From: Desulfofustis limnaeus
GTDB taxonomy: Bacteria > Desulfobacterota > Desulfobulbia > Desulfobulbales > Desulfocapsaceae
DNA length: 64,000 nucleotides
Assembly: GCF_023169885.1 (NCBI RefSeq)
Contig: NZ_AP025516.1
Coordinates: forward strand, 3,761,501 to 3,825,500
Direction of reading: 5' to 3'
Shown here: piece by piece, positions 1 to 64,000 of the stretch
How the letters are laid out: each line of letters opens with the position of its first letter
Position numbering within the stretch: position 1 is the first letter of the stretch
Position numbers and translations under genes: made by a program
The notes under the pieces: generated by a model
The model's input: only the letters and a program-made list of their open reading frames with translations
Databases searched by the model: none
What the model was told of the DNA's origin: nothing

Positions 1-154
1 GGAAATGCAAGACCGATAGAACGCTCGCTCGGTTTCCGCAAACTGGTTCAGGTCCCCGGGAGATGATGTTCGCACCTGGTTTGCCTTTCGTCCATCTTCT
101 CACCTTCGCAAGCATTTATTTGAGTTTTTCTGCGGAAGCATGTTTAAATAGCTG

Positions 155-1252
155 ATGAAGACCTTCACTTCCTCCTTGCTGCCTGGGCCTGCCACCATGA
201 AACAAGCCACAACGCTACCCTTGGAAACTGCGAAACTGCTCATCGTCGATGATGACGATCAGGTCCGCAACGTTATTTCGGTCATCGTAGAATCGGAAGG
301 CTATCAATTCCGTACCGCCGACAATGCCGAGGCAGCTCTGGTGATACTGCAGAACGAATCGTTCGACCTGGTGGTCTCCGACATCAACATGACCGGCATG
401 ACCGGGGTGGAACTCCTCGAGACCTGCCAACGGACGTATCCGGATCTCGCCTTTCTCATGGTAACCGGAGTCGATGACCGGAACACGGCCATCGATACCC
501 TGCACATGGGGGCATACGGTTACGTCACCAAGCCGTTTCAAGCCAATGAACTGATCATCAACATCACCAACGCCCTGCGCCGGAGACGGCTGGAGATGGA
601 GAACCGGAGGCATCGGGAAGAATTGGAATTGCTGGTCGAAGAACGGACCTTCGAGTTGGACAAGTCGCGCGAGGAGACCATCCTCATCCTGTCCAAGGCA
701 GCCGAGTTCAGAGACGACGAAACCGCCAAGCACACCATCCGCATGGGCCGCTTCTGCGAGACGTTGGCCCGCCTGCGAGGGTTGCCGGAATCGCTGTGCA
801 AGTCCTTGAAAATCGCGGCGCCACTGCACGATGTCGGCAAGATCGGGATATCCGACACCATCCTGTTGAAGCCGGGCAAATTAACGCCCGAGGAGTTTGA
901 GATCATCAAGACCCACTGTGAGATCGGTCACCGTATTCTCTCCGAATCAACGTCGTCGATCCTGCAGATCGGAGCCGAGATCGCTCTGACCCACCACGAG
1001 AAATTCGACGGCAGCGGTTATCCGCGCGGTTTGCAAGGAGAAGAGATACCGGTCATCGGTCGCATCGCCGCCGTTTGTGACGTCTTCGATGCGTTGACCA
1101 GCGAACGGGTTTACAAAGCGGCCTCGACCGTCGAGGAAGCCCTGGAAATCATGCGGGACGGCAGCGGCAGCCATTTCGATCCGCACATTGCCGGGCTGTT
1201 TTTCGACCATATCGACACGATCCTGTCCATCAAACAGACGCTTTCGGATTGA
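155..1252 (+). CDS. Response regulator with HD-GYP output domain
   Basis: An N-terminal CheY-like receiver carries the acidic pocket (IVDDDD), the phospho-acceptor Asp in VVSDINM and the conserved Lys in TKPF. A short helical linker (about residues 150-175) leads into an HD-GYP domain with LHDVGKIGI and HHEKFDGSGYP. HD-GYP domains of this type are known cyclic-di-GMP phosphodiesterases, so the protein probably lowers c-di-GMP when phosphorylated; this is inferred from the family. The metal-binding HD and the GYP signature both look intact. No cognate kinase is adjacent; the nearest is the hybrid kinase at 8.3-11.3 kb. The start is uncertain: the ATG at 155 and the in-frame ATG at 197, just before the receiver, both lack a convincing ribosome binding site. 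Confidence 0.9.
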   Translation: MKTFTSSLLPGPATMKQATTLPLETAKLLIVDDDDQVRNVISVIVESEGYQFRTADNAEAALVILQNESFDLVVSDINMTGMTGVELLETCQRTYPDLAFLMVTGVDDRNTAIDTLHMGAYGYVTKPFQANELIINITNALRRRRLEMENRRHREELELLVEERTFELDKSREETILILSKAAEFRDDETAKHTIRMGRFCETLARLRGLPESLCKSLKIAAPLHDVGKIGISDTILLKPGKLTPEEFEIIKTHCEIGHRILSESTSSILQIGAEIALTHHEKFDGSGYPRGLQGEEIPVIGRIAAVCDVFDALTSERVYKAASTVEEALEIMRDGSGSHFDPHIAGLFFDHIDTILSIKQTLSD

Positions 1253-1302
1253 CAGGAAAGCGTCGTTCGACCGGTCTTCAATCGGTGTCGGGGCGAGTCG
1301 GC

Positions 1303-1698
1303 TCAGCGACGGCTGAGACAGAGATGCTCCACCGCCGGTCCGATCTTTTTCCAGTCGACACACGGCCGGGTAAAGCCCGGTGGGCGGACCAGTGGGCAGC
1401 CGAACGCGGAATCATCGATATAGAGGTCGGCATAGACCTTCGGGCTCGAAGTCCAGCTCTCTTGGGTCGGGTTATGATTTACCCCGTACAGCTCGACGCC
1501 CTGCTCCTGGAGGTAACGAACGGCGGGAAGGAGGGTATTTCCGGCCACCCCTTCCTCGGAGCGCATGGTGTAGAGGATGAGACGGGCACCGCAGGACTGC
1601 AGCCGTTTCAGCCAGACAACCGCTTCCGGCACCGGTTGGCCAAGCTCCGGATAGCGGTGATCGACGATGGTTCCGTCAAAATCGACACAGATGATCAT
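1303..1698 (-). CDS. Small HAD-superfamily phosphatase-like protein
   Basis: This 131-residue protein opens with the HAD motif I pattern DFDGTIVDH at residues 6-14, followed by a motif II-like segment LILYTMRS and a late acidic segment YIDDSAFG. It resembles short, cap-less HAD hydrolases of the BT0820 type; the substrate cannot be read from sequence. It lies between the HD-GYP regulator and ilvC, with its 3' end only about 50 bp from the convergent HD-GYP gene, and shows no operon partner. Catalytic activity is plausible because both motif I aspartates are present, but it is unproven. Confidence 0.75.
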   Translation of the reverse strand: MIICVDFDGTIVDHRYPELGQPVPEAVVWLKRLQSCGARLILYTMRSEEGVAGNTLLPAVRYLQEQGVELYGVNHNPTQESWTSSPKVYADLYIDDSAFGCPLVRPPGFTRPCVDWKKIGPAVEHLCLSRR

Positions 1699-1839
1699 CG
1701 GCCGCCCCTCATATGGTTCCCCAAGGTTCTGACAACGCCGTCCCGAGCCGGGTGTTGGTTCGGACCGGCCGTTTCAAGGTACCCTCACGAATGGCCCGCA
1801 GGCAATCAGCAGAGCTGACTGCCTGCGGAAAACAGTCTC

Positions 1840-3309
1840 TCAGAAAATCGGCTTCATGGCACTCATATAGCCACGCAGCTCGGCGCCGATTGCCTCCACT
1901 TCGGTATAGCGGATCGCCTCATTGACATCGATCAGGTCAAGGTTGTCGACTCCGTAATCGTCGAGATCGAGCCCTTTGCCGATAACCTCGGTATCGATGC
2001 CCTTCATGAAATCGGCCAGCAGCGGTACCGCGGCGTTGGCAAACAGATAGCAGCCGTATTCCGCGGTATCGGAAATCACCACATTCATTTCGTACAGCTT
2101 CTTGCGCGCGATCAGATTGGCGATCAGCGGCACTTCGTGCAGCGACTCGTAATAAGCCGATTCCGGTTTGATGCCGGTTGCCACCATGGTATCAAAGGCC
2201 AGTTCGACCCCGGCCTTGACGAAGGCGATCAGCAGAATGCCGTGGTCGAAATATTCCTGTTCATAAATTTCCGCCGCCATCGATTCAGCTCGCTCGAAAG
2301 CGGTTTCGCCGGTCGCTTTCCGCCAAGCCAGGAGATTGGCATCATCGTTGGCCCAATCCTCCATCATGGTCCGCGAAAAAGCCCCGGACATGATATCGTC
2401 CATATGCTTCTCAAATAACGGTGTCATGATGTTTTTCAACTCCTCGGAGAGAATATGGGCCCGGATCTTGGCCGGGTTGGAGAGCCGATCCATCATGTTG
2501 GTGATGCCGCCGTGCTTCAGTGCCTCGGTCACCACCTCCCAGCCGTATTGTACCAACTTGCACGCATAGCCGGAATCGATACCTTGCTCGATCATCTTGT
2601 CATAACAGAGCAGTGATCCGGCCTGCAGCAGGCCGCAGAGGATGGTCTGCTCGCCCATCAGGTCGGATTTCACCTCGGCGATAAACGACGACTGCAGGAC
2701 GCCGGCCCGATCGCCACCGGTCCCGCAGGCATAGGCCTTGGCCAGTTCCAGGCCGTCACCATGCGGATCGTTTTCCCGGTGCACGGCGATCAGAGTCGGG
2801 ATACCGAAGCCGCGGACATACTCCTGGCGCAATTCGGTTCCCGGACCCTTCGGAGCAACCATGATGACTGTCAGGTCAGGCCGAATCTGCATCCCTTCTT
2901 CGACTATGTTGAAACCATGCGAGTAGGAAAGACAGGCGCCTTTTTTCATCAGTGGCATGATGGTACCGACTACCGAAGTATGCTGTTTATCCGGTGTCAG
3001 GTTGGCCACCAGGTCGGCCCCAGGAATCAGCTCGTCGTAGGTGCCAACGGTGAAACCATGGTCGTTGGCGTTTTTCCAGGACTGGCGCTTCTCTTTGATG
3101 GCCGCCTCGCGCAGGGCATAGGACACATCAAGACCGGAATCACGCAGGTTCAATCCCTGATTCAACCCTTGCGCGCCACAGCCGACGATGACGATCTTTT
3201 TGCCCCGTAATGCCTCGACACCGTTGAACTCGTCGGCATCCATGAAGCGGCACTGCGCCAGTTCCTCGATCTGCAAACGTAGCGGCAGCGAATTGAAATA
3301 ATTGCCCAT
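1840..3309 (-). CDS. ilvC: Ketol-acid reductoisomerase (class II, long form)
   Basis: It converts acetolactate or acetohydroxybutyrate to the dihydroxy acids of valine and isoleucine synthesis, using NADPH and magnesium in the cytoplasm. The N-terminal Rossmann fold is visible as [14 protein letters not shown] near residue 37. At 489 residues the protein matches the long class II enzymes of enterobacteria, which carry a duplicated knotted C-terminal domain, and not the roughly 330-residue class I form common in many bacteria. It is divergent from the LysR gene at 3480, as in the classical ilvY-ilvC pair. A canonical promoter sits in the 170-bp gap between them. Confidence 0.97.
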
Positions 3310-3375
3310 GACCTATCTCCTTATGTCTGTGGATGTTTTTTTGTTGACCGTGAGGTCGCATGATACCCCTGTCTT

Positions 3376-3404
3376 CATATAGGATGATTATAATATTGCG
3401 TCAA
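3376..3404 (-). promoter_or_regulatory. Predicted sigma-70 promoter of ilvC
   Basis: Read on the minus strand, TTGACG (3404-3399) and TATATG (3381-3376) are separated by exactly 17 bp. The element lies about 70 bp upstream of the ilvC start and next to a dyad that could bind the divergently encoded LysR regulator. Confidence 0.65.
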
Positions 3405-3425
3405 GTGATTTATTTGTGATACCAT

Positions 3426-3442
3426 GTTGCTCAATACGCAAC
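3426..3442. promoter_or_regulatory. Candidate IlvY operator dyad
   Basis: GTTGC-N7-GCAAC forms a perfect interrupted dyad in the ilvC-ilvY gap, just upstream of the predicted ilvC -35 box. LysR-type regulators bind T-N11-A dyads, and the known enterobacterial IlvY sites are rich in TTGC/GCAA half-sites. Assignment to IlvY is inference from position and symmetry. Confidence 0.5.
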
Positions 3443-3479
3443 AATCATCCGTCCTGCTCACACCGACCGCTTCCGATTC

Positions 3480-4385
3480 ATGAATATCAGAGACCTGAAC
3501 CTGTTCCTCAGCCTGGCCTCGACCCTGCATTTCAGCCAGGCGAGCAGGGCCTGCAACATCACCCCTTCGGGCTTGACCCGGACCATCCAGCGACTCGAAC
3601 AGGAACTTGACGAAACCCTGTTTCTGCGAGATAACCGGTCTGTCTCGCTGACCAGAGCCGGAGAGCTGTTCCAAGCCTACGCCCTTGATGTCCTGCAGCG
3701 CTATCGCCGTTTGCAGCTGGATCTGGCCGCCGAAAGCGAACACCAGGGCACCCTGTCACTGTACTGTTCGGTAACCGCAATCCTGTCGATCCTGCCCGGC
3801 ATCATCACCGAATTCCGCCGTGGTCACCCCACCATCGCGCTCAACCTCTCCACCGGCGATCAGGCCATGGCCATCCCGTTGCTGGAGAACGGCGAGGTGG
3901 ACATATCCATCGCCGCCGTGCCCGATCGTCTACCTCGGCACATCATCTTCCTCAAACTGTTGGAAACCCCACTGGTCTTTATTGCCCCGAGAACCGGGAC
4001 CACCCCTGGACGGCTGTCGCCGCTAAGCGATCTACGGTCGACGCCCATCGTCATGCCAGAGCGCGGCCTGAGCAGGGAGCGCTGCGAGCGCTGGTTTGCC
4101 GACAAGAACATTGTCCCGCTTCGTTATGCCTCGGTGGCCGGCAACGAGGCGCTGATCGCCATGGTCGCCATGGGCTGCGGCATCGGTGTCGTACCCCGTT
4201 TAGTCCTGGAAAACAGTCCCATGAAAGACCAGGTGGTCGAACTCGATGTGCAACCACCGCTCCAGCCATTCACGGTGGGCGCCTGTACCACGCGAGCCGG
4301 TAAACGATTGCCGGCCGTACAGCTGTTTTGGCACGTGGCTGCTCAGCTATCCAACGAAACACACGAAGTAGAAACAAGCCGATGA
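3480..4385 (+). CDS. ilvY: LysR-family regulator, IlvY-like
   Basis: A 301-residue LysR-type protein. Residues 1-60 form the winged helix-turn-helix (MNIRDLNLFLSLASTLHFSQ start, helix ending TRTIQRLEQELDE), and residues from about 90 form the periplasmic-binding-like effector domain. The name rests on divergent pairing with ilvC: IlvY senses acetolactate-type substrates and activates ilvC. The stop codon overlaps the surE start as ATGA, so surE is probably translationally coupled to it. No other LysR target is nearby. Confidence 0.88.
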   Translation: MNIRDLNLFLSLASTLHFSQASRACNITPSGLTRTIQRLEQELDETLFLRDNRSVSLTRAGELFQAYALDVLQRYRRLQLDLAAESEHQGTLSLYCSVTAILSILPGIITEFRRGHPTIALNLSTGDQAMAIPLLENGEVDISIAAVPDRLPRHIIFLKLLETPLVFIAPRTGTTPGRLSPLSDLRSTPIVMPERGLSRERCERWFADKNIVPLRYASVAGNEALIAMVAMGCGIGVVPRLVLENSPMKDQVVELDVQPPLQPFTVGACTTRAGKRLPAVQLFWHVAAQLSNETHEVETSR

Positions 4386-5137
4386 AAACGATCCTGATCA
4401 CCAATGACGACGGCATCCACAGTCCCGGTCTCCGCGCCCTGGAGGCGGCCCTCTCCCCCCTTGGACGGGTGGTCACCGTGGCTCCCGACCGCGACAACTC
4501 CGCCATCTCCCACGCCCTTACCATGAACCGACCGCTGCGCCTGACCTCTTTGACGGAAGACCGGTTCTCGCTGGACGGCACCCCCACCGATTGTGTTGTT
4601 ATCGGTCTCAGCCAGGTCCTGGAACATCCTCCCGACCTGCTGGTATCAGGGATTAACCACGGTGGCAATATCGGCGACGATATCTCCTATTCCGGCACCG
4701 TCTCTGCCGCCGTTGAAGGGACCATGTATTCGGTTCCATCCATGGCTGTGTCGCTCTGCGGCGAACCACCGTTCAACTTCGCCAACGCCAACCGAATCGT
4801 AGGCTCACTGGCCGCCACGATCATGGATTACGGCCTGCCGGAAAACACCTTGATGAACGTCAACGTCCCCAATACCGATACCGTTAAGGGACTACGGGTG
4901 ACCCGGCAAGGCCGGCGTATCTGGAAGCAAGCGGTGCAGCACACCCGCGATCCGTGGGGCCGCCTGCGTTTCTGGATCGGGGGTGGCACGCCGCTGCTGG
5001 ACGGGGGCAGAGATACCGATGTCCATGCGGTCACCAACGGTTTCGTCTCCATCACCCCAATCCACTTGGATCTGACCAACCACGAAGGCATCAGCTATTT
5101 CCGGGAGGACCTGGCTCTGGAAAATATGCCCTGGTGA
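4382..5137 (+). CDS. surE: 5'/3'-nucleotidase SurE
   Basis: SurE dephosphorylates nucleoside monophosphates and short polyphosphates. The N-terminal signature ILITNDDGIHSPG holds the paired metal-binding aspartates, and GTPTDCVVIG and SGINHGGNIGDDISYSGTV are the other family motifs. The chosen ATG at 4382 gives 251 residues, the usual family length, and overlaps the ilvY stop by four bases. Upstream ATGs in frame would add residues from inside ilvY and are not credible. Confidence 0.96.
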   Translation: MKTILITNDDGIHSPGLRALEAALSPLGRVVTVAPDRDNSAISHALTMNRPLRLTSLTEDRFSLDGTPTDCVVIGLSQVLEHPPDLLVSGINHGGNIGDDISYSGTVSAAVEGTMYSVPSMAVSLCGEPPFNFANANRIVGSLAATIMDYGLPENTLMNVNVPNTDTVKGLRVTRQGRRIWKQAVQHTRDPWGRLRFWIGGGTPLLDGGRDTDVHAVTNGFVSITPIHLDLTNHEGISYFREDLALENMPW

Positions 5138-5309
5138 ACCGAGCTGCGGCTCTGTCGAGCTGGTGCCCGTATCTCTGGTCCTTTTTTGATTCATCCGGAT
5201 GAACCCTTTTTTCGTGAATCAGTAGCTAACCCCATGCACCTGCTGGGTATTCGTGGTAGCATGGACAAAAGCAGTTTTCCGCCAATCCACCAAACAAAGG
5301 AGTGTGCCA

Positions 5310-6701
5310 ATGCAAGTTACCTGCCACGGGGCGGCCGGTTGTGTTACCGGCTCATGTCATCTCGTGGAAACGGCCTCTACCCGTTTCCTCATCGATTGCG
5401 GCATGTTTCAAGGGAATAAATCGTTGAATCGGCTCAATTACGAACCGCTCCCTTTCGACCCGCAGAGCATTGATTTCGTCATTGTCACGCACGCTCATAT
5501 CGACCACTGCGGTCTGCTGCCGAAGCTGGTCAAGCACGGTTTTCACGGCATCATCTACGCCAGCCCGCCAACCGCCGATTTACTGCCGATCATGCTGGCC
5601 GACAGCGCCTCCATCCAGGAAAAGGACACCGAGCATGAAAACAAGCGGCGCGTTCGCCGTGGCGAAACCGCCCGCGAACCGCTCTACACCATGGAACACG
5701 CCGAGGCGGTCAACACGCTGATCCATCCGATCAGATACGGCACCGCCTTCCAGGTCGCCGACGACGTCACCTTTCGCCTGCGCGACGCTGGCCACATCAT
5801 CGGTTCAGCCATCATCGAACTGTTTATCAAAAACAGCGACAATCAGGAAAAAAAGATCGTCTTTTCCGGGGATCTCGGTCAGACCGGCGTCCCGATCGTC
5901 GAAGACCCGACCAACATCTGGAATGCCGACCATGTGTTTATTGAAAGCACCTATGGCGACCGAGTCCATATCTCGTCGCGGTCGCGCAAAGAAGAGCTGT
6001 ACGATCACATCCAGGCGACCTACCGCCAAGGCGGCAAGCTGATGATTCCCGCTTTTGCTCTGGAGCGGACCCAGGAGCTACTTTACACGCTCAGTGCACT
6101 GAAAAACGAACGGGCCGATTTCCCGCCCATGAACATCTATCTGGACAGTCCGCTCGCCATCAAGATCACCGAGGTCTTCGAAAAGCACCCGGATCACTAC
6201 GATGAAGAGGCACGGGCGAGAACCGACGAGCCGTTCAGCTTTCCCGGCTTGATCTGTACCCCTTCCGTGGAAGAATCGCGAAAGGTCAATGCCATGCAAG
6301 AACCGGCCATCATCATTGCCGGGAGCGGGATGTGCACCGCCGGGCGAATCCGCCACCACCTCAAGCATGGGGTATGGGACCCGAAAAACACGGTTCTGTT
6401 CGTCGGCTACCAGGCGCCGGGCACCCTCGGCAGATTTCTGCTGGACGGAGCGGAGGAGATCAGGATGATGGGCCTTTCCCTGGTGGTCAAAGCGAACATA
6501 GCAAAGATTGACGGCTTCTCAGCCCATGCCGACCGGCATGGGCTGACCGACTGGCTCACCGCCTTCCGGGAAAAACCCAAAAAGGTGTATATCATCCATG
6601 GCGAAGATGACACACGTCACACCTTCAGCGCCCATCTGCAGAAAAAGGGGTTCTCCACCGTTGTGCCGGCTAAGGGTATACCGCTGCAATTGGACGAGTA
6701 A
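5310..6701 (+). CDS. Beta-CASP metallo-beta-lactamase RNase
   Basis: The metallo-beta-lactamase motif HAHIDHCG is followed by DAGHIIGSA, FSGDLGQ and FIESTYGDR. The beta-CASP insertion ends with GSGMCTAGRIRHHL and the terminal motif FSAHADRHG. Proteins of this CPSF73/YsnG-like group process RNA with two zinc ions in the active site. All metal ligands expected for the family are visible. The ATG at 5310 is preceded by AAAGGAG at 5296-5302; the upstream in-frame start at 5253 lacks a ribosome binding site. The protein has 463 residues, a normal length, and appears monocistronic. The RNA substrate is unknown. Confidence 0.92.
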   Translation: MQVTCHGAAGCVTGSCHLVETASTRFLIDCGMFQGNKSLNRLNYEPLPFDPQSIDFVIVTHAHIDHCGLLPKLVKHGFHGIIYASPPTADLLPIMLADSASIQEKDTEHENKRRVRRGETAREPLYTMEHAEAVNTLIHPIRYGTAFQVADDVTFRLRDAGHIIGSAIIELFIKNSDNQEKKIVFSGDLGQTGVPIVEDPTNIWNADHVFIESTYGDRVHISSRSRKEELYDHIQATYRQGGKLMIPAFALERTQELLYTLSALKNERADFPPMNIYLDSPLAIKITEVFEKHPDHYDEEARARTDEPFSFPGLICTPSVEESRKVNAMQEPAIIIAGSGMCTAGRIRHHLKHGVWDPKNTVLFVGYQAPGTLGRFLLDGAEEIRMMGLSLVVKANIAKIDGFSAHADRHGLTDWLTAFREKPKKVYIIHGEDDTRHTFSAHLQKKGFSTVVPAKGIPLQLDE

Positions 6702-6728
6702 TCGCCCCGCAGATAGCCACGGTCGGGC

Positions 6729-6765
6729 CGAAGGGGCTGGCTGATGATTCAGCACAGCCCCTTCG
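6729..6765. terminator. Hairpin between convergent genes
   Basis: An 11-bp perfect stem (6729-6739 with 6755-6765) closes a 15-nt loop between the convergent beta-CASP and lipoprotein genes. It has no long U-tract on either strand, so it is only a possible bidirectional terminator or RNA-stabilising structure. Confidence 0.5.
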
Positions 6766-6775
6766 CCGAAAGCAT

Positions 6776-7228
6776 CTACCTGTTTCTCAGAACCCACTGG
6801 CCCTGGGCATTCCGACAGGCAGTGGTAATCGTGGTCTGCGGCTTGCCGTCGATGATTGCCTGGATTTCAGCCTGACGGCACACCTGTTCGGTCTGGGGGT
6901 TGGTGTATGCCGGTTGCGGCACCACCTGATAGTTATTGCCGGTGTCCGGATTCACCCAGGCGACCGGCTGCCCGGATTGACCGGTTTCGTAGGCATAATT
7001 GAGTTGTTGACGGTCGTATTTATCCATCTCGTTGCCGACGATATAACCGAGCAGCGTCCCGACCGCCGCGCCGATCAGGGTCGCTTCGGTACTGCGGCCG
7101 ATCGCCTGGCCAAGCAGGGCGCCGCCGACCGCTCCGCCCACGGCCCCCTGTTGTCCTTTGTGGGTATCGGCGCATGACGTCAACACCAGCATCATCGCTC
7201 CAATGACAAACAAACTGAGCACTCTCAT
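6776..7228 (-). CDS. Glycine-zipper outer membrane lipoprotein
   Basis: The 150-residue product begins with a lipoprotein signal peptide ending in LVLTSC, so Cys-19 is the likely lipidation site. A glycine-zipper hairpin of the rickettsial 17-kDa surface antigen type follows (GAVGGAVGGALLGQAIG and LIGAAVGTLLGYIVG). The C-terminal part contains two cysteines (VCRQAE and TACRN) that could form a disulfide in the periplasm. The ATG at 7228 has a strong Shine-Dalgarno (GGAGG) nearby; the longer frame to 7312 lacks a signal peptide at its start. The role in envelope structure is inferred from the family. Confidence 0.87.
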   Translation of the reverse strand: MRVLSLFVIGAMMLVLTSCADTHKGQQGAVGGAVGGALLGQAIGRSTEATLIGAAVGTLLGYIVGNEMDKYDRQQLNYAYETGQSGQPVAWVNPDTGNNYQVVPQPAYTNPQTEQVCRQAEIQAIIDGKPQTTITTACRNAQGQWVLRNR

Positions 7229-7396
7229 AGCTTCCTCCGATTGGTAAAAAAGCCGGCCCTCTCCCGCCCCTCTCAGGGTCTCGCACGAGACGACCGTAAA
7301 AGAACAAGTCAAACGACGTTGTTGATAAGTGTAAGCAACGAACGGCTTCTGTCAATCACCGGGGCCCGACACCCTTGTGGGCCAGGCTGGCAAAGA

Positions 7397-8131
7397 TCAG
7401 TTCGAGCCCTCATGATCGCGGTCAAGTGCAGCTTCCAGATCCTTCTGCATCCCGCAGATTACCGACAAGGGATCCGGGGCACGGGTAATGGGACGTCCCA
7501 CCACCAGGTGGTCAGCCCCGGCGGCAATGGCCCGAGCCGGCGTCATGACGCGTTTCTGGTCGTCCACCGCAGCTTCTGAGGGAGAAATCATTCTGATCCC
7601 CGGGGTGACGATCAAGGGTGTGCCGCCATGGCGTTGCCGCACCATTTCGGCTTCCCGCCCCGAGGAAACGATGCCATCGCATCCAAGCGCGATAGCCATG
7701 TCAGCCCGTCGACGGACCAGTTCGGCCGTGGTCCCGGCAAACCCATAGTCGCGCAAATCGTCGTCGGAGAAGCTGGTCAATACGGTAACCGCCAGGACCT
7801 TCATGTCCCCCCGGGCAGCAACGGCAGCCTCAATGATCGATCGATCACCATGGACGGTAAACAGACTGACGCCACGGTCATTGACCCTGTGTACCGCCCG
7901 TTTTACCGTCTCCGGAATATCGAAAAATTTCAGGTCCAACATGACCCGGTGGCCGCGGGCTATCAACCAGTCCACCGTATGAAACCAATCGGCCATGAAC
8001 AACTCGAGACCAACCTTGTAAAAACCAACCTTGCTTTCACAGCGCAGCACCATCTCCCGGGCTAACTCAGGTCGTTCGAAATCGAGCGCGACGATAATCC
8101 TCTCCCGCAGGTCAACGGGTCTCCTCTGCAT
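7397..8131 (-). CDS. pyrF: Orotidine 5'-phosphate decarboxylase
   Basis: It decarboxylates OMP to UMP in pyrimidine synthesis. Motifs seen are IIVALDF near the N terminus, the catalytic array VMLDLKFFDIPETVKRAV (D-x-K-x-x-D type), VTPGIR and the phosphate loop VVGRPITRAPDP. The ATG at 8131 follows GGAGAGAGGT; the in-frame ATG at 8155 lacks such a site. At 244 residues the length is normal. It is about 140 bp downstream of the hybrid kinase gene on the same strand, with no evidence of joint function. Confidence 0.96.
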   Translation of the reverse strand: MQRRPVDLRERIIVALDFERPELAREMVLRCESKVGFYKVGLELFMADWFHTVDWLIARGHRVMLDLKFFDIPETVKRAVHRVNDRGVSLFTVHGDRSIIEAAVAARGDMKVLAVTVLTSFSDDDLRDYGFAGTTAELVRRRADMAIALGCDGIVSSGREAEMVRQRHGGTPLIVTPGIRMISPSEAAVDDQKRVMTPARAIAAGADHLVVGRPITRAPDPLSVICGMQKDLEAALDRDHEGSN

Positions 8132-8272
8132 TACCTCTCTCCTTTGAAAATCCATTCCTGGGCCGGGCGGCGGCCCCCCGATGGGAAAACAAAAGGGGGA
8201 CTCGCTTCGTGCTGATCAGCGGTAGCGGAAGAGAAAGGGCTCCCGTCCGCGCCGGCCTTGCCGCTGGTCGAC

Positions 8273-11200
8273 TCATCGAGCATCAAGGACGCAGCGCACC
8301 AGCGACGACAGTTCAACCATGCTAAACGGTTTCTGGAGAAAGCCGCTCCCCTTGCCGAGCAACAACTGCTCCATCTTCTTATCCAAGGCATACCCGCTCG
8401 ACAACACAACCGGCAGCGACCGCCCTGTCTGTTTTATTCTCTCAAGGACTTCACTGCCATCCATCCCGGGCATGATCACATCAAGGATGATCAGGTCGAT
8501 GCGCTCCCCCTGCTGCTCCAACACCTCAAGACCGGCAGCACCCCCCTGAGCGGTCAGCACGTGGAAACCGAGCTGTTCGAGCATCGCCTGGCCCACCTCG
8601 AGGATCATCTCTTCATCATCGATCAGCAGAACGGTCTCCGACCCCGCTGCTGACATCATCTGTTCCTGTTCCGGCACCTGGATGACCGGTGTTTTTGCAG
8701 ACAGCGGCAGATAAATGGTAAAGGTTGAGCCGTGCCCGACCATACTGTCCACCTGGATGAAGCCCCCGTGGTTCCTTACTATGCCGTACGAGGAAGCCAG
8801 GCCCAAACCGGTTCCCCGCCCGCCCCCTTTGGTGGAGAAGAACGGCTCGAAGATCCGTTTGCGAATGGATTCTTCTATGCCGGTACCGGTGTCGGTGATG
8901 GAAACGACGGCGAATCGACCGGCGACGACCCCATGCGGCTGACAACGAGACTCATCCAGCACATCGGTTTCGATGGCAATGGTCAATTCGCCTCCCTGCG
9001 GCATGGCCTGCCAGGCGTTCACATACATGTTGAGCAGCACCTGTTCCATCTGGGGGCGATCGACCTCCACCACCACCGGCTCAGGGGCCGACATGACGGC
9101 TGTCCGAATCTCTTTTTTGGTCCTGCCGAACAGCTCCGAACTGCTTTGCACCAGCTGGTTCAGGTCGATCGGCATCGGCTGGTATTTTCCCCCCCGGGCA
9201 AATCCGAGCAGTTGTCTGGTCAAGCCACTGGCGCTACGCACGTAATCCTCTATGGCCAGAGCATGCTCCCGCTCCCGCTCGCCACCGACCAGGCGAAGCA
9301 GTTCCGCCCGTCCCTGAATGCCCATCAGCAGGTTGTTGAAATCATGCGCGATACCCCCTGCCAGCGTGCCGACTGCCTCCATTTTCTGGGCCTGCTGGAA
9401 GGCATTTTCCAACCGTTTCTGTTCGGTGATGTCGCGAATGAAATTGAGCGTCGCCGGTCGGTCCCGCCACTGAATCAGCACGGCACTCAACTGAACGACG
9501 ATTTCCTCTTTTGCTTTGGTCTCCAGACGAAACTGGTAATTTTGGGGGAGAGATTTGTCTCCTTCCAGCCGCCTGACGTGCCTCTGAGTCACCAATTCCC
9601 GGTCAGCGGGATGAATGAAGTGCGTAAACGGCTTCGCCTTCAACTCAATATCGGTGTAGCCGATGATGGACGCCGTCTGATGGTTGGCGAACACCACCCT
9701 GCCGTCCTGCACGATCAAAATGGCATCGTGAGCGTTTTCCACCAGATTCCGATACTGCTCTTCACTCTCCCGCAGCGCCCTTTCCGCCCGTAAACGCTCG
9801 GTGACATCCTGGACAAAAGCCACCGTCCTGGCATGCGGAGCTTCCGGAAACGGTCTGATCCGCACTTCCGCTTCAAAAGCGGTACCGTCGATACGGTTAT
9901 GTCGCCAGTAAAAGTGATCGACCATCTGCGGGTCAGTCAAGTCCTGCAAAATCCCCTGCGCGGCCAGATCTGATCGTTTACCATTGGGTTGCACCTCCGG
10001 CGAAACGGCGAGGACACTGGTCCCGATCAGTTCTCGGCGGGTCGCCCCGAACATCTTCAAAGCGGCCGGATTGCAATCGGTGATAATGGTTCCCTGAAGC
10101 AATAAAATGGCATCGGGACTTGCTTCAAAAAGGCTTTGATACCGCTCCCGCTCTCTTCCAATGGCCCCCGTCTGTTGGCGGATCTTCTGGATAAACGAAT
10201 TGAACTCTCCCGCCAGGCGTCCGAGTTCATCTTTCTTGGCCACCGGGAGCGGTTCCGGGCTCACCAGGCCGGTATTGCGATCGAGATGCTCAATGAGGTC
10301 CTGCAACGGTCTGGTCAAACGACCACTGAGCAGATAGCTGGCTACGGCTGCGGCGATGAGCAATACCACCATAGCCCCGTGAAGAATCATGCGAATGACC
10401 TCCACCGGAGCCATGATCTCTTCCATGGAACTCACGGCGGCCACCAGCCAGCCGTACTCATCGATCGTTCGAAAAACGACCAACTTCTTCTGAGCAGGAA
10501 AGCCACCCGGCTGTTCCAGTGAAAAGATGAAACTTCCCGAACGCTCCTCGATCAGGCGCTGTCGAAGGCTGGCAGTAAGTTCATCACGGGAGGCGCGATC
10601 TCCCCCGTTCATCTGGGGATGGACGAGCACAGTACCGGCGGCATCAACGACAAAACAATAGCCGCTGGTGCCGAAACGAAGCGAGAGAACGGTCTGCTGA
10701 AAATCTTCGGGGTCAATCAACTGGGAAAACTCGGACCGATAACTCGAAGCCGAAATGATCCAGTCTAGCTCCGCCAGATAGACCATGAATAGGGCCTTTT
10801 TGCGCAGCTCTCGTTCTCCGGGATTGCGCCATTCGTACTCCAGGTAGCCGTTTTTTCGATTCATTTGCTCTTTGACAAAGGCAAAAGAAGAGATATTGGA
10901 TCCCTGCAAGACCCGGTTCGGGTGAACCGTCAACTCACCGCGGGAGTCGAGGCAATAGATGTATCCGGAGCTGCCGACCTTCTGTTTCAGAAAGATGTTC
11001 CGGATCGCGACCAACGCTTCGGCCCTCGTCATCTTCCCACCATCGGCAAGGGCCAGGTAGTGTCGAGCCAGTGCCAAGTTTTTTTCAGCCAGTGCCTGCA
11101 AGTGATTCCGGATGGCAATGGAGGCGCTTGTTTGCACCGCACTGGTCAACAACTGCGTGGAGTTGGTCAATTCCCGTTCGGCATTGTTCCTGAAATAAGG

Positions 11201-11314
11201 AACCATGACCAATTCCACTGACCCTACCAAGAGCAGGAGAACCGGAATGAGCGGCAACAGAAAAAAAACGAAGATACGGGAGCGTAACGTTCCCAGCAAG
11301 CGCCTGATAATCAT
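8273..11314 (-). CDS. Hybrid sensor histidine kinase (Cache-HAMP-PAS-PAS-HK-REC)
   Basis: The 1013-residue protein has an N-terminal membrane helix (about residues 15-37) and a long periplasmic sensor region with two Cache-like halves ([19 protein letters not shown] and [19 protein letters not shown]). A second membrane helix leads to a HAMP segment and then two PAS domains ([13 protein letters not shown] and [13 protein letters not shown]). The kinase core has H-box [12 protein letters not shown]-box [10 protein letters not shown], and glycine-rich DTGTGIEES and [13 protein letters not shown]-terminal receiver has LLIDDEE, the Asp in [11 protein letters not shown] and Lys in LQKPF. Cache domains usually bind small organic ligands. 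Phosphorelay from His to the attached receiver is expected. The ATG at 11314 directly precedes the first membrane helix. Confidence 0.93.
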
Positions 11315-11533
11315 GGCATAACGGTCCAAGAGAGAGGCATTGCAGCATGTCCGAAGGGCGCAAGTATACCAACAAAACCTCCCGGGCAACAGAGGTTGTT
11401 ATCGCTCGGCTCCCCGCAGGCGGAGCAGGTGGTCATCGCTTGCCGGCCACGTTGAAAATTCTTCGATGACGATTACCAGACAATGTGGTATGGCTTTGTG
11501 CGTTAATCTGGTCCACCGGCAAAGCGACACACC

Positions 11534-12715
11534 ATGATGAGTAACCTTCTATTTTCCCTGCTCCTTCTGCTTGTTTCTTTTTTCTCGGTTTCCTGCCGCC
11601 CCGACTATTTTCCGTCGCCCGAAAGTGAAGGTGGGTGGCGCAAGAACACCGACCCGAAATTCATCAGATCTCTTCATCTCGATCCGGATCGACTCGGAGA
11701 ACTTGGGTCCTATGGCCTCTCCGTGCCAAGTTCGGAACTGTCTTCAGTGCTGGTGATCAAGGACGGCTGGCTGGTCGGCGAATGGTACAGCGCCCCGGAA
11801 GCCCGCCACACGCCGATATACACCGCTTCCGTCGGCAAGACCTTCGCCCTCATCTGTTTTGGCATCGCCGAGAAGGACAGCCAGGAAGGACGGCTCCCCT
11901 ACCGCATCGACAATTCGTCCCATGTCTATGACCGACGCTGGCTCCCCCAGGGCTACCCGCTCTCCGACCCCGGCAAGCGCCAGATCACCTTCGACCATAT
12001 TTTTCAACACACGTCGGGTCTTGTACCCCAAGCGTCAACGGTGGAACAAGATCTTCCCATCGAACAGGGAAGAAATCAATGGCGCAATTACCTTTCCTGG
12101 GTTGTCGGCCACTCCTCCCTGTGGCCGCAGACCAAAGAGCTTTACTTTCCTCCCGGTTCCCCTGAGGAATTTGCGAGTCATGCCTGCTGGGGATCCCATT
12201 GCGGCGCTTACAGCAGTGTCGGTTTTGCCCATATCGGTCTGGTGCTGGCAAATCTCTACCAGATGCCGGCTCATCGCTTTCTGCGCAGCCGGCTGCTGGA
12301 CCCGATCGGGTTTTCCGCAGTCGCCTTCGAAGAACCGCCGGCACCGCCGGAAATCCTCTGGTTCAGCGGTGGCGGCTTACGGATGCTCCCTCGAGATTTT
12401 GCCCGCTTCGCTTACCTATTGCTCCATGAGGGACGCTGGGGAAAACAACAGCTTGTTCGCCCGGAGTGGTTTCGCTCGTTGGCGTCATCACCGCGCTACG
12501 AAAATCTCCGCACCAACCACGACGGCTATTTCGGAACCGCCTATCCGCCCGATCTCATAAGGGTCTACGGTTCCGGCGGAAATTTCGCCTTCATTTTTCC
12601 CAGTCAGCAGCTGATTGTCCTGAAGACCGGCAGGATTCACAATTTCTTTCTTGATCTTCATATGCGCGATTTCCTGCACCGCGCCTCGCTGATTTTTACC
12701 GACGTATCCTCTTGA
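11534..12715 (+). CDS. Serine hydrolase, beta-lactamase/PBP class C fold, lipoprotein
   Basis: The 393-residue product starts with a hydrophobic signal ending in FFSVSC, a plausible lipobox with Cys-21. The catalytic SxxK appears as SVGK near residue 97, within YTASVGKTF. The family segment HIFQHTSGL and a C-terminal GSGGN stretch are also seen. The family includes D-aminopeptidases, esterases and cell-wall enzymes; resistance to beta-lactams should not be assumed. It stands alone, divergent from the kinase gene at 11314. A second, unrelated-looking class C protein is encoded at 42978-44087. Confidence 0.85.
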   Translation: MMSNLLFSLLLLLVSFFSVSCRPDYFPSPESEGGWRKNTDPKFIRSLHLDPDRLGELGSYGLSVPSSELSSVLVIKDGWLVGEWYSAPEARHTPIYTASVGKTFALICFGIAEKDSQEGRLPYRIDNSSHVYDRRWLPQGYPLSDPGKRQITFDHIFQHTSGLVPQASTVEQDLPIEQGRNQWRNYLSWVVGHSSLWPQTKELYFPPGSPEEFASHACWGSHCGAYSSVGFAHIGLVLANLYQMPAHRFLRSRLLDPIGFSAVAFEEPPAPPEILWFSGGGLRMLPRDFARFAYLLLHEGRWGKQQLVRPEWFRSLASSPRYENLRTNHDGYFGTAYPPDLIRVYGSGGNFAFIFPSQQLIVLKTGRIHNFFLDLHMRDFLHRASLIFTDVSS

Positions 12716-12769
12716 TCCAACCATCACCAAGCGGGTGACGCCACGAAGAAACAATTGTGAACAGACCGG

Positions 12770-13237
12770 TTATCCCTGAAAGATGAAAAACTTGCGCATG
12801 GCATAGTTGATCAGGATGGCGCTGACGATGTTGGCGGCGAAGGCATAGGTGGTCAACATGCCCAGACGCCTGATGAGGACACCCATAAAGGCGGTCCCGA
12901 TCGCGACACTCAATCCGGACACCAGATAGAAAAGAGAGACCTCTACCAAAAAGGAATGGCGGCCACGCTCGAACACCCAGAGGATATTGGTGACATAGGC
13001 AACCAGGTTGGCAATGACAAAGGCCACCGCGTTGCTGATCATCGAGTTTCTGGCCCGGTGAAAATCGTTGATCTCCCTGACCTGCAACCTCAGTAGCCGA
13101 ACCGCATGGTCATTCGGCTGCAGAGCGGGAAAGAGCCGCCAGGCCACCAGGTGAAACACCAGGATATGGGTCACGGTGGCCAGGCCTCCAGCCAGAGCGT
13201 ATTTTATGAATTGTATCAGATTCTCATGTTCCAGCAT
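12770..13237 (-). CDS. GtrA-like four-helix membrane protein
   Basis: The 155-residue product has four hydrophobic segments: FIKYALAGGLATVTHILVF, AVAFVIANLVAYVTNILWVF, a third around FYLVSGLSVAIGTAFMG and a fourth around AANIVSAILINYAMRKFFIF. The pattern, the N-terminal RxxKYxLxGG-like start and the final RKFFIF match the GtrA family, thought to flip lipid-linked sugars for surface polysaccharide modification. No glycosyltransferase partner is nearby. The ATG at 13237 was chosen because the upstream in-frame Met at 13285 adds an unrelated stretch. Confidence 0.8.
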   Translation of the reverse strand: MLEHENLIQFIKYALAGGLATVTHILVFHLVAWRLFPALQPNDHAVRLLRLQVREINDFHRARNSMISNAVAFVIANLVAYVTNILWVFERGRHSFLVEVSLFYLVSGLSVAIGTAFMGVLIRRLGMLTTYAFAANIVSAILINYAMRKFFIFQG

Positions 13238-13908
13238 GGCGGTCCTGACAAAAATTGACGGCAAAAAACAAAACCAGAACAGCATCGTTTCCGCAAGTGT
13301 TTCTTGATCCTACCATTCGGGAAGCAGTCCTTGCAGACGGGCCTGGTCGGACCAAAATCGTTTTTTTATCTGTATCACCATTCCAGAACCCAAGGCATGA
13401 CTTCACCCCTTGAGCCATTTCAACTCTACCACCCACCGATGGCAACTTATCGAGCAATCGTTGCTTGAGTGGCGCCAAAGAGCGGGAGGAACGCGCATTT
13501 TGTTTCAATAATTTTGAATCGATCATTCAATATTTTATGGACAACACCCCGTGATACACTTGGTCATACCAGAAATGTCAATCTTTTTGTTGTGAATCTG
13601 GCTCGTTAACCACCGCCGCCGAAATTACGCCAAAAATATTAATCATTTTTTATAGTTCAGATAGGTCGAACTGATTCCAAATTATCTTTACAAACATTTT
13701 TCTTCCCTTTACTCTGGTGGCAGAAAAAGATTCCTGTTTGCAGATGCCCACCCCGTTTTCAGAGCAGTTCGGACGCTGAAAATCGGGTATGTATCCCGAG
13801 TTCTGATACTCAGGCAGTCCGGCTATCCATCTTTTGCGCAGCTCCTGCCTGACGGCTGATTCGGGGTTCTGTTCTGTTCGGTACCAATATCAACCAGGGG
13901 AGATCGGC
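13238..13908. other. 671-bp intergenic gap upstream of the oad operon
   Basis: No credible gene is seen on either strand. The central part (about 13500-13740) is AT-rich, unlike its flanks, and presumably holds the promoter of the downstream operon. The right part, 13751-13851, folds into several hairpins and is listed separately. No tRNA, known riboswitch core or repeat was recognised in the rest. Confidence 0.6.
13751..13851 (+). promoter_or_regulatory. Structured 5' leader candidate of the oad operon
   Basis: Three helices can be drawn. A 10-bp stem pairs 13753-13762 with 13776-13786 (one bulge). A short stem lies around 13796-13813. A 7-bp stem pairs CAGGCAG (13811-13817) with CTGCCTG (13845-13851); the last two share bases and could be alternatives. 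The structure ends 57 bp before the first gene of the ABM-oadGAB operon. No known riboswitch class was recognised; a cis-regulatory role is inference from position and pairing. Confidence 0.4.
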
Positions 13909-14193
13909 ATGGCAGTCAAAATCCTTATCACCCGCAAAGGCATTCAAAACAACATCATCGAGTTGACTGTGCTATTGAAGAAGCTGCGCAGTCTGACCCT
14001 GAACCAACCCGGTTACATCTACGGAGAAACACTGCGCCGGCTCGATCAACCCGACGAATGCGTCGTCGTCTCCACCTGGCGTTCCCGAGAAGACTGGGAG
14101 AATTGGTTCAATAATCCCCAGCGGCAGAGTATCCAGACCGAGATCGATCTCCTGCTCGGGGAACCGACCTCTTATGCCGTCTATGAAGAATGA
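13909..14193 (+). CDS. ABM-domain protein at the head of the oad operon
   Basis: A 94-residue alpha/beta protein of the antibiotic biosynthesis monooxygenase (dimeric alpha-beta barrel) type: an N-terminal VKILITRKG strand, QPGYIYGETLR, then VVVSTWRSREDWENWFNNPQR, the usual signature helix of the fold. In this family such small proteins range from monooxygenases to heme-degrading or purely structural proteins, so no reaction is assigned. The ATG at 13909 has AGGGGAGA upstream. It lies about 60 bp before oadG on the same strand, suggesting co-transcription with the sodium pump. Confidence 0.78.
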   Translation: MAVKILITRKGIQNNIIELTVLLKKLRSLTLNQPGYIYGETLRRLDQPDECVVVSTWRSREDWENWFNNPQRQSIQTEIDLLLGEPTSYAVYEE

Positions 14194-14254
14194 CGCCATA
14201 CCTGAAACGTACTGATAAAGGCCAAAAGACCACTCTTAACAGCAGGTAACCTCC

Positions 14255-14524
14255 ATGATTTTTGAAGGATTGAAGTTGATGGTCGTCGGCATGACGACCG
14301 TATTGCTCTTTCTCACGCTGATGGTACTGCTCATTCAGCTCGTCGCCAACCTGACCAAAGGAGTTGCGGCCAAAGAGTTGCAGGCCATCCAGGACGAGAA
14401 AGATCGTCTCAGACAGGAACGAGAGCGGCAAAAACAGGCTGCGGCAGACCCGGACGACGACATCGTCGTCATCACCGCCGCCATTGCCGCATTTGAAACG
14501 GAACGGGCAGCGGCACTGCGCTGA
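14255..14524 (+). CDS. oadG: Oxaloacetate decarboxylase gamma chain (OadG-like)
   Basis: An 89-residue protein with one N-terminal membrane helix (LMVVGMTTVLLFLTLMVLLI) followed by a charged, coiled-coil-like stretch and an acidic tail (PDDDIVVITAAIAAFE). This is the layout of the small gamma subunit that anchors and assembles sodium-pumping decarboxylases. Position immediately before oadA and oadB supports the assignment. The C-terminal ITAAIAAFE segment is typical of gamma chains in this family. Confidence 0.85.
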   Translation: MIFEGLKLMVVGMTTVLLFLTLMVLLIQLVANLTKGVAAKELQAIQDEKDRLRQERERQKQAAADPDDDIVVITAAIAAFETERAAALR

Positions 14525-14596
14525 GCAGACAGGCGAAACCGGCATTCATCTGTCATCCGGGAACGGTTGACACAACCTAACGCAAGGAGAAGTACG

Positions 14597-16396
14597 GTGG
14601 GTAAAAAAGTAATCAAGTTCATGGATACGTCTTTCCGGGACGGATTTCAGTCAGTTTTTGGTGCCCGGGTCTTGACCGATGATTTCGTTCCGGCGCTGCA
14701 AGCCAGTATCGATGCCGGGATCACTTATCTCGAGGCGGGGGGCGGGGCCCGCTTCCAGAGCCTGTTCTTCTATTGTGGAGAATCGGCCTTCGACATGATG
14801 GATCGATTCCGCGCCGAGGTGGGCCCGAACGCGAACCTGCAGACCCTGGCCCGCGGTATCAACGTTGTCGCACTCAGTCAGCAGCCACGCGACATCATCG
14901 ATCTGCATGCCAAGATGTTCAAGAAGCACGGCATGACCACCATCCGCAATTTCGACGCCCTCAACGACGTGCGCAATCTCGAGTATTCCGGTGAACGGAT
15001 TGCTCATCACGGTCTCAAGCACCAGATCGTCGTCACCATCATGGAGCTGCCGCCCGGCTGTTCCGGCGCTCATACGGCCGAATTTTACTTGGACCGGCTC
15101 AAGTTGATCCTCGATTCCAACATTCCGTTCCATTCCATTTGCTTCAAGGACGCCACCGGCACCGCCAACCCGAGAAAGATCTACAATACTTTTAAAGGCG
15201 CCCGGAAAATGGTCCCGGAAGGCACCATCCTCTGGTTCCACACCCACGACACCGCCGGCATCGGCATCAGCCAGAATCTGGCGGCGATCGAAGGCGGGGC
15301 GGACGGCGTCGACCTGGCCAAGAGTCCGGTCAGCGGCGGCACCTGTCAGCCGGACATCCTGTCGATGATGCAAGTCCTCAAGGACACCGAATATACCTTT
15401 GATCTCGATTATGAAAAGGTCCTGGTGGCCGAGGAAGCCTTTGAGGGGGCGATGAAGGATTACTTCTTCCCGCCCGAAGCGAAAATGGTGTCACCGACTA
15501 TCACCCTGTCGCCGATGCCCGGCGGTGCGCTCACCGCCAACACCATGATGATGCGCGACACCAACACCCTGCACCATTATCCGGCGGTCATCAAGGAGAT
15601 GTCGGAGGTGGTCCGTCTCGGCGGTTTCGGCTCATCGGTGACCCCGGTTTCCCAGTTCTATTTCCAGCAAGCCTACCTCAACGTCACCCAGGGCAAGTGG
15701 AAAGTAATCAACCCGAACTACGGCAACATGGTGCTTGGTTATTTTGGACGCACCCCAGTTCCGCCAGATCCGGAAATCGTCAAACTTGCCTCCGAACAGC
15801 TCGGCAAACCGGTCTTCACCGACGACCCGCTGGACATTCTCGAGCCCGGCATCCCGAAAGCCACCAAGATTCTCGAAGAAAACAACCTGCCGGTGAGCGA
15901 CGAAAACATCTTCATCATCGCCAGCTGTGAGCAGAAAGGGCTTGATTACCTGCTCGGCAATGCCAAAGTGAACGTTCGCAAGAAAGGCGAAGAGGAAAAA
16001 GCTCCGGCCAAGCCGGCCGCCAAGGCAGCCGCTGCCGCTGCACCGACACCCATGGGACCGCGGTCCTACTCGATTACCGTCAACAACCGTATCTACGACG
16101 TGACCGTTGCCGAGGGCAGCGGTGCGGTCCAAGCGGTGCCGGCCCAGCCGGCTGCCGCACCGGCCGCAGCCCCGGTTACCGGCGGCACCGAAGTCGAAGC
16201 ACCGACCCCCGGCAACGTGCTGAAGATTCTCGTCAAGGTCGGTGACACGGTGAAAAAGGATCAGCCGCTGCTGGTTCTGGAGGCCATGAAAATGGAGTCG
16301 GAAGTGAAATCACCGTGTGACGGTAAGATTGTGGCCATTCTGGTATCGGCCGGCGATACGGTTCAGTCCTCCGACCACATCATGACCATTGGCTGA
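14597..16396 (+). CDS. oadA: Biotin-dependent carboxyltransferase alpha subunit (OadA-like)
   Basis: The N-terminal carboxyltransferase TIM barrel begins FMDTSFRDGFQSVFG and carries the metal/lysine region FKDATGTANP and the WFHTHDTAGIG histidines. A central conserved carboxylase domain follows. An Ala/Pro-rich linker (about residues 470-525) leads to a C-terminal biotinyl domain with the acceptor lysine in EAMKMES. The subunit moves CO2 from oxaloacetate, or a related acid, to biotin. Substrate is not certain: pyruvate or methylmalonyl-linked variants exist. The start is GTG at 14597, with AAGGAGA at 14583-14589; 599 residues. Confidence 0.92.
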   Translation: MGKKVIKFMDTSFRDGFQSVFGARVLTDDFVPALQASIDAGITYLEAGGGARFQSLFFYCGESAFDMMDRFRAEVGPNANLQTLARGINVVALSQQPRDIIDLHAKMFKKHGMTTIRNFDALNDVRNLEYSGERIAHHGLKHQIVVTIMELPPGCSGAHTAEFYLDRLKLILDSNIPFHSICFKDATGTANPRKIYNTFKGARKMVPEGTILWFHTHDTAGIGISQNLAAIEGGADGVDLAKSPVSGGTCQPDILSMMQVLKDTEYTFDLDYEKVLVAEEAFEGAMKDYFFPPEAKMVSPTITLSPMPGGALTANTMMMRDTNTLHHYPAVIKEMSEVVRLGGFGSSVTPVSQFYFQQAYLNVTQGKWKVINPNYGNMVLGYFGRTPVPPDPEIVKLASEQLGKPVFTDDPLDILEPGIPKATKILEENNLPVSDENIFIIASCEQKGLDYLLGNAKVNVRKKGEEEKAPAKPAAKAAAAAAPTPMGPRSYSITVNNRIYDVTVAEGSGAVQAVPAQPAAAPAAAPVTGGTEVEAPTPGNVLKILVKVGDTVKKDQPLLVLEAMKMESEVKSPCDGKIVAILVSAGDTVQSSDHIMTIG

Positions 16397-16421
16397 GCAG
16401 GCAGATAACTGCTGTTTCTAT

Positions 16422-16453
16422 CGTCGAGGCGATGGCTCCGCCACGCCTCGACG
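16422..16453 (+). other. Intercistronic hairpin between oadA and oadB
   Basis: A 10-bp perfect stem CGTCGAGGCG / CGCCTCGACG (16422-16431 with 16444-16453) encloses a 12-nt loop in the 84-bp gap between oadA and oadB. There is no U-tract, so it is more likely an mRNA processing or stability element than a terminator. Confidence 0.5.
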
Positions 16454-16480
16454 GGCATTGTTTCAATGATGGAATCACCT

Positions 16481-17995
16481 ATGAAACTAAAGACTATTGT
16501 GCTTCTGCTGCTCGGCTCATGCCTGCTCGCCGTAGGTCACCTGCAGGCGGCGGAGCGGAGCATTGTCATAACCTCGCCAGCGGACGCGAAAGTGATCCGC
16601 ATCGACGTCGCAACCGGTAAAAACGTGTTCAGCGGTGATATCATGTTTGTCCTTAAAGACGAGCATGGTGGTATTATCGAACTCAAGGCCGGCGAATCGG
16701 GAACCATCACCTCAATGCCCGTCACCTCCTACCAGAAGGTAAAACAGGGCGACGAGCTGGGCGTCATGACCCCGGCCAGTGTCATTGCCGCCAAACCGAG
16801 TATGGTGGCTGATCGCACCTTGCCCAATATCGGCCAACTCATGGGCAACCTGGCTCGAACCACCGGCATCTACGGGGTAATCGACGGCCAGCTCAACCGG
16901 GACTGGACCGTCGGCATCGGCCGGGTGTTGATGATAACCGTCGGTCTGGTGCTTCTCTATCTCGGTATCTTCAAGGGATTCGAACCACTGCTGCTGGTGC
17001 CTATCGGCTACGGCGCCATCCTGGCCAACATTCCCCTGGCCGGCATTGCCGACCCGGGAGGTATCTTGCATTACATCTATGAGGTGGGCATCGTCACCGG
17101 CATCTTCCCGCTGCTGATCTTCATGGGTGTCGGCGCCTTGACCGATTTCGGCCCCATGATCGCCAACCCCAAGACCATCCTGCTCGGTGGTGCCGCCCAA
17201 CTGGGAATTTTCGCCACGCTGCTGGGGGCGCTGTTCCTCTCGGAATTCGTGCCCGGCATCAATTTCTCGCTCCGGGACGCCGCCTCCATCGGCATCATCG
17301 GCGGCGCCGACGGGCCCACTGCCATCTTCCTGTCCAGCCAGCTGTCACCCCGGTTGCTCGGCTCGATCGCCATCGCTGCGTACTCTTACATGGCGTTGGT
17401 ACCGATCATCCAGCCGCCGATCATGAAATGGCTAACCAGCAAGGAAGAACGGCAAATCAAGATGGTCCAGCTGCGTCACGTCTCCAAACTGGAGAAGATC
17501 ATGCTGCCGATGCTGGTGCTGGGTATCTGCTCTTTATTGCTCCCCAGCGCAGCGCCGCTTATCGGAATGTTCATGCTCGGTAACCTGGCCAAGGAGTGCG
17601 GCGTGGTTGACCGGCTCTCCGACAACATCAAAGGCGCCCTGATGTATACCGTCACCGTCTTTCTCGGTCTCGGCGTCGGCAGCAAGCTGTCCGCCGACAA
17701 GTTTCTCAACATGGAGACCATCGGCATCCTGCTGCTGGGCATGGTTGCCTTCGGCATCGGCACTGCCGGCGGCGTGCTGATGGCCAAGCTGATGAACAAA
17801 TTAACCAAGACCCCGATCAACCCGCTGATCGGCGCTGCCGGCGTCTCCGCCGTACCGATGGCGGCTCGGGTGGTCAACAAAGTCGGCCTTGAGGCCAACC
17901 CGCAGAACCACCTGATCATGCATGCCATGGGACCCAACGTCGCCGGCGTTATCGGCTCGGCTGTGGCAGCCGGTGTTTTGCTGGCCCTGCTCTAG
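16481..17995 (+). CDS. oadB: Sodium-pumping decarboxylase beta subunit with N-terminal extension
   Basis: The C-terminal roughly 370 residues match the polytopic OadB/GcdB/MmdB family, with signature [19 protein letters not shown] and the late segment [19 protein letters not shown]. It couples decarboxylation of carboxybiotin to sodium export. Ahead of it lie a signal-like segment (about residues 1-24) and a roughly 75-residue domain ([36 protein letters not shown]) resembling a biotinyl/lipoyl barrel but with no MKM lysine. This extension is unusual: canonical beta subunits start directly with membrane helices. ATG at 16481 chosen; ATGs at 16466 and 16469 are alternatives. 504 residues. Confidence 0.9.
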
Positions 17996-18020
17996 ACCAC
18001 GTCATTGCAGTGAACAAAAA

Positions 18021-18048
18021 ACCCAAGACTTCGGTCTTGGGTTTTTTT
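18021..18048 (+). terminator. Rho-independent terminator of the oad operon
   Basis: A 9-bp perfect stem (18021-18029 with 18034-18042) with the stable TTCG tetraloop is followed by a run of T at 18042-18048. It lies 26 bp after the oadB stop. Confidence 0.95.
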
Positions 18049-18240
18049 ATTCGATCACTTTTTTCAGCAAGGGACGGTACCGGTCATCGTGGCACGCAGT
18101 CTACTGGCCTACTGCCAAGCCATCACTATCGACTACCGGGAAGGAACCAAAGGTGGCTGTGGTGGCACGAGCGGCAGCGGCTTCGTCATCACCCCGAAGC
18201 AACCGCTCACCTTTTGACCGGCCGCTCAGCGCTTCTTTGT

Positions 18241-19119
18241 TTATGACGGTGTTTCACTGACCCAACAGATGGGGACAGAGTCGTGTTGAACGGTGCGGTG
18301 ATAGGTAACGGCCGGCCAGCCAAAACTCATGGCAAATCCGATCTGCTGCCCATCCGGCAGCCCGATCGTCTGCCGCAGTTCGGGGAACAAGCGAAGCGCG
18401 ATCACCGCCATGCCATTCCATAATACACCGAGGCCTGCCACCCGAGCCAGCAGCTCGAAATAGCTCAAGGCAATGGTCGTGTCCTGGAAGGGAGCGGCGG
18501 ACTCCCGCGGTGCCGAAGCCACCAGGAGGTGAGGGGCCCAGCGGTAGAGGAGGTCCGCCTCGTATCGCTGCCACCCCTCCACCATCTGCCGCAGATAGCC
18601 GTAATCGGCAGCCACGGTCCCTGCACGCAATGCCTCGGCCGCACACTCCATGGTCAGCCGGCGCAACCGGTCCATGTCGCTTCGCCGGTCAACGACGGTG
18701 AACGCAACCTGGTGGTTATTGCGTGCCGTCGGCGCCTGCAAGGCACTGGTTAGGAGGCGCTGCAACAGCACTCGATCCACATCTTCGTCCCGATAGCGGC
18801 GGACGGAACGCCGCCCTTTCACCAGTAGTTCCACCGTCTCCAGGGAGGGTAAAGCGGCATCGTGCAACGGGAGAGAATCGTCTGGATTTTTCCCCTGTAC
18901 CGAAACGGCCCCGGTCGGGCAGACGGCCAGGCAGTGCTGGCAGCCGATGCAGTCGTTTTCCCGTCCGGCACCAACCGTCGGCGGCTCCGCCCCGATCACC
19001 AGAATATTGACCGGACAATCGGTCACGCATTCGGCACAACGGATACACCTCTCAGGATCGACCCGAAAGGTGACGGGGGACAGACATGGTTCAGCTGATG
19101 GCCTTGGCAACGATATCAC
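18241..19119 (-). CDS. Nitroreductase with N-terminal 2x[4Fe-4S] ferredoxin domain
   Basis: Residues 20-75 contain two cysteine clusters ([12 protein letters not shown] and [12 protein letters not shown]) typical of bacterial ferredoxins. The rest is a nitroreductase FMN fold starting around [15 protein letters not shown], with [12 protein letters not shown] as the FMN-binding segment. Such fusions pass electrons from the clusters to FMN; the physiological acceptor is unknown. The frame starts with GTG at 19119, inside the end of fabI (29-bp overlap), so it is probably co-transcribed and coupled with fabI. No ATG lies near the expected N terminus. Confidence 0.88.
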
Positions 19120-19903
19120 GATCGAAGTAGTTTACCGACATGCCCCCGTCGACCACGATGGTCTGACAGGTGATCCCCGACGATCGGGGCGACAACAGGT
19201 AGACGGCGGTATCTGCGGCTTCCTGGGTGGTCAACGCCCGCTTGCGCAGCATTGCCTTTTCGGCAAACAGATAGCTGTCGATATAGCCCGGGATCCCGGC
19301 GGATGAGGATGTTTTCAGCAAGGATGGGGCCACGGCGTTGAACCGGACCCGGGAAAAAGCGGAGAAGCTCTTGGCCAGAAAGCACAAGGATGAATCAAGG
19401 GCCGCTTTGATCGGGGCCATGTAACCGTAGTTGGTGGCTGCCATGCGCGTCGTGGAGATGGACACGGTCACCACCGACCCGTCCGGATCGAGCAGCTCCT
19501 TGAACTGGTTGGCAATGGCGATCAGGGAGAAGCAGGAGATATCCACGGCCTGCAGAAAATCATTCTTCGGCGTTTCATGAAACGGCTTGATCCCCGCCGC
19601 GTAATTGGCAAAGGCGATGGAGTGGACAATGCCGTCAAGCCTCCCGCCACCAGCCTCAGCGATCTGCTGCGCCACCTCCTCCCGGACCCTGCTGATCTGT
19701 GCTTCTTCGGAGACATCGCAGAGAAAGACCGGAACCCCGGGGAAAAGGCGCTGAGCCGTCTGTCGCCTGGCCTCCGAGTGGACCACCAGGATCACTTCGG
19801 CGCCCTGCTCCAGAAGGGTGGCAGCTATCGATGCGGCTATCGATTTCTTGTTGGCCAGCCCAAACACCAGATAGCGTTTGCCGGTTATCTGCAAAAAACC
19901 CAT
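19091..19903 (-). CDS. fabI: Enoyl-ACP reductase
   Basis: An SDR-type protein that reduces trans-2-enoyl-ACP in fatty acid elongation. Visible features are the divergent nucleotide motif [15 protein letters not shown] expected for FabI, the active-site pattern Y-x6-K in [14 protein letters not shown], and the substrate loop [14 protein letters not shown]. The GLANKKS form matches FabI rather than ordinary SDRs. ATG at 19903 follows GGGGGAG; 270 residues. Its 3' end overlaps the ferredoxin-nitroreductase gene. Confidence 0.92.
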
Positions 19904-20116
19904 TCGTACTCCCCCGTTCCTCATAATCGGCCCCGGAGGAGCATCTTACAATACCGGCTGCAATGAAACAAGAAACAACCATCGCCCACCCCGGCTTCGC
20001 TCCAGCGGCCGGGTGCACTTCGGAAAAACAGCCATTTCCACATGGTCAAAGCGTTTGGGCTGGGTTATAGTCGTGGGGCTGGATGCGAGAAACAACACCT
20101 CTTTCCCCCGCTTCTG

Positions 20117-21787
20117 ATGAAAAGATACCTGATTGGCATTGACACCGGCGGCACCTGTACCGACGCCGTCTGCATGGAAGCAGACAGCGGCTCGATCCTG
20201 GCCACCGCCAAGGTCCCGACCACCCATCACCGCTTGGCAGACGGCATCAACCGGGCACTGTCGCGCCTGCTGCACCAAGCCACAATCAAGACGGAACAGG
20301 TGGGAGGCATCGGTCTGTCAACCACCCTGGCCACCAACAGCGTGGTGGAACAGAAAGGGGCGAAGGTGGCGGTATTTATCATCGGTTACGTCAAACACTT
20401 TTCCCTGCCGGTCACTGCGCTCGTCTATCTCAAAGGCGGTCACAAAATGGACGGCAGCGAAGAAGAGCCTCTGGAACTGGAATCGCTCGTCACCAGCCTC
20501 GAACAGCTGCGGCCGGAGGTTGACGCCTACGCCGTCTGCTCGGCTCTATCAACGATCAACCCAACCCATGAGCTGGTGGCGGAAAAAGCCATCTCCCTGA
20601 TCGATCCCAAACCGGTCTTCTGCTCGCATCGGGCCAGCGGCCAGACGGGCCTGAAGGAGCGTGCCGCCACCGCCGCCCTGCACGCCACCCTGATGCCGCT
20701 CATGTCCACCTTCATCGACAGCGTCGGCCAGGTCCTGCGCGACCAAGACCTCTCTGCCCCGCTCGCCATCATCACCGGCAACGGCTCGCCGGTTCGGCCG
20801 GACGATGCAATTCAGCGATCCGGGGCAACCGTTGCCAGCGGCCCCGCCTGCACTGCCCTGTTCGGTGCCCACCATCGTCCGGACACCTTTCTTGTCGTGG
20901 ATGTCGGCGGCACGACCACCGACGTGGTCCTGGTTGAAGATGGGATTGCCACGCAGGCTCGGGAAGGATGCACCATCGGCTCCTGGCAGACGCACCTGCC
21001 GTCCATCGACCTGCACACCGGCGGTATCGGTGGAGACAGCCTGGTCACGCTCCATCGCGGCGGTACCGTTCGTGTCGGACCACAGCGGGTGATACCGCTC
21101 TGCCTTGCCGGCTCGCTTCCCAGCGAGCCGGAGGTGTGGACCGCGTTTGTCACAGACAACCGACTGGTGAGGCTTCGTTCAACCGTCCCTGCAGCAGCCG
21201 ACCCGGACGATACGCTCACCGCTGTGCTGCGGGAACGGGGAGCCTGCACTCCTCAGCAATTGGCCACTGCGGCCGGGATGAGTGCCCTTGTCGTTGACCA
21301 GCAGCTCGAGCGCCTGGCTCAGGTGCACGGTGTCGAATGGTATGGTTTCACGCCCACCGACGCGTTACACCTGCTCGGCCGCGCTGATTTCGGCACCGCC
21401 GAACTGGCCGCGACCGCTGCCGATCGACTCGGCGCTGCAAGCGGTCGTTCGCGCGAAGCGTGGTGCCGGCACGTGGTGAGCTGTACTGAACAGACCATCC
21501 AGTCATTGATCGTTGATTATCTCGCCCGCCGTTACTGGGGCGATGCCATCACTCCCCTGCTGGCCAACCACCCCGCCCACCCGTTTCTGAGCCTCTCGTT
21601 TGGTCTCAACATACCGATCCTCGGCCTCGGTGCCGCCTCCCGTTTCTTTCTGCCGGCCGTTGCCCGCTCACTGGGAACGACGGTGGAGTTCCCACGGTTC
21701 TTCGAGGTCGGCAATGCCGTCGGCGCCGCCCTGAGCCTCCTGGATCGGCCCGAGCAACCGGGAGGGAGCCCTTATGCGACCAGTTGA
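20117..21787 (+). CDS. Hydantoinase/oxoprolinase-family protein
   Basis: An ASKHA-fold protein with two phosphate-binding motifs: IGIDTGGTCTDAVC at the N terminus and VDVGGTTTDVVLVEDG near residue 260. HTGGIGGDSLV follows. This matches the HyuA-like ATP-dependent hydantoinase/oxoprolinase family. The 556-residue length is shorter than true HyuA (about 690), and no hyuB partner follows, so the substrate is open. The start at 20117 precedes the first motif; the frame open from 20042 lacks a plausible start site. It overlaps the next gene by 14 bp. Confidence 0.85.
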   Translation: MKRYLIGIDTGGTCTDAVCMEADSGSILATAKVPTTHHRLADGINRALSRLLHQATIKTEQVGGIGLSTTLATNSVVEQKGAKVAVFIIGYVKHFSLPVTALVYLKGGHKMDGSEEEPLELESLVTSLEQLRPEVDAYAVCSALSTINPTHELVAEKAISLIDPKPVFCSHRASGQTGLKERAATAALHATLMPLMSTFIDSVGQVLRDQDLSAPLAIITGNGSPVRPDDAIQRSGATVASGPACTALFGAHHRPDTFLVVDVGGTTTDVVLVEDGIATQAREGCTIGSWQTHLPSIDLHTGGIGGDSLVTLHRGGTVRVGPQRVIPLCLAGSLPSEPEVWTAFVTDNRLVRLRSTVPAAADPDDTLTAVLRERGACTPQQLATAAGMSALVVDQQLERLAQVHGVEWYGFTPTDALHLLGRADFGTAELAATAADRLGAASGRSREAWCRHVVSCTEQTIQSLIVDYLARRYWGDAITPLLANHPAHPFLSLSFGLNIPILGLGAASRFFLPAVARSLGTTVEFPRFFEVGNAVGAALSLLDRPEQPGGSPYATS

Positions 21788-22199
21788 ACAACCGGCCTTG
21801 GTCAAGGCTTTCGTCCAGCACACCCTTGGCTGTGGCTGTCCGGAAACCGTTTTTACGTCCATGCTGACCGAGGTCTTTACGCCTCCCGACCTGCCGGACG
21901 TATCGATCCGTCGATTGCTGATCGGCAAGCGTTTATTGATCTATCTTCTCCCATCTGATGGGGAGCGGTCGTTGCCTGCTGGTCGTTTGGCCGATATCGC
22001 CGGTTGTGCTCAAAAAGAACGCGATAGCCACGGTTATAACCGAGTCCGTCTGGTGGTTCCGTCAACCCGGGTTGAACAGGACAGGGTCGCACTCGCCCGT
22101 TTCTTTGCGGAGCGCTTCGGCTCCGATGAGAAACTGCATCTCCACGTTCTCGACCGGCACCACTGCCCGGTCATCACGGCCGCGGGAAACGATTCATGA
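21774..22199 (+). CDS. Conserved-looking protein of unknown function with CGC motif
   Basis: I do not recognise this 141-residue protein. It is soluble by appearance and has a Cys-Gly-Cys motif near residue 19-21 (TLGCGCPETVF). There are two beta-rich stretches (RLLIGKRLLIYLLP, YNRVRLVVPS) and a C-terminal HLHVLDRHHCPVITA with three histidines and a cysteine. It overlaps the hydantoinase-like gene by 14 bp and the downstream cysteine-cluster gene by 4 bp (ATGA), so the three are almost certainly translated together. A metal- or redox-linked role is possible but only guessed from the Cys/His content. Confidence 0.75.
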   Translation: MRPVEQPALVKAFVQHTLGCGCPETVFTSMLTEVFTPPDLPDVSIRRLLIGKRLLIYLLPSDGERSLPAGRLADIAGCAQKERDSHGYNRVRLVVPSTRVEQDRVALARFFAERFGSDEKLHLHVLDRHHCPVITAAGNDS

Positions 22200-22900
22200 A
22201 ACAACCGGCCCGCCGCCACAGACAGCTGGCCTTCAGGAAAATCTATGAGGTCTTCGCAGACTGGTCGAGCACCATCCCGGTCGCCTGCCACAAGGGCTGT
22301 GCCACCTGCTGCACCCTGGGCGTCACCGTCAGTGAAACGGAAGCCGAACTGATCGCCGCCTCTATCCGCGAGCACGCATTGACTCAGTGGACCATGCGGC
22401 GCTTGCAACAGCTCCCCTCTCTGCCGCGGCCGATCTGCACCACCAATGAGTTCGCCGGTGCCTGTCTGGCCGGTACGGAAGCTGACCCCGGATCGGGGTT
22501 CTTCGACGGAACCTGTCCGTTTCTGGACCACACTTTGTGTCGGATCTACCCGGTTCGGCCGTTCGGCTGCCGCAGCTTCATATCCACCACCCGCTGCCAT
22601 GAGACCCGCCAAGCCGAGCTTCCCTCTTTTTATCTGAGTGGCGCCACCGCCGTATCGCAAGTGCTCGAGCACCTCGACCAGGGACGTCGGTGGGGCTACC
22701 TGAGCTCGCTTGTCGACACCTTATTGAGGGAAAGAGGAGCTCACACCGTGCGCCCCGCCGGCCTGCTGCTCACTGCCAGGCCGCTACCCGGTTTCCTGCT
22801 TTCCGACGAAGACTTCCCGCTGGTCTCCCACCTGCTGGAGAGCATCTTTGCCGCCACCCTGGAGGAGACAACTATTGGCCAGCTCCTCACCGGTGGTTGA
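22196..22900 (+). CDS. YkgJ-family cysteine-cluster protein
   Basis: A 234-residue protein with the clustered cysteines of the YkgJ/UPF0153 family: ACHKGCATCC near residue 30-40, then CPFLDHTLCRIYPVRPFGCRSF. The family is predicted to bind zinc or an iron-sulfur cluster; no biochemical role is established. It is the last gene of the three-gene overlapping set from 20117. A second, diverged cysteine-cluster protein is encoded at 29882-30514. Confidence 0.85.
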   Translation: MKQPARRHRQLAFRKIYEVFADWSSTIPVACHKGCATCCTLGVTVSETEAELIAASIREHALTQWTMRRLQQLPSLPRPICTTNEFAGACLAGTEADPGSGFFDGTCPFLDHTLCRIYPVRPFGCRSFISTTRCHETRQAELPSFYLSGATAVSQVLEHLDQGRRWGYLSSLVDTLLRERGAHTVRPAGLLLTARPLPGFLLSDEDFPLVSHLLESIFAATLEETTIGQLLTGG

Positions 22901-22933
22901 AGCGTCATCGTTTGATCTCCGGGAGTCGACCTC

Positions 22934-23986
22934 TTACCGAAACCGGTCGCGATACTGCCCATAACCCGCTTCTTCCAACTGATCGACCGGGATAAAGCGG
23001 AGCGCGGCCGAGTTGATGCAGTAGCGTTGCTTGGTGGGTGGCGGTCCGTCGGGAAATACATGGCCCAGGTGTGAATCGGCCCGGCGACTGCGCACCTCGG
23101 TGCGGATCATGAACAAGGAGAAATCCCGCGTCTCCACCACGGCGTCCGGATCAATGGGCCGCGTAAAACTCGGCCAGCCGGTCCCCGAGTCAAACTTATC
23201 CCGGGAACTGAAAAGCGGCTCCCCGGAGACCACATCCACGTAGATCCCCTCTTCCTTGTAGTCCCAATACTCATTGGCAAACGGCTGCTCGGTGCCGTCC
23301 TTTTGCGTCACCTCGTACTGGAGCGGGGTCAGCATTTCGCGCAAGCGCCGGTCATCGGGCTTGACGAACTCCGTCGTCGTACGGTCCGCTTTCTGCCACA
23401 CCGTCTCCTGAAATTGCTGCCGCCCCGACCCCGCTTTGTAGCGCGAATAATGGAGTACGTTTTTGCGGTAGTAATCCTGGTGGTATTCTTCCGCTTCATA
23501 AAAAGGCATGGCCGGCAGGATCGGCGTGACCACCGGCCGATCGAACAATCCGGAGCGATCGAGATCGGCTTTTGATTGCTCGGCAACGACTCGCTGTTCT
23601 TCTGTCACATAGAAGATGGCGCTGCGATACTGATCGCCCCGATCGGCGAATTGTCCACCCCCGTCGGTGGGATCGATCTGACGCCAGAAGGTCTCCACCA
23701 ACTCCCGGTAGGAGATTTTTTCCGGATCATACTCCACCCGCACCGCTTCGTAATGGCCGGTCCGCCCCCCCGACACCCTGTCATAGACGGCATCTTCCCG
23801 GCTGCCGCCGGTATAGCCGGCAACCACGTCGATCACACCGTCCAGCTGTTCGAATGGCGGTTCCATGCACCAGAAACAACCTCCGCCGAAAAAAGCGGTT
23901 TCCTGGCGATTCACCGGTTCCGCGTCAATCGCATAGGCGGTGCCGGCAACCGTCGCAAAGAGCAGAACAAGAAAGACACTATTCAT
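22934..23986 (-). CDS. msrAB: Exported methionine sulfoxide reductase MsrA-MsrB fusion
   Basis: Residues 1-19 form a signal peptide ending before IDAEPVN. The MsrA domain has the catalytic motif [11 protein letters not shown]. The MsrB domain has GTGWPSF and the catalytic cysteine in [11 protein letters not shown], and lacks obvious paired CxxC zinc motifs. Together they reduce both S- and R-methionine sulfoxide, here probably in the periplasm. 350 residues is normal for an MsrA-MsrB fusion. No export partner such as MsrQ or CcdA is adjacent. Confidence 0.95.
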
Positions 23987-24159
23987 GGCTCACCTCATGT
24001 AAGAATGATTCCCCTTAGCAACAATAGGCACACTCCTGTTCACCGGCAAGGAGTCGGCCGTTGTCGCCCCTTTTACCGGCAAGCGCTGTTGCCACCGCTC
24101 CTGATTAGGTGTATAAAAAGACCGGATTGGCAGACAAAACCATTTTGCGAGGAGACGGT

Positions 24160-25827
24160 ATGAAAAACCCGGGCACGACCAAACGGACCAAATTCATCTT
24201 CATCACCGGCGGTGTTCTTTCCTCGCTCGGTAAGGGGTTGGCCGCCGCCTCCATCGGCGCCCTGCTGGAATGCCGCGGCCTCTCCGTTACCTTCCAGAAA
24301 CTCGATCCCTATATCAACGTCGACCCCGGCACCATGAACCCGTTCCAGCACGGCGAGGTCTACGTCACCGACGACGGCGCCGAGACCGATCTGGATATGG
24401 GCCATTACGAGCGCTACACCAACGCGGTGATGGCGCAGAAGAACAACTACACCTCCGGCAGGATCTACTATTCGGTCATCACCAAGGAGCGGCGGGGAGA
24501 ATACCTGGGCGGCACCGTACAGGTCATTCCCCACATCACCGACGAAATCAAGGCCGCCGTCTTGCAACTCGACGGTTGCGCCGATATCGCCATCATCGAG
24601 ATCGGCGGCACGGTCGGCGACATAGAGGGGCTGCCGTTCATCGAGGCAATCCGCCAACTGCGCAGTGATCTGGGCAAGGAATACTCGCTTTTCATTCATC
24701 TGACCCTGGTCCCTTATATCAAGGCCGCCGGCGAGGTGAAGACGAAACCGACCCAGCACTCGGTCAAGGAATTGCGGGCCGACGGCATCCAGCCCGACAT
24801 CCTCCTCTGCCGTACCGAGGTGCCTTTGTCGGCTGAACTAAAGAGCAAGATCGGCCTGTTCTGCAACGTGCCGCAGGATGCGGTGATCACCGCCATTGAT
24901 GTCGATAATATCTATGAGGTCCCGTTGCTCTTTCACGAAGAGGGGCTGGACGGCAAGATCCTCGAGCTGCTCAACGTCTGGACCGGCGCCCCCAACACCA
25001 AAGCGTGGCAGGATCTGGTCTATAACCTCAAGCACCCCAAACATACGGTCACCATCGCGGTCACCGGCAAATACGTCGACCTGACCGAATCCTACAAGAG
25101 CCTCCACGAAGCGCTCATCCACGGCGGTTTGGCCAACAACGCCAAAGTGGAATTGCTCTATATGAGCGCCGAAGAGCTGGAGTCAGGCGATCCGGCCCAC
25201 CTGTTGGCCGGCTGTGACGGCATCCTGGTCCCGGGAGGTTTCGGCAAGCGGGGAGCAGAAGGAAAAATCGAGGCCATCCGCTACGCCCGGGAGAACAAAA
25301 TCCCGTTTTTCGGTATCTGCCTCGGTATGCAGTTGGCGGTGGTCGAGTTCAGCCGCCAGGTGGCCGGTATTGCCAAGGCGCATTCATCGGAGTTGGACCC
25401 GCTCACTCCCGATCCGGTTATCTACCTGTGCAAGGAATGGTTTGACTATCGCACCCAGAAGATGCAGGTCCGCGACGAACATTCCGATTTCGGCGGCACC
25501 CTGCGGCTCGGCGCCTACCCGTGCGTCCTGAAAAAGGACACGTTCGCCATGGCCGCCTACCAGGACGATGAGATCTCGGAGCGGCATCGGCACCGCTACG
25601 AATTCAACAACGACTACCGGCAACAACTGGTCGACGCCGGGATGATCGTCTCCGGGACGTCTCCGGACAACAACCTGGTGGAAATCGTTGAAATCCCGGA
25701 TCACCCCTGGTTCCTCGGGTGCCAGTTCCACCCCGAATTCAAATCCAAACCGATGAAGCCGCACCCCTTGTTCCGTGATTTCATCAAGGCCGCCTTGGCT
25801 CATCGTCAGAAGAACCGCACCTCATGA
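24160..25827 (+). CDS. pyrG: CTP synthase
   Basis: It aminates UTP to CTP with glutamine. The amidoligase domain starts [16 protein letters not shown], and the glutamine amidotransferase domain carries the nucleophile in FFGICLGMQ and the histidine in CQFHPEF. The ATG at 24160 has GGAGA upstream and gives 555 residues. It overlaps kdsA by four bases, so it heads a pyrG-kdsA-kdsC-lptC unit in which CTP supply and CMP-Kdo precursor supply are co-expressed. The same gene order is familiar from other proteobacteria. Confidence 0.98.
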
Positions 25828-26675
25828 AGACTCCCGTTGTCAGCATTGCCCGCCCGGACGGCCGCGCTTATCTCGTCGGTCCCGGCCACCCCCTGCTGTT
25901 GATCGCCGGGCCGTGCGTGCTCGAATCCGAAGAACTGGCTCGCCGGGTCTGCGGAACCATGCAGGAGATCAGTGGTCGTCTCGGCCTGTCCTACGTCTTC
26001 AAAGCCTCGTTTGACAAGGCCAACCGTACCGCTCTCGATTCCTTTCGCGGCCCCGGCCTGGATGACGGCCTCGCCATCATGTCCCGGATCCGAGAAGAAA
26101 TGGGGGTCCCCGTTCTGTCCGACGTGCACGAGTCAATCCAGGTTCCGCAAGCCGCCCAGATCCTCGACGTTATTCAGATCCCGGCCTTTCTCTGCCGGCA
26201 GACCGACTTGTTGCAGGCCGCCGCCGCCAGCGGCAAACCGATCAATCTCAAAAAGGGTCAGTTCGTCTCGCCATGGGACATGGCGCACGCTGTCGGTAAA
26301 ATAGATCGCCTTGGCGCGGGGCGGGTTATGTTGGTCGAACGCGGATCCTGTTTCGGATACAACAACCTGGTGGTCGACATGCGCTCCTTTCCAGTAATGC
26401 GCGACCTCGGTTGCCCGGTTGTTTTCGACGCCACCCACTCGGTCCAGCTGCCGGGCGGAGCGGGCCATGCCTCCGGCGGCCAGCGGCAGTTCATCGCACC
26501 GCTCACGCGGGCCGCCGTCGCCGCCGGGATCGACGGATTGTTCATGGAGGTCCACCCGGATCCGGATCGAGCCCTCTGCGACGGCCCCAACTCCATCGCC
26601 CTTGATGAGATCGAAACGCTTCTGCGGCAGATTCTCGCCATCCGCCGCAGCCTGGAATCATGCGCCGATGCCTGA
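25824..26675 (+). CDS. kdsA: 3-deoxy-8-phosphooctulonate synthase
   Basis: It condenses PEP with arabinose 5-phosphate to Kdo-8-phosphate for lipopolysaccharide. Motifs: [37 protein letters not shown] and [12 protein letters not shown]. The 283-residue length is typical. The start overlaps the pyrG stop as ATGA and the end overlaps kdsC by 8 bp. Confidence 0.97.
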
Positions 26676-27306
26676 CGAGCCCTGCCGCCCCCGAGACGAC
26701 GTTGTGTCATACCCCACCGATTGCGACATTCTGTCCGGCTATCGCCAGCGCAACGAAACCCTGCGGCAACAACAGGAACTACCCGAACCGCTTCGGGATC
26801 GAGCCGCCGCCATTTCACTGGTTCTGTTCGACGTGGATGGCGTTCTGACCGACGGGTCATTGATCTATAGTGAATCAGGAGTTGAGAGCAAGACCTTCCA
26901 CACCCAGGACGGGCTCGGCATCAAGCTGCTGCATCTGGCAGGCATAGAAACCGGCCTGATTACCGCCCGGAGCTCAGAAATGGTCACGAGACGAGCCGCA
27001 GAACTGGCAGTCACCTATGCCTATCAACGCGTGGAACGAAAGCTCGATGCCTTTAAAGAGATTTTGCAGCGCTCGGGACGGAAACCTTTTCAGGTCTGCT
27101 ACATGGGCGACGACTGGATCGATCTGGGCCTGCTCCGTCGCGTCGGTCTCGCCGCCTGTCCCGCAAATGCCGTTCCGGAAGTGCAGGCCGCCTGCCATTT
27201 TATCGCGCAGCGAACGGGCGGTCATGGGGCCGTGCGCCAACTCTGCGATCTGATTATCACCGCCAAAGGACAACACGAGGCGCTGGTGCAACGTTTTCTG
27301 TCATGA
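26668..27306 (+). CDS. kdsC: Kdo-8-phosphate phosphatase
   Basis: A HAD phosphatase of the C0, cap-less tetrameric type: motif I VLFDVDGVLTDGSL, then ITARSSEMVTRRA and YMGDDWIDLGLLRRVGLA. It releases phosphate from Kdo-8-phosphate. The ATG at 26668 lies within the last codons of kdsA; any upstream start would translate kdsA sequence out of frame. The first roughly 45 residues ahead of motif I are longer than in the usual enzyme and rich in polar residues. Overlaps lptC by four bases. Confidence 0.93.
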   Translation: MPDEPCRPRDDVVSYPTDCDILSGYRQRNETLRQQQELPEPLRDRAAAISLVLFDVDGVLTDGSLIYSESGVESKTFHTQDGLGIKLLHLAGIETGLITARSSEMVTRRAAELAVTYAYQRVERKLDAFKEILQRSGRKPFQVCYMGDDWIDLGLLRRVGLAACPANAVPEVQAACHFIAQRTGGHGAVRQLCDLIITAKGQHEALVQRFLS

Positions 27307-27884
27307 CCCTCAACCGCCGCAACCTCGTCTGGCTGATCCCCTTGAGCCTGCTCCTCACCTTCCCGGTGTGGCGACTGCCACTGGCCGCCTTTCTTGAACC
27401 ACGGGGTGGTTTCGATCCGCACTTCGGCAACCGGCAGCAAACAACCCATAATTTCACCATGGAACGGGTGGTGATTCTGCAAAACCAGGATGGGTTGAAA
27501 ACGGCCGAAATTCGCGCCGCAGAGGCACAAACCAGTACGGTGCCGAACGAGTTCGTCCTCAGCTCAGTGGACGCCGACTTGTTCGACGAAGAGGGGAACC
27601 TCATCCATGTCCTCGCCCGGGTGGGCATCTACAACACCGAGACGAGACAACTGACCTTGCGGGAAAATGTCCGGATCAACCAAGTTGCCGACAACCAGCA
27701 GCTCTTTACCGAAGAACTCTATTATTTCGACCACAATCGGACCATCAAATCACCGGGGGCCACCAGGATGGTTGGTGAACACCTGGAAATCAAGGGGTCC
27801 AGTCTCGACTACGACATCACCACCGGACAATACCGGGTGGGTGGCCGGGTCTATTGTATCATCGAGGGGCTTGAATCCCCTTGA
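27303..27884 (+). CDS. lptC: LPS export protein LptC
   Basis: A 193-residue protein with one N-terminal membrane anchor (LVWLIPLSLLLTFPVWRLP) and a periplasmic beta-jellyroll region. Segments such as FVLSSVDADLFDEEGNLIHVLA and LRENVRINQVADNQQLFTEELYYF match the LptC/LptA fold that bridges LPS from LptBFG to LptA. Position directly after kdsC supports this. LptA and LptB, often next, do not follow; instead a convergent trmO gene overlaps its 3' end by 26 bp. Confidence 0.9.
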   Translation: MTLNRRNLVWLIPLSLLLTFPVWRLPLAAFLEPRGGFDPHFGNRQQTTHNFTMERVVILQNQDGLKTAEIRAAEAQTSTVPNEFVLSSVDADLFDEEGNLIHVLARVGIYNTETRQLTLRENVRINQVADNQQLFTEELYYFDHNRTIKSPGATRMVGEHLEIKGSSLDYDITTGQYRVGGRVYCIIEGLESP

Positions 27885-28605
27885 GGGTGGGCGAGCCAGC
27901 CGTGCCGGTAACGGTGCAACTCAAGACGTGGAAGCGGTTGCCGTCCACCTGCCAGCGAATATTCACATCCCACAGGCTCATCCCGAAGCTCTTTTTTCGG
28001 CCCCGCTGACTGGCCGGACGCGGATCGGCCGCCAACACCTCCTCGATCAGCCTGGCCAACGGTCGGCCCGTTTGCAGCTGATAGTCCCGGCAAAAATCCC
28101 CGGCAACGGCAGAAAAGGTGACGACCACCGGTACGTCTTCCTGCTCAAAGCAACCACAGTGCGAATCGCCAACCGCATCGGCATAGGAGAGGTACGGCTT
28201 GATGTCGAGCACCGGTGTATTGTCCAGCAGATCGACACCGCCGAGGATCAGGACCGGCTGATCACCCTCCTGGTCAATACCGAGCAGACGGACCAGAGAA
28301 AGACCCAAGTGGTTGGGCCGATGCGGGCTGCGCGTGGCAAAAACACCGAGTCGCCGGCGTCCACCCAGTCGTGGCGGGCGAACCGTCGGCTGCCACCCTT
28401 CGGCCAATGCCTGATGAAAAAGAAAAAGCAGCCACACATGACTGAACTGCTCCAGCCCGCGTACCAGCTCCTTCCTGGAAAACTCCCTGGTAAACCGGAG
28501 TTCGGCGATCGCGGTCGGAACCAGACCGGCTTGACGCGGAACACCGAAATTCTCCGGAAAACAGGACCGGATCCTGCCGACTATCTGTAACCCGTCACCG
28601 GCCAT
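27859..28605 (-). CDS. trmO: tRNA t6A37 N6-methyltransferase TrmO
   Basis: The TsaA-like beta-barrel domain is seen with IGRIRSCFPENFGVPRQAG at the N terminus, and ATRSPHRPNHLGLSLVRLLG, the core signature. A C-terminal extension (about residues 150-248) includes FSAVAGDFCRDYQLQTGRP and the catalytic-looking end KSFGMSLWDVNIRWQV. TrmO methylates threonylcarbamoyladenosine 37 of tRNA-Thr using SAM. The gene is convergent with lptC, overlapping 26 bp. Confidence 0.92.
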   Translation of the reverse strand: MAGDGLQIVGRIRSCFPENFGVPRQAGLVPTAIAELRFTREFSRKELVRGLEQFSHVWLLFLFHQALAEGWQPTVRPPRLGGRRRLGVFATRSPHRPNHLGLSLVRLLGIDQEGDQPVLILGGVDLLDNTPVLDIKPYLSYADAVGDSHCGCFEQEDVPVVVTFSAVAGDFCRDYQLQTGRPLARLIEEVLAADPRPASQRGRKKSFGMSLWDVNIRWQVDGNRFHVLSCTVTGTAGSPTLKGIQAPR

Positions 28606-28660
28606 GGTCTGCCTGGCGCCTCCTCCGAGTGTCTTCGGGGCGGTGTTATCCGCAAAACAG

Positions 28661-28689
28661 TTGACGCCCCTGCACGGGCGCGCTAACCT
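28661..28689 (+). promoter_or_regulatory. Predicted promoter of nikR
   Basis: TTGACG (28661-28666) and TAACCT (28684-28689) are 17 bp apart and end 24 bp before the nikR ATG. The spacer contains a GC-rich dyad (CCCCTGCACGGGCG) that might bind a repressor, possibly NikR itself. Confidence 0.5.
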
Positions 28690-28712
28690 GGCACGAAAAG
28701 GAAGGTGCCGCC

Positions 28713-29123
28713 ATGTTGAAACGATTCACCATCTCGCTCGACGAAAAATTACTCGATGACTTCGACACCTATATCTCCCAGCAGAAGTATGTCAACCGCT
28801 CGGAAGCGATCCGCGATCTGATCCGTTCCTCCTTTGTCGTCAAGGAATGGCAGGCAGACAAGGATGTGGTCGGGGTCGTCACCATGGTCTACGACCACCA
28901 CCAGCACAAGCTCCAGGAAAAGGTGACCGAGATCCAGCACGACTATCATCACCAGATCGTTTCGACAACCCACGTCCATATGGATCATCACAACTGCCTG
29001 GAAGTCATCATCATCAAAGGCAAAGCCGGATCCGTCAACGAGCTGGCCGACCGCCTGCGCTCCCTGCGCGGCGTACGCAACTGCAACCTGGCAATGAGCA
29101 CGACGGGAAAAGACCTACACTGA
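28713..29123 (+). CDS. nikR: Nickel-responsive regulator NikR
   Basis: Residues 1-45 form a ribbon-helix-helix DNA-binding domain (KRFTISLDEKLLDDFD, NRSEAIRDLIR). The ACT-like C-terminal domain holds the canonical nickel ligands, including HVHMDHHNCLEV. This is the high-affinity square-planar site of the family: histidines, one cysteine and a nearby Glu. NikR represses nickel uptake genes when nickel is bound. No nik transporter or hydrogenase is in the window, so the target is elsewhere. Confidence 0.96.
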   Translation: MLKRFTISLDEKLLDDFDTYISQQKYVNRSEAIRDLIRSSFVVKEWQADKDVVGVVTMVYDHHQHKLQEKVTEIQHDYHHQIVSTTHVHMDHHNCLEVIIIKGKAGSVNELADRLRSLRGVRNCNLAMSTTGKDLH

Positions 29124-29196
29124 ACCAGCAGGTTTCCACCCCTTTTTGCTCGCTCGCCGCACGACTTCATCGCCTCCTCGCCAGAGGAGGATCGGG

Positions 29197-29718
29197 TCAC
29201 CGCCGATCCGGCAGATCCAGCTCTGTCGGATCGGCGTCACCCGGTTCGACCACCCGCCACTCCTCTTCCTTGAACTCGGCATCGGTGATTTTCGACAGCG
29301 CCATTTTCAGATAGCGGCCACTCCCCTCGATCGCCACCGAACCGTCGGCCAGGATTATCTCCCCGGTGCCACAAAAACTGCGTTTGTTTTCCTCCACCAG
29401 TCGGGCAACAACCCGTATCTCCTGGTCGAGCGGTACCGGTTTCCGGAATTTCATGGAAAACTCCAGGGTCACCCCCCACAACTCATCTTCCTGGTGATTC
29501 AGCACCGCCCGGCCGATGGTTTCATCAAGAATGGCAGCCGCTATACCGCCATGCAACCGGCCGGGATAGCTCTGGTGTTCGTCGGCCGGTCGAAAACACG
29601 CCACGATTTCGCCGTTATCCAATTCATAAAAGCGGCTCTGCAGACCATACCGGTTATCCATGCCACAGACAAAGCACATTCTTGAATTGGGCTGGCGGCC
29701 CTTGATTGCATGTTTCAC
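29197..29718 (-). CDS. Hotdog-fold thioesterase (PaaI-like)
   Basis: The 173-residue product carries CFVCGMDNRYGLQSRFY and the catalytic-type loop YPGRLHGGIAAAILDETIG, as in PaaI/YbgC-like acyl-CoA thioesterases. SMKFRKPVPLDQEIRV is also typical. The start is GTG at 29718, preceded by AGGAGG with 6-nt spacing. The frame continues to 29877, but that N-terminal extension is translated from the palindromic repeat at 29756-29887 and is rejected. The acyl substrate is unknown. Confidence 0.85.
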   Translation of the reverse strand: MKHAIKGRQPNSRMCFVCGMDNRYGLQSRFYELDNGEIVACFRPADEHQSYPGRLHGGIAAAILDETIGRAVLNHQEDELWGVTLEFSMKFRKPVPLDQEIRVVARLVEENKRSFCGTGEIILADGSVAIEGSGRYLKMALSKITDAEFKEEEWRVVEPGDADPTELDLPDRR

Positions 29719-29755
29719 CGTTTCCTCCTGGCCGTTGTCAACGCTTGGAGGGGAG

Positions 29756-29887
29756 CTTGAAAAATTCGAGATTTCGTTCAAGATCGAGGCGCGCAAGATC
29801 ATTTTACCGCAGGCATATACATGATATTCTGAGGATAAAATGTGATTGCGCAACGATGAGATTGGGCGAAATGGCAATTTTTCAAGG
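29756..29887. repeat. Palindromic MITE-like element, copy 1
   Basis: The whole 132 bp is one imperfect palindrome. The outer arms (about 29756-29785 and 29860-29887) share CTTGAAAAATT and ATTTCG. The inner arms pair GCGCAAGATCATTTTA with TAAAATGTGATTGCGC. The centre is around 29820. A second copy at 60116-60257 has the same arms and core with scattered substitutions, showing that it is a dispersed element and not a local hairpin. Its right arm contains the stop codon of the cysteine-cluster gene ending at 29882. Confidence 0.85.
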
Positions 29888-30514
29888 TTCCCTGGAGTGA
29901 TCGCTGAGCAAGATGCCTCGAACCGGTGGCCCGGCGGTCAGCATTCTGGCAATGGTCATGTTCAAACGGGCCACCTGGGCCCGTTGTCCCTGGAGAAACC
30001 GTTGCTCCAGGAGAACCAGTCGACGCAGGAGAGCGGTCCGCTCCATGACCGGAAGCGTTTTGTGTTCCGGCCACTGCCGCACCCGCTCGGCACAGCGGAA
30101 ACACCCCGGAAAGCGGATGATCTTTCCGTCCGGTCTGGTCATCTGCGCCGGCACACCATGCGTTCTGCACACCATCAACCGGTGACCATAGACCAGGCAT
30201 CGTCCATCATCGTTGAGCGGACACATGACCTGGGGTCGCGTTCCTTGTGCCAGTGCTTCCTGGTAGAGAAGTTCACATTGGTGGGCCCGCTCGACGATCA
30301 TTTCCCGCAAATCGCTTGGCAGCGCTGCAAGCCCCTCCCAGAGATAGGCCCACTCGATATAAGTATGATGGGTGAAGTACGAATCGCAGCAATTGTCCGG
30401 GCAGCCATCACAGCCATGACCCAGTTGCACGGCCACTTGGTCATAGGCAGCTTCCATCGAACGAAACAGCTCGGCCAGCTCGGCCGCCAGGGCGCGATCC
30501 AGGGTCAGCTTCAT
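29882..30514 (-). CDS. Cysteine-cluster protein of unknown function
   Basis: A 210-residue soluble protein with cysteines arranged as GCDGCPDNCC (about residues 34-43), CPLNDDGRCLVYGHRLMVC and GCFRC. This resembles the YkgJ/UPF0153 metal-binding pattern but differs from the protein at 22196. An Fe-S or zinc site is likely; no reaction is known. The start overlaps the stop of the AMMECR1 gene (ATGA). The last codons, including the stop, lie inside the terminal arm of the palindromic repeat, so the natural C terminus may have been replaced by repeat insertion. Confidence 0.8.
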   Translation of the reverse strand: MKLTLDRALAAELAELFRSMEAAYDQVAVQLGHGCDGCPDNCCDSYFTHHTYIEWAYLWEGLAALPSDLREMIVERAHQCELLYQEALAQGTRPQVMCPLNDDGRCLVYGHRLMVCRTHGVPAQMTRPDGKIIRFPGCFRCAERVRQWPEHKTLPVMERTALLRRLVLLEQRFLQGQRAQVARLNMTIARMLTAGPPVRGILLSDHSREP

Positions 30515-31083
30515 CGGTTATGCTCGGCAAAGCTGCGCACCTGATAGACAAAGATCTCCGGTCGCTGGTGGCGCCACGCCGAAGGTGCGATCCCGGCTTT
30601 GCGACAGAGCTGTTCGAGGAATTGCGCCGGTTCGGGCAGTTGTTCCCAGACCTGCGGCAAAAAGGTGGCTCGGGCCGACCCCAGTTGCATAATGACCCCA
30701 TCGATGCCCGGGTGCAGCCGCGCCGCCAGATCATCCCCGTCGTTGTAGGAGAGCTTTTGGGCCGGGGTCAGTATGGAGATCTCCACCTCCACCTGGGGGA
30801 ATTCTTCCGCTGTCAGCGGCGCAAAGCGATAATCCTGAAAGGCGGCACTGACGGCGTTACGCCGCACCGCATCGACGATTGTTCCCGCCGGCTCGAGGTT
30901 ACCGATACAGCCGCGCAGCTGGCCGCCGCGCTTGAGGGTAACAAACGTGCCGCAACGTTGCCGCAGCTCCTCGCCGTCAAGCCCCGCACCGCTCACCCGG
31001 GTGGTGAGCCCAAGGCGCTCGGCTATAATGTCCCGGGCCAAGCGGATGAGCTGTGCTCCCTGTTCTTCTGTTACCGGTTTCAC
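30511..31083 (-). CDS. AMMECR1-domain protein (AmmeMemoRadiSam system protein A)
   Basis: The 190-residue product matches the AMMECR1 family: GTFVTLKRGGQLRGCIGNLEP, then LTAEEFPQVEVEISIL and HPGIDGVIMQLG. The conserved RGCIG-type motif is intact. The family often occurs with a Memo-like protein and a radical SAM protein, but neither is in this window; its function is unknown. Two starts are possible. GTG at 31083 is preceded by AGGAGG; ATG at 31098 overlaps the upstream stop as ATGA but lacks a ribosome binding site. I favour 31083. Confidence 0.88.
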   Translation of the reverse strand: MKPVTEEQGAQLIRLARDIIAERLGLTTRVSGAGLDGEELRQRCGTFVTLKRGGQLRGCIGNLEPAGTIVDAVRRNAVSAAFQDYRFAPLTAEEFPQVEVEISILTPAQKLSYNDGDDLAARLHPGIDGVIMQLGSARATFLPQVWEQLPEPAQFLEQLCRKAGIAPSAWRHQRPEIFVYQVRSFAEHNR

Positions 31084-31094
31084 GAAACCTCCTC

Positions 31095-32138
31095 TCATGA
31101 CCAATCGACACCAAGCATCATGCAATTGATGCCGCTTCCGATACCAAGCAAGGCCCCCTTCCCGCCGCGGCGAAATACTCCCTGCTCCATGGCCAGAGCC
31201 ATGGTAATCGGTGCGGAAACGGAACCAACATTACCGAGATGGGACAGCGTTGCAAAGTTTCGCAGGGGATCAAGTCCAAGCTGGGTAAAAAGCATCCTGC
31301 TGTGTGCCGACCCGACCTGGTGGCAGAAAAAGCAGTCGATATCGTCCGCCTGCCAACCACTGATGGCCGAAAAAGACAGCCAGGTCTGGTGCGCCGTTTC
31401 GATCCCCTGGATCATCAACTCTTCCGAATCGGTAGCCATCAAGGTCACGGCTTCTCCGGTCTGCCCCCCTTGGCAGAGGTCAACATGTGCGGTATTGGCT
31501 TTCCAGGCACCGTAGGCCAGCCGCGGTACGACCGGCCGGGCGGGGTCGAGACGGCACAAGTAAAACCCGACCGCCCCGGAGCCAATGGTCAGGGACGCAA
31601 AGGCCGTCTTGATGCTCTTTCTGGTCAGCGACTGGTCCTCGTTTAACACACTGATGGTGGACTCCAGTAACCCTTCGGCGGTTTCTCCACTGACCACCAA
31701 GCCATTGTCCACCTGGCCCAGCTCAATCATGTTGGCCAGCATGACAATGCCATCGAGAAAACCAAGACAGGCATTGGAAATATCGAATACCAGACAGTCG
31801 TTCGGCAGGCCGAGGCCATGATGGACAAACGACGCCGTTGCCGGCTCCATCATATCGCGCGACACCGACGTAAAAAACAGACACTGTACCTGGTCCGCTT
31901 CGACCCCACCCGCCGCCAGGGCCTTGCGGCCGGCTCGGATCGCCACCTCGCTCGGCTTCGTCCCCGACCGCCAGAGGCGTCTCTCTTTGATTCCACTCAT
32001 CATCTCCAACCGGCCCTCCGGCAGTTTGAGTCGTCGGTAGAGAGGGGCGAGCCGCTGTTCTATGGCTTCCGAGGTGAGGATGTGGGGGGGGAGTTCATAG
32101 CCGAAGCTGTGAAATCCGACCCGGGAAAAATGAGGCAT
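31095..32138 (-). CDS. 3-oxoacyl-ACP synthase III-like (KAS III / thiolase fold)
   Basis: A 347-residue thiolase-fold enzyme with the catalytic Cys in ISNACLGFLDG (Cys-124), His in FFCHQVGSAHS and Asn in HLGNVGS, i.e. the complete Cys-His-Asn triad of KAS III. It diverges from housekeeping FabH at the N terminus (PEGRLEMMSGIKERRLWRSG is more like OleA or secondary KAS III paralogues). No oleBCD genes are adjacent. It is the first gene of a unit with the AMMECR1 and cysteine-cluster genes. The condensation substrate is unknown. Confidence 0.82.
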   Translation of the reverse strand: MPHFSRVGFHSFGYELPPHILTSEAIEQRLAPLYRRLKLPEGRLEMMSGIKERRLWRSGTKPSEVAIRAGRKALAAGGVEADQVQCLFFTSVSRDMMEPATASFVHHGLGLPNDCLVFDISNACLGFLDGIVMLANMIELGQVDNGLVVSGETAEGLLESTISVLNEDQSLTRKSIKTAFASLTIGSGAVGFYLCRLDPARPVVPRLAYGAWKANTAHVDLCQGGQTGEAVTLMATDSEELMIQGIETAHQTWLSFSAISGWQADDIDCFFCHQVGSAHSRMLFTQLGLDPLRNFATLSHLGNVGSVSAPITMALAMEQGVFRRGGKGALLGIGSGINCMMLGVDWS

Positions 32139-32302
32139 GAGATCCTGTCAATGAGGGTGATCTGGCAACCACTCACACCCCTTGTCCGGCGGCAAGGGGG
32201 CGAACGAACCCGTCAAACGGGTTATTATAGCGGCACTCCGGACAGCAAACAACCCTTTTGCGCCGGTCTTCAGGGAAGCGGTAGCCATCTGGCTCAACCG
32301 GA

Positions 32303-34423
32303 TCAACGCTTATGCCGAACTTCCCAAAAACGACACCGTCCCGCACGACGCTCGGCGTCCCGCGGCAACAACATCCGATCGCGTTGCCGGCACCAATAGC
32401 GCTCAGACACGTGTTGAGCAAAGGTGAAAGATCGCTCGTGTACCGCACACAGCAGGCTCCCCGTCGTCCGGAGCCGGCGCATGACGGTATCGATGAGTTC
32501 TCCGCACCATTCCGGTGAAAACGTCCTCCTTTTTTCGCCTCCCTCCTGAAAGCCGTGGCGTATGGTGAGTAAAATCAGGTCGTATTGCCCGTCCTCTTGT
32601 GCCAGCCAGCGATGCACATCGGCGACCACGATGTGGTGGTTCTTGGCATACAGTCCATTGAGGGCATAATTCTCCGCCATGCGGCCTGCCGCCTCCGGCG
32701 ATGCGGCCAGGGTAACCGTCTTGTCGGCCCCGCCGAGAGCTGCCTGCACCGCTGCAGCCCCGTCCCGATCCGCCAGGCTCAGGAAGGATTTACCGGCGGC
32801 ATGGTCATGGATATAACGGCGCACCGAGCGTTGATCGAGATCAAAGCCCCATACCGTCCCGGGAGTAAACTCAACCAGATAGCGCGCCGTTCCCTCGCCG
32901 ACCTCGACCTTCCTCCCCCCCTTTCCACGCTGGCTCCTGCCATCACGCCGATAGCGAGCGAAAAACAGCCGATCCCGGCCGACCCCCAGAAGCGATCGAA
33001 CCGTGCCGACCACCGTCTTCCATCGTTGATCCGCCACCTGTTCACAAACCGCTTTTCCCGATGAAAACTCCTTGATGAATACCCATTTGCGAAAAATCTC
33101 AATAACCACGTTATAGTCAGGCAGGTCACGATCATAGATACGAAAACATTCAATCTCCTCCTGCCGGGACCAGGGTAGCCGTTTTTCCAGGTTCTTTTTC
33201 AGACGATTAACCAGATCCCGTCCCTCGCCCCCCCCCTCATCCACCGCTGCCACCCGCCAGCAAAAGGCCGGGTCGGGTGCAGGAATGGTGGCCACGTAGA
33301 GTGCACAGGGCAGCGGACCGTTATACAGGCGCCACGTCTCCCGCCAAGATATCTGTAGGAGGTCGGCATATTCCGGTCTTCCGGTAAAAAGTGCCAGGTG
33401 CCACCCGGAGAACGACTCGCGCAGACGATTTCCCAAACACCGATAGAGATAGCGCACCGTTTCAGTTGACGACAAGCGCTCACCATAGGGGGGGTTACAG
33501 ACAACCCACCCCATGGCTCCATCCTCTCCATGAAGGCGGGAGAGCTCACGACAGGTTATGGTAATCTGTTCGTCACATCCGGCCCGGCTGACATTCTGGC
33601 GCGCTACGGCAACCATCTCCGGATCGGCGTCATAACCGAGTAGTGGCGGCCACGTGTTGCGTTGGCCCTGCTCTTCACGTGCCATCGCCTCGTCGACAAG
33701 CTCTTGCCAGAGCTGTTCCTGGTGCCCCACCCATTTCTGGAAGCCAAAATAGGTCCGCTCAAGCCCTGGCGCCACGTCTGCTCGCATCAATGCCGCCTCG
33801 ATGAGCAGCGTGCCTGATCCGCAAAGCGGGTCGATTAGCGGGGTGGCCGGGTCCCACCCGCTCAGCGTGATAATGGCGGCTGCCAGACTTTCTTTCAGCG
33901 GCGCCTCGCCTCCATGGTGTCGATATCCCCGGCGATGCAGGCTTTCGCCCGACAGATCGACCGCGACCGTTCCCCGGTTGTCGCGAACAGACAAATGAAA
34001 ACGGACGTCAGGCCGTTTCAACTGCACATCGGGTCGTCGTCCGGTCCGGTCTCGGAACCGGTCAACAATTGCATCCTTCAAGCGAAGAGCGGCAAAGCGG
34101 TTGTGGGTAAGAACCGCATCGCTCCCCAGGTGACAATCAACGGCGAAACAACCACCAGCAGCCAAGTGATCTTCCCAGGGGATGCGTGTTGCCTGGTCGT
34201 AGACATCCTGCACCGACCCCAGGTCGAATTCGTCTATCACAAGCAGCACCCGGGATCCGAATCGCGACCACAGACAGGCGCGATATCCGGAGGCCGAGGG
34301 CCCTGACCATCGAACCAAGCCTGTTTCCATCTCTTCGATGACTCCTCCCCACCCCAGAACTTCTGTGACGATGAGTTTTTCGAGCCCGCCGGCACACGTG
34401 GTGATGAAATTCATAAAACTCAC
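32303..34423 (-). CDS. rlmL: RlmKL-type 23S rRNA methyltransferase, RlmK half degenerate
   Basis: A 706-residue fusion, the usual length. The N-terminal THUMP and RlmL methyltransferase modify G2445 (E. coli numbering); its motifs PLCGSGTLLIEAALM and VCNPPYGERL are intact. The C-terminal half corresponds to RlmK, which makes m7G2069. There the position normally reading DPPTF is LTIRHGF (about residues 619-625) and the acidic SAM-ribose segment is TLAASPE (about residues 571-577). This suggests that the RlmK half no longer methylates, or does so by another route. No frameshift is seen. Confidence 0.9.
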   Translation of the reverse strand: MSFMNFITTCAGGLEKLIVTEVLGWGGVIEEMETGLVRWSGPSASGYRACLWSRFGSRVLLVIDEFDLGSVQDVYDQATRIPWEDHLAAGGCFAVDCHLGSDAVLTHNRFAALRLKDAIVDRFRDRTGRRPDVQLKRPDVRFHLSVRDNRGTVAVDLSGESLHRRGYRHHGGEAPLKESLAAAIITLSGWDPATPLIDPLCGSGTLLIEAALMRADVAPGLERTYFGFQKWVGHQEQLWQELVDEAMAREEQGQRNTWPPLLGYDADPEMVAVARQNVSRAGCDEQITITCRELSRLHGEDGAMGWVVCNPPYGERLSSTETVRYLYRCLGNRLRESFSGWHLALFTGRPEYADLLQISWRETWRLYNGPLPCALYVATIPAPDPAFCWRVAAVDEGGGEGRDLVNRLKKNLEKRLPWSRQEEIECFRIYDRDLPDYNVVIEIFRKWVFIKEFSSGKAVCEQVADQRWKTVVGTVRSLLGVGRDRLFFARYRRDGRSQRGKGGRKVEVGEGTARYLVEFTPGTVWGFDLDQRSVRRYIHDHAAGKSFLSLADRDGAAAVQAALGGADKTVTLAASPEAAGRMAENYALNGLYAKNHHIVVADVHRWLAQEDGQYDLILLTIRHGFQEGGEKRRTFSPEWCGELIDTVMRRLRTTGSLLCAVHERSFTFAQHVSERYWCRQRDRMLLPRDAERRAGRCRFWEVRHKR

Positions 34424-34487
34424 TTTTCGCCCTCTTTGACGCTGCTTATTTCGCTCGTCACCACCCTGCCGGCGACAGCAAAAGTGC

Positions 34488-34515
34488 TTGACCTCTTGCT
34501 TAATACAGCTAGAAT
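34488..34515 (+). promoter_or_regulatory. Predicted promoter of pal
   Basis: TTGACC (34488-34493) and TAGAAT (34510-34515) are separated by 16 bp, about 100 bp upstream of the pal start, in a gap of 188 bp between divergent genes. Confidence 0.55.
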
Positions 34516-34611
34516 AGAATCTTTTACCGGGGTGTCTGGCCGGTCAGCAATCCGGCACCACCCCCGACAACAACCCTGCACCACCCAAGAACAACCAGCG
34601 AGAGGAATGAT

Positions 34612-35229
34612 ATGAAACACCCCATCATCAGCGTTATCGTTGTTGTCTCGTGTATAGCTTTGCTTGGCTTTCTAACCGGTGGTTGCTCGAAAAAGGCGGT
34701 CATACCACCCAGTTCAGGGACATCTATCGATTCGGCCGGCAAGGATATCAACTACCCCGGGGCCGAAGGCTACTCCGAGAGCAGTCTCGCAGCCGAGGGA
34801 AAGCTCGACGACACCAGCGCCTCCCATCTTGGTGGTCTTGAGGTGAACAGCGGACAGGGCGAGCCTTCGGATGAGTACAAACGGCTGCACGGTCGATCTT
34901 CAAACGGCCTCACCCCGGTCTACTTTGATTTCGATCAGGCTGCCGTTCGCTCCGACATGGCCGAGCGGATGGTGCAAAATGCCGAGTTTCTCAAACAAAT
35001 CAACAACACCGTTGTTATTGAAGGCAATTGCGACGACCGCGGAACAAAAGAGTATAACTTGGCCTTGGGCGAAAAACGAGCGATCAACGCTCGCGACTAT
35101 CTGATCAATCTTGGAATCGACCGGTCACGCATCAGAACCGTCAGCTACGGCGAGGAACGACCGCTATTCTTCGAGCAGACAGAGTTTGCCTGGAGTCAGA
35201 ACCGTCGCGCCGATTTCGTGATCGAGTAA
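34612..35229 (+). CDS. pal: Peptidoglycan-associated lipoprotein
   Basis: A lipoprotein signal peptide ends in LTGGC, making Cys-25 the lipidation site. After a roughly 75-residue linker comes an OmpA C-terminal domain: PVYFDFDQAAVRSDMAE, VIEGNCDDRGTKEYNLALGEKRA and the final NRRADFVIE. It anchors the outer membrane to peptidoglycan within the Tol-Pal system. The tol genes that often precede pal are absent here. ATG at 34612 follows GAGAGGAA. Confidence 0.95.
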   Translation: MKHPIISVIVVVSCIALLGFLTGGCSKKAVIPPSSGTSIDSAGKDINYPGAEGYSESSLAAEGKLDDTSASHLGGLEVNSGQGEPSDEYKRLHGRSSNGLTPVYFDFDQAAVRSDMAERMVQNAEFLKQINNTVVIEGNCDDRGTKEYNLALGEKRAINARDYLINLGIDRSRIRTVSYGEERPLFFEQTEFAWSQNRRADFVIE

Positions 35230-35240
35230 TCGTCCATTTC

Positions 35241-35280
35241 CTGCAGCCCGGCAATGCCACACCGTTCAGCCGGGCTGCAG
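35241..35280. terminator. Inverted repeat between convergent pal and cmk
   Basis: A 12-bp perfect GC-rich stem (35241-35252 with 35269-35280) with a 16-nt loop lies 11 bp after the pal stop and covers the last codons of cmk. No U-tract is present; it probably helps separate the two convergent transcripts. Confidence 0.55.
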
Positions 35281-35964
35281 ACCCGATTCAACAACACGCA
35301 GAATCACCAGCAGGACGTCATCGATCGTCTTGTCTGAGGTGTCAATGAGCAGGGCGTCCGTAGCCCTGACCAATGGAGCGATGGGTCGTTCCATGTCCTG
35401 CCGATCTCGCGCAATGGTCATCTCCAGCAGCTTTTTTTCATCCACCTCCTCGCCCTTGGCGTGCAATTGCAGAGCACGTCGTCGAGCGCGTATTTCAGGG
35501 CTCGCATCCAGATAAAATTTATACGATGCCCGGGGGAACACTACGGTGCCGGTATCCCGACCTTCCGCCACGAGAGCTCCCCGCTTTCCCCACTCCTGCT
35601 GCAGCGCCGTTAATCTGGATCGCACGGCGGGCAAGGCTGAAAGCTGTGAAGCACGCATCGACATGGCCGGGCTCCTGATCAGCGCCCCCACCTTTTCACC
35701 GTTGAGCACAACCTCCACATCACTGAACTCATCAGGAGCCGGGAGCAGTTCTATGCTCACCGTGGCCAATGCATGCTGCAGGGCCGTTTCGTCTTCGCTA
35801 TCGATTCCCAGCCGATCGATAAACAGGGCGGCGGCCCGATACATGGCACCGGTATCGAGGTACGTGAACCCGAGACGTGCCGCCACCTTCCTGCTGATGG
35901 TCGATTTTCCAACACCCGCCGGTCCATCAATGGTGATCACCGGTGGGGGAGTCGTCTCAGACAT
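35266..35964 (-). CDS. cmk: Cytidylate kinase
   Basis: It phosphorylates CMP and dCMP. The P-loop is GPAGVGKSTISRKVA, followed by YLDTGAMYRAAAL and the Arg-rich lid LDASPEIRARRRALQ. EGRDTGTVVFP is a strong family signature. 232 residues. Its start overlaps the end of hisC by 8 bp, so both are in one transcript with gatA and gatC upstream. Confidence 0.97.
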   Translation of the reverse strand: MSETTPPPVITIDGPAGVGKSTISRKVAARLGFTYLDTGAMYRAAALFIDRLGIDSEDETALQHALATVSIELLPAPDEFSDVEVVLNGEKVGALIRSPAMSMRASQLSALPAVRSRLTALQQEWGKRGALVAEGRDTGTVVFPRASYKFYLDASPEIRARRRALQLHAKGEEVDEKKLLEMTIARDRQDMERPIAPLVRATDALLIDTSDKTIDDVLLVILRVVESGLQPG

Positions 35965-37069
35965 AACCGCACTCCCGTAAGCACTCGGACAGGGCCGCGA
36001 GAAAGCGTTCGTTCTCCGCGGCCGTACCGACGGTTATGCGTATGCACTGAGGAAAACCATAGGCCTGCATGGACCGGACAATGACCCCTTTCAGCAGCAT
36101 CGCTTCATAGAGCACGGTGGCGCTGCCTCCCACGTCGATGAGGAAGAAATTCGTCTGCGACGGATAACTGCGGCAACCGAGCGCCTCCACGCCGGCCATC
36201 AGCATTCTTTTACCAGCGTTGGTTGTCTCCAGGGTTTGCCGGTAAAAGGCCACATCGTCCAACGCTGCGCGGGCCCCTACGAGGGCCAGTTGATTGATAT
36301 TGAAGGGCTGCCGAACCTTGTGCAGGCAAGCAGCAATCTCCGCAGCGGAAAAGCAATAACCAACCCGAAGACCGGCCAGCCCGTAGGCCTTGGAAAAGGT
36401 GCGGAGCGCCACCACCGCACAACGGCCGTCCCGGGCGGTTACCAGTGAACAGGTGTCCAACCGGTGCTCTTCTTCAGCAAAATCCACATACGCCTCATCA
36501 AGGACGACGATCACCTGTTCGGGGAGGCGCGCCAGGAAGGCATCAAAGCGTTTCGCCGCGATCATCGTCCCGGTCGGGTTATTCGGGTTATCAAGGAAGA
36601 TCAGTCGGGTTCTATCCGACACCAGACCCACGATAGCGTCAAGATCATGGGTCATGTTCCGGAGGGGAACCACATGGTTGACGCCGCCGCGTATCTGGAC
36701 AAACTTCTGGTACATGAGAAATGACGGGTGACTGGTGATAACCTCGTCTCCTGTCTGAACAAAAGCCTTAACCAGGAATTCGATAATCTCGTTCGACCCG
36801 TTCCCCAAAACCACCTGCTCCGGGGCAAGTCCAAGATGCCCGGCAATGGCCTTGGTAAGGTAATATCCCGACCCATCGGGATAGCGGTGCAACCCGGACA
36901 GGGATTCAGCGATAGCTTGTATCGCCAACGGTGATGGTCCGAGTGGATTCTCGTTTGATGCCAGCTTGATGGAGCCGCTAATACCGTATTCCCGCTCCAA
37001 TTCCTCGATCGGCTTTCCCGGCGGATACGGGGTTATCGCCGCAATATGGTCAGGGATATGTAATTTCAA
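35957..37069 (-). CDS. hisC: Histidinol-phosphate aminotransferase
   Basis: A PLP-dependent class I/II aminotransferase of histidine synthesis. Motifs: LASNENPLGPSP, GNGSNEIIEFLV, DNPNNPTGTM, VVLDEAYVDFAEE and the PLP lysine in RTFSKAYGLAGLRVGY. The likely start is TTG at 37069, with AAGGAA at 37080-37075, giving 370 residues beginning just before HIPDHIAAITPYPPGKP. The longer open frame upstream reads into gatA and is not homologous. It may also serve tyrosine or phenylalanine synthesis. Confidence 0.93.
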   Translation of the reverse strand: MKLHIPDHIAAITPYPPGKPIEELEREYGISGSIKLASNENPLGPSPLAIQAIAESLSGLHRYPDGSGYYLTKAIAGHLGLAPEQVVLGNGSNEIIEFLVKAFVQTGDEVITSHPSFLMYQKFVQIRGGVNHVVPLRNMTHDLDAIVGLVSDRTRLIFLDNPNNPTGTMIAAKRFDAFLARLPEQVIVVLDEAYVDFAEEEHRLDTCSLVTARDGRCAVVALRTFSKAYGLAGLRVGYCFSAAEIAACLHKVRQPFNINQLALVGARAALDDVAFYRQTLETTNAGKRMLMAGVEALGCRSYPSQTNFFLIDVGGSATVLYEAMLLKGVIVRSMQAYGFPQCIRITVGTAAENERFLAALSECLRECGYV

Positions 37070-37110
37070 AGGATTTCCTTGTGAGGTGTGTGAGTGGGGG
37101 CGGTCAGGTG

Positions 37111-38571
37111 CTATCCGGCCGGCATGATACGCCGCGGCAGGGCCAGCCCTTTTTCCAGGTTGAAGGCCGCCCGTAACAAGAGACCCTCTTGAAAATGTGG
37201 GCCTTGCAGTTGAATGCCGATTGGCAACCCCGATGAGTGGAAGCCTCCCGGTACCGACATGCCCGGCAACCCGGCCAGGTTCGTCGACAAGGTGAACATA
37301 TCGGACAGGTAGAGGGCAAGCGGATCGTCGGACTTGGTCCCCTTGGGCCAAGCCGGTGTCGGCGTCACCGGTGATAGCAGCAAATCACACGACTCCCAGG
37401 CCGTGTTGAAATCCTGCAGGATCAGCGTTCTCACTTGCGAGGCCTTTTTGTAATAGGCATCATAATAGCCCGACGATAAGGCGTAGGTGCCGATCAGGAT
37501 ACGGCGCTTCACCTCATCGCCAAACCCTTTCGATCGGGTGTTTTTGTAGAGATCCAGTAAGGTGTCGGCCTGTTTGTCTCGGTACCCGTAGGCGACGCCG
37601 TCATAACGGGCGAGGTTGGAACTCGCCTCGGCCGGTGCGATCAAATAATAGGCGGCAACGGCATACTCACTGTGGGGAAGCGCGACCTCGACAATTTCCG
37701 CACCCACGGAACGAAGCACCTCGACACCACCAGCCACCGTTTTCTCAACTTCTGGATCAAGCCCCTCGGCAAAATATTCACGGGGGAGGCCAACCCGTAC
37801 CCCCCTCATCCCCTCCACCAGATATGAAGAGTAATCTTCAACGGGGCGGTTCACCGAGGTGGAATCCCGGTTGTCGTAACCCGACACAACCTGCATCATC
37901 AATGCACAATCGGCAACATCACGAGTGATCGGCCCGATTTGGTCGAGAGAGGAGGCAAAGGCAACCAGACCGAAGCGCGAGACCCGTCCATAGGTCGGCT
38001 TCATACCGACGATACCGCACAGGCTTGCCGGCTGTCGAATCGAGCCTCCGGTGTCGGAGCCAAGCGACGCCAGCACTTCTCCGGCAGCCACCGAAGCGGC
38101 GGAGCCGCCCGAAGAACCGCCGGCAACGTAATCGGTGTTCCACGGGTTGCCGGGGGTACCGAAGGCGCAGGTCTCAGAGGTGGACCCCATGGCAAATTCG
38201 TCCATTGTGGTTTTGCCGACGATAACTGCCCCCGCTTGGACAACCTTCTCGACGACGGTTGCGTCGTAGGGAGGGATGAAATGAGCCAACATCGCCGAAC
38301 CACAGGTGGTGCGAACCCCCCGGGTACAGAGTAAGTCCTTTAGCGACAGCGGTATCCCCGTTAAGGCCCCGGCCTGGCCGGCAGCCAGCGAATGGTCGGC
38401 GGCATCGGCCTGTTGAAGCGCCTGTTCCTCGTCATAACTTATAAAGGCCTTCACCAGTGGCTCGACTTCTCTGAGTCTAGAGAGACAGCTTTTGGTGAGT
38501 TCTCGAGAGGTTAGATCACCTCTGGCGAGTTTCGTTCTCGCCTCGGCTATGGTTAACTCGTATGGTTCCAT
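37111..38571 (-). CDS. gatA: Glu-tRNA(Gln)/Asp-tRNA(Asn) amidotransferase subunit A
   Basis: An amidase-signature enzyme that supplies ammonia from glutamine to the transamidation reaction. The Ser-cisSer-Lys triad is visible: Lys in VGKTTMDEFAMGSTSE and the serines in AGGSSGGSAASVAAG. 486 residues, normal length. It follows gatC by 74 bp on the same strand. The third subunit, gatB, is 23 kb away on the other strand, so the complex is encoded in two places. Confidence 0.98.
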   Translation of the reverse strand: MEPYELTIAEARTKLARGDLTSRELTKSCLSRLREVEPLVKAFISYDEEQALQQADAADHSLAAGQAGALTGIPLSLKDLLCTRGVRTTCGSAMLAHFIPPYDATVVEKVVQAGAVIVGKTTMDEFAMGSTSETCAFGTPGNPWNTDYVAGGSSGGSAASVAAGEVLASLGSDTGGSIRQPASLCGIVGMKPTYGRVSRFGLVAFASSLDQIGPITRDVADCALMMQVVSGYDNRDSTSVNRPVEDYSSYLVEGMRGVRVGLPREYFAEGLDPEVEKTVAGGVEVLRSVGAEIVEVALPHSEYAVAAYYLIAPAEASSNLARYDGVAYGYRDKQADTLLDLYKNTRSKGFGDEVKRRILIGTYALSSGYYDAYYKKASQVRTLILQDFNTAWESCDLLLSPVTPTPAWPKGTKSDDPLALYLSDMFTLSTNLAGLPGMSVPGGFHSSGLPIGIQLQGPHFQEGLLLRAAFNLEKGLALPRRIMPAG

Positions 38572-38645
38572 GGTGGTAGGACCCTTGCTGTCACAAAGAG
38601 TGGTTCGAGAAAAAAGCCTGGGTAACCGCGTGAGGCCTGCCTGAT

Positions 38646-38930
38646 TTAAATTACTCGCGGTACGATGAAAGATTCATCATTATGCTGGGGGGCATTAGCC
38701 AGAGCTTCCTGGCGCGGCAAAGATGGCGCCACACGGTCTTCGCGAAAGGCATTGCTGGCAGCGAGAGCATGTGTTGTCGGTGCAACACCCTCGGTGTCCA
38801 GTTCGCTCAGCTTGTCAACATAGGACAAGATGGTATCCAGCTGTCCGGTCATCTGCCGCAACTGCGCTTCGGTCAATTGTAATCGCGCCAAATGGGCCAC
38901 GTGGCGAACCTCTTGTTCGGAAATACTCAT
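38646..38930 (-). CDS. gatC: Glu-tRNA(Gln)/Asp-tRNA(Asn) amidotransferase subunit C
   Basis: The 94-residue protein has the GatC pattern: VRHVAHLARLQLTEAQLRQM, then LDTILSYVDKLSELDTEGVAPTTH and a C-terminal FIVPRVI. GatC wraps around GatA and GatB and stabilises the complex. It lies between gatA and the HD-GYP regulator gene, 20 bp downstream of the latter. Confidence 0.95.
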   Translation of the reverse strand: MSISEQEVRHVAHLARLQLTEAQLRQMTGQLDTILSYVDKLSELDTEGVAPTTHALAASNAFREDRVAPSLPRQEALANAPQHNDESFIVPRVI

Positions 38931-38950
38931 GCGCTCTACTCACCCGTTCA

Positions 38951-40051
38951 TTAGTTCAGGATTTGTATGAAGTCATCCGTATGCAGGTTGTGTTCCGGCG
39001 TATAATCAACAATATTTCGTGTAAAGATGTCAACCACCCTGGTGTCAAACTGGGTTCCTGAACACCTTTTCAGCTCTTCGACAGCCTCCTGCATACTCAT
39101 ATTCCGCCGGTAGTTACGACGAGACGTCATGGCGTCGTAGCTATCTACCACAATGATAATTTTTGTCAAATCATCGAGATCCTCACCATACAAGCCATCG
39201 GGGTACCCCGTCCCGTCCATGCGTTCGTGATGGTGTCTGATAATAAACTGCTCCCGCTCCATAAAACCAAGCGGTTTAATGATGTTGGCTCCGACCGTTG
39301 GATGTTTCTTGATTAACTCCCACTCGTCTTCACTCAACTTACCGGGTTTCTGAATACAGGACAAATCGATCACCAGTTTACCGATATCATGAAACTGGGC
39401 CGCCCGACGCAGAACAACCAGATCCTGGTTGTTGAGCCCCATGGCCATACCGAGCATCATGGCGTACTCGGTTACGCGCAGGGTATGGCCGACGGTGTAG
39501 TAATCTTTTTCCTCCATGGCGTTCTGCAGACTGGCCATCAGCTGAATCGTCGCATTTTCAAGGCTATGACTGTAAGAGCGTAACAATTTGTTCTGCTCTT
39601 CCAGTTGCTGGGCCTTCTGCCTGATATCATCCTCCAGCGCCGCTTTATAGCGTCGCTCCTGCAGCACGTACATTCTTTTTTCGATCGCCCGTCGAATCTT
39701 GACGTTGAAAATATCAAGGTCTTCAATCGGCTTGGTGATGAAATCATAAGCGCCGAGGTTGATGGCCTTGATGGCATAATCCATCGAACCGGCACCGGTG
39801 AGAAATAAAACCGGTATCTCGTGACCCTTACCGTTGAGCTTCTGAATCGTTGCAAAACCGTCCATGTCCGGCATGTTGATGTCCAGAAGAACGACATCAA
39901 AGGAGTCATCGACCAACCGAACCGCTTCTCTGCCGCCGTTTACGGGGATAACCTGATGACCAAACATTTCCAGGATTTTCGCCACGGTGGTCCGTACCAT
40001 GGGATCGTCATCGGCGATCAATATCTTCGTCAATCGTTCAGCCACACCCAC
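38951..40051 (-). CDS. Response regulator with HD-GYP domain (second)
   Basis: Receiver: ILIADDDP, phospho-acceptor Asp in VVLLDINMPDMDG, and Lys in FITKPIED. A coiled-coil linker (about residues 135-180) leads to the HD-GYP domain, with QFHDIGKLV and HHHERMDGTGYP. A c-di-GMP phosphodiesterase is inferred. It resembles the protein at 155-1252 in layout but the two are not close copies. It sits just upstream of gatC with a 20-bp gap, so it may be the first gene of the gatC-gatA-hisC-cmk transcript, a chance association by function. Confidence 0.92.
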   Translation of the reverse strand: MGVAERLTKILIADDDPMVRTTVAKILEMFGHQVIPVNGGREAVRLVDDSFDVVLLDINMPDMDGFATIQKLNGKGHEIPVLFLTGAGSMDYAIKAINLGAYDFITKPIEDLDIFNVKIRRAIEKRMYVLQERRYKAALEDDIRQKAQQLEEQNKLLRSYSHSLENATIQLMASLQNAMEEKDYYTVGHTLRVTEYAMMLGMAMGLNNQDLVVLRRAAQFHDIGKLVIDLSCIQKPGKLSEDEWELIKKHPTVGANIIKPLGFMEREQFIIRHHHERMDGTGYPDGLYGEDLDDLTKIIIVVDSYDAMTSRRNYRRNMSMQEAVEELKRCSGTQFDTRVVDIFTRNIVDYTPEHNLHTDDFIQILN

Positions 40052-40139
40052 ATCCCCTTACCTAAGCTCTAGATCGCCCACCGTTTCGGGTCTAACCGGC
40101 CTTTTGTTCAGCGTTTTTCATCACCGCACCGTATGATAT

Positions 40140-40178
40140 AAAAAAAGGCTGTATTCTCCAAAAGGAAAATACAGCCCT
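40140..40178 (-). terminator. Rho-independent terminator after the YedE-type gene
   Basis: On the minus strand a 9-bp stem (40176-40168 with 40155-40147) is followed by a run of at least six T. It lies about 27 bp after the stop codon of the gene at 40205-41449. Confidence 0.9.
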
Positions 40179-40204
40179 CGGATGACCAGCGCTATACGCA
40201 GCTC

Positions 40205-41449
40205 TTACATCGGCACAATCAGCTTGTTGGTTTCCTCATTCCAGGTGACCACCAGATACCACAAAAGAAGAAAGACCGCGATGAGCAGAAGTGTCGGCCC
40301 ATAACCAAACACGTCGGGAAGATAGATATATTTCCCCAGTCCGCCGCTTGCTTCCAGGTCCATGTCCTGAAACCAAGCGGTAACCAAAGAGGTGGACAAG
40401 GCAAAAAATGGTACGACAATCATCAGTTTCACCTGTCCTTCGCCCACCCGCCAAAGGGTTCCGGAACCGCAACCACCGGCAAACATGGCGCCTATTCCGA
40501 AGATAAAACCACCGACCACACCGCCCCAGCCAAAGGTCCCCCGTACGTAATGAGCGGGATCGAGAACGGCGTAACCGTCGGCGCGAAGCGGAACGGCGTA
40601 CTTCAGGACAGCAGCACCGATAGCCACCACCAGGATGGACAGCATGACCGACTTGGCCATGGTACAATCTCCGGTCATATGTGGTTCTCGAAAACCCTGA
40701 ACCATGCACCAACGCCCCCGTTGCATAGCGTAACCGAGAGCGGCGGCAATCATGATGACGCCGCCGAGGGTGGCTATGTAATCACTGTCTTCGTTGGCCG
40801 CAAAAGCATAGGCCTTCCACACCAGAAAGACGATGGCAGCGATCCCGAGTAGAGACACGACAACCTTGGGGAACTCGATGGTTCTGGCGCCGCCATCACC
40901 CCAGCTAATGTGCTCCATCTCCAGATAAATCAACTTCAGTCCGAGGATGACGCCGAATACCAGTCCCAGCATCATGGCGAAACCGTTGGCGGACAAATTA
41001 CCGAGCGCGTTATAAAACCCGCCGACATTGCAGCCGCCGGCCATTGAGGCACCGATACCCATCAGGATACCGGCAATAACTGCTTTTATCATCTCTCGGT
41101 AGGGGGGAATGCGCAGGGCGAACTCACGGCCCAGGCAGGCGGAAATAAACGCGCCGAGAACGAAGCCGATACCGATCACCGATCCTGAATCGACGAGAAG
41201 CGAGCGCGGTGCCTCATAATAGAACCAGAAGATGCCAGCTTCAGTATCAAAGAGCGACGCCAGACCATAATACATCCAATCTCCCCAGTTACGCAGGGCA
41301 CCAACCGCCCCCCAGGGTCGCCACCAGGCCATGATAAGGACGGAAAGAAAACCGACCACTATACCGGTTACCGTGGGGTTCCACTCCGACTGACACAGGG
41401 CTTTATACAAGCCTTTCAACTTGCTCACCACAATGCTCTGCTCGCTCAT
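40205..41449 (-). CDS. YeeE/YedE-family sulfur-compound transporter
   Basis: A 414-residue polytopic membrane protein with about ten hydrophobic segments. Two related halves carry conserved glycine/cysteine motifs, AGGCNVGGFYNALG and AGGCGSGTLWRVG, and a third cysteine region near RGRWCMVQGF. YeeE/YedE proteins transport thiosulfate or related sulfur or selenium compounds, with the cysteines lining the pathway. It is divergent from tusA and dsrE-like genes across a 273-bp gap with a strong promoter. This gene set matches the YTD cluster of sulfur-disproportionating bacteria; a role in importing sulfane sulfur is inference. A selenium-related role (YedE/FdhT type) is the main alternative. Confidence 0.9.
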   Translation of the reverse strand: MSEQSIVVSKLKGLYKALCQSEWNPTVTGIVVGFLSVLIMAWWRPWGAVGALRNWGDWMYYGLASLFDTEAGIFWFYYEAPRSLLVDSGSVIGIGFVLGAFISACLGREFALRIPPYREMIKAVIAGILMGIGASMAGGCNVGGFYNALGNLSANGFAMMLGLVFGVILGLKLIYLEMEHISWGDGGARTIEFPKVVVSLLGIAAIVFLVWKAYAFAANEDSDYIATLGGVIMIAAALGYAMQRGRWCMVQGFREPHMTGDCTMAKSVMLSILVVAIGAAVLKYAVPLRADGYAVLDPAHYVRGTFGWGGVVGGFIFGIGAMFAGGCGSGTLWRVGEGQVKLMIVVPFFALSTSLVTAWFQDMDLEASGGLGKYIYLPDVFGYGPTLLLIAVFLLLWYLVVTWNEETNKLIVPM

Positions 41450-41496
41450 ACCGTCCCTCCAAAAAAGACAATTGAAGAAATAACTGCATGCCCGGA

Positions 41497-41525
41497 TTTT
41501 TACCTTTGCTCACCGGATTTGTCAA
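41497..41525 (-). promoter_or_regulatory. Predicted promoter of the YedE-type gene
   Basis: On the minus strand a perfect -35 TTGACA (41525-41520) and TAAAAA (41502-41497) are 17 bp apart, about 50 bp upstream of the start codon. The divergent tusA gene must use a separate promoter in the same gap. Confidence 0.65.
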
Positions 41526-41722
41526 CTCTGGTACCACTTCGAAACTAACGGCTTTTCCGTTGCTTTTTAAGGCTAACTTTGTTTTTATATAACTATTTAT
41601 GATGCTCAAAATCGAACCGGATATGATAGATTGATATCGTTGTGTAGCTTTCCCGCTGAAGGGATAATCTCGTTGTAATAAAGCGTTTTTTACCAGGTGA
41701 ATACACTACCAGGAGGTCTCCC

Positions 41723-41980
41723 ATGAGTGATGTAAAACAAGTTGCTGCAGACGTAAAGGCCGATTCAGTTCTCGATGCCAAAGGCTTAAGCTGCCCCATG
41801 CCGTTGCTTCGCACCAAAAAAGAGATAGGGAAACTCAAAAGCGGTCAGATCTTGCAGATCGACGGAACCGACCCGGGTTCACGGAACGATATTCCCGGCT
41901 GGTGTGAACGAGCCGGTCATGAGTACCTGGGAGAAAAGGAAGGCAGCGGCCATTTCAGCTTTTTTATCAAAAAGGGCTGA
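41723..41980 (+). CDS. tusA: TusA-family sulfur carrier protein
   Basis: The 85-residue protein has the TusA/SirA/YedF core: VLDAKGLSCPMPLLRTKKEI with the Cys-Pro sulfur-carrying motif (Cys near residue 27), then GQILQIDGTDPGSRNDIPGW. An N-terminal extension of about 15 residues precedes the core. TusA proteins carry persulfide to partners such as DsrE-type proteins. ATG at 41723 has AGGAGG upstream. It heads the plus-strand half of the sulfur cluster. The tusA name reflects family, not proof of tRNA thiolation. Confidence 0.92.
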   Translation: MSDVKQVAADVKADSVLDAKGLSCPMPLLRTKKEIGKLKSGQILQIDGTDPGSRNDIPGWCERAGHEYLGEKEGSGHFSFFIKKG

Positions 41981-42017
41981 TTTGACGAACCCCCTCTGAG
42001 GGTAAGACATACCTGTC

Positions 42018-42048
42018 GACCCCCTGTTCTACCATTGAAACGGGGGTC
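42018..42048 (+). other. Intercistronic hairpin between tusA and dsrE-like gene
   Basis: GACCCCC (42018-42024) pairs with GGGGGTC (42042-42048) around a 17-nt loop, in the 123-bp gap between tusA and the dsrE-like gene. No U-tract follows. It could set the relative mRNA level of tusA. Confidence 0.5.
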
Positions 42049-42103
42049 AGACGGTTGAACCAACAGCCGCTTTATTTCCGTACTATCAAAGAGGAGAATT
42101 GAG

Positions 42104-42418
42104 ATGGCCAAGAGTCTTGGTATTTTTGTGACCAATCCAGACTGCCTGCACCATGTCATTGGCATAACCAAGGCAGCAAAGGCAAAAGGGTCGAAAGTAA
42201 AAGTCTTTTTCACCTGGACCGCCACCCATAACGCGAAAGACAAGGCCTTTCCTGAGCTTTGTTCTCTTGCTGACGATGTTTCCATCTGCGTCGATAGTTA
42301 CAAGAAACAAGGGTACGACCCCGCTGATATACCCGAAGGCTTGACCGATAAAAAGATGGCTACTCAAGCGCAACACGGTATCATCATTGAAGATTACGAT
42401 TGTTATCTTAGTCTATAG
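42104..42418 (+). CDS. DsrE-like protein
   Basis: A 104-residue alpha/beta protein: LGIFVTNPDCLHHVIGITKA, then KVKVFFTWTATHN, ELCSLADDVSICVDSYKKQG and HGIIIEDYDCYLSL. Cysteines near residues 13, 51, 61 and 100 are candidates for persulfide binding. The fold and spacing match the DsrE/DsrF-like superfamily. ATG at 42104 is preceded by GAGGAG. It is nine bases upstream of the next gene. In the YTD-type arrangement it would receive sulfur from TusA; this is inference. Confidence 0.85.
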   Translation: MAKSLGIFVTNPDCLHHVIGITKAAKAKGSKVKVFFTWTATHNAKDKAFPELCSLADDVSICVDSYKKQGYDPADIPEGLTDKKMATQAQHGIIIEDYDCYLSL

Positions 42419-42427
42419 GAGGGGGTC

Positions 42428-42730
42428 ATGGAATATAAAAAGGTCTGTTTTCTTTACCGAAACAAAGACTATGCTGTCGACGGGATACGTTCTGCCTTGG
42501 GGCTCGCCGTGGAAAACATGTATTCATATGGTGTAGTCCTTGACAGTGAGTTGGAAAAGCTCGACGAGCACAACATGGAAAGCATTGAGATGCTCCGGGA
42601 TATGGAAGGAGAAATATTCACAACGGTTCCCGCCAATAACGAGAAAAACGGTTTCGAAATGATGACCCTCGAAGAGGTTGGCGAGAAGCTTCGTGAGATG
42701 GATATTGTCGTTCCCTACGGTTTGAAATAA
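42428..42730 (+). CDS. Conserved sulfur-cluster protein, possible DsrF-like fold
   Basis: A 100-residue protein with an N-terminal strand YKKVCFLYRN holding the only cysteine (Cys-6), then SALGLAVENMYSYGVVLDSEL and a C-terminal VGEKLREMDIVVPYGLK. The beta-alpha-beta pattern is similar to DsrE/F-type proteins, but I cannot name the family. ATG at 42428 has GGAGGG directly upstream. It is 9 bp after the dsrE-like gene and 11 bp before the 57-residue gene. Confidence 0.75.
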   Translation: MEYKKVCFLYRNKDYAVDGIRSALGLAVENMYSYGVVLDSELEKLDEHNMESIEMLRDMEGEIFTTVPANNEKNGFEMMTLEEVGEKLREMDIVVPYGLK

Positions 42731-42741
42731 AGAGGTATCTA

Positions 42742-42915
42742 ATGAAAATACTCAACATATACCGGTCAGAGCCTGACGATACCGTTAAAAAGCTCGTGGA
42801 AATAGTAAACAGAGACAGGGAAACAGATACTTTCGATCTCACCGTCGCAAACCCCGATTATGATGCTTTGGTCGATAAGATCTTTGAGGCCGATCAAACC
42901 ATTTGTTGGTGGTAA
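42742..42915 (+). CDS. 57-residue small protein ending in Cys-Trp-Trp
   Basis: ATG at 42742 (AGAGG at 42731-42735) opens a 57-residue frame ending TAA at 42915. The protein has an N-terminal strand MKILNIYRSEPDD, two amphipathic helices and a C terminus DQTICWW whose only cysteine is third from the end. It follows the 100-residue gene by 11 bp and is followed directly by a terminator, so it is the last gene of the cluster. The C-terminal cysteine resembles in placement the mobile-tail cysteines of DsrC and TusE; a sulfur-relay role is inference. Family not recognised. Confidence 0.75.
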   Translation: MKILNIYRSEPDDTVKKLVEIVNRDRETDTFDLTVANPDYDALVDKIFEADQTICWW

Positions 42916-42934
42916 TAGTTCTCCCGCTCTTTTT

Positions 42935-42967
42935 AAAGCGGATCCTTCTGGAGGATCCGCTTTTTTA
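42935..42967. terminator. Terminator between sulfur cluster and serine hydrolase
   Basis: AAAGCGGATCC pairs with GGATCCGC plus T-run (stem 42938-42945 with 42953-42960, 7-nt loop, six T at 42961-42966). An A-run ahead of the stem makes it potentially bidirectional for the convergent gene ending at 42978. Confidence 0.92.
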
Positions 42968-42977
42968 TTGTACCAAC

Positions 42978-44087
42978 TCACCCTCCAGTAATGAGGCCTC
43001 CCACCAAATTGTGGACGTCCGGTCTCATCATCCTAATACCTTCTTTCTCGTCTCCCTTATAGACACGATTCGTCAATAACACGATGATTACTTCTCGTAA
43101 GGGATCTATCCAAAAAGAGGTACCGGTATAACCAAGGTGGCCCACGCTATCCGGAGAAAAAAGATCACCGCTGCTAGAATTCTCCTTGGAAGGTGTTTGG
43201 AAACCAGCCGTCCAGTCTCCTTCCTTTTGCTTTTGTAAAGCACGAGCAAGCTGCTTGTGTGATACGGGTAAAAGAGACTCCTTACCTTTATAACAATCCA
43301 GGATCTCTTTACAGACGGCAAACACGCCAGGTGACGTTCCAAAAAGTCCCGCATGACCGCATATTCCCCCCAGTGCCCGGCAATTATCGTCATGCACGAT
43401 ACCGTAGAGCATAGAGCGGTCATCCACTGTCCGTGTGGCTACGAAGCTCCTATCGGTCAAGTCTGATGATCCAGGGAAAAGCAAATGATCTGCCACCCCC
43501 AAAGGTTCAGCTATAGAGGATTTCCAGAACTGATCAATTCTCATCACGCTAATTCGCTCAACAATAAAACCGAGCAATAGATAGCCCAGGTCACTGTAAA
43601 CAATGTCAGGTTTACCGGGTTGAGGAAATCGACACGTTGCCAGTACATCGATAACGATTTTTTTCTTATCCTCCAGATTGGAGGCCATGGCAAGCTCCCT
43701 ATCCAAACGCTGATGTGCCGGTAACCCAGACCGGTGCTTCATGAGCGATTCTACGGTAACGGAGCCCAAGGGGTGCTTTTTGAATTCATCAAAAAAGAAA
43801 GCTACCGTATCGTCCCACCTCAGTTTCTTGGCATCAATCAGATAGAGCAGAGAAAGAACGGTAACTAACGGTTTAGTTAACGATGCCAGATCAAAGAGAC
43901 TTTTTTCGCTCACCGACAAAAACGATAAATCATCACAATATCCGTAGTTTATCGTCGACTCGCGGTTAAACTGGTAGTTAGGTGCATAAAATGAGACGGA
44001 TGCGGCCGTAAAAACATTATAATTATAGTAAGTTGATAACCTGTTCCTGATTATCGTCGAGACGTCTCTATCCTCTTTCTCTGCCAT
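42978..44087 (-). CDS. Serine hydrolase, beta-lactamase/PBP class C family
   Basis: A 369-residue soluble protein with SxxK in DLASLTKPLV, a second motif YSDLGYLLLG in the usual YxN position (here YSD), and HRSGLPAHQR and GHAGLFGTSPG as family segments. The family covers D,D-peptidases, esterases and amidases. No signal peptide is seen, so a cytoplasmic location is likely. It occupies the place upstream of dnaN where dnaA is often found. It is not closely similar to the lipoprotein at 11534. Confidence 0.83.
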   Translation of the reverse strand: MAEKEDRDVSTIIRNRLSTYYNYNVFTAASVSFYAPNYQFNRESTINYGYCDDLSFLSVSEKSLFDLASLTKPLVTVLSLLYLIDAKKLRWDDTVAFFFDEFKKHPLGSVTVESLMKHRSGLPAHQRLDRELAMASNLEDKKKIVIDVLATCRFPQPGKPDIVYSDLGYLLLGFIVERISVMRIDQFWKSSIAEPLGVADHLLFPGSSDLTDRSFVATRTVDDRSMLYGIVHDDNCRALGGICGHAGLFGTSPGVFAVCKEILDCYKGKESLLPVSHKQLARALQKQKEGDWTAGFQTPSKENSSSGDLFSPDSVGHLGYTGTSFWIDPLREVIIVLLTNRVYKGDEKEGIRMMRPDVHNLVGGLITGG

Positions 44088-44396
44088 TCGTTAATATCCA
44101 TTATTTTATTGATATTTTTCTATTTTTCTACTACATTCAGGGCTTGTTTACAAGCGCAACAAAGTTGTTAGGACTATCCTTCCATCCTCATGTAGAATTT
44201 CAACACGTTATCAACATCGGTTTTGAAAAAGCTGTTTGTAATATGTTTAAACCTTTGTAGAAAAGTCTTTTTCCATAAATTTTCTTTTTTATCAAAATTC
44301 ATTGTTTAACAAAAAACACTTATATTTCAATATATTAAGGCTTAAATTAACAAATAAGAAGGATAATAATAACAATAAAATAATATAGGTACTATT
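44088..44396. other. AT-rich 309-bp gap upstream of dnaN
   Basis: No gene or tRNA is seen. The sequence is very AT-rich, notably 44220-44396. TTATCAACA (44208-44216) is one mismatch from the DnaA box TTATCCACA, and TTTTCTACA (minus strand near 44255) is another one-mismatch site, but no perfect box is present. It presumably holds the dnaN promoter and could be part of, or close to, the replication origin. Confidence 0.45.
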
Positions 44397-45527
44397 ATGA
44401 GTCTCCAACTAACGGTACAACGGAATGATTTAATGGAAGGTTTGGCCTTACTGCAGAATATTACGAATAAGCGGGGAACCATGGCCATCCTTTCAAACAT
44501 ACTGTTTGTCGCCGACGGTAATACTCTTGTTCTTACCGGAACAGATTTAGAAGTGGGCTTGCGTATAGCCATTCCTGCTGAAATTGACAACACAGGTTCT
44601 ATCACCCTGCCGTCAAAAAAGATATTTGAGATTGTCCGAGAATCGGGATCATCAGAGTTGCTCATCAATGAAACCGATAACAGTTGGGTTACCATAAAAG
44701 CTGGAAAAAGTATTTATAACCTTGCCGGCATACCAAGTGATGAATTCCCGTCTTTTCCGGAATTTGGGGAAGATGAGTTTATCTCTTTTGAAGGACATAT
44801 CTTTCTTGACCTCATTGATAAAGTAATCTTTTCCATTGCCGGTGAACAGGAAAATATCTATTCCCTGACTTCAGTACTATTGGAGAAGGAAAAGAGAGAA
44901 TCAGAATCATACTTGAGGATGGTATCATCAGATGGGCATCGACTTTCAATTATGGAAAAACAGGTGAGTGTCGATGTTGATGTCATTGGACTCATAGATA
45001 TGACCCTCATTCCCAAAAAGGGTATTCAAGAGTTGCGTAAATTCTGTGAAAACAGAGATGCCGTTGATATTTCTGTTACGACTAAACAACTCGTTGTCAA
45101 AGACGATAAAGCCGTAATGGTCGTTCGATTGAAACAAGGAGAATTTCCTCGTTATCAATCAATCGTTCAGGCGGTACCTTTAGAAAATCATATTCGCATC
45201 AACCGAATTTTATTCCTTGAGTCATTAAAAAGGATAAATCTTTTTACAGAAGATATTTTTCACACCATACAATTGCAGATATCGGGAAACACCATGGTGC
45301 TCTCGTCTCAAAACGCCGATCTCGGTAATGCAAGAGATGAGATTATTATTGAATACTCAGGAGAGCCACTCACCCTTGGGTTCAATTGTAGATATTTTAT
45401 TGAGACACTTCAGGTTATGGAATGTGAATTTGTAGACACCTATATCAATTCTGAAAACAGTCCGTGTTTGATGAAATCTGAAAGAGATAAAGGCTTTCTC
45501 AGCATCATCATGCCGATGCAATTGTAA
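44397..45527 (+). CDS. dnaN: DNA polymerase III beta sliding clamp
   Basis: A 376-residue clamp. Features include the N-terminal ITNKRGTMAILSNILFVADG, LTGTDLEVGLRIAIPA and the C-terminal MPMQL, the typical end of the beta clamp near its peptide-binding pocket. It encircles DNA and tethers polymerase III. It is followed by gyrB after 55 bp, with recF absent. dnaA is not upstream in this window. Confidence 0.97.
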   Translation: MSLQLTVQRNDLMEGLALLQNITNKRGTMAILSNILFVADGNTLVLTGTDLEVGLRIAIPAEIDNTGSITLPSKKIFEIVRESGSSELLINETDNSWVTIKAGKSIYNLAGIPSDEFPSFPEFGEDEFISFEGHIFLDLIDKVIFSIAGEQENIYSLTSVLLEKEKRESESYLRMVSSDGHRLSIMEKQVSVDVDVIGLIDMTLIPKKGIQELRKFCENRDAVDISVTTKQLVVKDDKAVMVVRLKQGEFPRYQSIVQAVPLENHIRINRILFLESLKRINLFTEDIFHTIQLQISGNTMVLSSQNADLGNARDEIIIEYSGEPLTLGFNCRYFIETLQVMECEFVDTYINSENSPCLMKSERDKGFLSIIMPMQL

Positions 45528-45573
45528 TAAATTCATCGATTTTCAAGGTTTTCACTAACTTCTTGTTTCATAG

Positions 45574-48006
<2,433 letters not shown>

Positions 48007-48047
48007 AGCTCTTTTTACACTAACGATACCTAACTACGCATATAATT

Positions 48048-50513
48048 ATGGTCGAAACAATTATACCCTCCTCAGAACAACCTTCGGTTTCCATAGAGAA
48101 AGAGCTTAAGAAATCATATCTCGATTACGCCATGAGTGTAATCGTTGGGCGAGCGCTTCCTGACGTACGAGATGGCCTGAAACCGGTCCACCGCCGAGTT
48201 CTCTTTGCCATGAGAGAACTTGGCGTGTTCTTCAACAGGCCTTATGTGAAATCGGCACGTATCGTCGGCGATGTGATTGGTAAATACCATCCCCATGGGG
48301 ATTCGGCCGCTTACGACACCCTGGTTCGTATGGCACAGCCATTCTCCATGCGATATCCTCTTGTTGACGGACAGGGTAACTTTGGTTCGCTCGATGGTGA
48401 CGCTCCAGCAGCTATGCGTTACACGGAAGCGAGGATGACTAGAATTGATCGAGAACTCGTTGCTGATATAGAAAAAGAAACGATCGATTTTGTCGCCAAC
48501 TATGACAGTTCTCTTTCAGAACCTTCGGTGTTCCCAAGTAAATTGCCGAATCTGCTGATAAATGGTTCGTCTGGGATTGCCGTTGGTATGGCGACCAACA
48601 TTCCTCCTCATAACCTCAAAGAAATTCTTGATGCACTGATTGCTCTGATAGACGATCCCCAGATCACCGTGCATCAGTTGATGAGAATCATCCCCGGGCC
48701 AGATTTCCCTACCGGTGGTCTCATTTGTGGTCGAGCTGGGATTAGAGAAGCGTATGAGACCGGAAAAGGGGTAATAACATTACGAGCTCGAACCTTCATA
48801 GAAAAAACAGACGAAGGGAAACGTGAACAAATAATCATTGATGAAATTCCTTACCAACAAAATAAAGCAGCCCTCGTTGAAAAAATTGCCGAGCTCATCA
48901 AAGAAAAGAAACTTTCTTCGATCACTGAGATCCGAGATGAGTCGGATCGACAAGGGTTGAGGATCGTTTTAGAGCTCCGTAAAGACGAAATCGCCGAGGT
49001 GGTCATTAATCAGCTTTTTAAAATGACCCCCATGCAGAAATCATTCGGTATTATCTTTTTGGCCATCGTCAATAATCGCCCTGAGGTTCTCAATCTGAAA
49101 CAAATGCTTGAACACTTTGTTCAGCATCGTAAAACCGTTGTTTTCCGAAGAACACGATACGAGTTGAAAAAGGCTGAAGAAAGAGCCCACATTCTGGAAG
49201 GACTCAATAAAGCGATTAGTAATCTTGATGAGGTGATTACCCTTATAAAAGAATCAAGAAACCCACAAATCGCGAAAGAAAGCCTTATCAACCGCTTCAG
49301 CCTGTCAGATATCCAAGCACAAACCATCTTGGATATGAGATTGCAACGTTTAACCGGGCTCGAGAGAGATAAAATTATTCAAGAGTATAAAGATATCCTC
49401 GTCGAAATAGCCAGGTTATCCGAACTGTTGGCCAACGAGTTTTTGATCATGAAGGTTATTAAAGAAGAGTTTTTGGAACTCAAGAGTACCTACGGAGATG
49501 ACAGAAGAACCGAGATCGTAGATGAAGTAGACGAAATTTTACCTGAAGACCTTATTGCTCCTGAAACTATGGCCGTAACCATAACTCACTCAGGGTACAT
49601 CAAACGCAACCCGACCAGTCTCTACCGTTCTCAGGGTCGCGGTGGAAAGGGTATCAGAGGCGTAACCAATATTGAAGAAGATTATGTTTCAAATATTTAT
49701 GTGGCGTCAACCCTGGATACGTTTCTCTTTTTCACCAATTACGGCAAGGTGTTCTGGAGAAAAGTATATCAATTACCCCTAGTGGGAAGAACAGCCCGGG
49801 GCAAGGCCATTGTCAATCTCCTGGAACTTTCTGAAGGTGAAAAACTCGCAGCAATTCTTCCTGTTTCCTCTTTCGAGGATGAGAGCCGATCTAAAAGTAT
49901 ACTCATGGTGACTAAATCTGGTCGTATGAAAAAAACGGTATTGAACGAGTTTCAACGGCCACTGAAGAAGGGAAAACGTGCCCTTACCATCAACGAAGGC
50001 GATGAAATTATTGGAGCCTACTTGCTGCAGGGTAATGACACCATTTTTGCTATATCAAAAAAAGGTATGTCAATCCATTTTAACGAAGACGATATCCGTG
50101 AAATGGGTCGAATGGCAGCAGGAGTAAAAGGTATCACGCTAAAGGATGGAGACTATTTGGTTGGCGCAAGCGTCTTGGAGTGCGACAGTGAGAAGACGAT
50201 TCTCACTGTCACTTCAAACGGTTATGGAAAACGAAGTCTTGTATCTGATTATCGAATTCAAAAGCGTGGTGGTAAGGGTATCCTTGCCATTAAACCGAGT
50301 GAAAGAAATGGAGATATTGTCGGGTCCCATATCGTCGATGACGATAAAGATGTCATACTGATAGCCGACTCAGGAAAAATGATCAGAATTCCCATTAAAG
50401 ACATTCGCGTTATCGGCCGCACCACTCAGGGGGTAAAGCTTATAAACCTTGAGACAAATGAACGCGTGGTCGGAATGGATATCGTAGATATTGAAAATGA
50501 CGAAGAAGAATAG
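48048..50513 (+). CDS. gyrA: DNA gyrase subunit A
   Basis: The breakage-reunion domain has the catalytic tyrosine in [10 protein letters not shown]. The quinolone-determining region reads [20 protein letters not shown], with Ser and Asp at the classical positions 83 and 87 (E. coli numbering), i.e. no resistance substitution there. The C-terminal beta-pinwheel includes the GyrA box QGRGGKG. 821 residues; the acidic tail is short (NDEEE). Its last codons overlap the open frame of gpsA. Confidence 0.98.
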
Positions 50514-51540
50514 CAACGATAAAGATCCTTTGAGCATCGGTGTTATCGGTGCGGGCTCGTGGGGAACCGCTCTGGCCATCCATCTCTCGCGGTTAGGTGT
50601 AGCCACTACCCTCTGGGGGCATAGAAGCGAGCATGTAAAAAAGCTACAGCAAGAAAGAGAAAACCAAAAATACCTTCCTGGCCAACGTTTTCCTGAGCTT
50701 CTTCAGGTGAGTTCTTCGCTTGAAGAAACAATCTCAGCTAAGCAGGTACTCTGTCTGGTCGTGCCTTCGCACGTCTTTCGCCAAACCTTTCAAAACATCA
50801 GTTATCTTTTGAAAGGAAAAAAGGATGTGCCTGAAATCTATCTGTCTGCGACCAAAGGTGTTGAAAACGAAACCTTCTTTACGATGACCCAGATCATCGA
50901 TCACTATTTGAAGGAAGTGAAAATACCAGGGACTGTTGCCGTTCTATCGGGACCATCATTTGCGAAAGAAGTGGCGAAACAGCTGCCAACAGCCATTACC
51001 ATCGGCAGTAGGAATGCTGATACGGCCAAAATACTACAGAGAATATTCAACACAGAATACTTTCGTGTGTACACCAGTAGTGATGTTGTCGGCCTTGAAA
51101 TCAGCGCTGCTTTAAAGAACATTATCGCCATAGCAGCTGGTGTATGCGATGGTCTTGGCTTTGGCAATAACGCACGCGCAGCCTTAATAACCAGAGGGCT
51201 TGTCGAGATAACCAGGATGGGAAAGGCCCTCGGAGCCGAGGAAAAAACATTTTATGGGCTCAGCGGTCTTGGCGATCTGGTATTAACCTGTACTGGTGAT
51301 TTAAGCCGTAATCGACACGTCGGGCTAGAATTGGGAAAAGGTAATAAAATTGAAGACATATTGAAAAACATGTCCATGGTTGCAGAGGGTGTAAAAACAA
51401 CGCTTTCTGGCTATTTGTTCGCCAGAAAATTGGGCATAAGCATGCCAATTCTGGAACAGATGTATAATATCCTCTATCGTGGAAAAAACACGGCAGAAGC
51501 TGCCAAATCCTTATTGACTCGTGATCTCAAAGAAGAGTGA
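50497..51540 (+). CDS. gpsA: Glycerol-3-phosphate dehydrogenase [NAD(P)+]
   Basis: It makes glycerol 3-phosphate for phospholipids. The N-terminal Rossmann motif is [19 protein letters not shown], then [10 protein letters not shown] with the substrate region, and the catalytic lysine near [13 protein letters not shown]. The likely start is ATG at 50497, which overlaps gyrA by 17 bp; TTG at 50491 is an alternative. 347 residues. It ends 12 bp before the convergent rdgB. Confidence 0.95.
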
Positions 51541-51551
51541 CTCGATACTGC

Positions 51552-52223
51552 TCAACGTGACCAATCATTATTCATGAATTCTGAATGATCAGGTTGTTGA
51601 GGAAGTTCTTCTTTCATTCTATTTTCTATCCACTTCAAAACCTTAGGAAACTCAGAGGCCAATTCAACAAGAACCTTGCCGCGATGACTTACCTCATTTT
51701 TTTCATCAAGAGATAACTCGGCAAAGGTTTTTTTGATAGGTTCGTAAAAAAATAAAGGATCGTAACCAAAGCCCTCTTCGCCTTGAAGGTGATCCAGAAT
51801 CTTTCCTTCGCAAGAGGCCTCATAGGTAAGAGCTGGTCCAGATGGTACGGCGATTGAAAAGACACAAACAAAACGAGCCTTTCTGTCTTGTATTCCGTTG
51901 AGTTCACGCAAGAGCTTTCGACAGTTATCAAGGTCAGTAGCCTCTTCACCCGAATAACGGGCCGAATGTACGCCCGGCTTTCCCCCTAGAGCATATACCT
52001 CCAGACCTGAATCGTCGGCTATTGTTGGCAAGCCTAGTACTTTTGCGTAATGAAAAGCCTTCTTGTAGGCATTTTCATCAAACGTATCCCCATCCTCTAT
52101 AGCCTCAGGAAGGGTAGGAAAATCTGATAATGATTTGAGAACGACCGGAAACTTTTCAAGAACTCGCTTTATCTCACGAATTTTATGTGTATTCGTTGTA
52201 GCCAGAACGATTAGATTGAACAT
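51552..52223 (-). CDS. rdgB: XTP/dITP pyrophosphatase
   Basis: It hydrolyses non-canonical purine triphosphates. Family motifs: LATTNTHKIREIKRVL at the N terminus, IADDSGLEVYALGGKPGVHSARY and GEEGFGYDPLFFY, with SHRGKVL near the end. 223 residues, with a C-terminal tail of about 25 residues beyond the usual end. It lies 12 bp downstream of queH on the same strand. Confidence 0.95.
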   Translation of the reverse strand: MFNLIVLATTNTHKIREIKRVLEKFPVVLKSLSDFPTLPEAIEDGDTFDENAYKKAFHYAKVLGLPTIADDSGLEVYALGGKPGVHSARYSGEEATDLDNCRKLLRELNGIQDRKARFVCVFSIAVPSGPALTYEASCEGKILDHLQGEEGFGYDPLFFYEPIKKTFAELSLDEKNEVSHRGKVLVELASEFPKVLKWIENRMKEELPQQPDHSEFMNNDWSR

Positions 52224-52235
52224 GTTCTACCTTGT

Positions 52236-52778
52236 TTATTGTTTTTTTAGAGATTTGTCATAACGCTCTTGTTCGCTGTACACACAACCACAATAGGGTT
52301 GCCGATAGAGAGAAAGTCTTTTTGATTCAAAAACTCCTTGGTCCCACCCTACCCTGAAATCACGGTAATAAAAACGCATTCCATAGGCCAAGGAAAGTTC
52401 ATCGGAAAGGGTTTTGATGGATCTGTGATCTTGGAATCTACTATAAAGTAGCGTCGATGAAACTGAATCGAAACCGTGAGATGCAGCCACTTCAAAAGTT
52501 TTTTTCATTCGTAAAAAATGACAGAGCGAACATCTTTTCTCTTCTTTGAAAACAATGGAACGTAGAAAGATTTTGAGACCATAGCTGCTTTCAATTATAA
52601 CCTGATAATTTCTTTGCCGTGATAACTCACGAAAGGTATCAAGCCTTTTTTTGAATTCCTTGAAAGGATGTATGTTGGGATTAAAAAAGTAACAGGTAAA
52701 ACTGATATCATCCGTATGCAAAACATGCGCCGGATATAACAGGCATGGTGCACAACACACATGTAAAAGAAGATTCAT
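52236..52778 (-). CDS. queH: Epoxyqueuosine reductase QueH
   Basis: A DUF208-family protein of 180 residues: LLHVCCAPCLLYP at the N terminus, YFFNPNIHPFKEFKKRLDT, RCSLCHFLRM and the C-terminal YCGCVYSE. The cysteines (CC, C, CxxC, CxC) bind an Fe-S cluster and a second metal in characterised QueH. It reduces epoxyqueuosine to queuosine in the tRNA anticodon. It is in one unit with rdgB and 17 bp from the sigma-54 regulator gene. Confidence 0.93.
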   Translation of the reverse strand: MNLLLHVCCAPCLLYPAHVLHTDDISFTCYFFNPNIHPFKEFKKRLDTFRELSRQRNYQVIIESSYGLKIFLRSIVFKEEKRCSLCHFLRMKKTFEVAASHGFDSVSSTLLYSRFQDHRSIKTLSDELSLAYGMRFYYRDFRVGWDQGVFESKRLSLYRQPYCGCVYSEQERYDKSLKKQ

Positions 52779-52795
52779 AAATACGAAAAAAATTA

Positions 52796-54340
52796 CTAAA
52801 TTTTGTATATTTTAGGGTCAATAGCGTATTGATGAATTTTATAATTAATGATTCGCAAACTTGTATCCAAATAGTGAGCTGCTTTCGTCTGGTTGCCGTT
52901 ATTTTGTTTAAGGGCTTCAATGATAAGTTCTTTCTCAAAATTTTCGACAGAAGCTGAAAAAGAAGGTCTTTTAGATCTAACTCCTGTTGCGGACATCTGT
53001 AAAGTAGGTGGAAGATGGATTCCTTTTATGGCATCTCCATCACACACTAAGACAGCCCTTTCGATACAGTTTTGCAGCTCGCGGACGTTACCTGGCCAAT
53101 GATACTGAACCAGCAAGTCTATCGCGGAGGTTGATATCCGTTTGATATTTTTATTGTTTTCTTTTGAATATTTTTCCAGAAAGAATTCTGCCAGAAGCAA
53201 AATATCTGTTCTTCTCTTTCTCAAAGGAGGTAGATAAATGGGAAAAACATTCAAGCGATAATAAAGATCTTCACGAAAAGATCCTCTGGTCACAGCTTCT
53301 TCCAAATTGCGATTAGTGGCAGCAACCAGCCTGACGTCGCAAGAAATCGATCGAGTTGATCCCAACCGCTGAAAACAACGTTCTTGAACAATGTTAAGTA
53401 GCTTAAGCTGAACGGCCAAGCTTATTTCGCCGATCTCATCAAGAAACAAGGTTCCACCCTCGGCTTGCTCAAATCTTCCTATTTTACGCTCGTGTGCCCC
53501 TGTGAAAGCACCCCTTTCGTGACCAAAAAGCTCGCTTTCGAGAAGCGTTTCTGGGAGGGCAGAGCAGTTGACTGATATGAAAGGCTTATCTTTTCGTTTA
53601 CCATTGTAGTGCAGGGCCCTCGCAACCAATGTTTTGCCGGTGCCGGACTCGCCACGTAATAACACCGTAGCGTTTGAGTCTACTACACGATGTACCATTT
53701 CAAATACATCCTGCATGCGACTCGAGTTACCAATTATATCGTCAATCCGGTTTTTTTCTGACAACTCACGTCTGAGTTTCAGATTTTCAGTTCTCAGGAT
53801 TTCTTTCTCTTCGTTGACAATCTGTATCCTTCTCACGGTTTGCGCAATGATACTCGACAGAACCGTCAGAAACTGAAGATCCTTGGTGGCTTGATCGCCA
53901 AAACCATCATGATAAACTCGATCCACACTGAGCGCACCTATCACCTGTTTTCCATCTTTAATCGGAACGCAAAGAAACGCTCGGTTCGGATCTCCGGAGT
54001 CGCCTCGAGATCTGGTCTTGTTCAAGAAAAGGGGCTCATCATAAATATGTGGCACAATGATCGGCTCCCCTGCGGCGACAACGCGACCGGTAATTCCCTC
54101 ACCGATCTCATATTTACCCCGTTTTTTCGCTTCAGCCGATATGCCGTGGGCAACTTCTATCTCTAGTTTGCCGGTTATTGGGTGAATGATGGTAACCGTC
54201 CCATTTTCCATTGATTTCATTTCAGCGAGATGAAGCATCGCTTTGTCAAGGCATTCATGAAGAACAAAGGAAGAAGCAAGTTCTTTCGTGATCTCGTAGA
54301 GACAGGAGAGGTCCCGCAAAGTTTCTTTACCAACGTCCAT
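52796..54340 (-). CDS. NifA-like sigma-54-dependent regulator (GAF-AAA-HTH)
   Basis: A GAF domain (about residues 15-160; EGITGRVVAAGEPIIVPH, LCVPIKDGKQVIGALSVDR) precedes the AAA+ domain: Walker A GESGTGKTLVARALH, the sigma-54 loop GAFTGA and Walker B GGTLFLDEIGE. A Fis-type HTH closes the protein (NNGNQTKAAHYLDTSLRII). It should activate sigma-54 promoters in response to a GAF ligand or redox cue. NifA-type architecture does not prove nitrogen-fixation control; no nif genes are present. The ATG at 54340 was chosen: the frame extends to 54559, but that extension is antisense to the tRNA-Ser gene. Confidence 0.93.
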   Translation of the reverse strand: MDVGKETLRDLSCLYEITKELASSFVLHECLDKAMLHLAEMKSMENGTVTIIHPITGKLEIEVAHGISAEAKKRGKYEIGEGITGRVVAAGEPIIVPHIYDEPLFLNKTRSRGDSGDPNRAFLCVPIKDGKQVIGALSVDRVYHDGFGDQATKDLQFLTVLSSIIAQTVRRIQIVNEEKEILRTENLKLRRELSEKNRIDDIIGNSSRMQDVFEMVHRVVDSNATVLLRGESGTGKTLVARALHYNGKRKDKPFISVNCSALPETLLESELFGHERGAFTGAHERKIGRFEQAEGGTLFLDEIGEISLAVQLKLLNIVQERCFQRLGSTRSISCDVRLVAATNRNLEEAVTRGSFREDLYYRLNVFPIYLPPLRKRRTDILLLAEFFLEKYSKENNKNIKRISTSAIDLLVQYHWPGNVRELQNCIERAVLVCDGDAIKGIHLPPTLQMSATGVRSKRPSFSASVENFEKELIIEALKQNNGNQTKAAHYLDTSLRIINYKIHQYAIDPKIYKI

Positions 54341-54433
54341 AGTTCTAAAGGGTTTCAAAAACGTTTTTTCTAGTTTTGTTGAATTACAAAAATGTATAAT
54401 AGTTCGTTTGGGGGCGAGTTGCAACGCATAATA

Positions 54434-54462
54434 TTGACAGAAGGAAAATGAGATGGTAGAAG
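54434..54462 (+). promoter_or_regulatory. Promoter of the tRNA-Ser pair
   Basis: A perfect -35 TTGACA (54434-54439) and TAGAAG (54457-54462) are spaced by 17 bp, ending 10 bp before the mature tRNA-Ser start. Confidence 0.7.
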
Positions 54463-54472
54463 GAATAGCTCT

Positions 54473-54558
54473 GGAGGGATGGCCGAGTGGTTTAAGGCGG
54501 CGGTCTTGAAAACCGTTGTACGAAAGTACCGTGGGTTCGAATCCTACTCCCTCCGCCA
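54473..54558 (+). tRNA. tRNA-Ser (anticodon UGA)
   Basis: Acceptor stem GGAGGGA with TCCCTCC, D-loop GGCCGAGTGGTTTAAGGC, anticodon stem with TGA (GGTCTTGAAAACC), a long variable arm as required for serine, and T-loop GGTTCGAATCC. The 3' CCA is encoded. Confidence 0.97.
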
Positions 54559-54595
54559 AAGAAGAAAGTCTTGAAAGTCATGCCATGCCTGGTGC

Positions 54596-54688
54596 GGAGA
54601 GATGACCGAGTCGGCCGATGGTGCTCGCCTGCTAAGCGAGTGTGGGGATAAAACTCCACCGAGGGTTCGAATCCCTCTCTCTCCGCCA
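54596..54688 (+). tRNA. tRNA-Ser (anticodon GCU)
   Basis: Acceptor stem GGAGAGA with TCTCTCC, anticodon GCT in CTCGCCTGCTAAGCGAG, a long variable arm, T-loop GGTTCGAATCC and encoded CCA. It lies 37 bp after tRNA-Ser(UGA), and the pair probably share one transcript. Confidence 0.97.
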
Positions 54689-54735
54689 GCTCACGAACGA
54701 GCTATGAGATCATTCAAGCAAGCACAGGCAAAAGG

Positions 54736-54756
54736 ATCGGCGGCCGATAATTTTTT
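54736..54756 (+). terminator. Short terminator after the tRNA-Ser pair
   Basis: ATCGG-CGG-CCGAT (54736-54748) is followed by AA and six T. The stem is only five base pairs, so the call is tentative. Confidence 0.5.
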
Positions 54757-54801
54757 CACATGAACTCAGTCCGATAACATCGTTTCGCACGTTTATTCAG
54801 G

Positions 54802-55272
54802 CTAAAATCCCCATAAAAGAGACCGCAGTATCCACCCTTCAAGACCACTCTCGTGGCGTACGAGAGCCCATCCGTTTTTTTGTTCAATAGTGCGGAACAC
54901 GACACCGTAATGGGCCATACCGACCACCTTGTGGTTAGTGCCCGGTCCACTTCGAATATTGATCTTTTCGTCAGATCCCTTGTTTACTTTGACGATCATA
55001 TGCCCCGTCCCGGCAGTTAAGCTTTTATGTAACCATCCGGTATCATTCTCAAAATCTTGAACTTTCAGCCATTCACCCTTTTTTTCCAACACCTGCAAAG
55101 GAAAACCGGAACCATATCTCCACCGTACCGGTGAGGTGGTCGAGGGCCCGGTACGAAGATTAACATTATCTCCTGACACACTTACCATTTCTGCAAGAGA
55201 GAACGTTGGGAACAAAATGATAAAAACGAAAAGAACAACGTGTCGAACAAAGGACTTCGGTAGGATAGGCAT
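54802..55272 (-). CDS. Exported protein with two bacterial SH3 domains
   Basis: Residues 1-27 form a signal peptide ending in TFSLA. Two SH3b domains follow: VSGDNVNLRTGPSTTSPVRW with GEWLKVQDFENDTGWLHKSL, and KINIRSGPGTNHKVVGMAHY with GWALVRHESGLEGWILRSLL. SH3b domains in exported proteins usually bind cell-wall peptides. 156 residues, no enzymatic domain. It lies between the tRNA-Ser pair and parB on the minus strand, so it could follow parAB transcription after a 49-bp gap. Confidence 0.85.
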   Translation of the reverse strand: MPILPKSFVRHVVLFVFIILFPTFSLAEMVSVSGDNVNLRTGPSTTSPVRWRYGSGFPLQVLEKKGEWLKVQDFENDTGWLHKSLTAGTGHMIVKVNKGSDEKINIRSGPGTNHKVVGMAHYGVVFRTIEQKNGWALVRHESGLEGWILRSLLWGF

Positions 55273-55321
55273 GATAATACAGATGGGTAGTTGTTAGTAA
55301 GCGTCTGAAAGCATCGCCACG

Positions 55322-56206
55322 TCAACCATCAACCGTGAGAAGACTGACGAGTCGTTCCAAATCATCGAGAGAGTAATAATCGATTTCAATTTTTCCCCTA
55401 CTGCCGGCGTTGTGGATGGAAACCCTCGTTTGCAACCTGTTGGTGATTTGTGTCGCTAACGCTTTGCAATAAGTATCCGAGATGACATCGCTGTTGTTTA
55501 CCGGATCGTTGGTGTTACTGCTCTGCTCAGCCTTAGCTGGGCGAAGCGCCTTTTTTACGAGTTGTTCTGTTTGACGAACAGAGAGTTGCTTGGTGATGAT
55601 TTGATCTCTCACCTCTCGCAATACATAGGGGTTGTCGGCAAGTCTCAGAAGTGAACGAGCGTGTCCTTCACTCAGATCTCCGGAAATGACATCCTCCCTG
55701 ATAAAATCAGGAAGAAGCAAAAGGCGCAGTGAATTGGTAATGGTCGACCTTTTCTTGCCAACTTTATGTGCTGTCTGTTCTTGGGTATAGCCAAATCGAT
55801 CTATAAGTTTTTTATACGCCTCAGCTTCTTCAAGCGGATTGAGGTCCGTTCTTTGAATGTTCTCAATGAGGGCAAGCTCAAGAAAGGAGTCTTCCGAACC
55901 GACATTCTGTACGACGACAGGAACAGTTGTTAAACCGGCGAGCTTTGACGCCCTCAAGCGACGTTCCCCGGCTATCAGGGTAAATTCATTTTTGGAAACG
56001 CGAGACACAATGAGCGGTTGGATGATACCATTTTCTCTAATTGAAAGTGCAAGTTCTTCCAAATCTCGCTCATCAAACCGAATACGAGGCTGGTATCTAT
56101 TGGGAACGATTTGTTCTATCGGGCACTCAAAAAATCGTTCTTCATTATGATCAGCACCGAAAAGGGCACTGACACCTTGGCCAAGTCCGAGCGATTTAGC
56201 TACCAC
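55322..56206 (-). CDS. parB: Chromosome partitioning protein ParB
   Basis: ParB binds parS and spreads along DNA to form the segregation complex. The N-terminal CTPase region shows VPNRYQPRIRFDERDLEEL and the arginine patch LIAGERRLRASKLAG. The helix-turn-helix is QEQTAHKVGKKRSTITNSLRL, followed by ISGDLSEGHARSLLRL. The C-terminal dimerisation part is present (RGKIEIDYYSLDDLERLVSLL). The start is GTG at 56206, two bases after the parA stop. 294 residues. Confidence 0.96.
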   Translation of the reverse strand: MVAKSLGLGQGVSALFGADHNEERFFECPIEQIVPNRYQPRIRFDERDLEELALSIRENGIIQPLIVSRVSKNEFTLIAGERRLRASKLAGLTTVPVVVQNVGSEDSFLELALIENIQRTDLNPLEEAEAYKKLIDRFGYTQEQTAHKVGKKRSTITNSLRLLLLPDFIREDVISGDLSEGHARSLLRLADNPYVLREVRDQIITKQLSVRQTEQLVKKALRPAKAEQSSNTNDPVNNSDVISDTYCKALATQITNRLQTRVSIHNAGSRGKIEIDYYSLDDLERLVSLLTVDG

Positions 56207-56208
56207 GG

Positions 56209-56991
56209 TTACCTCTGTTTAGAAAGAAATTCTGAAGCTAAAGCAGTATAAGCGGCAGCTCCCGTTGATTTTGGATCATAGGCAACGATTGTCTGGCCGT
56301 GGCTTGGGCACTCACTTAGACGAACATTTCGCGGGATGATGGTTTTGAAGACCTGATCACCAAAATGGCGTGAGATTTCTGAAGAGACTTGGTGAGAGAG
56401 TTTATTTCTTGTGTCGAACATGGTCAGCAACAACCCACAGATGTAGAGATCTGGATTGAATGCTTTTTTCACCGAACGGACGGTGTTGATGAGTTGTGCC
56501 AACCCTTCCATGGCGAAATATTCGCATTGCATGGGTATGAGAACCGCATGTGCTGCAGTAAGGGCGTTGATGGTTAAAAGCCCAAGCGATGGTGGACAGT
56601 CGATGATAACAAAATCAAAAGGGGAGCCAAGGTTTGAAAGAGCCTTTTTGGTAAAGGTCTCTCGATTTTCTTCGTTGGTCAACTCAAGTTCGGCCGCTAC
56701 GAGGTCAATGGTTGCCGGAAGGATGAACAGGTTTGAGGTTTCTGTCGGAAAAATCGCCTCATCAATCTGTTTGTTCCCGCAAAGGACCTGATAGAGATGG
56801 CGATCTGATTTTCCCGGTCGGATACCGACACCACTTGATGCATTTCCCTGTGGATCAGAATCGACAACGAGAACCTTCTTGCCTCTCAGGGCAAGCGTAC
56901 AGGAAAGATTGACGGCGGTAGTCGTTTTGCCAACCCCACCTTTTTGGTTGGCGACAGCTACAATTTGGGGCCAGGCGTGGTTCGCATTCAC
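56209..56991 (-). CDS. parA: Chromosome partitioning ATPase ParA
   Basis: A deviant Walker ParA/Soj ATPase: VANQKGGVGKTTTAVNLS, FVIIDCPPSLGLLTINAL and the PMQCEYFAMEGLAQL segment. The likely start is GTG at 56991, preceded by GGAGG; 260 residues. It forms the parAB operon with parB, transcribed away from parS. A promoter is predicted at 57025-57053. Confidence 0.96.
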   Translation of the reverse strand: MNANHAWPQIVAVANQKGGVGKTTTAVNLSCTLALRGKKVLVVDSDPQGNASSGVGIRPGKSDRHLYQVLCGNKQIDEAIFPTETSNLFILPATIDLVAAELELTNEENRETFTKKALSNLGSPFDFVIIDCPPSLGLLTINALTAAHAVLIPMQCEYFAMEGLAQLINTVRSVKKAFNPDLYICGLLLTMFDTRNKLSHQVSSEISRHFGDQVFKTIIPRNVRLSECPSHGQTIVAYDPKSTGAAAYTALASEFLSKQR

Positions 56992-57024
56992 GGTAGACAA
57001 CCTCCGTTTTGATAGAATGCTTCT

Positions 57025-57053
57025 TTTATAAACGGGAACCACTAACCACTCAA
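57025..57053 (-). promoter_or_regulatory. Predicted promoter of parAB
   Basis: On the minus strand TTGAGT (57053-57048) and TATAAA (57030-57025) are 17 bp apart, about 35 bp upstream of the parA GTG. Confidence 0.55.
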
Positions 57054-57692
57054 TAGTTTTTTGCCTTTTCAGGCCTTCTTTCTCTCAAAGCTGGGTCGAA
57101 TTTCAGAAACCAGACTGGGCGGACTCGCCCTGACCACTGGCTACACCTGGTTTTCGTGGTTTCAGCCAAAATGCAGCTAGACGTGTAATTGTGGTGCCCG
57201 GTGTTTTGCGCAGCAACCGGAAAGCAGGATCCGACAGGACCGGAGTAAGTTGCCATTTTATCTCCCCGGTAAGAACAGATCTGCCTGGTTACACCATTAA
57301 CGACCTCTCTTGACTCTCGCTGGGCGTTCGAGAGCCGTGCGCCAACAAGCCCAACAAAAGGGGTGGGTGAGCGGAAAGTATAATCTCACAAAACGGATCC
57401 TTCCGTCACCGTGGAGCGCTGCGCCGCTCGCGTAACGTCTAAACTCAGCGTGCGTGTCAACCAGCTGTCTCCAAAGCTCATCATGATCTCCACGCGACCA
57501 TATGAGTGATAACCACCACGCCCTTTTATGATGCGAACCAACCTTAAGCAGGTTTTGTGCTGCTTCACGGTCAGTCAAACAATCAACGCGCGTCTTTCTC
57601 TTGATCTCATTCAACACTATTCAATCTTCACTTGTCGATTTCGATAACCTCCTGGTATGGTGACACCTTATCCATCGGATGGTGAATTTAAG

Positions 57693-57708
57693 TGTTTCAC
57701 GTGAAACA
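57693..57708. promoter_or_regulatory. parS centromere site
   Basis: TGTTTCACGTGAAACA is a perfect 16-bp palindrome and an exact match to the bacterial parS consensus bound by ParB. It lies 17 bp upstream of the nadB start codon and about 0.7 kb from parA. I saw no second full copy in the window. Confidence 0.97.
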
Positions 57709-57725
57709 TAGGGAGGAGCGCGAGA

Positions 57726-59363
57726 GTGAAATGTGACTATTTGATAATTGGCAGTGGCATTGCGGGATTGTCTTACGCCTTAAGGGTTGCTGAACATGGA
57801 CAGGTGGTGATTGTAACGAAGAAGACGAAGAGTGATACGGCGACGAACCTTGCTCAAGGGGGTATCGCCGCAGTCATGGATAGCGATGATAGTTGGGAAT
57901 CACATATAGCGGACACGTTACGTTCCGGTGATGGCTTGTGTGACGTTGCGGTTGTGAGGGAGGTGGTCAAGGCAGGACATGACCGAGTACTTGATCTTAT
58001 TAATTATGGTGTTGATTTTGTAAGAGAAAACGATAGCAACCGGTTGAGTCTTGGGCGTGAAGGAGGGCATAGTCACCGAAGAATTGCCCATGCGTATGAT
58101 TTGACGGGAAAAGAGATTGAGCGGGCGCTGTTGGAGCGGGTGAACAACCATAACAATATAATATTGTTGGAAAACTATGTTGTGTTGGACCTGTTGGTCG
58201 AGAAAGGGCGAAGCGGAACAGAAGCGGTTTGTCGAGGCGCCTATGTGTTGTCAGAGGATCAGCAGGTTATCGTGTTCGAATCGTGTTTTACCGTTTTGTG
58301 CACTGGTGGGTCGGGAAAAGTTTATCTGTATACCAGTAACCCTGATATCGCAACCGGTGATGGGGTTGCCATAGCCTTTCGAGCGGGTGCTAAAATCGCG
58401 AATATGGAATTTGTGCAATTCCATCCAACCTGTTTGTATCACCCTCAGGCAAAGAATTTTCTTATTTCGGAGGCTGTTCGCGGGGAAGGAGCGCGTCTTG
58501 TCAATGGTAAGGGAATCTCTTTCATGGAAAAATATGATAGTCGTGGCGAATTAGCCACGAGAGACATTGTCGCGCGTTCTATTGACCAGGAACTAAAAGA
58601 GAGCGGTGACGATTGTGTGTTTCTTGATTTAAGGGAATTAGGCGTGGATTTTATTAAACGACGATTTCCTACCATTTATGCGAGATGTTTAAGCTATGGA
58701 ATTGACATCAGTAAGGATTTGCTCCCGGTTGTGCCGGCTGCTCATTACCAATGTGGCGGGGTGTTGGTGGACACCTGGGCGAGAACATCTCTCGCGAATC
58801 TCTTGGCGATTGGAGAGGTTGCATGCACGGGGCTTCATGGCGCTAACCGGTTGGCCTCCAATTCTTTGTTGGAGGCGGTGGTTTATGCGGAACGGGCGGC
58901 GCAGTATTGTCTAGAAAATCTTTATAAGATCCGTGGAAAGACGGTTGAAGCTGAATTCCATTCATATGATTCATTGCCCCATAAAGTCATGGGTGAGGAA
59001 ATTTTGATCAGTCATAATTGGGATATCATTCGCAGAATCATGTGGAATTATGTGGGCATCGTAAGAAGTGAAAAGCGCTTGAGCTTGGCAAAGAAGCGGT
59101 TGACAGAAATTTTGAGCGAAATTGAGGACCACTATGTCACTCATCGGGTGAGTAAGAACATGGTCGAACTCAGAAATATCGGACATGTGGCACATCTTAT
59201 TGTGGAATCGGCACGATTGAGAAAGGAGTCGCGAGGGTTGCATTTCTGTGTGGATTTTCCGGAAAAGAAAGAGACCTACCGTCATTGGACCGTTTTGACA
59301 CGTAAAGATAAAGGAAAACCGTGGGATATGATTTCCACACAAACAAGGTTTTCAACGGAGTAG
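57726..59363 (+). CDS. nadB: L-aspartate oxidase
   Basis: An FAD-dependent enzyme that oxidises aspartate to iminoaspartate for NAD synthesis; under anaerobic conditions fumarate is the usual acceptor. Motifs: YLIIGSGIAGLSYALRVAE (FAD site), TNLAQGGIAAVMD, GREGGHSHRRIAHAYDLTG and FVQFHPTCLY. LHGANRLASNSLLEAVVYAERAA closes the FAD domain. The start is GTG at 57726 with GGGAGGAG upstream. 545 residues, typical. nadA and nadC are not adjacent. Plus-strand composition is notably G- and T-rich. Confidence 0.96.
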   Translation: MKCDYLIIGSGIAGLSYALRVAEHGQVVIVTKKTKSDTATNLAQGGIAAVMDSDDSWESHIADTLRSGDGLCDVAVVREVVKAGHDRVLDLINYGVDFVRENDSNRLSLGREGGHSHRRIAHAYDLTGKEIERALLERVNNHNNIILLENYVVLDLLVEKGRSGTEAVCRGAYVLSEDQQVIVFESCFTVLCTGGSGKVYLYTSNPDIATGDGVAIAFRAGAKIANMEFVQFHPTCLYHPQAKNFLISEAVRGEGARLVNGKGISFMEKYDSRGELATRDIVARSIDQELKESGDDCVFLDLRELGVDFIKRRFPTIYARCLSYGIDISKDLLPVVPAAHYQCGGVLVDTWARTSLANLLAIGEVACTGLHGANRLASNSLLEAVVYAERAAQYCLENLYKIRGKTVEAEFHSYDSLPHKVMGEEILISHNWDIIRRIMWNYVGIVRSEKRLSLAKKRLTEILSEIEDHYVTHRVSKNMVELRNIGHVAHLIVESARLRKESRGLHFCVDFPEKKETYRHWTVLTRKDKGKPWDMISTQTRFSTE

Positions 59364-59648
59364 CCGTATCAGCAGACAAAAAAAGGTTCCGACGGATAAA
59401 GCGCACACTTCAGAGTTACAGGCAAAATACCCGGCGAAAGGCGTTGCGCGCAGATGCTGCTCTTCGACCACATCGCCGATTCGCCACGGTTGCCAGCTAG
59501 GCATGAATGGCCTGCTGTCAATCGTGGACATCGTGTCCGCAACCCTGCCGGTATAAAGTGACGTTTCGGCGGGAGCCTTCGCGAGGCGTTTTCCAGAATG
59601 CCTTTCGTTTAGCTGGTCCGAGAGGGTGAAGCTGGTTTCGGATGAACC
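59364..59648. other. Gap after nadB without recognised genes
   Basis: No ORF of convincing quality and no tRNA was seen in 59364-59648. The stretch is GC-richer than nadB and has several short inverted repeats around GGCGGGAGCC and GCGAGGCG. It could hold a small RNA, but none of the common ones (tmRNA, RNase P, SRP, 6S) was recognised. Confidence 0.4.
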
Positions 59649-59687
59649 AAAAAAAAGAGTCGTCTGGCGGAACCAAAGACGACTCTT
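59649..59687 (-). terminator. Terminator of the tRNA-Lys/tRNA-Glu operon
   Basis: On the minus strand an 11-bp perfect stem (59687-59677 with 59665-59655) with an 11-nt loop is followed by a run of eight T. It begins six bases after the tRNA-Glu 3' end. Confidence 0.95.
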
Positions 59688-59692
59688 ACGAG

Positions 59693-59770
59693 TGGCGTCC
59701 CCAACCGGATTTGAACCGGTGTTGCCGGCGTGAAAGGCCGGTGTCCTGGACCTGACTAGACGATGGGGAC
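59693..59770 (-). tRNA. tRNA-Glu (anticodon UUC)
   Basis: Acceptor stem GTCCCCA with TGGGGAC, D-arm CGTCTAGTCAGG, anticodon TTC in CCGGCCTTTCACGCCGG, T-loop GGTTCAAATCC and encoded CCA. This tRNA also serves the GatCAB and heme pathways in bacteria that use Glu-tRNA. Confidence 0.97.
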
Positions 59771-59785
59771 GTAGTGATCATTTCC

Positions 59786-59861
59786 TGGTGGGTCGTGTTG
59801 GACTCGAACCAACGACTCTCTGCTTAAAAGGCAGATACTCTACCGACTGAGTTAACGACCC
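59786..59861 (-). tRNA. tRNA-Lys (anticodon UUU)
   Basis: Acceptor stem GGGTCGT with ACGACCC, D-arm AACTCAGTCGGTAGAGT, anticodon TTT in CTGCCTTTTAAGCAG, T-loop GGTTCGAGTCC, and encoded CCA. It is first in the two-tRNA operon. Confidence 0.97.
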
Positions 59862-59874
59862 ACTGGAGACAGAT

Positions 59875-59903
59875 TATTTACTTGTTCGAGGAAATGGTGT
59901 CAA
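59875..59903 (-). promoter_or_regulatory. Promoter of the tRNA-Lys/tRNA-Glu operon
   Basis: On the minus strand a perfect TTGACA (59903-59898) and TAAATA (59880-59875) are 17 bp apart, ending 13 bp before the mature tRNA-Lys. Confidence 0.8.
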
Positions 59904-60115
59904 GGAAAAAAGGTTTATCGTGCTGAATCGGAGTGCCTTTGAGAACTTTATCCCAGTACTACCTGTCGCCTCCCTCGTCGTAGGTAGGTATCTTGCGTTT
60001 CATAAAACCGCAAAAAAGCTCTGGAGGAGAACTTTAGGAAAAAGCTCGAGAGTTGTGAGTAAAAAGAATATGATACGAGTTTAAATGGTGGAAGTGGTAA
60101 TGAACGCTTCCATAA
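59904..60115. other. Gap between tRNA-Lys promoter and palindromic repeat
   Basis: AT-rich sequence with no convincing gene. A short inverted repeat around 59959-59990 (TACCT with AGGTA) is the only structure noticed. Together with the repeat that follows it makes a 423-bp gene-free stretch. Confidence 0.4.
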
Positions 60116-60257
60116 GGGGTGTTTGAAAAATGAGTAATTTCATTTGAGATCAAGGTGCGCAAGAACATTTTACCGTAGGCATATTTATGATATTCCGAGG
60201 ATAAAATTTTTTTAGGCAATGAGGAGATTGGATGAAATCTCATTTTTACAAGGTTCC
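60116..60257. repeat. Palindromic MITE-like element, copy 2
   Basis: This copy matches copy 1 (29756-29887) over its full length. It has the same outer arms (TTTGAAAAATGAG at the left, its reverse complement CATTTTTACAAGG at the right), the core GCGCAAGAACATTTTACCG and GAGGATAAAAT, and the same order. The minus strand is open for 69 codons, but that frame is equally present in copy 1 and reflects the palindrome, not a gene. It ends 38 bp upstream of the RdgC-like gene start. Confidence 0.85.
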
Positions 60258-60290
60258 CACAAATGACTGAGAGCTTGGTGAGGTGTGTGG

Positions 60291-60896
60291 ATGGGGTTTT
60301 TAAATGGTTCGGTTAGTTTTGTTCGGTTTACGGTGGTCGGTGATTTGCCGGAAAATCCGTTGGAATATATAGGACGTCGAATTTCAGCTTATTCCTTTCG
60401 TGATATTGACGAGAGTACAGAGGAATATTCGATCGGTTGGGTTTCTGTAGCGAACATGTTTGATGCGTCGTTTTCGTACGCATCGTACCAAGTCGGTGAT
60501 TATGTGGTCTTAACCCTTCGCATAGACGAGAGAAAGGTTCCTGCGGCGGTTATAAAGAAGATGGTGGCTAAAGAAGAAATGAGAATGTGCCAGGAAAGGC
60601 AATTGCCGAAGTTGGGTCGAGCTGCTAGAGCTGAAATTAAAGAAAGTGTTATCAGGACGATTAGCGCCAAAACCGTTCCGGTTCCGGCGGTTTACGATGT
60701 GTGCTGGAGTCTCACGGATGCCACGGTTCTGTTTTTTACCACCAACAAAAAAGCACACGCACTCTTAGAAGATTTTTTTAAAGATTGTTTTGGGTTATTG
60801 CTTTCGCAGCAGATTCCCTACACCCTGGCAGAAAGATTGCTAGAGGATGACCACTTGGAAAACCTTCCTCTCCTGAAACCGCAATTGTTTATATAG
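60291..60896 (+). CDS. RdgC-like protein, N-terminal half
   Basis: A 201-residue protein resembling the first half of recombination-associated protein RdgC. It shares the GWVSVANMFDASFSYASYQVG segment in place of GWVPP...LTHV, VVLTLRIDERKVPAAVIKKM, and WSLTDATVLFFTTNKKAHALLEDFF. RdgC forms a ring dimer on DNA and modulates RecA. This protein ends where the full RdgC would continue; the next gene supplies a plausible second half. ATG at 60291 with GAGG seven bases upstream; GTG at 60285 is an alternative. Similarity is judged by eye. Confidence 0.7.
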   Translation: MGFLNGSVSFVRFTVVGDLPENPLEYIGRRISAYSFRDIDESTEEYSIGWVSVANMFDASFSYASYQVGDYVVLTLRIDERKVPAAVIKKMVAKEEMRMCQERQLPKLGRAARAEIKESVIRTISAKTVPVPAVYDVCWSLTDATVLFFTTNKKAHALLEDFFKDCFGLLLSQQIPYTLAERLLEDDHLENLPLLKPQLFI

Positions 60897-60980
60897 AAAA
60901 AGGGAGCAGGGGACTTCTTTTCACGAAAACGATGGCGAAATGGGGTTGCGTACGAGGGTGATATAACCAAAAGGAGAATC

Positions 60981-61529
60981 ATGGATCTCGTTGATTTAAT
61001 AGCTGAAAAACGTTTTTTGGGGCAAGAGTTTCTCACTTGGCTGTGGTGGAAGAGCGAAGAGCGTGGTGGTTCTGTTGAACTTCCCGATTCTGGCGATATC
61101 CTGGTGGAGTTCGAGAAACACATGCTTTTGGAATATGGAGAAGAAGAATATGAGGAACGGTTGATCTGCAGTGGCTTACAATCGGAACTCAAAGAGGCGA
61201 GAACCGGCTTGCAGACGGGAAAAAAAATAGAGCAAGCAAGGGTTCGACTGGTAAAGGGTGATCATGAGTATCATGTGACCCTTGGCGCAACCCTTATGGA
61301 TTTCAGGAGCGTGCGTCTGCCCAAAACGGCTGAAGGATCAGCCAGCAATGAATCGGGTAGAGAAGAAAGCGAGGGTTTGATACTAGAGAGAATTTTTTTG
61401 TGTGAAGAAGTGATGAAAGTTATAGATGATCTTTTTCGCCTTTTCGTAACGGTTCGAACCTCCGATCAATGGGGGCATGAGTTGAATACCATTCGTCAAT
61501 GGGTGGCTGGTATTTCGAATGAAGGATAA
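60981..61529 (+). CDS. RdgC-like protein, C-terminal half
   Basis: A 182-residue protein starting MDLVDLIAEKRFLGQEFLTW, with LICSGLQSELKEARTGLQTG and KIEQARVRLVKGDHEYHVTLG. These resemble the second half of RdgC, where a mostly beta segment (KLALDWQQRIQF in E. coli) is similarly placed. It has its own ribosome binding site (AAAAGGAGA before ATG 60981) and is 84 bp after the N-terminal-half gene, so it is translated separately and is not a simple frameshift product. A split RdgC is inference; the alternative is an unrelated partner protein. Confidence 0.62.
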   Translation: MDLVDLIAEKRFLGQEFLTWLWWKSEERGGSVELPDSGDILVEFEKHMLLEYGEEEYEERLICSGLQSELKEARTGLQTGKKIEQARVRLVKGDHEYHVTLGATLMDFRSVRLPKTAEGSASNESGREESEGLILERIFLCEEVMKVIDDLFRLFVTVRTSDQWGHELNTIRQWVAGISNEG

Positions 61530-61627
61530 AGGAACGATTGGAAAAGTGAGCGACAGGTATGCTGCCGGTAAGATGCTGGAACGGTCTGCACGCTTGTACC
61601 GTGAATTACAAGAAACGGATAAACGAT

Positions 61628-63052
61628 ATGGACTTTGAAACGGTCATTGGCTTGGAAATCCATGCACAATTAAAAACCGAGAGCAAAATTTTTTGTGGTT
61701 GTAGCACCCGTTTTGGCGAACCGCCAAACACCCAGACCTGTCCAACTTGTCTCGGGTTGCCGGGAACCTTGCCGGTTCTCAACAGAAGAGTTGTTGATTT
61801 CGCCATTCGGGTGGGGTTGGCCACCAATGCTGAGATTAAAGCCGTCAGTCAATTTGCTAGAAAAAACTATTTTTATCCAGATTTGCCGAAAGGTTACCAG
61901 ACATCTCAATTTGACAAACCGATCATAGAGCGAGGTTCGGTGGAGATTGAGGTGGAGGGAGAAAAAAAGACCGTCGGGATCACCCGAATTCATATGGAAG
62001 AAGACGCCGGTAAACTCATCCATGATGAACGGGAACCATATTCTTATGTTGATTTGAACCGAACCGGAACACCTCTTTTGGAGATTGTCTCCGAACCGGA
62101 TATGCGTTCTCCCGAAGAGGCCGTGGCCTACCTGAAAAAGATCCATGCCATACTGCGCTACCTGGATGTCTGTGACGGAAACATGCAAGAGGGCAGCTTT
62201 CGTTGCGATGCAAACATATCCTTGCGTCCTCGGGGTGAGCGAGCTTTTGGTACTCGAACTGAATTGAAAAATATGAACTCGTTCCGCAACGTGCAAGCGG
62301 CGCTGGAATTCGAGGTGCGGCGTCAGCGCGACATTTTGTTGGAGGGCGACAAGGTTATACAAGAAACACTGTTATGGAACCCCGATACGGGGCGTACCGA
62401 ACCTATGCGTGGGAAAGAGGATGCGCATGATTATCGGTATTTTCCTTGTCCGGATCTGGTGCCGGTGGTCATTGCTCCGGAGTGGGTGCAAGCGGTTCGC
62501 CAGTCCATGCCGGAACTGCCGGATGAGAGAAGGACTCGGTTCATGACGCAATTCACCCTTAACGAGGTGGATGCCTCACTGCTCATCGAGGATAAAGATC
62601 TGGCAGATTACTATGAGAAAACCGTAGCTCGTTGCGGGAATGCCAAGCGAGCTGCCAACTGGATCATGACTGAGTTGTTGCGAGAACTAAAAGGCGGATC
62701 CGTTGCATCGTGCAAGGTAACCGCAGACCAACTCGGAGATCTGCTCCTCTTGATAGAATCCGGCACCATCAGCGGTAAAATTGCCAAGTCGGTTTTTACG
62801 GAGATGATGGCACGTGGAGGAGATGCAAAACAGATCGTGACCGAGCAAAATCTGGTGCAGGTATCAGATGAGGATGAGTTATTGACGGTCATTCGTACTA
62901 TTTTGCAGGAGCACACCGGTCAAGTGGAAGAGTATCGGGGCGGCAAACAGAAGGTGTTCGGCTTCTTCGTTGGCCAGGTCATGCGTCAGACCAAGGGAAA
63001 GGCGAATCCGCAACTGGTGAACGAGATACTCGCCAGGGAACTGAGTGGCTAA
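61628..63052 (+). CDS. gatB: Asp-tRNA(Asn)/Glu-tRNA(Gln) amidotransferase subunit B
   Basis: The kinase-like subunit that activates the mischarged t[23 protein letters not shown], the zinc cysteines CGCSTRF and [31 protein letters not shown] and HMEEDAGKL. The C-terminal YqeY-like tail ends [17 protein letters not shown] at 61628 precedes the family start; the frame open from 61559 adds unrelated residues. 474 residues. It is followed by radC after 9 bp. Confidence 0.97.
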
Positions 63053-63061
63053 AGAAGGCCG

Positions 63062-63790
63062 ATGGACAAGGGACAATGGCAACAGCGAGGGGCTGGCCAT
63101 CGACAGCGACTGCGGGACAGGTTTCTCGATCAAGGGCTGGCAGCTTTAAGCGATACGGAGATCCTTGAATTGCTGTTGTCGTTTGGTACCCCGCGAGGGG
63201 ATTGTAAACAGCAGGCACGAGAATTACTTGGACGATTTTCGTCACTTCCCGGTGTCCTCGATGCTGAAGCAGATGATCTTCTGCAGATTAGCGGGGTTGG
63301 ACCAAAAAATTGTTTTGCCCTTCGCTTCATCAAGGCTGTGGCCGATCGTTACTTGCAGCAGCGCATGAGGGGTAGATCGTATCTCCGTTCGTCGCAGGCG
63401 GTACATGATTATCTGCTCCATTCGATGCGCGGTTTACCCCGTGAAGTTTTTACCGTTATCTATCTGGATTCGTCTCTGGCAATACTTGATTCGGAGGTAG
63501 TTGCGGAAGGGACGGTCAATGTCAACACGGTGTATCCCCGGGAGATTGTCCGCAGGGCGTTGTCACGCAACGCTGCGGCGCTGATTGTCGCGCACAATCA
63601 CCCATCCGGTGCTGTTTCGCCGTCACAGCAGGACCACCATCTGACCCGGACACTCTATCTTGTCTGCAATCTGATGCAGATCAGGTTGCTTGATCACCTC
63701 ATTATCGGTGATCGTTGTTTCAGTTTTGCGGATAACGGGTTGATGGAGGAAATCTGCAGATGGTACGAAACGGTGAATGGCCAGTTGTAA
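63062..63790 (+). CDS. radC: RadC/JAB-domain protein
   Basis: A helix-hairpin-helix region (LLQISGVGPKNCFALRF) precedes the JAB/MPN domain, with the metal motif HNHPSGAVSPSQQD and the LDSEVVAEGTVN segment, typical of RadC (UPF0758). The exact biochemical role in DNA repair is unsettled. 242 residues. The ATG at 63062 lacks a strong ribosome binding site and may be translated by coupling with gatB. Confidence 0.93.
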   Translation: MDKGQWQQRGAGHRQRLRDRFLDQGLAALSDTEILELLLSFGTPRGDCKQQARELLGRFSSLPGVLDAEADDLLQISGVGPKNCFALRFIKAVADRYLQQRMRGRSYLRSSQAVHDYLLHSMRGLPREVFTVIYLDSSLAILDSEVVAEGTVNVNTVYPREIVRRALSRNAAALIVAHNHPSGAVSPSQQDHHLTRTLYLVCNLMQIRLLDHLIIGDRCFSFADNGLMEEICRWYETVNGQL

Positions 63791-63802
63791 GGGATCCTGA
63801 AC

Positions 63803-64000
63803 GTGACCAGCCTCTATCTGCATATTCCTTTTTGTTCCCGCAAATGTTGTTATTGCTCGTTTCACTCAGGCGCGCACCCGGAATCCCTCCAGATCCGCTA
63901 TGGTCAAGCGATCAATCGGGAAATTGAGCAAACAGCCGTTGCCAACGGTCAGCCACGTTTGGACACGCTCTTTATCGGTGGCGGTACACCCAGTGTTCTT
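63803..64000 (+). CDS. hemW: HemW-like radical SAM protein (5' part, truncated by window)
   Basis: GTG at 63803 opens a frame to the window end. It reads TSLYLHIPFCSRKCCYCSFH, the radical SAM CxxxCxxC motif in the HemW form (C-S-R-K-C-C-Y-C), then DTLFIGGGTPSVL. HemW is a heme chaperone related to oxygen-independent coproporphyrinogen oxidase. 66 codons are present. It is 12 bp after radC. Confidence 0.92.
   Translation, partial: MTSLYLHIPFCSRKCCYCSFHSGAHPESLQIRYGQAINREIEQTAVANGQPRLDTLFIGGGTPSVL

Follow-up and report, generated by a model that had tools for sequence, protein, structure and literature searches.

The five genes at positions 40205 to 42915 of a 64,000-nucleotide stretch of the Desulfofustis limnaeus genome (hereafter the window) were identified, from their sequence and arrangement, as a further instance, in Desulfofustis, of the already known YTD cluster, and they probably take part in the import of sulfane sulfur and its relay along the route YedE, TusA, DsrEFH, DsrC, DsrAB, and AprAB-Qmo/Sat. 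The YTD cluster (Umezawa et al. 2020), in the descriptions given of it in PMC9751629, PMC8780430, and PMC12998232, comprises yedE, tusA, a dsrE-like gene, and two conserved hypothetical genes. The window, which belongs to the same class, Desulfobulbia, carries the same five genes with no qualitative difference. The original prediction of a YTD set was thus right, the genes being the same five as in Desulfolithobacter. In 2026, the dsrE-like gene and the two small genes of the cluster were identified as DsrEFH type II (PMC13293266), and the genes of the window are named accordingly in Table 1.

Table 1. Features of the yedE-tusA-dsrEFH locus (positions in the window)
Feature	Position	Strand	Basis
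Intrinsic terminator of yedE	40144..40179	-	16-pair stem, 4-nt loop, T run
yedE/yeeE-type sulfur transporter gene	40205..41449	-	ORF, 414 aa
Divergent intergenic region, 273 nt; presumed promoters of yedE and tusA	41450..41722		Sequence
tusA, sulfur carrier	41723..41980	+	ORF, 85 aa; PF01206
tusA-dsrE hairpin, G+C-rich	42018..42050	+	RNA fold
dsrE of DsrEFH type II (dsrE-like)	42104..42418	+	ORF, 104 aa
dsrF of DsrEFH type II	42428..42730	+	ORF, 100 aa; predicted fold; co-inheritance with dsrE
dsrH of DsrEFH type II	42742..42915	+	ORF, 57 aa; conservation; dsrH tree follows cassette type
Intrinsic terminator after dsrH	42935..42963	+	13-pair stem, 3-nt loop, T run

All five ORFs were found where, and on the strands on which, the original prediction had placed them, and the terminators that it had put at both ends are strong. 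Its description of the genes as all tightly spaced applies to dsrE-dsrF-dsrH, with gaps of 9 and 11 nt, but is not quite right for the whole cluster, because tusA and dsrE are separated by 123 nt containing a hairpin; the gap between yedE and tusA is wider still. In the yedE/tusA intergenic region, a single σ70-like match (10 of 12 positions; 41525-41496, minus strand) was detected, a count not above chance, and an Rfam search of the 64-kb window returned only tRNAs. The gene order was kept, and yedE was divergent, in all 30 family loci that were read, as far as the contigs allow. Across these loci, the 57-aa protein was 74-88% identical and the 100-aa protein 60-87% identical. It is therefore apparent from the conserved order and the identity of the small proteins that the five ORFs are not chance ORFs. 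A relative of DsrE was present in 66 of the 93 genomes of the family. The cluster was likewise kept in 80 named loci from species genomes, in which yedE was mostly divergent and in a few cases co-directional, and the yedE of the window showed 54-87% identity with those of Desulfocapsa, Desulfopila, and other YTD loci.

The assignment to DsrEFH type II was examined protein by protein. TusA matched PF01206 (4e-24), and its catalytic Cys24, within the CPMP motif, was invariant in 89 of 89 homologs. The DsrE-like protein matched Pfam DsrE below the cut-off (0.057), and Cys62, invariant in 91 of 91 sequences, is the sole cysteine common to the 104-aa version of the window and the 110-aa version, which is 44% identical to it. 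Since this residue corresponds to position 67 of the 110-aa version, matching Cys67 as numbered for Electronema, Cys62 is presumed to be the persulfide site. Neither the 100-aa nor the 57-aa protein matched any family in the Pfam search, and their sequence profiles gave only chance matches to PDB sequences. The AlphaFold2 model of the 100-aa protein (pLDDT 94) had as its top PDB fold matches 3pnx, a putative sulfurtransferase DsrE, and 2fb6 (probability 1.00, E 1.5e-3), which gives moderate support, at this E value, for a DsrE/F fold in DsrF. The 57-aa gene is real: it was conserved in 87 sequences, with the C-terminal W56 and W57 invariant. The AlphaFold2 model of its product, DsrH, is a small alpha/beta structure (pLDDT 88) that found no significant fold in the PDB (best E 0.66), 57 aa being too short for such a match.

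The window thus holds three syntenic genes beside tusA and yeeE/yedE, a single invariant and presumably functional cysteine in DsrE, and a DsrF with a predicted DsrE/F fold, and reductive dsrAB co-occurs with them in the genome, as is known for DsrEFH type II. DsrEFH type I of Allochromatium vinosum is likewise a presumed sulfur transferase to DsrC, and the DsrE-family fold of DsrF and the weak DsrE family match of DsrE recall it. However, by the canonical DsrE/F/H family models used to assess type I membership, DsrE was below the cut-off and the other two proteins had no match. Unlike type I, the two small subunits of the window have no recognizable sequence similarity to it, DsrH has just 57 residues, and the set is linked to a reductive-type rather than an oxidative-type DsrAB.

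In the proposed relay, sulfane sulfur, perhaps as a polysulfide- or thiosulfate-like species, would cross the inner membrane through YedE. Cys24 of TusA would accept the sulfur as a persulfide and hand it to Cys62 of DsrE within the DsrE-DsrF-DsrH complex. DsrC would receive it from this complex at its C-terminal cysteine. The reductive-type DsrAB, acting in reverse, would then oxidize the sulfur atom to sulfite, a reaction unproven at the enzyme level (PMC13293266), and the sulfite would be converted to sulfate via AprAB-Qmo and Sat. This route could be used in net sulfur oxidation as well as in S0 disproportionation, where it would supply the oxidative half. For this genome, the scheme draws on the genes and their order, the conserved cysteines, the DsrF fold, and the partner enzymes, and the transfer from TusA through DsrE to DsrC is proposed by analogy with the Electronema homologs. 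With recombinant proteins of this cable bacterium, persulfide transfer from TusA to DsrE and on to DsrC was demonstrated in vitro, and Cys67 was essential for loading by TusA (PMC13293266). The conserved cysteines and this published work give good support to the earlier suggestion that sulfane sulfur may be imported and relayed by the organism.

The partner enzymes needed were found elsewhere in the genome, which was covered by searches and by the reading of selected stretches: a dsrA match (584 bits) with adjoining dsrB and a dsrD-like ORF, from which, rather than from a DsrAB tree, the reductive type was read; one DsrC with both C-terminal cysteines; aprA followed by qmoA; and sat. The relay could therefore end in sulfite and sulfate. 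The original prediction had seen no dsrAB, apr, or sat genes in the window; the dsrA, aprA, and sat matches of the genome all lie outside it.

YedE matched Sulf_transp (PF04143) at 9.2e-49 and is built of two Sulf_transp halves. Cys140, Cys248, and Cys327 were invariant in 79 of 79 homologs and aligned with C293, C22, and C91, respectively, of TsuA (6leo), the YeeE thiosulfate transporter of Spirochaeta thermophila, in which two of the three are reported to be indispensable. The locus could accordingly serve the uptake and cleavage of thiosulfate, with YedE and TusA acting like TsuA and TsuB and DsrEFH accepting the fragments. The three shared cysteines speak for such a role, as do the greater abundance of the YTD proteins of Desulfolithobacter during thiosulfate disproportionation and a second 2026 study of cable bacteria, which reached the same structural picture by modelling but regarded the complex as a structural analogue, not an ortholog, of DsrEFH and proposed that it splits thiosulfate. 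However, the 414-aa YedE aligned with TsuA only half by half, with the order of the halves swapped. Its scores against the TsuA models NF041049 and NF052577 (103.5 of 645 and 92.3 of 400 bits) and that of TusA against TsuB (20.1 of 147.5 bits) were far below the cut-offs. In addition, thiosulfate did not load recombinant TusA, DsrEFH II, or DsrC of the cable bacterium (PMC13293266), and the entry for D. glycolicus in PMC12998232 is negative for the disproportionation of thiosulfate. We therefore regard a thiosulfate-specific function as unlikely.

A role of the transporter in selenium metabolism, as a YedE/FdhT protein for which the tusA neighbourhood would be incidental, is very improbable. 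The only near-full-length colinear model match of YedE was indeed FdhT (NF033796), and the genome probably uses selenocysteine. Nevertheless, the FdhT score was 102.6 bits against a cut-off of 350 and the seleno_YedE score (TIGR04112) 39.4 bits against 200, and the linkage of yedE with tusA-dsrEFH was kept across the family. The alternative fails because a different gene of the same genome, scoring 499 bits, is a true seleno_YedE. A best match of the transporter to selenium-linked YedE, named beforehand as the result that would count against the sulfur reading, was thus looked for and did not appear. The true seleno_YedE gene (L044:6646-8535) has a small conserved-looking ORF next to it, and phosphate-type ABC transporter genes and dehydratase-activase genes occur in the same stretch. 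Two selD genes (G000:C1:281600-282523 and 929270-930196; L047 and L048) each contain an in-frame TGA, and so presumably encode two selenocysteine-containing SelD proteins. One candidate selenocysteine-containing YedE with an in-frame TGA proved to be two separate half-size genes of 132 and 248 aa, next to a quinol NO-reductase-like gene and the gene for its regulator. A split half-size YeeE/YedE pair (L043:7641-8683) adjoins NO-reductase-like genes.

Whether the sulfur relay also means disproportionation was considered next to the published surveys. If the cluster were machinery specific for S0 disproportionation, its presence would show that this Desulfofustis disproportionates S0. The nearest named relative, D. 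glycolicus, does so (PMC9751629, Table 1; PMC12998232, Table 1), and its strain DSM 9705 (NZ_FQXS01000013.1) has the same locus, with an 87% identical DsrE. All Desulfobacterota S0 disproportionators of one survey carry the cluster (PMC12998232), and the genome also has a short Eyh-like gene related to FlhB. On the other hand, dsrEFH type II occurs in just 25 of 63 (40%) cultured disproportionators and in many sulfate reducers that do not disproportionate (PMC13293266), and the searches and selected stretches of the genome revealed no complete MOLY cluster but just two genes of the TorD family, of which one adjoins an ArrA-like enzyme and the other narG. These points make an S0-specific function rather doubtful, though clearly less so than the thiosulfate-specific one. 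Because it is present in many sulfate reducers, the cluster by itself is not diagnostic and is no proof of S0 disproportionation here. The literature disagrees on its meaning: YTD was kept among the best candidates for disproportionation, though not as a marker sufficient on its own (PMC12998232), whereas DsrEFH type II, found in 985 genomes, was judged to mark the capacity for sulfur oxidation and not disproportionation (PMC13293266). Disproportionation and oxidation are not separable from the genes. The suggestion that the organism may be a disproportionator therefore stands as a possibility, given its congener, but not as a conclusion from the cluster.

No MOLY cluster is claimed, because the candidate TorD-linked molybdoenzyme is ArrA-like (1079 of 1600 bits) and has arsR- and arsenite-pump-like genes as neighbours. 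The genes for this ArrA/ArrB-like molybdoenzyme and a TorD-like chaperone (L146:5427-12345) hint that this sulfate reducer may be able to respire arsenate. The genome also contains narG/narH-like genes and, together with a gene for a NorR-like regulator, two quinol NO-reductase-like genes (L147:182-9174 and L043:10567-14615), which could possibly function in nitrate use or NO detoxification. Since nitrate- and arsenate-reductase-like genes, which might provide electron sinks, accompany the gene set for the relay, a Desulfofustis strain would be a fair test of disproportionation against oxidation. If DsrEFH type II marks sulfate reducers able to run their pathway backwards, the reading of genomes from sulfur-cycling communities changes.

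Comparison of the family loci suggested that dsrEFH has a history of its own. In nine loci (L052-L060), dsrE and dsrF were just 38-47% identical to those of the window, although the cluster occupied the same chromosomal place as in the other loci (L062-L141), lying between a nearby response-regulator-HD gene and dnaN-gyrB. Between these nine loci and Desulfocapsa, which has the version of the window, yedE and tusA were 80% and 86% identical, and dsrE, dsrF, and dsrH 42%, 41%, and 65%, respectively. The two cassette versions, defined by identity before any tree was built, were cleanly separated in a DsrE+DsrF tree; in a YedE+TusA+DsrH tree, Desulfocapsa fell inside the group of the other version. 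With YedE+TusA, the nine loci as one clade were rejected (p = 0.002). Conversely, DsrE+DsrF rejected the clade supported by YedE+TusA (p = 0.0017), a clade that was picked after the YedE+TusA+DsrH tree had been seen. DsrH alone, with only 57 columns, grouped as DsrE and DsrF did. When dnaN, beside the cluster, was used as an independent check, it gave the same topology, and the one-clade alternative was not rejected (p = 0.235). These trees suggest that dsrE, dsrF, and dsrH were inherited together and apart from yedE-tusA, as expected of one complex.

The gap between tusA and dsrE (41981-42103 in the window) also distinguished the two versions. Stems with 9 or more pairs were present in 37 of 77 loci of the window version, followed in 29 of these by a T-rich tract, and in 0 of 9 loci of the other version, where the gaps are shorter; with simple shuffles, related sequences, and unequal gap lengths, these counts are indicative only. 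It is the presence of a hairpin, in many cases resembling a terminator, and not its sequence, that is conserved among many loci of the window version. In the window, the region 41975-42110 folded better than shuffled sequences (z = -2.6); the hairpin itself lacks a T run, and its own stem did not go beyond its shuffles in the stem count. It is possibly an mRNA-processing or partial terminator element.

On balance, we lean towards the view that dsrEFH is a self-contained, exchangeable cassette that was replaced while yedE-tusA stayed, with at least one exchange setting Desulfocapsa apart from its nearest relatives, and that the hairpin may uncouple the expression of tusA and dsrE. If so, the exchange affected the transfer complex but not the import step, and it may have adjusted which sulfur species or which DsrC partner is served. 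The exchange and the hairpin are new but modest additions to a cluster already described. Because a published survey saw no sign that these genes had been transferred laterally (PMC12998232), the exchange deserves a wider test. Three genomes (G074, G007, and G008) carry both versions, the second copy having a co-directional yedE. In the second clusters recorded at L061/L131, L116, and L119, each of the five genes was present as a divergent copy, and the main locus of these genomes holds the other dsrEFH version.
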